DNA of 29,718 nucleotides from IMG/VR virus record IMGVR_UViG_3300008113_000343, positions 1 through 29,718 of that record, one strand, 5' to 3'. The notes below the pieces were generated by a model. The model was not told where the DNA came from, did no database searches, and worked only from the letters and a program-made list of their open reading frames with translations. Source of the stretch: a virus. Position numbers and translations under genes: made by a program. This document shows, in pieces, positions 1 through 29,718 of this stretch; position 1 is the first letter of the stretch, and every line of letters starts with the position of its first letter.

Positions 1-1
1 C

Positions 2-1684
2 ACTGGAGACCTACATAAGTTTGGACCTGATAAGGTCGAACAAGGTCTCAAACTCTTGATGCAAGCAGAGTTGATCATTGGTCACAACGTGATCGCATAT
101 GACATCCCGCTCGCATCCAAACTCTACACGTGGTTCGCTGTTCCTCGTGAACGTGTTGTCGATACGCTTGTCCTGTCCCGCCTGATTTTTACCGATCTCA
201 GTGACAGAGATTATCAGTCGAGGGCACAGATGGAAGGGAAACTAATTGGCTCCCACTCCCTCCGTGCTTGGGGTATGCGTCTTGGCATTCTCAAGGACGA
301 CTACCAAGGAGGCTTTGAAAGCTTCTCCGAGGAGATGTTGGCGTACAACGTGCAGGACGTGGTTGTCACCGAAAGGCTGTATGAGAAGCTATCCAAGCAT
401 GAAGCTCTCTCTGAAAAGGCTAGTGTACTAGAGCACGAAGTGGCTCACATTGTAGCCCAGCAGGAGCGGCACGGCTTTGTCTTTGATGTCAAAGCTGCCG
501 AGGAGCTTACGGCACGTCTACAAATCAGACGTGGCGAGCTTGAGCAGAAACTACAGGACACGTTCCAACCTTGGGAAGAAGTCGTTGGTGAGTTTATCCC
601 AAAGGTAAATAACAAGGCACGGGGTTACGTGAAGGGAGTGCCGATCTTGAAAACCAAGACGGTCGTCTTCAACCCCGGTAGCCGACACCACATCGCAAAC
701 AGACTGAAGGCATTCCACAACTGGGTCCCGAAGGAGTTCACTCCTGACGGTCGTGCAAAGGTGGATGAAGCTGTCCTAGAGAAGCTCCCCTACCCTGAAG
801 CAAAACTGCTCACTGAGTATCTCATGGTGCAGAAGCGTCTCGGTATGTTGGCTGAGGGCACAAACGCTTGGCTCAAGATGGTCAAGGAAGATGGCCGTAT
901 CCACGGAGAGGTCATTACCAACGGTGCGGTCACAGGCCGTGCTACTCATCGCAATCCAAACGTGGCCCAAACGCCAGCAGTAGGAGCACCCTATGGAAAA
1001 GAATGCAGAAGTTTATTTAGTACTCCTCATGGTCGCCTACTCGTGGGCGTTGATGTCAGCGGCTTGGAGCTGCGGATGTTGGCACACTATATGGCGCACT
1101 ACGATGGGGGACGATATGGCAAAGAAGTTGTGGACGGAGATGTTCACACTGCTAACCAAAAGGCCGCAGGGCTAGAGACTCGCAGTCAAGCGAAGACCTT
1201 TATTTACGCCTTCTTGTATGGCGCTGGACCTGAGAAGATTGGGTCAGTAGTTGGGAAAGGTGCAAAGCATGGTAAGCTTCTTAAAGAGAGGTTCCTCCAA
1301 AAGACCCCAGCCCTCGCCCAGCTTATCGGAGCTGTACAGCAAGCCGCTAATCGAGGTTACTTGTTGGGACTGGATGGCCGTAGGCTGCATATTCGTAGTA
1401 GCCACGCTGCCCTTAATACTCTTCTCCAATCTGCTGGTGCTTTGGTATGTAAACAGTGGATGGTCGAAGTTGACCGAATGCTTACCCTAGAGCAATGGTC
1501 ACATAAAGTACAACAAGTTGCTTGGGTGCATGACGAGTGTCAATTCGAGTGCGACCCTGACATCGCAGAAGAGTTTGGGAAGAAGTGCGTCGAGTGCATC
1601 ACCAAGGCTGGTGATTTCTTCGACATCCTCATTCCGCTTACCGGAGAATACAAAATTGGCAAGAACTGGGCAGAAACTCACTAA
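2..1684 (+). CDS. T7-like family A DNA polymerase, 5' end cut by window
   Basis: Replicative DNA polymerase with 3'-5' exonuclease, like T7 gp5. The frame is open to the left edge, so the TTG at 56 and ATG at 59 are internal codons and the N-terminal Exo I motif lies outside. Numbering from codon 56: Exo II has Asp16 in GHNVIAYDIPL; Exo III has YNVQDVVVT (Tyr97, Asp101); polymerase motif A is DVSGLELRMLAHYM (Asp333); motif B is SQAKTFIYAFLYGAG (Lys380, Tyr384); motif C is HDE (492-494). The Tyr at the motif B position matches T7 Tyr526. Compared with T7, the thumb insert that binds thioredoxin is much shorter (residues about 171-204), and the basic hairpin before GLDGRRLHIRS is absent. The next gene starts one base after the stop. 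Family assignment is very secure; thioredoxin use is uncertain. Confidence 0.97.
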   Translation, partial: TGDLHKFGPDKVEQGLKLLMQAELIIGHNVIAYDIPLASKLYTWFAVPRERVVDTLVLSRLIFTDLSDRDYQSRAQMEGKLIGSHSLRAWGMRLGILKDDYQGGFESFSEEMLAYNVQDVVVTERLYEKLSKHEALSEKASVLEHEVAHIVAQQERHGFVFDVKAAEELTARLQIRRGELEQKLQDTFQPWEEVVGEFIPKVNNKARGYVKGVPILKTKTVVFNPGSRHHIANRLKAFHNWVPKEFTPDGRAKVDEAVLEKLPYPEAKLLTEYLMVQKRLGMLAEGTNAWLKMVKEDGRIHGEVITNGAVTGRATHRNPNVAQTPAVGAPYGKECRSLFSTPHGRLLVGVDVSGLELRMLAHYMAHYDGGRYGKEVVDGDVHTANQKAAGLETRSQAKTFIYAFLYGAGPEKIGSVVGKGAKHGKLLKERFLQKTPALAQLIGAVQQAANRGYLLGLDGRRLHIRSSHAALNTLLQSAGALVCKQWMVEVDRMLTLEQWSHKVQQVAWVHDECQFECDPDIAEEFGKKCVECITKAGDFFDILIPLTGEYKIGKNWAETH

Positions 1685-1685
1685 G

Positions 1686-1922
1686 ATGCCTGAGGTTGAG
1701 AAGATCGTTTGGCACGATGCTGTGGCCCATGTGGGCTGGGCGTCTGCTGAGCAAAACTATTCGCCAGCAGTGTGTACATCTGTTGGACTCGTGGTCAACG
1801 AAACGAAGACGAGTCTCACTGTGTGCGGCACGTGGGGTGGTGATCACAACAACCTCGAAACCAACGCTCGCATCACGATCCCTAAAGATTGGATCATGTC
1901 TCGCAAGAAGGTCAAACTTTGA
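1686..1922 (+). CDS. Conserved hypothetical phage protein, 78 aa
   Basis: I do not recognise a named family. The ATG at 1686 sits one base after the polymerase stop, so translation is probably coupled; an in-frame extension further upstream would lie inside the polymerase gene and is rejected. The protein begins MPEVEKIVWHDAVAHVGWAS and has a short beta-rich look with alternating hydrophobic residues and a lysine-rich C-terminus. No signal peptide or membrane span is visible. Small proteins of this style, with an early WHDA-like segment, follow the polymerase in other T7-like phages, but I cannot assign a function. Its TGA stop overlaps the TTG start of the next gene. Confidence 0.7.
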   Translation: MPEVEKIVWHDAVAHVGWASAEQNYSPAVCTSVGLVVNETKTSLTVCGTWGGDHNNLETNARITIPKDWIMSRKKVKL

Positions 1923-2125
1923 TCCGACTTGGAGATAGCCCGTGCATCAAGGTGTGCGTGCTTGACGAGAACAAGGTCTGCGTTGGTTGTAAAAGAACAA
2001 TACAACAGATCACTGACGCAGGCCGTCAACGCCCTCAAACCAAGGATGATCAAGATGGTTACGCTAGAGGAACTGGATCGAGACCCGTGGAGTACCTACC
2101 CGGTAAACAAGGAAGAGCTTCGTGA
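1919..2125 (+). CDS. DUF1289 (YdhL-like) four-cysteine protein
   Basis: The core SPCIKVCVLDENKVCVGC followed by KRTIQQITDAGR matches DUF1289, the family of E. coli YdhL, often described as a predicted Fe-S protein. The cysteines are Cys9, Cys13, Cys21 and Cys24 (C-x3-C-x7-C-x2-C), suitable for binding Zn or an iron-sulfur cluster. The start is TTG at 1919, chosen because AAGAAGG lies at 1905-1911 with 7-base spacing and because it overlaps the previous stop. The last 23 codons overlap the next gene in another frame and have no family resemblance, so the functional part may be only the first 36 residues or so. The role in a phage is unknown. The family call is fairly secure; the 3' extent follows the reading frame. 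Confidence 0.78.
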   Translation: MIRLGDSPCIKVCVLDENKVCVGCKRTIQQITDAGRQRPQTKDDQDGYARGTGSRPVEYLPGKQGRAS

Positions 2126-2327
2126 GCTGATCTCCTACCGAGACATCTACCACAGGTACGACGACATCGACCCTCATCACATGCAAGTGCACTACGTTCG
2201 TGAGAACAGTGATGGCAGTGCTGACATCGAGTTCACAGTAGGTCGAGAAGTTGCTCGTGAGTTTATTCGCAGAGGCTTCCTTGCTGCGGTCACTGAGATG
2301 GCACAGATGAAAGTGGACGAGCAATGA
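2055..2327 (+). CDS. Hypothetical protein, 90 aa
   Basis: Not recognised. The start is placed at ATG 2055 because AAGGA at 2042-2046 is 8 bases upstream; ATG 2046 is in frame but poorly placed, and a longer extension to 1929 is only the shadow of the DUF1289 gene. The protein is acidic at first (VTLEELDRDPW), then has RDIYHRYDDIDPHH, a short beta segment, and an amphipathic C-terminal helix (FIRRGFLAAVTEMAQM). There is no membrane span or known catalytic motif. It overlaps the DUF1289 reading frame by 71 bases and ends in an ATGA overlap with the next tiny gene, so the early genes here appear translationally coupled. Confidence 0.66.
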   Translation: MVTLEELDRDPWSTYPVNKEELRELISYRDIYHRYDDIDPHHMQVHYVRENSDGSADIEFTVGREVAREFIRRGFLAAVTEMAQMKVDEQ

Positions 2328-2419
2328 GCGATTTATTGTTCTACGGTATAATCGCATGGTGCTTACTTTTCGTGGTCGTACTGTTTATTGGAATGAGTGA
2401 AGAGGATGGATGCGGATGA
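2324..2419 (+). CDS. 31-residue single-span membrane protein
   Basis: A tiny frame of 31 codons plus stop fills the gap between two genes exactly. Its ATG overlaps the upstream TGA (ATGA at 2324-2327), and its TGA overlaps the thyX ATG (ATGA at 2416-2419). Residues 4-23 (LLFYGIIAWCLLFVVVLFIG) form one long hydrophobic span, with a short acidic tail MSEEDGCG. The short polar N-terminus does not settle the topology. No strong Shine-Dalgarno is seen, so initiation would depend on coupling to the upstream gene. Perfect use of the inter-gene space and a clean membrane segment argue for a real gene. The function is unknown; holin-like or host-membrane effects are only possibilities. Confidence 0.6.
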   Translation: MSDLLFYGIIAWCLLFVVVLFIGMSEEDGCG

Positions 2420-3087
2420 ACGTAACACTAATAGACCACATGGGTAGCGACCTGTCAGTCGTGAATGCTGCACGGGTAAGCTTCGATAAAGAGAGTGAGT
2501 GGGAGACAGTCGATCCTGTAAATGGACAAGCTGTTCCTGCTGGGCTTTCATTACGTGACGAGAAGCTCATCGCCTACCTCGCCAAGCATAACCACTGGAC
2601 ACCATTTGGTCATGCGTTTGCGAGCTTCCGTATCAAGGCTCCTATATTCGTCGCACGTCAGCTTGGTAAACATCAGGTTGGCCTAGTGTGGAACGAGGTG
2701 AGCCGAAGGTACGTGGATGATGAACCTGAGTTCTACGTTCCTGAGACTTGGCGTAAACGCGCAGAGAACGTGAAGCAGGGGTCTAGCGAAGACGAGTCCA
2801 TGATGCCCTACGCTATGGATGCTGTCTTTGAAAAAATGAAAGACCTCTATCTTGAGATGGTCAACAAGTGGGACGTTTGCCCTGAGCAAGCACGAATGGT
2901 CCTCCCACAATCCATGTACACAGAGTGGATTTGGTCAGGCTCACTGGCTGCATTTGCTCGCGTGTGCAAACTCCGTCTTGATCCGCATACACAATACGAA
3001 ACACGGCTGGTAGCTCAGGAGATCGCTGAGCACATGGCTGAACTATTCCCTGTATCATGGAAGGCTCTGAATGCAGCTACTGATTGA
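2416..3087 (+). CDS. thyX: Flavin-dependent thymidylate synthase ThyX
   Basis: Makes dTMP from dUMP using methylene-tetrahydrofolate, FAD and NAD(P)H, giving the phage its own thymidylate supply. The 223-residue length fits the family. The ThyX signature lies at about residues 81-99, RQLGKHQVGLVWNEVSRRY, where the usual RHR is KHQ and the spacing to the Ser is one residue longer than in the textbook motif; similar variants occur in phages. The C-terminal family segment is also present, with LPQSMYTEW and DPHTQYETRLVAQEI. The start at 2416 is preferred over ATG 2410 because AAGAGGA at 2400-2406 is 9 bases away and the start overlaps the upstream stop. It overlaps the exonuclease gene by 17 bases. 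It fits with the nearby reductase and MazG-like genes in nucleotide metabolism. Confidence 0.93.
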   Translation: MNVTLIDHMGSDLSVVNAARVSFDKESEWETVDPVNGQAVPAGLSLRDEKLIAYLAKHNHWTPFGHAFASFRIKAPIFVARQLGKHQVGLVWNEVSRRYVDDEPEFYVPETWRKRAENVKQGSSEDESMMPYAMDAVFEKMKDLYLEMVNKWDVCPEQARMVLPQSMYTEWIWSGSLAAFARVCKLRLDPHTQYETRLVAQEIAEHMAELFPVSWKALNAATD

Positions 3088-3832
3088 TGCTGACATCCTA
3101 CTCTACAGAGCCGCAAGCTCCGTGGAGAATGAAGTAGAGTTTGAAGACGACGTATGGGTTCTTTGGACTGACGAGAACGAGGCTATAGAGGCGTTCACAA
3201 ACAGCGTTGCTGCTTTGCTTGAACAAGCCGATACATATGGCTACCTCCTCTGTTTCTCTGACAGCCAGAACTTCCGCAAGGACATCCTCCCCTCCTACAA
3301 GGGCAATCGCACTGCGCGAAAGCCAATGGGGTGGAAGTCAATCCGTGAGAGGGTTCTTGCCGAGTATGCTCACAAGGTCATCACTAAGCCTCGCCTTGAG
3401 GCCGATGACTGCATTGGCATCCTCGCTACGCAATCCCCTGACGAATATGCAATCTGGTCTGCTGATAAAGACCTGAAGCAAATCCCCGGCAAGCACCTGA
3501 CTGACGAAGGGTTCATCACTGTCTCTGAGCGAGACGCTGACCTCTTCTTCTACAAACAGGTTCTCACTGGTGACGCTGCTGACAACTACAAAGGCTGTCC
3601 CGGCATTGGTCCCGTGAAGGCTGAAGCAATTCTGCTGGCAAAGAAGAACCCTGAGCAGTCCGATGAGGACGTGTGCTCACAGTGGTGGCTTCGTGTTCGC
3701 GATGCTTACGCTAAAGCAGGGCTTACGGAAGAGGATGCGCTCACTCAAGCACGAGTGGCTCGCATTCTCCGCAGCACTGACTGGAACACAGACAAACAAG
3801 AGGTACGACTTTGGGAACCTACTACTGCGTAA
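3071..3832 (+). CDS. FEN-type 5'-3' exonuclease (T7 gp6-like)
   Basis: A 253-residue nuclease of the flap endonuclease fold. In T7, gp6 degrades host DNA for nucleotides, removes RNA primers and supports recombination. Metal ligands are visible in order: DAD at 6-8, LEADD at 109-113 (Glu110, Asp112, Asp113), SADKD at 130-134, and TGDAADN at 166-172. The last is followed by the helix-hairpin-helix segment KGCPGIGPVKAEAIL, which binds DNA. LPSYKGNR at 73-80 matches the basic arch region. The start ATG is preceded by GGAAGG at 3059-3064. The gene overlaps thyX by 17 bases and the DUF3310 gene by 22 bases. Confidence 0.95.
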   Translation: MQLLIDADILLYRAASSVENEVEFEDDVWVLWTDENEAIEAFTNSVAALLEQADTYGYLLCFSDSQNFRKDILPSYKGNRTARKPMGWKSIRERVLAEYAHKVITKPRLEADDCIGILATQSPDEYAIWSADKDLKQIPGKHLTDEGFITVSERDADLFFYKQVLTGDAADNYKGCPGIGPVKAEAILLAKKNPEQSDEDVCSQWWLRVRDAYAKAGLTEEDALTQARVARILRSTDWNTDKQEVRLWEPTTA

Positions 3833-4131
3833 AACGCCCCGGTGTATGTGACGGGACATGTGACATCTGTCCTGCTGAGATTCAGTACGAGTTCGACTTT
3901 GTGCACGATGTTGCACACGTGAAGGACGATGTGAACCACCCCGACCACTACACGCTGGGTAAGATCGAGGTCTTCGATTTCATCAAGGCGTGGGAGCTGA
4001 GCTTCGCTGAGGGTAACGTGGTGAAGTACACGGTGCGTGCACCTTACAAGGGTTCAAAACTGAAGGACCTGAAGAAGGCTCGCTGGTATCTCGATCAGCT
4101 CATCGCAGAGGCAGAACTTGCTGACGGTTGA
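3811..4131 (+). CDS. DUF3310 protein with N-terminal cysteine cluster
   Basis: The middle and C-terminus match DUF3310, a family common in phages: VNHPDHYTLGKIEVFDFI, then AWELSFAEGNVVKYTVRA and LKKARWYLDQLI. These proteins are often labelled as nucleotide kinases without firm proof. The start is TTG at 3811, with AAGAGG at 3798-3803 seven bases upstream; this gives 106 residues. The resulting N-terminus has Cys6, Cys13, Cys17 and Cys20, a possible small metal-binding knuckle before the DUF3310 domain. No later in-frame ATG precedes the domain. It overlaps the exonuclease end and the next gene start, so it belongs to the same transcript. The family is secure; the biochemical role is not. Confidence 0.88.
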   Translation: MGTYYCVKRPGVCDGTCDICPAEIQYEFDFVHDVAHVKDDVNHPDHYTLGKIEVFDFIKAWELSFAEGNVVKYTVRAPYKGSKLKDLKKARWYLDQLIAEAELADG

Positions 4132-4333
4132 GCAACACGGACCTACACAAGTTGCCACCATCCTAGACGACTCAGGGAACGATGAGGACCTGAAGGTCGC
4201 ATGGGACATTGGTGGCAGCTTAATAGTCCTCGCCATGACGCTTGATGATGAAGATGATCAGGTAATCACCCTGACATCTCGTCAAGCGTTGCTGCTGCGA
4301 GACCTACTCAACCAAGTGATCACGGTGGTCTGA
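4118..4333 (+). CDS. Hypothetical acidic protein, 71 aa
   Basis: Not recognised. The TTG at 4118 has AGAGG at 4107-4111 six bases upstream and overlaps the DUF3310 stop by 14 bases. The first half is acidic (LDDSGNDEDLKVAWDIGG), followed by a hydrophobic strand SLIVLAMTLDDEDDQ and a C-terminal helix with TSRQALLLRDLLNQVI. The layout of strands followed by a leucine-rich helix suggests a small globular protein that may form oligomers. The gene ends in a TGATG overlap with the MazG-like gene. It may serve the nucleotide module, but this rests on position only. Confidence 0.6.
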   Translation: MLTVEQHGPTQVATILDDSGNDEDLKVAWDIGGSLIVLAMTLDDEDDQVITLTSRQALLLRDLLNQVITVV

Positions 4334-4650
4334 TGTACTCCTTCGATGAATACCAGAAGTTCGCTTTCTCTACAGCCTTCTACCCTCCTAGTGCTTCGCT
4401 TGTTTACCCAGCGATGGGCCTAACGAGTGAGGCTGGTGAGGTTGCTGGTAAGATTAAAAAATACGTTCGTGATGGGGGCAAGCTTCCCGTTGACGATGTG
4501 AAGAAAGAATTAGGTGACGTGCTCTGGTACGTCGCTGTCCTCGCCGCAGAGCTGAATATCAGCTTGAGTGATGTGGCTGAGGCAAACGTAAACAAACTGA
4601 TGGACCGCTCGGCACGTGGTGTCTTGAGCGGATCAGGTGATAACCGATAA
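4333..4650 (+). CDS. MazG-like nucleoside triphosphate pyrophosphohydrolase
   Basis: A 105-residue all-alpha NTP pyrophosphatase that hydrolyses nucleoside triphosphates, or related nucleotides, to monophosphates. The metal-binding pattern is clear: GLTSEAGEVAGKIKKYVRD (Glu33, Glu36) and KKELGDVLWYVAVLAAEL (Glu59, Asp62). The length fits a single-domain MazG-like protein rather than the two-domain bacterial MazG. In marine phages such proteins have been proposed to alter alarmone or nucleotide pools; the true substrate cannot be read from the sequence. The ATG overlaps the upstream TGA by one base. Just downstream lies the ribonucleotide reductase, consistent with a role in nucleotide recycling. 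Confidence 0.9.
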   Translation: MYSFDEYQKFAFSTAFYPPSASLVYPAMGLTSEAGEVAGKIKKYVRDGGKLPVDDVKKELGDVLWYVAVLAAELNISLSDVAEANVNKLMDRSARGVLSGSGDNR

Positions 4651-4666
4651 CACAAACCGAGGCAGC

Positions 4667-6346
4667 ATGACCTTTCGATCAAACCAAAACCCGATGTTCC
4701 GTTCCTCTTTCTCGGAGACGATTTTCAAACAGAAGTATGCACATGAAGGCTGCGAGACGTGGAATGACCTGTGTCGAGTGTTGGTCGAGGATGTGTGCGG
4801 CGACTTGATGAGCAAGTCCGAGAAGGATCAGCTCACGAACTACATGCAAGACATGAAGTTCATTCCCGGTGGTCGCTACATCTACTACGCTGGTCGTGAA
4901 GCCAAATTCTTTAACAACTGCTACCTTCTCAAGGCCGAAGAGGACACGCGAGAAGACTGGGCAAATCTCTCATGGAAAGCTGAATCATGCCTCATGACTG
5001 GTGGCGGTATTGGAGTGGACTACTCTGTCTACAGAGCGGAGGGTTCACCTCTGGGCCGGACAGGCGGGACTGCCAGCGGCCCTATCCCAAAGATGAATAT
5101 GATCAACGAGATTGGACGCCGTGTGATGCAGGGCGGGTCTCGTCGCTCTGCAATCTATGCAAGTCTGAACTGGAAGCACGGAGACATCCACTCGTTCATT
5201 CGTTCAAAGGACTGGCATAACCAGCCCGTTGGTTCGACTGGACTGAGCTACTGGGACCTCAAGCAGCAGGACTTCAATTTTCCTGCCGCCCTCGACATGA
5301 CCAACATCTCCGTCAACTACGACACCGAATGGCTTCTCAACTACTGGAAGACAGGTGACGTGGGCGAGGTGTTCATGGAGAACATCAAACAGGCCCTCTC
5401 CACTGCTGAACCCGGTTTCTCGTTCAACTTCTTCGACAAGGAAAACGAAACTCTTCGTAATGCCTGCACTGAAGTCACGTCAGCAGATGATAGTGACGTG
5501 TGCAATCTCGGCTCTCTGAATCTCGGACGTATTGATGACATCCGTGAGTTTCACGAAGTTGTCGAGCTTGCTGCCCGCTTCCTTGTGTGTGGCACCCTGA
5601 AGGCAAAGCTTCCCTACGCTAAGGTCTATGAGACACGTGAAAAGAACCGCCGCCTTGGTCTTGGCCTCATGGGTATCCATGAATGGCTGATCAAGCGTGG
5701 CTCGAAATACGAAGTGACGCCTGAGCTGCATCGTTGGCTCTCCGTCTACAAAGGAGTGAGCGATGAAACTGCTCATAGGTACGCTGACAAGCTTGGTGTG
5801 TCTCGCCCTGTGGCTGTACGTGCTATTGCACCTACCGGCACTATTGGCATTCTCGCAGGTACTACAACTGGTGTTGAGCCTCTGTTTGCTGTGGCTTATA
5901 AGCGACGCTACCTGAAGGGCACCAAGTGGCACTACCAATACGTTGTTGACTCTGCTGCACAGGAGCTAATTGATCTCTATGGCGTTGACCCAGCTAAAAT
6001 TGAAAGTGCACTCGACCTTGCACAAGATTATGAACGTCGCATCAAGTTCCAAGCAGACGTTCAAGACTATGTGGACCAGTCTATCTCGTCTACCATCAAC
6101 CTTCCAGCGTGGGGCTCTAAGCTTAACAACGAAGATACCGTTGCAGGATTTGCCAGCACTCTGGCTCGCTACGCTCATCGCTTGCGTGGGTTCACTTGTT
6201 ATCCCGATGGCGCACGTGGTGGTCAGCCTCTCACGGCTATTCCTTACGCTGACGCAAAGAATGCGCTAGGTACAGAGTTTGAAGAGAACGTACAGACCCA
6301 CGACATCTGTGACATCACGGGTAAGGGTGGGTCCTGTGGAATCTAA
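4667..6346 (+). CDS. Ribonucleotide reductase, probable class II (NrdJ-like)
   Basis: Converts ribonucleotides to deoxyribonucleotides. From ATG 4667 the protein has 559 residues. Redox cysteines are visible in NNCYLL (Cys85) and DVCNLGSLNL (Cys279). The thiyl-radical site is N-A-C-T-E (Asn265, Cys267, Glu269). PTGTIGILAGTTTGVEPLFA is the phosphate-binding region, and the C-terminal pair Cys548 and Cys557 in CDITGKGGSCGI is for re-reduction. The short length and the absence of a small-subunit gene in the window favour the monomeric adenosylcobalamin-dependent class II form. GTG 4637 is an alternative start, but it overlaps mazG; 4667 has GAGG at 4659-4662. The host must supply cobalamin if the class II call is right. 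Confidence 0.92.
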   Translation: MTFRSNQNPMFRSSFSETIFKQKYAHEGCETWNDLCRVLVEDVCGDLMSKSEKDQLTNYMQDMKFIPGGRYIYYAGREAKFFNNCYLLKAEEDTREDWANLSWKAESCLMTGGGIGVDYSVYRAEGSPLGRTGGTASGPIPKMNMINEIGRRVMQGGSRRSAIYASLNWKHGDIHSFIRSKDWHNQPVGSTGLSYWDLKQQDFNFPAALDMTNISVNYDTEWLLNYWKTGDVGEVFMENIKQALSTAEPGFSFNFFDKENETLRNACTEVTSADDSDVCNLGSLNLGRIDDIREFHEVVELAARFLVCGTLKAKLPYAKVYETREKNRRLGLGLMGIHEWLIKRGSKYEVTPELHRWLSVYKGVSDETAHRYADKLGVSRPVAVRAIAPTGTIGILAGTTTGVEPLFAVAYKRRYLKGTKWHYQYVVDSAAQELIDLYGVDPAKIESALDLAQDYERRIKFQADVQDYVDQSISSTINLPAWGSKLNNEDTVAGFASTLARYAHRLRGFTCYPDGARGGQPLTAIPYADAKNALGTEFEENVQTHDICDITGKGGSCGI

Positions 6347-6555
6347 TGGACGAAATTAAAACACCGTATATCGAGGATGGGCTGCTCCAGTATTTGGAGC
6401 GGCTCTACCCCGACAAAGCTCCAGAGCCTCATCAGAATGATCGAGAGATATGGATGAACCGTGGCGCAGCGGGTGTCGTTAGGCACATCAAGATGCTCCA
6501 CAAAGAACAACGAAATAATATGTTAGGAGATTTTGAAGATGTGCATGGGAAGTGA
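6346..6555 (+). CDS. Conserved hypothetical phage protein, 69 aa
   Basis: The ATG overlaps the reductase stop (TAATG). The protein has a leucine- and tyrosine-rich N-terminus (GLLQYLERLYPDKAPEP) and the segment NDREIWMNRGAAGVVRHIKML. A DREIW...G...VVR pattern recurs in small proteins just upstream of the portal in many T7-like phages, although I know of no proven function. It is soluble and mostly helical in appearance, with no membrane span. Its end overlaps the next gene by 17 bases. It links the nucleotide metabolism block to the virion block on the same transcript. Confidence 0.75.
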   Translation: MDEIKTPYIEDGLLQYLERLYPDKAPEPHQNDREIWMNRGAAGVVRHIKMLHKEQRNNMLGDFEDVHGK

Positions 6556-6760
6556 TCCGCCAGCACCGCCACCGCCTCCGCCGCCTCCGCCCCCGCCTCC
6601 TCCGGTGTTGGAACAGAGTGCTCCGGCTACGTCTGCACCCAAGCAGGCTGAGACGCTGGATCGTCGTGCAGTTGGCACTAAGAAATACCGTACTTCTGGC
6701 CTTGGCATTACAGATACTACCAGCACGTCTGGCGGCTCTGGTCTTGGCATCACAATGTAA
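6539..6760 (+). CDS. T7 gp7.3-like virion/tail assembly protein with polyproline tract
   Basis: A 73-residue protein directly upstream of the portal, in the T7 gene 7.3 position. T7 gp7.3 is a small virion protein needed for adsorption. The N-terminus is MCMGSD followed by two Pro, one Ala and thirteen consecutive Pro (residues 10-22). The C-terminus has KKYRTSGLGI and a second GGSGLGI, matching the Gly/Ser-rich SGLNI-like endings of gp7.3-type proteins. ATG 6539 is chosen over TTG 6533 because AGGAGA at 6525-6530 gives 8-base spacing. The polyproline stretch would slow ribosomes without EF-P. The gp7.3 assignment is from position and the C-terminal motif, so it is moderate. Confidence 0.72.
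   Translation: MCMGSDPPAPPPPPPPPPPPPPVLEQSAPATSAPKQAETLDRRAVGTKKYRTSGLGITDTTSTSGGSGLGITM
6557..6604 (+). repeat. Proline codon (CCN) tract
   Basis: Fifteen Pro codons with one Ala codon between the second and third. Codons are a mix of CCG, CCA, CCT and CCC, so this is not a simple trinucleotide slip but a coding-level repeat. It is extremely C-rich on this strand. Confidence 0.95.
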
Positions 6761-6768
6761 GGCAGTAA

Positions 6769-8385
6769 ATGGACCAGTCGCATCTGATGTGTGAAGCACG
6801 TTATGAGCGTCTAGCGTCTGATCGCCTAGTTTTCTTGGATCGTGCTCGCCGTTGCAGCGAGCTTACAATCCCGACACTTGTGCCGCCTCAGGCGCACAGT
6901 AAGTCCACGGTGTATTACACGCCTTGGCAGGGCATTGGCGCTAGGGGCGTTAACAACCTAGCTTCCAAACTTTTGCTCTCTCTGCTGCCGCCTAACAGTC
7001 CGTTCTTTCGCTTGACGATAGACGACTTTACTCGTGACGAGCTTGCTGGTCGTCCCGATGCAAAGGCTGTGGTGGACGAGGGTCTATCTAAAATTGAACG
7101 AGCAGTACAGAGCGAGATCGAAGGTTCAAACCTCCGCTCCTCCGTGTTCCTCGCTTTGAAACATTTGATCGTGGCTGGCAACGTGCTGGTCGCTTTGCCG
7201 AAAGACGGCATCCGCATCTGGCGTCTCGACCGTTTTGTCGTAAAACGCGATGTGATGGGAAATGTCCTAGACGTTATCGCTCTGGATGAAGTTTCCCCCT
7301 ACTCCCTCTCCAAAACTGAGTATGAGCTGCTGGACGAAACTGACACTGAGTCAGAACAGTCCGAAGAAGCTGAACTGGAACGGACAGTCAAGGTCTACAC
7401 CCGTTGGTATCGTTGCGACGATGAGAACGAGCGTGTGCACTGGAAAACCTACCAAGAGATTGGTGGGAAGATTGTCCCCGGCTCTGAAGGCCGCTTCCCC
7501 ATCGACAAGCCTGACTTCATGGCTCTCCGGTGGAACACTGTTGACGGTGAAGACTACGGTCGAGGCTACGTCGAGGAATACCTTGGCGACCTGATCTCGC
7601 TCGAAGGTCTCTCTAAGGCAATCGTTGAAGCTTCAGCAGTTGCTGCGAAGGTGGTCTACCTTCTCAACCCCAATGGCGTCACTCGTTTGAAGGATGTCAC
7701 GAAGGCTGAGAGCGGTGATGTGATCACTGGTAAGGCAGATGACGTTACGTCTCTCCAGACTGACAAACAGGCTGACATGCGTATCGCATATGAAGCCGCA
7801 AAGACGATCAGTGAACGACTCTCGTTTGCGTTCCTGATGAACTCCTCTGTTCAGCGAAATGCTGAGCGTGTGACTGCTGAAGAAGTCCGGTTTATGGCTT
7901 CTGAGCTGGAGGATGCTCTTGGCGGTGTTTATTCGATCCTGTCTCAGGAGTTTCAGCTCCCGCTTGTCAATCGTCTCATGGACCGCATGACCAAGCAGAA
8001 GAAACTGCCTCCACTCCCTAAGGGTGTTGTTAAGCCAGCCATTGTGACTGGCCTTGAGGCGCTTGGTCGAGGACACGATCTCAACAAGTATCTCACGATG
8101 CTGAAGGCTCTACAGCCCCTCGGCCCTGAGGTCCTTGCTCAATACATGAACCCCGGCGACTACATCTCACGTGTAGCTACCTCACTCGGCATTGACCCCG
8201 GTGGTCTCGTCAAGTCTCAGCAAGAGATTGATCAGCAGATGCAGATGGCCCAGCAGCAACAGATGATGCAGATGGGTGGTGAACTCGCTGGTAAACTTGG
8301 TCCTTCAGTTGTGAAGGGCATTTCAGATCAGGCAATGCAAGCTAACGAAATGTCTGCTGCTCCGCCTGTTCCTCCTCAAGGATAA
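6769..8385 (+). CDS. Portal (head-tail connector) protein, T7 gp8-like
   Basis: A 538-residue protein, close to the 536 residues of T7 gp8. It forms the dodecameric ring at one capsid vertex through which DNA passes and on which the tail assembles. The N-terminus (ARYERLASDRLVFLDRARRC) and TPWQGIGARGVNNLASKLLL are typical of this family, as is the middle segment with RNAERVTAEEVRFMASELED followed by LGGVYSILSQEFQLPLVNR. The C-terminus is rich in Gln and Met (QQEIDQQMQMAQQQQMMQMG), then Pro, probably flexible. The start has TAAGG at 6758-6762 with 6-base spacing. Scaffold and capsid genes follow, as expected. Confidence 0.96.
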   Translation: MDQSHLMCEARYERLASDRLVFLDRARRCSELTIPTLVPPQAHSKSTVYYTPWQGIGARGVNNLASKLLLSLLPPNSPFFRLTIDDFTRDELAGRPDAKAVVDEGLSKIERAVQSEIEGSNLRSSVFLALKHLIVAGNVLVALPKDGIRIWRLDRFVVKRDVMGNVLDVIALDEVSPYSLSKTEYELLDETDTESEQSEEAELERTVKVYTRWYRCDDENERVHWKTYQEIGGKIVPGSEGRFPIDKPDFMALRWNTVDGEDYGRGYVEEYLGDLISLEGLSKAIVEASAVAAKVVYLLNPNGVTRLKDVTKAESGDVITGKADDVTSLQTDKQADMRIAYEAAKTISERLSFAFLMNSSVQRNAERVTAEEVRFMASELEDALGGVYSILSQEFQLPLVNRLMDRMTKQKKLPPLPKGVVKPAIVTGLEALGRGHDLNKYLTMLKALQPLGPEVLAQYMNPGDYISRVATSLGIDPGGLVKSQQEIDQQMQMAQQQQMMQMGGELAGKLGPSVVKGISDQAMQANEMSAAPPVPPQG

Positions 8386-8393
8386 TTTGATTT

Positions 8394-9200
8394 ATGGGTG
8401 ATATTTCCACTGTGTCTATTGACACGTCAAAGGATGTTGCACAACCGACGTTGGAAGAAGAGGCCGCTAAGTACGATAACCTCGAAGCTTCTACTGACGA
8501 CCGTCCAGAGTGGCTACCCGAAAAGTTCAAATCGCCAGAAGACCTCGCAAAGGCATATGGCGAATTAGAGAAGAAGTTTAGCTCCCGCACCAAGGAGGCT
8601 CCTGTTGAAGCAACCACGGAGGATAACGTATCCGCCGAAGGAACCGACGATTCAGAAGAGACCGAAACGCCTGAAGAAAAAGCTCGACAGGTTACTAAAG
8701 AAGCGGGACTTGACTTTGATGAGCTTAGTAACAGCTATTGGGAAAACGGAAGCCTGACTGAACAGCAATATGCAAAGCTGGAACAGGCTGGTATCCCCAA
8801 GGCTCTCGTTGACCAGTATATCGCTGGTCAGGAAGCAATCATTGAAGCCACACGCTCACAGGTGTTCTCATCTGTTGGCGGTGAAGAAGTGTACAACGAA
8901 ATGACCTCGTGGGCTGCTGACAACCTCAGCGAAGACGAGATCAAGGCGTACAACGCTGCTGTCAATGGTGGCAACTCTGCCTCAGCTATGATGGCAGTGA
9001 AGGGATTGAAGGCACGATTTGATGCACAGGTAGGCTTTGAGCCTTCTCGGCGTGTACGTGGTGAGACGGCTAAGGCTGGTGCTGCCACTTATCGCTCAGT
9101 TGCTGAACTCGAAGCTGACATGGCGAATCCTAAGTATTGGAACGATCCTGCCTTCCGTAAGGACGTGGAGCGCAAGCTCTCGCGTTCCAACATTATGTAA
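8394..9200 (+). CDS. Capsid assembly scaffolding protein, T7 gp9-like
   Basis: A 268-residue acidic protein between portal and capsid genes, the T7 gene 9 position. Scaffold proteins direct capsid shell assembly and leave before DNA packaging. The N-terminal third is very acidic and low in complexity (TEDNVSAEGTDDSEETETPEE). The middle contains a helical segment with LTEQQYAKLEQAGIPKALVD, and the C-terminus has YRSVAELEADMANPKYWNDP, a recurrent ending in this family that contacts the capsid protein. The ATG is about 11 bases from AAGGA (8378-8382), a rather long spacing. No membrane or enzymatic feature is seen. Confidence 0.92.
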   Translation: MGDISTVSIDTSKDVAQPTLEEEAAKYDNLEASTDDRPEWLPEKFKSPEDLAKAYGELEKKFSSRTKEAPVEATTEDNVSAEGTDDSEETETPEEKARQVTKEAGLDFDELSNSYWENGSLTEQQYAKLEQAGIPKALVDQYIAGQEAIIEATRSQVFSSVGGEEVYNEMTSWAADNLSEDEIKAYNAAVNGGNSASAMMAVKGLKARFDAQVGFEPSRRVRGETAKAGAATYRSVAELEADMANPKYWNDPAFRKDVERKLSRSNIM

Positions 9201-9216
9201 GTGATTTGGAGTACCT

Positions 9217-9438
9217 ATGGCTCGCGACTATGCAAAAGAGTACCGTGAATACCAAGGTACTCCTGAACAAATCAAAAGGCGTGCTGGGCGTAACAAAGCT
9301 CGCCGCCTGATGATCCAGAAGGGTAAGGTTCGCAAGGGTGACGGCAAAGATGTCGATCACAAAAACAAAAACACCTTAGACAACCGCCCTTCCAATTTGC
9401 GGATCATGTCTAAAAGCAAGAACCGCTCTATTAAGTGA
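9217..9438 (+). CDS. Small HNH-motif protein
   Basis: A 73-residue very basic protein between scaffold and capsid. The C-terminal half has DVDHKNKNTLDNRPSNLRIM and SKSKNRS, the H-N-N pattern of HNH proteins. The N-terminus is RDYAKEYREYQGTPEQIKRR with basic residues suited to DNA contact. The ATG is preceded by GGAG at 9207-9210. Similar small proteins, with the same RDYAKEY start, occur in many T7-like and other phages, so it looks like a stable phage gene rather than a recent homing insertion. A role as a nicking enzyme in packaging or host DNA degradation is only inferred from the motif. Confidence 0.85.
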   Translation: MARDYAKEYREYQGTPEQIKRRAGRNKARRLMIQKGKVRKGDGKDVDHKNKNTLDNRPSNLRIMSKSKNRSIK

Positions 9439-9472
9439 CTAACGCATACCTTCTGGCCCAACACGAGCGACT

Positions 9473-9499
9473 ACGGTTGCGACTGATTTGGACAACCGT
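9473..9499 (+). promoter_or_regulatory. Leader hairpin 1 upstream of capsid gene
   Basis: A perfect 7-base inverted repeat, ACGGTTG at 9473-9479 and CAACCGT at 9493-9499, with a 13-base loop, extendable by one G-U pair. It has no T-run after it, so it is not an obvious terminator. It lies in the 138-base non-coding gap (9439-9576), the longest in the window, and could be an RNA processing or stabilising element. Confidence 0.45.
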
Positions 9500-9538
9500 G
9501 TAGGCATGGTGAGCACTATTCAACCTCAACCATTACAC

Positions 9539-9557
9539 TACTGCAATTATCGCAGTA
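9539..9557 (+). promoter_or_regulatory. Leader hairpin 2 and ribosome binding site of capsid gene
   Basis: Inverted repeat TACTGC at 9539-9544 and GCAGTA at 9552-9557 with a 7-base loop AATTATC. It is followed at once by AGAAGGAAG (9559-9567), a strong ribosome binding site about 9 bases from the capsid ATG. A 5' hairpin beside a strong site would suit a stable, heavily translated capsid mRNA. The CATTACACTACTG just upstream (9531-9543) has a CACTA core faintly like a phage promoter, but no second copy was found. Confidence 0.45.
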
Positions 9558-9576
9558 CAGAAGGAAGTTTTTTATT

Positions 9577-10542
9577 ATGGCTAATGCTACCCCCTCCCGT
9601 ATCGGTCAGACGCTTGGCGCTGGCGATACTCGTTCGCTCTTCCTGAAGGTCTTCTCTGGCGAAGTCCTCACGACCTTCAACGCGAAGACGATTATGAAGG
9701 ACAAGACCCGTGTCCGTAACATTTCTTCGGGCAAGTCCGCTCAGTTCCCGGCTATCGGTAAGACGAAGGCCGAGTACCACACTCCCGGCGCTGAAATCAC
9801 TGGCAACGTGATCCAGCAGGACGAGAAGGTCATCACCATTGATGATCTGCTCATCGCCAACACCTTCATTGCTCGCATTGACGAAGCAATGTCGCACTTC
9901 GACGTTCGCTCGGAGTACTCGGTCCAGATGGGTCAGGCTCTTGCCCAGACCTACGACCGTAACCTCCTGTCGCTCGCTGTTAAGGCGTGCCGTGACCCGG
10001 CTGGCCTCGGCAACGGTGCAGTTGGTCAGGGCGATGCAGTGTCTGCTGCGATTGGCGCTACGCCTTCCGTGCAGAACATTGTTGACGCTGCTTACGCTGC
10101 TGCACAGGCGTTCGATGAGAAGAACATTCCTGAGAATGATCGCTACCTCATCGTCTCTCCTGCGACGTACTACAAGTTGGTCAACAGCGACAAGCTGCTG
10201 AACCTGTTCTACAACCCCGGCAACAACGGCTCGTACAGCGACGGTAAGGTGCAGACGGTTGCTGGCTTCACCATCGTGAAGTCTAACAACCTCGCCATCG
10301 ACCACACCGCTGCTACGGCTACGTATCCCGACTACTCCTCGAAGTATGCGGTTGATGCGTCTGCCACTGTGGGTCTGTTCATGCACCCGCAGGCAATGGG
10401 TACCGTCAAGCTTCTCGATCTCGCTTCCGAGATGGAGTACGACATCCGCCGTCAGGGCACCCTCATGGTGTCAAAGATGGCTGTCGGCCACGGCATCCTG
10501 CGCCCTGAGTGCTTGTACGAAATCAAGGCAACTGCGTCGTGA
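9577..10542 (+). CDS. Major capsid protein, T7 gp10A-like
   Basis: A 321-residue shell protein with the HK97-type fold of T7 gp10. The N-terminus ANATPSRIGQTLGAGDTRSL and VLTTFNAKTIMKDKTRVRNI, then GKSAQFPAIGKTKAEYHTPG and ITIDDLLIANTFIARIDEAM, are hallmark segments of this family. The C-terminus has EMEYDIRRQGTLMVSKMAVG and GILRPECLYEI, also typical. The gene has the strongest ribosome binding site in the window and codon use skewed to C-ending codons, in line with very high expression. It is followed immediately by an intrinsic terminator. I see no usable frameshift site for a longer minor form such as T7 10B. Confidence 0.97.
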   Translation: MANATPSRIGQTLGAGDTRSLFLKVFSGEVLTTFNAKTIMKDKTRVRNISSGKSAQFPAIGKTKAEYHTPGAEITGNVIQQDEKVITIDDLLIANTFIARIDEAMSHFDVRSEYSVQMGQALAQTYDRNLLSLAVKACRDPAGLGNGAVGQGDAVSAAIGATPSVQNIVDAAYAAAQAFDEKNIPENDRYLIVSPATYYKLVNSDKLLNLFYNPGNNGSYSDGKVQTVAGFTIVKSNNLAIDHTAATATYPDYSSKYAVDASATVGLFMHPQAMGTVKLLDLASEMEYDIRRQGTLMVSKMAVGHGILRPECLYEIKATAS

Positions 10543-10549
10543 TTTTTCT

Positions 10550-10577
10550 GGGGAGGGCTTAACGGCTCTCCCCTTTT
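10550..10577 (+). terminator. Intrinsic terminator after the capsid gene
   Basis: The stem pairs GGGGAGGGC (10550-10558) with GCTCTCCCC (10565-10573), nine pairs including one G-T wobble, with a six-base loop, followed by TTTT at 10574-10577 and more T-rich sequence. It lies 8 bases past the capsid stop, the same position as the main T7 late terminator, and would reduce transcription of the tail genes relative to capsid. Confidence 0.88.
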
Positions 10578-10593
10578 CCTTTTGGAGGTATTG

Positions 10594-11199
10594 ATGTCAT
10601 TTCCTATTACCCCGTTGACCAAGCTGGATGCTGTCAACATCTGCCTTTCAACGATGGGCGAGCCTACCGTCAACACCCTAGACGGTGCTGCGGTCGATGC
10701 TCAGATGGCTTCTGACCTCGTTGACGAAACGTCTCGCTCTGTTCAAGGCATTGGTTGGCACTGGAACCGTGAAAAACACACGCTCAGTCCCAATGTGAAC
10801 TCTGAAATTATTCTCCCTGCCAACACTCTTCGTGTGGACACTGTTGACTACGATAGGACCACGGATGTTGTGCAGCGTGGCGGGAAGCTGTTTGATGTTG
10901 AGAACTCTACCTACACCTTCTCAAAAGAGCTGAAGGTAGAAGTGTACGTCCAGCTTTCCTTTGAAGAACTCCCATTCGCTGCCAAGCAGTTTATCACTAT
11001 GCGAGCAGCCCGTTTGCTCCAGCAGCGACTGCTTGGCTCTGAAACGCTCTACAAGTTCTCCGCTCAAGATGAGCAGCGTTGCTGGACAGTGCTCATGCAG
11101 GAGGAAACTGAAGTCGCAGATGGCAACATGCTCTACGACTCGTGGGACACTCGTAAGATCGTGTCTCGTGGCTACTTCTCTCGTGGAGGCTTCGGCTAA
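10594..11199 (+). CDS. Tail tubular protein A, T7 gp11-like
   Basis: A 201-residue protein close to the 196 residues of T7 gp11, which forms the ring under the portal and gates the tail. Typical features are the N-terminal PLTKLDAVNICLSTMGEPTV and the segment SRSVQGIGWHWNREKHTLSP. A later region reads ELPFAAKQFITMRAARLLQQ, and the C-terminus is Gly/Arg-rich (SRGYFSRGGFG). ATG 10594 is preferred to TTG 10582 because GGAGG at 10584-10588 is 5 bases upstream. The stop overlaps the next start (TAATG), so tubular proteins A and B are translationally coupled. Confidence 0.95.
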   Translation: MSFPITPLTKLDAVNICLSTMGEPTVNTLDGAAVDAQMASDLVDETSRSVQGIGWHWNREKHTLSPNVNSEIILPANTLRVDTVDYDRTTDVVQRGGKLFDVENSTYTFSKELKVEVYVQLSFEELPFAAKQFITMRAARLLQQRLLGSETLYKFSAQDEQRCWTVLMQEETEVADGNMLYDSWDTRKIVSRGYFSRGGFG

Positions 11200-13565
11200 T
11201 GGCACTAGTCTCTAGCACCATCCCCAACCTCGTTGGTGGTATCTCTCAGCAGCCTCCTGCTCTGCGTTTGTCAAACACGTGTCAGGATACGACTAACTCG
11301 TGGCCCTCCATTGTGAGCGGCTTGCAGAAGCGTCCCCCTACCCGTCACGTGGCTAACGTAGGCTCTGCGCTAACAAATGGTGCTTGTGGCTACCTGATCG
11401 AACGCAATGAGAGCTACCGCTATCTTGTCGTCATGGAAAATGGCGACCTCAAAGTTCTGGACCTTAATACAGGTTCGTTCCAAACCGTAAACTTCCCTGA
11501 CGGTAAGACATACCTTAACGCAACGTCACCTGTTGACGCTTTTCGCTTCGTGACGTTTGGTGACTTTACCTTCATCGCAAACAGAAACGTGGTCGTGACT
11601 TCCTCAGCCGTCACAGAGGCTACCCTTGCTGCCACGCAGACAAGGCGTGACCCTACAACTGAGGCTACCGTCTATGTCACATCGTCAGCAGCAAACACTT
11701 ATTACTCTGTCTACATCAATGGCGTACTGAGAGCCTCGTTCCTTACTGGTGATGGTACCTCAGCAGCTACCGCCGTTGAGTCTACAACCGTTATCGCTCA
11801 AGAACTCTATGGCGACCTTGTAGGCAATGGTTACACGTGCATTCGCACTGGCTCTACAATCACTATCACCAACTTCCCTGCTAACGGCACTCTGTCAACA
11901 CAGGGTGGCACTGGTGACAAGTCTCTCAAGGGCTTTATCCGTGATGTTCAGTCCTTCTCTGATCTGCCTCCTACCTCACCTGAAGGCCGCATTGTGCGGG
12001 TCGCTGGTGATCTTGAGGCTCTTGGTGATGACTACTACGTCATTTATGAGAAAGGCATTTGGCGTGAAACCGTTGACTGGGATCAAGGTGAGCAGCTCGA
12101 CAAGGCAACCATGCCTCACGTTCTGGTACGTGAAGCTAACGGTACGTGGACCTTCAAGCGGCACACTTGGGTAAATCGCGCAGTTGGCGATACAGAGAGT
12201 GCTCGTAATCCCTCATTTGTTGACACAACGGTCAACGACATCTTCGTGTACAACAACAGGCTCGGCATCCTTGCCGATGAGAACATCATCCTGTCTGAGG
12301 TTGATAACTACGAGAACTTCTACAGGACCACCACCGCCCAGCTTCTGGACAGTGATCCTATCGACCTTGCTGTCTTGCATAACAATGTTGACACCCTGCA
12401 TCACGCAGTCCCCTACAACCGTGACCTTCTGTTGATGTCAGAGCGCAATCAGTTTCGCTTCTCCTTCCAGAACTTCCTCGGTCCTAAGACTGCTAGCATT
12501 CAGTTCAGCACGTCGTTCAACACGTCAACACGTGTTCGCCCTGTTAACATGGGTAACTCTGTGTACTTCATTGACGACAGAGGCGACTACCAGTTCACAA
12601 AGCTCTACGAGTTCTTCCCTAAAGACAACTCGACCAACGACGACGCTGACGAAGTGTCATCTGCTATCCCAGAGCTTGTCCCTTCTGACATCCGCTTCAT
12701 GTCTGGATCAAATCGAGCTAAGGCCGTTGTGATTCACACCGACGACAAACCAAACACCTTGTACATCTACAAGTTCTTTTGGAATGGCGACAGGAAGGCA
12801 CAGAATGCGTGGACCAAGTGGACATTCCCTGACGTAACTGAAATCTACTGGGCTGGCTTCTCAGGTACCTTCTTGTATCTGCTGATTGAGCGTCCGTATG
12901 GCGTTACGCTTGAGCGTCTCCGCCTTGATGAGGACGTGTTTGACACTGATACCAACTACGAGATCATGCTGGACCGCCGCTACAATCTAGTGGCTGGTAA
13001 CATGACCTATGATGCAGTCAACGACAGAACAGCTATTGTCCTACCATACCAAACGTCTGGTACGATTGAGGTGGTTTCGTCTGACATAGCGAATGGTATC
13101 GTTGGCATCAGGCAACCAGTGACAAAACTGGCAGCTAACGAGTTCACTGTTCCCGGTGACATCACTGGCTACACGAACACTGTTGGCTTGCCCTACACAA
13201 TGACCTACGAGTTCTCGACCTTGTTTGCCCGTCAACAGAAGGGCGGCGGTGAAGTCGTCATGCTCGATGGTCGTACTCAAATCAGATACCTCACTTTGGA
13301 GTATCACAACACAGCCTACTTCCAGACGCAGATCATCACTCCCGGTAGAGATGCTGCAATGTCTACATTTGTTGGCTTTGTTGTCGGCTCTGATGAAGCT
13401 GAGCTTGGAAAACAGCCATTCGCATCAGGTAAGTATCGCATCCCAGTGATGTCTGAAAACCTGAAGGCACGAGTGCTGATCACAAATGACAGCCCGTTCC
13501 CATCAGCGTTTGGCTCTGCTGAGTGGCAAGGTATCATCGCACCTAAGTCCGTACAGAGGATTTAA
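11199..13565 (+). CDS. Tail tubular protein B (nozzle), T7 gp12-like
   Basis: A 788-residue protein, almost the size of T7 gp12 (794), which forms the hexameric nozzle at the tail tip. The N-terminal segment TIPNLVGGISQQPPALRLSN is diagnostic of the family, as is the following Trp-Pro-Ser-Ile region and LQKRPPTRHVANVG. Later segments include NNRLGILADENIILSEVDNY and VPYNRDLLLMSERNQFRFSF, both common in this family. The C-terminus ends in EWQGIIAPKSVQRI. Both ends are coupled to neighbours by TAATG overlaps (11197-11201 and 13563-13567). It acts in the virion tail with tubular A. Confidence 0.96.
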   Translation: MALVSSTIPNLVGGISQQPPALRLSNTCQDTTNSWPSIVSGLQKRPPTRHVANVGSALTNGACGYLIERNESYRYLVVMENGDLKVLDLNTGSFQTVNFPDGKTYLNATSPVDAFRFVTFGDFTFIANRNVVVTSSAVTEATLAATQTRRDPTTEATVYVTSSAANTYYSVYINGVLRASFLTGDGTSAATAVESTTVIAQELYGDLVGNGYTCIRTGSTITITNFPANGTLSTQGGTGDKSLKGFIRDVQSFSDLPPTSPEGRIVRVAGDLEALGDDYYVIYEKGIWRETVDWDQGEQLDKATMPHVLVREANGTWTFKRHTWVNRAVGDTESARNPSFVDTTVNDIFVYNNRLGILADENIILSEVDNYENFYRTTTAQLLDSDPIDLAVLHNNVDTLHHAVPYNRDLLLMSERNQFRFSFQNFLGPKTASIQFSTSFNTSTRVRPVNMGNSVYFIDDRGDYQFTKLYEFFPKDNSTNDDADEVSSAIPELVPSDIRFMSGSNRAKAVVIHTDDKPNTLYIYKFFWNGDRKAQNAWTKWTFPDVTEIYWAGFSGTFLYLLIERPYGVTLERLRLDEDVFDTDTNYEIMLDRRYNLVAGNMTYDAVNDRTAIVLPYQTSGTIEVVSSDIANGIVGIRQPVTKLAANEFTVPGDITGYTNTVGLPYTMTYEFSTLFARQQKGGGEVVMLDGRTQIRYLTLEYHNTAYFQTQIITPGRDAAMSTFVGFVVGSDEAELGKQPFASGKYRIPVMSENLKARVLITNDSPFPSAFGSAEWQGIIAPKSVQRI

Positions 13566-14032
13566 TGGACCTAGCTCGTCCTGCTACATGGGACGACGTG
13601 GCCTACGTTTACAAGCACATGAGACAAGAGGACCAAGACGAGTGTTGGGCTGGTGGCCTAAACCCCGACTTGGCCCTCTCCATGTCGCACGAAGGCTCTA
13701 TAGTCTCCTATGCTCTAATTTCTCCTGACACACAGAACCCTATTGCCCTACTCGGTGTTAGCCCATCCAAACTCGGACCACGGTTCGGGATCATATGGAT
13801 GTTAGGCACTGATGACATTAGGCTGCACAGGTTCACGTTTCTTAGGAACTGCAAGCCATTCCTCAGTCAGCTTTACGAAGCTACTGAAAAGGAATGCTTC
13901 TACAATTACACCTACTCAAAGAACTCACTTCATCACGACTGGCTCAAGTGGCTAGGCTTTTCCTTCCTACGGGAGGTGCAACTGCCTCCCACCAACGAGC
14001 TGTTCTATGAGTTCGTTCGTCTAAAAGGATAA
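13565..14032 (+). CDS. T7 gp13-like internal virion protein A (GNAT-like fold)
   Basis: A 155-residue protein in the T7 gene 13 position; T7 gp13 has 138 residues and is needed for virion morphogenesis. It begins MDLARPATWDDVAYVYKHMR and contains PIALLGVSPSKLGPRFGIIW, then SKNSLHHDWLKWLGFSFLRE, the typical tail end of this group. The fold resembles acetyltransferases, but the acetyl-CoA loop (Q/R-x-x-G-x-G/A) is not clear, so catalysis is doubtful. The start overlaps the tubular B stop. Enough family-like segments are seen to make the call fairly secure. Confidence 0.85.
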   Translation: MDLARPATWDDVAYVYKHMRQEDQDECWAGGLNPDLALSMSHEGSIVSYALISPDTQNPIALLGVSPSKLGPRFGIIWMLGTDDIRLHRFTFLRNCKPFLSQLYEATEKECFYNYTYSKNSLHHDWLKWLGFSFLREVQLPPTNELFYEFVRLKG

Positions 14033-14036
14033 CAAC

Positions 14037-14579
14037 ATGTGTACACTGATGGCAGCGGTTTCTGCTGCTGGTGCTGTCGTTCAGTACGCTGGGCAGCAGC
14101 AGGCCACGGATGCTTACAACGCTAATGCGGCTGCTGCACATCGTGACGCTAAGATAGCAGCAGCTAACAAGTATTCTGATTTACAGCGTAAATACTACTT
14201 TGATAGCAAGGGCACTAACCAAGAGGGCTATAAAGCTGCTCTGAAGGCCCGTAGTGAACAAGGGACACTGGAAGCCTCTGCTGGCTCGTCTGGCATTGCA
14301 GGCGGTTCAATCACCCTTGATTACCTAGAAGCACAATCTCGACAGGTTGCTGCTGAGAACGAGGCCCGTGTTCAGGCCAAGCGTGACGATGCTCAGATGG
14401 CCCTTATTGGGCAGAACGAGTCTGTCCGTGCAGAAGCTCAACAGCGTATCAACTCTATGCCCTTCAAGGAAGGTCCCAACCCACTCGGACTCGCAATCGG
14501 TCTCGCATCTGCTGGTATTACTGGCGGTGTGCGTGGCGGTTTCATTTCTCCGAAACTTGGTGGCATTCCGATTGCGTGA
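14037..14579 (+). CDS. T7 gp14-like internal virion protein B
   Basis: A 180-residue protein, near the 196 of T7 gp14. In T7 gp14 leaves the virion and forms the outer-membrane part of the DNA ejection channel. The N-terminus MCTLMAAVSAAGAVVQYAGQ is short and hydrophobic, like T7 gp14. It is followed by a long Ala/Gln-rich helical region with ASAGSSGIAGGSITLDYLEA, then QVAAENEARVQAKRDDAQ, and a Gly-rich hydrophobic C-terminal segment (NPLGLAIGLASAGITGGVRG) that could enter a membrane. The start has AAGGA at 14025-14029. Gene order supports the call. Confidence 0.88.
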   Translation: MCTLMAAVSAAGAVVQYAGQQQATDAYNANAAAAHRDAKIAAANKYSDLQRKYYFDSKGTNQEGYKAALKARSEQGTLEASAGSSGIAGGSITLDYLEAQSRQVAAENEARVQAKRDDAQMALIGQNESVRAEAQQRINSMPFKEGPNPLGLAIGLASAGITGGVRGGFISPKLGGIPIA

Positions 14580-14586
14580 GGATTAA

Positions 14587-17500
14587 ATGGCTCTATTGAT
14601 TAACGACCCCTACGGGGGTGGTCAAGAAGATGTCCGACTGGGTGCTTCAAGGATCACTCCACGAGAGACATATGGTGTTTCCGCTGAGGGCATTCGCTCT
14701 CAATACTCAGATCAAGTTCGCAAGGTTGACTCTCTTGTCTCCTCGCTTGCATCTCTAAACAATTCTCTTGAGAAGTTTGACTCAGAGCAGCAGCGCGTTG
14801 CTGACGCTCAGGCTAAAGCCCAGAAAGACCTAGACGACGTTAAGACTGATAAACAGACTGGCGGCGTGTTTGGCTCACTGTTCGGCTTCTTCACTGGTGA
14901 GCGTGGACCCTCTCCTACCATGCGTATCGCATTGGATCAGGATCGAGGCTCTAAGCTCTACGTTGATACACTCAATGCTGACAAAGAATACCAAGAGCTG
15001 ATCTCTAATCCCGGCGTTATGTCCAATCGTGACGAGTTTGTTGCTCGTTTGAAGGGCATCAACCAACGCCTGATGGGTCAGTTCTTCAAGGATAACCCAC
15101 AGTACTCCGCCAACGTGCGTGGTGGCTGGGCAACTGCTGCTCGTAGTATCGAAGAGAGCCGTGACGCTCAGGCTATGGAAGCGCAGATTAAAGAGATCAT
15201 TGCTGGCCGTATGGAAGCTGCTGAAAAGCGTTCCAACGAGTACAACTCTGGTCCCGGCTACTGGCGCAACCGTTTCCACACGATCTCAAAGGAGATGGGG
15301 ATTGACCCTGCTGAGGTCTCCCAGTTCTTCTCTATTGAGAACCCGAAGTGGGACCCTAACGCTACATCCCCCACAGGTGTTCGTGGTCTGGCTCAGATCA
15401 CCAACGACCGCTACAATTTCATCAAGAGCAACCTTGCTAAAACACGTCCTGACATTGCTGCCAAGATGAAGGATCGTGCTGACCCTGAAAGCTCCTTGTA
15501 TGCTCTTGCTGCTGAATACCCTCGCCTCAAGCAGATGGCGTCTACCATTCTTGGCCGTGAAGCTAAGACTGCTGAGACATACCTGATCTGGAACCTTGGT
15601 GAGGCTGGTGCCGCCCCTATCCTAAACGCGATTAAGAACAACAAGCTTGACGCTAAGGTTGGTGAGATCGCCTTCAACATAGGCGACATCAACAAGAACT
15701 CTGGCCTCTATGGTCAGAATGGTTCTAGGACGGTAGGAGAGACGCTCGACTACATCAACAAGACGATGAAGTCGCGTAGCTCGTATCACCAGCCAAGCAC
15801 GTCTGTTCCCGCTATGAAAGAAGGCGTCATGTTCGATGAGAACAGTGGCATCCCTTCAGGCGCAACGGTCTATGGCTACAAGTGGACCGACTTTAAGAAC
15901 AGTGGTGTTCAGGGTGGCAAAGGCTTTCTCGACTCCCGCATCGTTCAGGTCCTCGATCAGGCATCCCAGTTCATTGGCTACAAAATCATGCCAACGTCTG
16001 GTCACAGAACGTCGGATTATCAGGCCCAGAAAGGTATCAAGTCAGGCCCTCACGGTCCTCACACTACAGGTACTGCTCTCGACATTGCAGTCACAGACCC
16101 TGAAAAGCAGTTGAAGCTTGCTCGCTTCTTTGCCTCTCTCGGTGTCAAAGGTATCGGTGTTTACGGTACCCACATGCACATCGACCTCGTGAACCGAGAA
16201 GCTTCTTGGTCAAAGGATGGTGCAAAGGTATCTGCTGAACAGTTGCAGGCTGCTATCGCTGAAGGCCGTAAGGATATGGCTAGCGGAGGTAACTACCGTG
16301 TGGCTGGTTACAACGGCACTGAGCGTGATCCTTACCAGTCAGAAGTAGCAGAAACTGCTCGACGCACTGGTCTACCTGTTTCACAAGTTAAACAAATCTA
16401 CGCTGAGAACATCATCTCCACAGCCAAAGAGGCCGCTAACAAAGGCCAGTGGTCTACGGGGCAGAACATTCTGAGTGACGCTGTAGCAAACTACGGCACC
16501 AACTTCAGCACTGATCAGCGTAATAAGCTCTATGAAACACAGCGCAATCTGTCTGACCAAGCTCTGCAAGCCTACGAGCGGCAGAAGATTGAGATACAGC
16601 AGGCTGCTGAAAAGGCTTACCGAGATGAGTACGCACGTGCTCAGGATGCTTTCTCTAAGGGCCAGAACTTCTACCCTGACTCCTCCAAGTTCAACCTTGC
16701 TACCCCTGAGGGACAAACTGCTTACGCCAAGGCTAAGGCAGTTTCTCAGTTCGGTACTGCTACTGTTGACAAGGATGTCAGTACTGGCAACCTCGGCATC
16801 TACAAGACGAAGTTCAACGATAAGAACTTCATGTCTGAACTTGGCTTTGGTGAAGGAAAAGAGCCTACGAAGGAACAATTCCGAGAAGCTGCCCTCAAGC
16901 GTTTCCGTGGTGAACTCACGTTAGCAGACCTAAACACTCTTGTTGATGATTATGAGAAGCACCGTGTCGGTACCCCCGTGGCTCGTGCCAAGGCTGAGGA
17001 AATCTCTGCTACTCAGAAGGGTACACTCCAGACGCTCCTGATGACTGATGACAAGTACCTTCAGGCAATGTCGAAGCTATATGCAAACACTGCTGACCCT
17101 CAAACAGGTGCTCAGAAAACAGCTATGCACGTTCAGATGCTTCAGAAGCAGTATGAGAACGTGTTTGCATATTGGTACATGCAGACCATGCAAGAGAATG
17201 GCGGACAGCCTCCATCTGGTCAGCAGCTCCAAGACATCATGCGTATCTCTATGGAGACGATTAGGGGTGATGCAGCCGCAATGTCCCTCATGCTGTACTC
17301 CAACTCGCAGCAGGCAGTTCAGGAAGGCTTTGATCCTACTCGTTGGGCAGAGCGTCAATCATCTGTTACTCAGTTGTTTGATCCTACTGGCATGGCGCAG
17401 AAGTTCATTCCGCCAGATGCTGCTGTTGAACAGCCTCTTCGTGTCCTGCCTCCCGGCTCTCGTGTCATCCTCGACATGGGTGGCAAGCCTGCAATGGTTG

Positions 17501-18114
17501 ACGGTGCTTACCAGTATCGCCTCCCGAACGGCACGGTGGTTCAGTATAACCCCGTCCTTGAGGCACAGGTGTCTGCTCCTAGGAGCGTGACTCCTCCGTC
17601 TACTATCATCGAGACGACTCCCGCTGGTAGAGGTAATGCCCCACAGTCCAACACAGGCTCTAACAGGCCACTCCCTCCTATCCCGAAGCCAGACACTAGC
17701 AATATGACTGGTGCTGAACGGGCTGCTGTCAATCGTGAGTTTAACAACGAGGTGTCAGCACAGGATCAGACTGCTGCACGACAGCGGTTTGACGAGATGA
17801 TTTCCAATCGTATTGAGAAGAGCGTCAACAATCAGTTTGATCGCTCGATCTCCAACTACGTGAAGAATGTTGTCTACGAAGAGTTTAAGTTTGAGTTAGC
17901 AAACGCTCAACCCAAGGATTACAAGAAAATCCAGCAAGAGGTTGATGCTAGGTACGCGCAGCTCTCGGAGTACTTCTCTACCGAGATGCGTCCTATCTAC
18001 GATACGTTTGTGCAGGCCCGTACTGCATTGGACAACGCAACTCCAGCGCAGCGTGAAGCTGCTAAGAAGGCATACCAGAAAGCTCTCGAAGCTTGGCAAG
18101 TCTTTAATCAATAA
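14587..18114 (+). CDS. gp15-position internal virion protein with transglycosylase and M15 peptidase domains
   Basis: A 1175-residue protein, far longer than T7 gp15 (747). Residues about 225-290 form a lytic transglycosylase-like domain: FSIENPKWDPNATSPTGVRG then LAQITN, with Glu251 at the catalytic position. Residues about 445-535 form an M15-type zinc peptidase domain: SGHRTSDYQ, then GPHTTGTALDIAV (His492, Asp499) and GTHMHIDL (His531). The first 100 residues and the region from about 560 onward are helical and Gln/Ala-rich, likely core scaffold and coiled coil; a Pro-rich linker lies near 975-1035. It should act during DNA ejection, cutting peptidoglycan glycan strands and peptide links. 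In T7 the transglycosylase is on gp16, so the location here differs. Start after AGGA at 14579-14582. Confidence 0.9.
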   Translation: MALLINDPYGGGQEDVRLGASRITPRETYGVSAEGIRSQYSDQVRKVDSLVSSLASLNNSLEKFDSEQQRVADAQAKAQKDLDDVKTDKQTGGVFGSLFGFFTGERGPSPTMRIALDQDRGSKLYVDTLNADKEYQELISNPGVMSNRDEFVARLKGINQRLMGQFFKDNPQYSANVRGGWATAARSIEESRDAQAMEAQIKEIIAGRMEAAEKRSNEYNSGPGYWRNRFHTISKEMGIDPAEVSQFFSIENPKWDPNATSPTGVRGLAQITNDRYNFIKSNLAKTRPDIAAKMKDRADPESSLYALAAEYPRLKQMASTILGREAKTAETYLIWNLGEAGAAPILNAIKNNKLDAKVGEIAFNIGDINKNSGLYGQNGSRTVGETLDYINKTMKSRSSYHQPSTSVPAMKEGVMFDENSGIPSGATVYGYKWTDFKNSGVQGGKGFLDSRIVQVLDQASQFIGYKIMPTSGHRTSDYQAQKGIKSGPHGPHTTGTALDIAVTDPEKQLKLARFFASLGVKGIGVYGTHMHIDLVNREASWSKDGAKVSAEQLQAAIAEGRKDMASGGNYRVAGYNGTERDPYQSEVAETARRTGLPVSQVKQIYAENIISTAKEAANKGQWSTGQNILSDAVANYGTNFSTDQRNKLYETQRNLSDQALQAYERQKIEIQQAAEKAYRDEYARAQDAFSKGQNFYPDSSKFNLATPEGQTAYAKAKAVSQFGTATVDKDVSTGNLGIYKTKFNDKNFMSELGFGEGKEPTKEQFREAALKRFRGELTLADLNTLVDDYEKHRVGTPVARAKAEEISATQKGTLQTLLMTDDKYLQAMSKLYANTADPQTGAQKTAMHVQMLQKQYENVFAYWYMQTMQENGGQPPSGQQLQDIMRISMETIRGDAAAMSLMLYSNSQQAVQEGFDPTRWAERQSSVTQLFDPTGMAQKFIPPDAAVEQPLRVLPPGSRVILDMGGKPAMVDGAYQYRLPNGTVVQYNPVLEAQVSAPRSVTPPSTIIETTPAGRGNAPQSNTGSNRPLPPIPKPDTSNMTGAERAAVNREFNNEVSAQDQTAARQRFDEMISNRIEKSVNNQFDRSISNYVKNVVYEEFKFELANAQPKDYKKIQQEVDARYAQLSEYFSTEMRPIYDTFVQARTALDNATPAQREAAKKAYQKALEAWQVFNQ

Positions 18115-18121
18115 CACTCAA

Positions 18122-18157
18122 GCCCCGGCAGTTAACCCTGCTGGGGCATTCTCTTTA
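18122..18157 (+). terminator. Terminator-like hairpin between gp15- and gp16-position genes
   Basis: Stem GCCCCGGCAG (18122-18131) with CTGCTGGGGC (18138-18147), ten pairs with one G-T wobble, loop TTAACC, then ATTCTCTTTA. The T-run is imperfect, so termination may be partial. It occupies the 54-base gap between the two largest core genes. The loop shares TTAAC with the terminator after the capsid gene. Confidence 0.72.
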
Positions 18158-18168
18158 GAAAGGTAATC

Positions 18169-21100
18169 ATGTCAGTAACAATTCTGTATCAGGGAGCTAT
18201 GCTCACGTTTCCTGACCTTGATGACCCTAAAGAGGCATATCGTAGGCTTCAAGGTGGAGGCGCTACTGGTGCCTCGGAAGCGGGTCCTGCTACAAATCAG
18301 TTTGACTCCTCCAGCATCCAGAAGGGTATTGACCCTAAGCTTCTTTCCAAGAATGCAGACTGGCTAGCGGCCAGCAAGATTTTGTACGAGCGTACACAAG
18401 GTACCCAATGGAAGGGCAGTGAAGAACAGCTTGCCGACTGGGGCCTCGACCGTATGGCTCGGTTTAGCTACAACCTCCCCCTCATGGGTGCGGACGCTGT
18501 AGCACTCAAAAACGCCCCTGATGATCAGAAGAAGGCGTTCCTCTTCCTCCTAGATAATTTTGAGAAGGTCGCCTATTCGTGGGGTGGCGTTGGCAACTTC
18601 GTAAAGTATGCCGCCATTGATCCCACCAACTGGGTAGGTCTCTCCACCCTTGGTATCGGCACTGCTGCTGCCCAAGGTGCTAAACTCACAACCCTCCAAG
18701 GTATCAAGTCTGCCCTCAAGGTAGGCGCTGTTGGCGCTCTTGAAGGCGCTGCATACGGCGGTGCTCAGCAGCGGATCGAGCAGGAAGCTCGTGTCAACGC
18801 TGGTGGACAGGCTGAGGTCGATTACGGCAAGGTAGCCCAAGGCGCTGGTATCGGTGCGGCTGCTGGTGCAGTGCTCGCCCCTGCCCTCACTGTGGGCATC
18901 AATGCCCTGACCCGTAGAGGTGCTCAAAACATACCTCCACAAGCCCCTACGGAGGCCGTACAGCCCCAAGTCGCTCCTCAGGCTACCCAAGTAGCCCCTC
19001 CAGTTATTGCCCCTCCAGCGGCTCCTGTAGAGCCTCAGCAGATGGGACTTAACCTTGGCGATATGTTCGACCCTAATCAGGCAGCACAGGTCCGCATGGA
19101 TCGACTGGCTGAGCAGGGCAAGCTCAATAACAACACTCTGGGTGACGACATTCGCACCTTGCCGTCTGCTAGGGACGCCTATCAGGAATATCGTGAGCCT
19201 ATGCTCCCCATGTTCATGCCTGAGGACCCCAGCCGCACGGTTAAGCCTTATGTTGACCCGTATGCAAATGCTGACCCTAATGTGCCCTACCCTCCCAGCC
19301 CGTTTGGCTATGATTGGGCACCAGTAACGAGCCGTAAGGAGCCTACGCTTCCGTTCGCTCGTGAACGCTTTAAGGGCATGATTGGTCCTCCCGGTGGTCT
19401 GTATGACGGACAGGGTGACCTCTTTGCTCGCAATCTTCCTGAGCAGATCAATGCTAATCAGGCAGAATACAACCGAATTGACTTTACTGAGCGTACTGCT
19501 GACGCTCTGGAGAGAGATGGTGACAAGGCTCTTGCAGCCACTATGCGCGAAGAGGCGCTAGCTGCTCGCAAGAAGCTGGACGAGATGCGCTACAAGGATG
19601 CCCTCCAGCGAGGCGCAGATCAGGCTTTCGATGCTAACCCAAAGACGCCTGAAATGCGAAAGACTGAGGCTACCCTAGAGGCTGTTAACAAGCCTACTCC
19701 TGATGAACGTATTGGTCAGAAGAGTGGTCCGTCCTTTAACGAGCTGCGTCAGCTCCTGTCCGATCTTGCTTCAGGTACGTCAGATGGTGTGTTCAAGAGC
19801 CTAGAGCGTTTGCTCAAGGTGTCTGACCCTATGCGCCGTGCCCTCTCCTACTTGTCTCCTGATGAGGCCCGTCAGATCACTAGAGACCTGATGAAGTCTG
19901 CCTACAACAATAAGGAGCGAGAGCTTCTGCACGTGTCCATCATCCGTGCTCAAAATGCTGTCGATGAGATCGCACGTAAATATCGTGATGACCTCAAGCT
20001 GGCACAGGGTGAACTGAAGAACAGTATCGAAGCTCGTCTGACCGAGTTTGAGAAGGTGTTTACTCCCCTTCGAGACATGGCTCGTGAGTCGAGCAGCATT
20101 GCTGGCAGGACGCTTAACAGGTCCAAACTTAGCAAGTACAAAGCTGAAACCAAGGACGCAAGTGTTGACCTTGTTCTCAAGGATATGGGCATTGACCCTG
20201 CAAAGGCTAGCCCTGAGCAGCGGCTTGAAGCTTATCTCAAGTTCCTTGATGACACTGCTGGCGATGCTCAGCGTGTTATACAAGAGACAGACACTCGTCT
20301 CATTGATGCTCGTCGTCGCATCTTGGAAGCAAATGTCGAGGATGATGATGTCATTAAGCTCTGGGATGAGCTTGCCTTGGTCAAACAGGAAATTGAAGCT
20401 GAAAGGCTGGCTGGTCTGACCAACATGCAGTTGCTGCGTGAGCGCCTCAACAATGGTGCTTCTCGCATTGGCTACTACATGGCGGCTACCGTGCTTAGCC
20501 CCAGCTCTACAACCATCAACGCAATGTCCAACGCCTTCCGTGTCTACACCAGACCATTCATGGAGTATCTGGCTCGTGGGCCTCTTGAGTATGAATCGTT
20601 CAGAGAGATGACTGCTGCCTATGGTGCTATGTTTAGGACCTCTAGGGAAGCGTTTGCTCTGGCTCGTAAAGCATTTGAGATCAATGCGTCCCCTATTACA
20701 GGCGCTGAGAACAAGTGGCTTGAGCGTCAGGCTGCATCTATCGGCGTGGACAATTCCACTCTTCGTTTCGTGGATCGCAACTTCATTCAAATCTGGCTCC
20801 GCATCCTAGGAGCTACTGACGAGTTCTTCTACAAGGTGGCCTACCAAGGCTTCAACGAAGGGAGAGCAGTGTCAGCAGCTATCAAGGAGGCTTCTGAGAA
20901 GGGCTACAACGCTACTGAGCGTGAGGCACTTGTTAAACAAGCCTTGGAGCAGTTGAACGCTAAAATCTACAACTCGCAGATCGACACCTCAGTCATTGGT
21001 CAGCTTCGTCAAGCTGGTATGGAAAAGGGTCTGAGCGGTGAGGAGCTTCGTCTCTTCGTCAGGAACGAGCTGGATAACAACGCAGACCTCTACAAGAGAG

Positions 21101-22476
21101 CCACTGATCAGCAGGGTATCGACTACGTTGATGACCTTCTGTTCCGCAAAGAGTTCTCAGGTGAGGGCGTTGCGTCTTCTCTGGCTAAGAACTACGAGGA
21201 GATGGTTCGCAAGTTTCCTGCCATGCGTATCATTGGTCAGCTCTTCTTCAGGACGCCTGTTCGCGTCTTTGAGGCTGGCTTGCGTATGACACCGGGAATG
21301 CAGCTACTGGCTCCCAAGTTTATCGGTGATCTCAAAGGTGAAAACGGTGCTCTGCGTCAGCTTCGTGCTCAGGCAGAGGCTCTGTTCGCCTATGGCTTCG
21401 CTACATCAGTGATGATGGGCTATGCGACTGGTAAGATCACTGGTGACGGTGGTGGACTGGACTATCGTGAGCGTCGTCGTCTTGAGGACTCAGGGTGGAA
21501 GCCCTACTCCATCAAGGTTGGTGATACCTACGTGTCCTTCCGCAACATGGACCCGTTCTCTACCCCCATCAAGATCATGGTCAACGCTATGGAGCGTTTG
21601 CAGCGCCTTGAGTACCAACGTGCTCAGGGTGTCCTAGCTAGCAAGGAGGACTACAAGTCTCTCATTCGTGCTGTGGACGTGGCTGTCAGCTCTGTGGCTA
21701 TGGCTATCCGTGACGCTAACCTGACTTCAGGTGCTGACGAATTGCTCAGCCTCGGTGAAGCACTTGCTGACCCTGATAGACACGAGAAGGACCTGTTGAG
21801 GTTCGTTCAGTCTAAGGTGGAGCTTGCTGTACCGAATGTGATTCGCAAGGGTATCAAATCGTTTGGCGATGATCAGAACGTGCTCAACGAGCCTGCCACT
21901 ATGGATCAGGTGTTGAGCAATGTGCTGAACCCTTCGTCTGACCAGATCAACCACCAGTACGATGCGCTTGGCTTCAAGCGAAACATTCCTACTCAGGGTC
22001 TAGCCGCCTTCATGGGGTTTGACATTGCTGACGTGGAAACACGTGCTCGTGGATTGTCTGAACGAGATAGATACTCGCTGCGTGAGATCGCCAAGATGAC
22101 ATATGCCACTGGCTCTAGGTTAATTCCTCCAGCAAAGAGTGCTGAACTCTACGATGAGAAGGACTTGCGCCAGATTATGACGGCTGACGGTACTACTACG
22201 ATCTACAATAAAGCAATGGAAGAGTACAACCGAAACATGCCTTCGTTTGCCTACCATTTCCTCAAAAGCACTGAGAACATTCCTATGGGAAGACAGGGCA
22301 AAAAAGGCCCTCGTGTTGAGGAGTTTGAGAAGCTTCAACAGCGACTGTGGACTAACGCAGTTCGCACTGTGGCTTCACAGGATCAACAATCCTTCACTCT
22401 TCGTTCCCAGAGGTTCCAGAACCGCTTCGAGGTTCAATCAGGTATGAGGGAAGTTTCCAATCCGCTATTGCAATAA
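18169..22476 (+). CDS. gp16-position internal virion (ejection) protein
   Basis: A 1435-residue protein in the T7 gene 16 position (T7 gp16 is 1318). T7 gp16 enters the cell first and builds the inner-membrane end of the ejection conduit. Here the N-terminus has no transglycosylase motif. Residues about 120-160 carry FLFLLDNFEKVAYSWGG and KYAAIDPTNWVGLSTLGIG. Residues about 185-245 are Gly/Ala-rich and hydrophobic (GAVGALEGAAYGGAQQ; GAGIGAAAGAVLAPALTVG), probable membrane-active segments. A Pro/Gln linker lies at 254-292. The middle and C-terminal parts are long helical regions with conserved-looking blocks such as PFSTPIKIMVNAMERLQ. Start after AAAGG at 18159-18163. Role by position and architecture; sequence similarity to T7 is weak by eye. 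Confidence 0.88.
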   Translation: MSVTILYQGAMLTFPDLDDPKEAYRRLQGGGATGASEAGPATNQFDSSSIQKGIDPKLLSKNADWLAASKILYERTQGTQWKGSEEQLADWGLDRMARFSYNLPLMGADAVALKNAPDDQKKAFLFLLDNFEKVAYSWGGVGNFVKYAAIDPTNWVGLSTLGIGTAAAQGAKLTTLQGIKSALKVGAVGALEGAAYGGAQQRIEQEARVNAGGQAEVDYGKVAQGAGIGAAAGAVLAPALTVGINALTRRGAQNIPPQAPTEAVQPQVAPQATQVAPPVIAPPAAPVEPQQMGLNLGDMFDPNQAAQVRMDRLAEQGKLNNNTLGDDIRTLPSARDAYQEYREPMLPMFMPEDPSRTVKPYVDPYANADPNVPYPPSPFGYDWAPVTSRKEPTLPFARERFKGMIGPPGGLYDGQGDLFARNLPEQINANQAEYNRIDFTERTADALERDGDKALAATMREEALAARKKLDEMRYKDALQRGADQAFDANPKTPEMRKTEATLEAVNKPTPDERIGQKSGPSFNELRQLLSDLASGTSDGVFKSLERLLKVSDPMRRALSYLSPDEARQITRDLMKSAYNNKERELLHVSIIRAQNAVDEIARKYRDDLKLAQGELKNSIEARLTEFEKVFTPLRDMARESSSIAGRTLNRSKLSKYKAETKDASVDLVLKDMGIDPAKASPEQRLEAYLKFLDDTAGDAQRVIQETDTRLIDARRRILEANVEDDDVIKLWDELALVKQEIEAERLAGLTNMQLLRERLNNGASRIGYYMAATVLSPSSTTINAMSNAFRVYTRPFMEYLARGPLEYESFREMTAAYGAMFRTSREAFALARKAFEINASPITGAENKWLERQAASIGVDNSTLRFVDRNFIQIWLRILGATDEFFYKVAYQGFNEGRAVSAAIKEASEKGYNATEREALVKQALEQLNAKIYNSQIDTSVIGQLRQAGMEKGLSGEELRLFVRNELDNNADLYKRATDQQGIDYVDDLLFRKEFSGEGVASSLAKNYEEMVRKFPAMRIIGQLFFRTPVRVFEAGLRMTPGMQLLAPKFIGDLKGENGALRQLRAQAEALFAYGFATSVMMGYATGKITGDGGGLDYRERRRLEDSGWKPYSIKVGDTYVSFRNMDPFSTPIKIMVNAMERLQRLEYQRAQGVLASKEDYKSLIRAVDVAVSSVAMAIRDANLTSGADELLSLGEALADPDRHEKDLLRFVQSKVELAVPNVIRKGIKSFGDDQNVLNEPATMDQVLSNVLNPSSDQINHQYDALGFKRNIPTQGLAAFMGFDIADVETRARGLSERDRYSLREIAKMTYATGSRLIPPAKSAELYDEKDLRQIMTADGTTTIYNKAMEEYNRNMPSFAYHFLKSTENIPMGRQGKKGPRVEEFEKLQQRLWTNAVRTVASQDQQSFTLRSQRFQNRFEVQSGMREVSNPLLQ

Positions 22477-22485
22477 GGATTTTCA

Positions 22486-24342
22486 ATGGCCTTTTATAAC
22501 ACCTTTGTAAACTACAACGGCAACGGCAGTACGACTACGTTCTCCGTCCCGTTCAGCTACTTGGACCAAGATGAGGTCATTGTAACCTTCAGCGGTACAG
22601 GTAGCTATACCTACACATTTACGTCCCCCAACGTCATCACAGTTACCCCTGCGTTGGCGGTGGGGGCATCTGTTCGCATTGAGCGACAGACGAGCCTCAG
22701 CCCAGCTAAAGTGGTGTACTCCAACGGTGCACCTGTGACTGGTGGTCAGCTCAACGCTTCGATCAATCAGCTCCTGTACGGTATGCAGGAAGCTAACGAC
22801 GTTGCTGGCCGTGCTCTCCTCCCTAACGCTGCTGGCAACTGGTTTGCCAACTCGAAGAAGATTGTCAGCCTAGCTGCCCCTACGGATGCTACTGACGCAG
22901 CCACCAAGTCGTATGTGGACGCAGCTCAGGCTGCTGCTCAGGCATATGCTGACACTGTTTCCTCTGTTGCTGGTCCTACTGGCCCTGCTGGTCCAACTGG
23001 CCCTGCGGGTCCTACAGGTCCTGCTGGCCCTGCTGGCCCTATTGGCGCAACTGGCCCACAAGGTCCACAAGGCCCTACGGGCAGCATTGGACCACAAGGC
23101 CCACAAGGCCCCACAGGTCCACAAGGTCCTACAGGTGCAACAGGCGCTACAGGTCCTCAGGGCGTAGCTGGCCCTGCTGGCCCGACTGGACCCGCTGGTC
23201 CTGCTGGTGCTCAGGGTGTGGCTGGTCCGCAAGGCCCATCAGGTGCTGACTTCCAGCCCGACGCTGTTGGTCTCTATGCTAACCGCTCGACCTATGACGC
23301 TTCCGCTGCTGGCTTCTCTTACCTAGCCACAGATCAGGAGCAGCTCTACTTCAAGCTCTCTGCTACCTCTGGCGACTGGTCAAACGGCATTACGTTTGGC
23401 GTTGGTCCACAGGGTCCTGCTGGTCCGCAAGGGCCTACAGGTCCACAGGGCGCACAGGGTCCACAAGGCCCACAGGGTGATCCCGGTCCTACAGGTGCTA
23501 CAGGTCCTACAGGTCCTGCTGGTCCTACGGGCGCACAAGGTCCACAAGGCATTCAAGGCCCTGCTGGTGCTAACGGTGCTAAGGGCAACACGTGGCGTGG
23601 TACTTACTCTGGCGCAACGACTTACGTTGTTGACGATGTTGTCTACTCTGGCGCTTCAGCGTGGATTTGTATCCTCAACACCACTGGTAACGCACCGCCT
23701 ACACTTCCTACAACGTCGAACACCTATTGGAACCTGATGGTCCAAGGTATCGGCAATACGGCTGCTGACATGTCGTTCAGCCCTACTGGCAACCTTGCGT
23801 CTACCAATGTCCAAGCCGCTATTGCAGAGCTAGACACTGAGAAGGCTGATGCTGCTGCCACTACGTCAGCACTTGCTGGCAAGGCTAACACCTCGCACAC
23901 ACACGCCATCTCTGATGTGACCAACCTCCAGACATCGTTGGATGCAAAGGCTCCTACAGCCTCTCCGACGTTCACTGGTACGGCTACTGCTGCTGACCTT
24001 GCAGTGACAGGTAAGGCGTCTCAAGAGATTGACGCCATTGGTAACACCTCTGGAACCATCACGCTGAACTTTGCGAACGGTAACAACTTCTCGCTGACGC
24101 TCAATGCGAACAGCACGAACACACTGGCTAATCCCAGCAACCTAACCGCTGGTCAGTCAGGTATCATCTTCATCTCGCAGGACGCCACAGGTAGTCGAAC
24201 CTTGGCGTATGGAACATCTTGGGACTTCCCCGGTGGAACTGCGCCTACTCTAACCACGACAGCTAACGCCGTGGACGCCATCGTCTACACGGTGAGGTCT
24301 GCGACGAGTATAGCTGCACAGTTCATTGGAGATATTAAGTGA
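22486..24342 (+). CDS. Tail fibre with T7 gp17-like N-terminus and collagen-like repeats
   Basis: A 618-residue adhesion protein. Residues 1-150 match the T7 gp17 tail-attachment domain: [31 protein letters not shown], and [19 protein letters not shown]. Residues 163-253 and 307-367 are collagen-like Gly-X-Y blocks rich in GPT, GPA and GPQ, which should form trimeric stalks. Between them is a short globular segment, and after them [20 protein letters not shown] resembles a chitin-binding (CBM5/12-like) module. The C-terminal half has coiled-coil-like [20 protein letters not shown] and a beta-rich tip ([19 protein letters not shown]). The stop overlaps the GTG of the next fibre gene (GTGA), so both are made together. 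Confidence 0.92.
22972..23247 (+). repeat. Collagen-like repeat block 1
   Basis: About 30 Gly-X-Y triplets (residues 163-254 of the fibre), mainly GPT, GPA, GPQ and GAT. The DNA is a degenerate 9-base periodic repeat of GGTCCTACT/GGCCCTGCT type, prone to slippage or recombination. Confidence 0.95.
23404..23586 (+). repeat. Collagen-like repeat block 2
   Basis: Twenty Gly-X-Y triplets (residues 307-367 of the fibre), richer in GPQ and GAQ than block 1, and separated from it by a 52-residue globular segment. High similarity to block 1 at DNA level could allow expansion or contraction of the stalk. Confidence 0.95.
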
Positions 24343-27131
24343 CTCTACCTGTAGAGGTTAATCCTACACTTATGTATAAGTCGGGCGGGGGGTATCAAAT
24401 CCCCCGTTCGTTGCGATTGAGACGAAGCGCAAGTGCGTACCTAAGTCGCTCCGTTACTTCCGCTGGAAACAGAAAAACTTGGACATGGAGTGGATGGGTT
24501 AAACTCGCTAACTCTGTTCAACAGACCATTATCAATACGGCTGGATCAAGCGATTCTAACTTTGGGCAGATTTCAATCCTTGGCGAACAGTTACTGGTTG
24601 CTGGATACAGCTCAGTCTGGCGTCAAACTACACAAGTTCTACGTGATCCTTCCGCTTGGTATCACATTGTCGTAGCTTTTGATACGACACAAGCTACAGC
24701 AGCCAATCGAGTTCGCGTTTACATAAATGGAAGCGAAGTCACATCATTTGTGACAAACAACGCGCCTACATTGAATGCAGATTATGGCATCAACAGTGTA
24801 ATAACCCATTATGTCGGCAAAAACTTAAGCTCATATAACTACTTCGATGGGTACATTACTGAAGTCAACTTTATCGACGGTCAAGCCCTCACTCCGTCCT
24901 CTTTTGGTGAAACAGATTTTACCACTGGCGTCTGGACACCAAAGAAATACACTGGCTCCTACGGCACAAACGGCTTCTATCTGAACTTCTCTGACAACTC
25001 TGCGGCCACTGCTGCTGCGATTGGTAAGGATTATTCCTTGTTTGGCTACGATACAAACGACCCGTACTTTGAGTTTGATAACAGCAAAGTTAGAATGATT
25101 ATCAATGGTGTTGACATTGTTGGCACTACAACAATCGCTACTAACGTCTGGTATCATGCAGCGTGGGTGCGAGTTGGTGGTCAGATTAGGATATACGTCA
25201 ACGGTACGTTAGAAGCCTCTGCTACAGCTGCTGGTAATTTGACTCAAAGCCAGCCTAGAATTGGTATGCGTAGAGATGGTACAACCCCCTTCACAGGGTA
25301 CATAAGTAATTTACGTGTCGTAAAAGGCACGGCTCTCTATACATCTAATTTTAGCCCCCCAACATCAGCTTTGACAGCGGTTTCAGGAACACAGTTGCTG
25401 ACGCTGCAAAGTGCTACGATTGTTGACAATAGCGCCAATGCCTTCTCATTGACAGTTAGTGGAGCTACGGCTTCGTCTGCTGAACAGCCGTTTCCTCCTG
25501 CGTCTAGCACTGACAGCATGATCGACACGCCGACGCCGTATGATGATGGCAGTACTGGTCGCGGCAACTATTGCACGTTGAATAATGCGTCCACTCAAGT
25601 TACCCTTTCTAATGCCAACCTGACTGCAACAGCGGTCAACACAGGTGACCAGCGCCTAGCTACTGGTACGCTCGGTTGGGATACCGGAAAATGGTATTAC
25701 GAGCTGAGAGCCGACACCGTACCTAACGCTAATTATTTTATTGTTGGATTGGTAAGGTCAGCAAGTCAGCATTTTAGTATGTCAGGGTCAAACTATCCCG
25801 GCAAATACGCGGGCGGGTGGGGTCTTCAGTTTGGCTCAACGACATACTTTGAAGAAAACGGTGTTGAGACTTCAAGCGCCACTGCATCTAACCTTTCAGT
25901 TGGCGACATTATCCAAGTTGCGTTTGATGCTACCGCCGGTAAATGGTGGATTGGCGTCAATAATACTTGGCTGTTTAGCGGCAACCCTGCTTCTGGAACA
26001 AACCCAATTCATTCTTCATTGACTGGGCAAATTATTCCCGCGTTTGGCTTGTACGGAACGGGGGCAAGCCTTGCTGCTGCGTCAGCCAACTTTGGCCAAC
26101 GCCCCTTCGCCTACACGCCGCCCTCTGGCTTCAAGGCGCTCAACACGCAGAACCTTCCCGTGCCTACGATTGTTAAACCGTCTACAAAGTTTAACACAGT
26201 GCTCTACACTGGTAACGGCTCTACTCAAACCATATCTGGTCTTGGTTTCTCACCCGACTTGGTGTGGATCAAGAGCCGAAGCCTTGTAGAGGATCACGCT
26301 CTGTTTGATACTGTTCGTGGTTCAGGTAAATACGTGAAATCTAATGCTACGAGCACCGAGTTTAACCTCAGTTCTACGTTGAATACCTTCAATTCAGATG
26401 GGTTTACACTAGGAAGCGCAGCCATCACCAATACCTCAAGTGCTACATATGCTGCTTGGGCTTGGGATGAGGGGGTAACTCCCGGTTTTGATGTGGTTAC
26501 ATATACCGGAACTGGAGCAAACAGAACTGTTGCACACAATCTCGGTATTGCTCCTGCAATGATGATTGTTAAAAACCGTGACTCTGCACAGAACTGGGTT
26601 GTGTATCATAAAAATAGTAATGCGACTCCGCAGAACTACATTTTGCGTTTGAATACTACTGATGCTGCACTAGCAAGTTCTGGTTCATTTAATAACACAG
26701 CACCTACATCTACAGAGTTTACTGTAGGTACGCTTCCTGCTCTTAATGGTAGCGGTAATAATATGCTTGCCTACCTGTGGGCAGAAGTCCCCGGCTTTTC
26801 CAAGTTTGGTAGCTACACGGGCAACGGCTCTGCTGACGGTCCGTTCGTGTATTGCGGGTTTAGGCCAAGGTTCCTATTAGTTAAATTGGCATCCACATCC
26901 ACAACGTCGTGGGCGATTTATGACAGTGCTAGAAACACATTTAACATTGAACAAAACTCGTTGTTTGCTGATTTGTCAAATGCTGAGTTAGTCAATGCGG
27001 CAAATGCGATTGACTTTTTATCGAACGGTTTCAAGGTCCGCACAACAAATGCCACTTGGAATTTCAGTAACGGCACAATGATTTTTGCAGCATTTGCTGA
27101 ACACCCCTTCAAATACGCTCTAGCGAGGTAA
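24339..27131 (+). CDS. Second fibre/adhesin: LamG, SPRY-like and tandem repeat domains
   Basis: A 930-residue protein starting at GTG 24339, with GGAGA at 24328-24332 and a GTGA overlap with the first fibre. Domains by eye: LamG-like jelly roll at about 28-190 ([31 protein letters not shown]); a second LamG-like part at about 240-345 ([21 protein letters not shown]); a SPRY-like region at about 408-590 ([46 protein letters not shown]). Three tandem modules of about 100 residues begin near 617, 717 and 820 ([27 protein letters not shown]), of the kind seen in marine phage fibres (probably the family called DUF7483). It should bind host surface glycans. The DNA is more A/T-rich than flanking genes. 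Confidence 0.88.
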
Positions 27132-27135
27132 ACAC

Positions 27136-27594
27136 ATGTTTCTACTTAATGGCAAAGCCCTCGCCATTGATACTCCATTTGAGTATGAGGGCGTTCGATA
27201 CCCTGCAAACTGGCTTCGCTTGTCCTCTGCTACAGAGAAAGCTTCCATTGGTATCACTGAAGTGGTCGAGCAGACCCGTCCTGACGACAGGTTCTACTGG
27301 GTCACTGACAATGGTGATGGGACGTACACAAGTACGCCTAAGGACATAGTTAGTCTCAAGGCTAACATGGTCTCACAAGTGAAAACCACTGCTGGCACCC
27401 TGCTCTCCCAGTCTGACTGGAAGGTGGTACGTGCGTCAGAAGGTGTTAAGCCTGTAGACAGTGCTACACTGGCTAACCGTGCTGGCATTCGTCAGCGCAG
27501 TGATGAGCACGAAGCTGCCATTGCTGCGTGTACTACTGTTGAGGAGCTTGCTGCTCTCCAGTTTGATTGGAACTTTGGTGAGGGGGCTGTCTAA
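27136..27594 (+). CDS. Fibre-associated conserved phage protein (assembly/hinge-like)
   Basis: A 152-residue protein directly after the fibre genes. The N-terminus reads MFLLNGKALAIDTPFEYEGV and then RYPANWLRLSSATEKASIGI. The C-terminal half has TLLSQSDWKVVRASEGVKPV and a helical end with CTTVEELAALQFDWN. Proteins with this SDWKVVR...V layout and C-terminal helix follow fibre genes in many marine phages and are thought to be fibre assembly or hinge factors; this is from context rather than proof. Its ATG has GAGG at 27125-27128. The stop codon lies inside the stem-loop of the following terminator. Confidence 0.72.
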   Translation: MFLLNGKALAIDTPFEYEGVRYPANWLRLSSATEKASIGITEVVEQTRPDDRFYWVTDNGDGTYTSTPKDIVSLKANMVSQVKTTAGTLLSQSDWKVVRASEGVKPVDSATLANRAGIRQRSDEHEAAIAACTTVEELAALQFDWNFGEGAV

Positions 27595-27612
27595 GCCCTC
27601 TCCCTCTTTCTA
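27580..27612 (+). terminator. Terminator-like hairpin after the fibre operon
   Basis: Stem GAGGGGGCT (27580-27588) with AGCCCTCTC (27594-27602), nine pairs with one G-T wobble, loop GTCTA, followed by CCTCTTTCTA. It overlaps the last codons and the TAA of the preceding gene and separates the fibre genes from the lysis genes. The T-run is interrupted, so termination may be incomplete. Confidence 0.68.
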
Positions 27613-27622
27613 GGACATTGTT

Positions 27623-28006
27623 ATGCCCTTTGCACTCTCTCAGCGGTCACGTGATCGCATGAAGGGGGTCCATCCTGATCTTGTTAAGGTCATTGAACTC
27701 GCAATCACTAAGACTGAAGTAGACTTTGTAGTCACTGAAGGTCTCCGCTCCCCTGAGCGTCAGATGCAGCTCTATCTAGCTGGTGCATCAAAGACGACCA
27801 AAGGGCGACACATCACTGGTCACGCTGTTGACGTTGCTGCCCTATTGGACGGCAAGGTCCGCTGGGATTGGCCTTTGTATCACAAGATCGCTGCTGCTGT
27901 GAAAGCTGCTGCTGCTGAGCTTGGTGTCCCCATCGTGTGGGGTGGTGATTGGAAGAGTTTCCCTGATGGTCCCCATTACGAACTCGACCGTAAACATTAC
28001 CCATAA
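27623..28006 (+). CDS. Endolysin, M15-family peptidoglycan peptidase
   Basis: A 127-residue zinc peptidase predicted to cut peptidoglycan peptide links and release progeny. The VanY/M15 pattern is complete: VTEGLRSPERQMQLYLAGAS, then GRHITGHAVDVAAL (His63 and Asp70) and WGGDWKSFPDGPHYEL (His118 as third ligand). It is a bare catalytic domain with no signal peptide or cell wall binding domain, as in many Gram-negative phage endolysins, so it needs the neighbouring holin to reach the wall. AGGA at 27612-27615 precedes the ATG. It differs clearly from the M15-like domain in the gp15-position virion protein. Confidence 0.95.
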   Translation: MPFALSQRSRDRMKGVHPDLVKVIELAITKTEVDFVVTEGLRSPERQMQLYLAGASKTTKGRHITGHAVDVAALLDGKVRWDWPLYHKIAAAVKAAAAELGVPIVWGGDWKSFPDGPHYELDRKHYP

Positions 28007-28015
28007 GGAATTACC

Positions 28016-28417
28016 ATGCTTGCCGCTCTAATCCCTGTTATTGGTCCGATCATCGACAAGCTGGTGGACCGTATTCCTGACCCTGCTGCTCGTGAGCGAG
28101 CTAGGCTTGAGGCTGAAGCTACGCTTCTCAGTGCCTCCATTGAAGAAATGAAGGGTCAGGTCTCTATTAACGTCGAAGAAGCTAAGCACCAGAACATCTT
28201 TGTGTCTGGTTGGCGTCCAGCTATTGGCTGGTCGTGTGCTTTTGCCTTCGCATTTCTCTACGTGATCGCACCTGTAGTGCAGTGGATCGCCCAGATGTAT
28301 GGCGTTGTGATCCTGCTGCCCAAGTTCGACTCTGATGCACTCATGTCTCTGACGTTCGGTATGCTTGGCATTGCTGGGTTCCGTACATTTGAGAAGGTCA
28401 AGGGGGTAACCAAGTGA
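28016..28417 (+). CDS. Three-span holin (GTA_holin_3TM-like)
   Basis: A 133-residue membrane protein next to the endolysin. The N-terminus MLAALIPVIGPIIDKLVDRI is hydrophobic/amphipathic and is followed by a charged helix with ARERARLEAEATLLSASIEE. Then come NIFVSGWRPAIGWSCAFAFA and FLYVIAPVVQWIAQM as membrane spans, and LMSLTFGMLGIAGFRTFEKV as the last span ending in a basic tail. The SGWRPAIGW and LGIAGFRTFEK(I/V)KGV parts match the holin family described for gene transfer agents and proteobacterial phages. It would form the lesion through which the endolysin exits. Start after AAGGA at 28006-28010; stop overlaps the next GTG. Confidence 0.88.
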   Translation: MLAALIPVIGPIIDKLVDRIPDPAARERARLEAEATLLSASIEEMKGQVSINVEEAKHQNIFVSGWRPAIGWSCAFAFAFLYVIAPVVQWIAQMYGVVILLPKFDSDALMSLTFGMLGIAGFRTFEKVKGVTK

Positions 28418-28635
28418 CGGATGCCCCTGAAGTGAAAATCGCAGTGTTGAATGCAGAGCTAGAACACATGCGGAGGGACATGGATGAGGTCAAAGCTGAC
28501 CTTAAAGTCATCCGTGAGACCCTTCAACAGGCCAAAGGTGGGTGGAAAACACTCATGCTAGTGGCTGGTATCTCATCCACGGTAGGCGCTTTCATCGCAA
28601 AGATAGCCCCGTGGCTAGGAGTAATGCCTAAATGA
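28414..28635 (+). CDS. Small coiled-coil plus membrane-span protein
   Basis: A 73-residue protein starting at GTG 28414 within a GTGA overlap with the holin stop. Residues 5-42 are a charged coiled coil (VLNAELEHMRRDMDEVKADL then KVIRETLQQAKGG), and residues 45-65 are a single span (TLMLVAGISSTVGAFIAKI). This layout is like XhlA-type or other holin-accessory proteins, but the order is coil first, span last, unlike an Rz spanin. Its place between holin and small terminase supports a lysis role. No signal peptide or lipobox was seen. Confidence 0.75.
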   Translation: MTDAPEVKIAVLNAELEHMRRDMDEVKADLKVIRETLQQAKGGWKTLMLVAGISSTVGAFIAKIAPWLGVMPK

Positions 28636-28859
28636 AGAAACGAGCTACCGATGAGGTGCTTGGTGAGCTTCACAAGATGGTCGCAGAGGAGCTAACCCGT
28701 CGCATTGCTACTGGTGAAGCCTCCCCTGCGGACATCAATGCAGCCATTAAGTTCCTTCAGAACAACGGTATTGAGGCAGTTGCCACCGAAGAGAACCCTA
28801 TTGGGAAGCTCGTGGCTGCACTGCCTACATTTGATGACGAAGAAGACCACATCCATTGA
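28632..28859 (+). CDS. Small terminase subunit, T7 gp18-like
   Basis: A 75-residue protein directly upstream of the large terminase, like T7 gp18 (89 residues). It recognises concatemeric phage DNA and stimulates the packaging motor. Typical features are the helical LGELHKMVAEELTRRIATGE, then SPADINAAIKFLQNNGIEAV and an acidic C-terminus (PTFDDEEDHIH) that can contact the large subunit. The ATG overlaps the previous stop (ATGA at 28632-28635), and its own TGA overlaps the TTG of the large terminase. Confidence 0.9.
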   Translation: MKKRATDEVLGELHKMVAEELTRRIATGEASPADINAAIKFLQNNGIEAVATEENPIGKLVAALPTFDDEEDHIH

Positions 28860-29137
28860 CCAAAGACCCTCTCAAGGAGGACTTTAGGAAGTTTCTCTAT
28901 GTTGTCTGGAAGCATATTGGTCTGCCTGACCCTACCCCTATACAGTATGACATTGCCTACTTCCTCCAACACGGCCCCTCCAAGATTGCCATCGAGGCGT
29001 TTCGAGGTGTCGGCAAGTCCTTCATCACCTCCGCCTACGTCCTATGGCGTCTCTATTGCAATCCTCTGTTGGTATCACTGGTCAGCTCACTGGTTCTCGT
29101 GCTGACGAGATCATCGCAGATGACGTGGAAGTGTTAA
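28856..29137 (+). CDS. Large terminase N-terminal ATPase fragment (gene broken near 29065)
   Basis: The N-terminus of the T7 gp19-like packaging ATPase, from TTG 28856 overlapping the small terminase stop. DFRKFLYVVWKHIGLPDPTP and the Walker A region AFRGVGKSFITSAYVLWRLY align well with T7 gp19 up to the residues CNP (29057-29065). After that the frame encodes LLVSLVSSLVLVL and other residues with no family resemblance and stops at 29137. The homologous sequence resumes in another frame (see the next entry). No in-frame ATG is available before the conserved region, so TTG is the most likely start. The true product would be truncated before Walker B and inactive. Confidence 0.85.
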   Translation: MTKDPLKEDFRKFLYVVWKHIGLPDPTPIQYDIAYFLQHGPSKIAIEAFRGVGKSFITSAYVLWRLYCNPLLVSLVSSLVLVLTRSSQMTWKC

Positions 29138-29718
29138 ACAATGCTGCCACTGCTGACATGCGTGAGAAGCTGATCGAGCGTACCAAGGAGTTCTCGGCTA
29201 TCTTGAAGCCGCTGGACCACGCTAGGATCATCTATCTGGGCACTCCCCAGACTGAAGACTCGATCTACAACAAACTACCAGAGACGTTTGTCACCCGCAT
29301 CTGGCCTGCTCTTGTTCCTACTAAGGAAGAAAGCGAGAAATACGGTGACAACCTAGCCCCCTTCATCAGGAAGATGCTAGGAACCAAGCCTGAAGGGACT
29401 ACTACAGACCCCCACAGGTTCTCTGACATTGATCTGGCCTCCCGACAGGCTGAGTATGGTCGAGCAGGGTTCGCCTTGCAGTTCATGCTCAACACCTCGC
29501 TCTCAGATGAGGACAGGTACCCGCTCAAGATACGCGATTTGATCATCATGGACGTGCCTAAGGATAAGGCTCCTATGAAGATCAACTGGCTACCTGACTA
29601 TAAACGTGAGCTGAAGGAGCTGCCTAACCTAGCAATGGCTGGGGACAGGTTCTACGCCCCGGCATCTACTGATGACACGTTCGCAGAGTACACAGGGACC
29701 GTCATGTCCATTGACCCT
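29044..29718 (+). CDS. Large terminase remainder, different frame, 3' end cut by window
   Basis: Open frame continuing to the right edge. Homology to T7 gp19 starts at 29065 with SVGITGQLTGSRADEIIADD (Walker B region IIADD), then ARIIYLGTPQTEDSIYNKL (motif III) and EYGRAGFALQFMLNTSLSDE. The last residues, VMSIDP, are the start of the nuclease domain. An in-frame ATG at 29044 exists but has no ribosome binding site. Relative to T7, about 61 residues between Walker A and this point are missing and the reading frame shifts, so this is one gene with an internal deletion, real or from assembly. The coordinates give the open frame, not a proven start. Confidence 0.82.
   Translation, partial: MASLLQSSVGITGQLTGSRADEIIADDVEVLNNAATADMREKLIERTKEFSAILKPLDHARIIYLGTPQTEDSIYNKLPETFVTRIWPALVPTKEESEKYGDNLAPFIRKMLGTKPEGTTTDPHRFSDIDLASRQAEYGRAGFALQFMLNTSLSDEDRYPLKIRDLIIMDVPKDKAPMKINWLPDYKRELKELPNLAMAGDRFYAPASTDDTFAEYTGTVMSIDP

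Follow-up and report, generated by a model that had tools for sequence, protein, structure and literature searches.

Large terminases of T7-like phages

In T7-like phages, the ATPase of the large terminase subunit (TerL) is essential for DNA packaging. The best known counterpart of the gene described here is T7 gp19 (DNA maturase B, the Autographiviridae large terminase), which is homologous to it on both sides of the break reported below. The original prediction had already named this likeness; alignment now gives 48% identity between T7 gp19 and the TerL of a near-identical sister contig, IMGVR_UViG_3300008262_001993 (L002), which served us as reference for the break. The solved terminases 8dgc and 4bij match L002 TerL along most of its length, and the TerL proteins of Roseobacter phage CRP-804, Rhizobium phage RHEph01 and Limnohabitans phage YIMV22061 are 54–62% identical to it. 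These last three are full-length and encoded in a single frame, unlike the copy studied here. With respect to T7 gp19, 8dgc and 4bij, our copy lacks residues 70–131, changes frame at that point and is cut off upstream of the nuclease domain, where the contig ends.

The DNA analyzed (the window) is the complete IMG/VR virus record IMGVR_UViG_3300008113_000343, with a length of 29,718 bases, and represents the later portion of a T7-like (Autographiviridae-type) phage genome. It includes genes for DNA polymerase, thymidylate synthase, an exonuclease, a MazG-like protein and ribonucleotide reductase, together with those for head-tail adaptor, scaffold, capsid, tail and internal virion proteins and a collagen-like tail fibre. 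At its 3′ end, endolysin (27623), holin (28016), the terminase small subunit TerS (28632) and TerL (28856), the latter truncated by the contig end, follow each other in T7-type order, TerL being located immediately downstream of the lysis genes and TerS. Judged by homology and gene neighborhood, the gene is a T7-type TerL broken by a private lesion. It represents neither a new kind of gene nor a new family, mechanism or layout.

The two parts of the TerL gene

All features of the terminase region lie on the plus strand. The TerS gene (28632..28859, 75 aa; PHROG 891, E 2.7e-19) is intact and overlaps the TerL start by 4 bases. The 5′ part of the TerL gene (28856..29064) encodes residues 1–69 and part of codon 70, includes the Walker A motif GVGKS and matches PHROG 38 and 17672. 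The corresponding reading frame extends from TTG 28856 to a stop at 29137 (93 aa): it corresponds to TerL up to RLYCNP, reading GVGKSFITSAYVLWRLYCNP before the frame is lost, and ends with an out-of-frame tail (29065..29137). The gene continues in another frame (29065..29718; PHROG 17672, E 4.9e-49), from SVGITGQL through the Walker B motif IIADDVE until it is cut by the contig end. This right frame is open from upstream of the junction (ATG 29044), and TerL sequence begins in it at SVGITGQLTGSRADEIIADDVE.

Both pieces are homologous to TerL in the ATPase domain (phrog_38, phrog_17672 and phage tblastn matches). On the phrog_17672 profile, the left piece stops at position 100 and the right piece picks up at position 160, which agrees with the earlier assignment of the left frame to TerL up to CNP and of the right frame from SVGITGQL. 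Walker A and Walker B are both present, but in different frames and with 184 bases missing between them, and the ATPase domain is not continuous in a single frame. At 29718 the window copy ends upstream of the C-terminal RNase H-like nuclease domain.

Comparison with a near-identical contig

L002 aligns with the window at 99.6% identity over 27882–29064 and at 99.4% over 29065–29718, and the sole gap in the alignment consists of 184 extra L002 bases (L002 1184–1367). This alignment places the break exactly at 29064|29065. As 184 bases correspond to 61 codons plus one base, the frame changes at the junction; the loss of about 61 residues and the frame change at about 29065 that had been proposed from the window alone are therefore correct. 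The missing part does not lie elsewhere in the window, as also proposed: the 184 bases share no 14-mer with it on either strand. The intact TerL of L002 comprises 566 aa, with the nuclease domain PF22530 present (E 3.1e-41), and L002 runs on to the end of the gene inside which the window contig stops.

The loss affects TerL residues 70–131 (L002 numbering), from PQLKFLVVSASK to FDVGPATADQSPSVK, between Walker A and Walker B. It includes the strongly conserved blocks QLKFLVVSASK and FDVGPA...SPSVK, which are kept in T7 gp19 and in the other aligned relatives. Alignment and what is known of ASCE ATPases suggest that the remaining TerL pieces, even if joined in frame, would be unable to form a packaging ATPase.

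In the aligned stretch from 28200 on, the window differs from L002 at nine bases, four of which fall in the 3′ half of TerL. All nine differences are silent (eight at third codon positions and one synonymous first-position change in an arginine codon). Until very recently, selection must therefore have preserved an intact TerL in both lineages, and the lesion, if real, is very recent. A pattern of exclusively silent differences is expected of an artefact or of a brand-new deletion.

Survey of relatives

We tested 83 loci for the presence of both TerL sides. Both were found in 81, including L002 and three cultured phages, and in every one of these 81 the two pieces are separated by 186 nt in one open frame; the bases absent from the window are present in each of them. 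The other two loci, L032 and L072, contain the right part of TerL only, with matches beginning at locus bases 2 and 59, respectively. Of 80 viral loci fetched, 79 have their match to the right-hand piece beginning at the same residue, 8; in the exception, L032, it begins at the locus's own contig end. According to the original prediction, relatives sharing the short, split layout would, together with uniform read support, mark it as natural; none of the spanning loci shares it (0/81). The exact 31-base junction is present in no other viral contig searched, although the search may not have covered the records closest to the window. One locus, L084, gave a single 17-mer junction match and was rejected as the same junction, its sequence being unrelated. 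Literature searches returned nothing specific to this truncated terminase case.

These data bear on two explanations in which the short gene is not damaged. A functional split terminase might consist of two proteins (the 93-aa frame and the ORF from ATG 29044) or be produced by a −1 frameshift within the 29044–29137 overlap, and the overlap of the frames and the ATG at 29044 would fit such an arrangement. The joined product would, however, still lack residues 70–131 with their conserved blocks, none of the spanning relatives has this layout, and a ribosome-binding site upstream of 29044 is not evident on inspection; we consider the explanation very improbable. That the short form is the original one, from which an intron-like or mobile element has been removed, is refuted by the spanning loci: the clean edges are all that speaks for it, and what is missing is not an insert but conserved coding sequence of TerL, of equal length in all 81 loci and aligned in T7 gp19.

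In some relatives, additional DNA separates the TerS and TerL genes. In L003 it amounts to about 380 bases (2236–2615), between matches to window positions 28859 and 28864, and in L012, L016 and L017 to roughly 1 kb.

Origin of the 184-base loss

The original prediction had offered an assembly or sequencing artefact, a subpopulation deletion and a defective genome as explanations. The analysis supports these as the set of options, and most likely the loss is an assembly or library artefact near the contig tip (estimated probability about 0.72). The phage itself would then carry an intact TerL gene like that of L002, an ordinary T7-type gene from which 184 bases would have been dropped in this one contig only, when the library was prepared or the reads were assembled, in a stretch of weak support near the broken contig end. 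An artefact is favored by the complete gene in the 99.5%-identical contig L002, by the invariant spacing and single open frame in all spanning loci, and by the junction being seen in no other contig searched. The nine differences from L002, all silent, give no sign that selection was relaxed once the lesion had arisen. The contig ends 654 bases past the junction, inside TerL, which continues in L002. As the TerL ATPase is essential, the main form in the population would not be expected to carry a loss that breaks its frame.

A second comparable break, which would have pointed to poor assembly in general, was not noticed in the stretches of the window that can be aligned with relatives, which likewise favors a local artefact; coding-region indels versus relatives are there mostly compensating pairs. 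The deletion edges share no base, so that microhomology is absent at the junction, and no repeat spans it within the window. Repeat-mediated deletion and repeat collapse were rejected on these grounds. For the artefact this means that repeat collapse in its simple form does not account for the loss; as the junction holds no repeat to mislead a k-mer assembler, one would have to assume a chimeric fragment or a wrongly closed gap. Real deletions can also occur without microhomology.

A real and very recent deletion of 184 bases, in a defective or subpopulation variant packaged only through complementation by the intact TerL of a co-infecting phage, is possible but unlikely. The clean flanks, the exact join and the unaltered remainder of the gene are consistent with it, and the intact relative has a hairpin-rich stretch spanning this region (z −2.9), which might promote polymerase skipping. 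Such a deletion would, however, abolish an essential gene, the variant that a contig represents is usually the most abundant one, and no other contig searched has the junction. The hairpin score is moderate, and a hairpin-driven deletion was rejected because several of 40 control stretches from the same window score about as low. The predicted stem leaves the two break points apart. It appears improbable that a natural TerL-deficient variant is so frequent in its habitat that it was assembled, with intact siblings complementing it and so sustaining it as a "cheater" or defective-interfering T7-type phage.

The result is mainly a warning about data quality. A short or split TerL should not be entered as the annotation of this contig's terminase, which is also unsuitable for TerL trees and for structural modelling. 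A deletion that was both real and frequent would provide a case of natural defective T7-like phages dependent on helpers.

Other features of the window

The TerL start codon TTG 28856, within the overlap with the TerS stop, is also TTG at the aligned position in L002 and L004–L006, and is ATG in L012 and L016. A CCGCC-rich short tandem repeat (6556–6604) is located between a small ORF, which ends at 6555, and the gene for the head-tail adaptor. A stretch (17439–17957) in the 3′ part of the large ORF 14587–18114 does not align with G003 at the DNA level, while both flanks align at 75–78%. The collagen-like repeat of the tail fibre gene (22968–23528) is built of tandem 9/18/27-base units.
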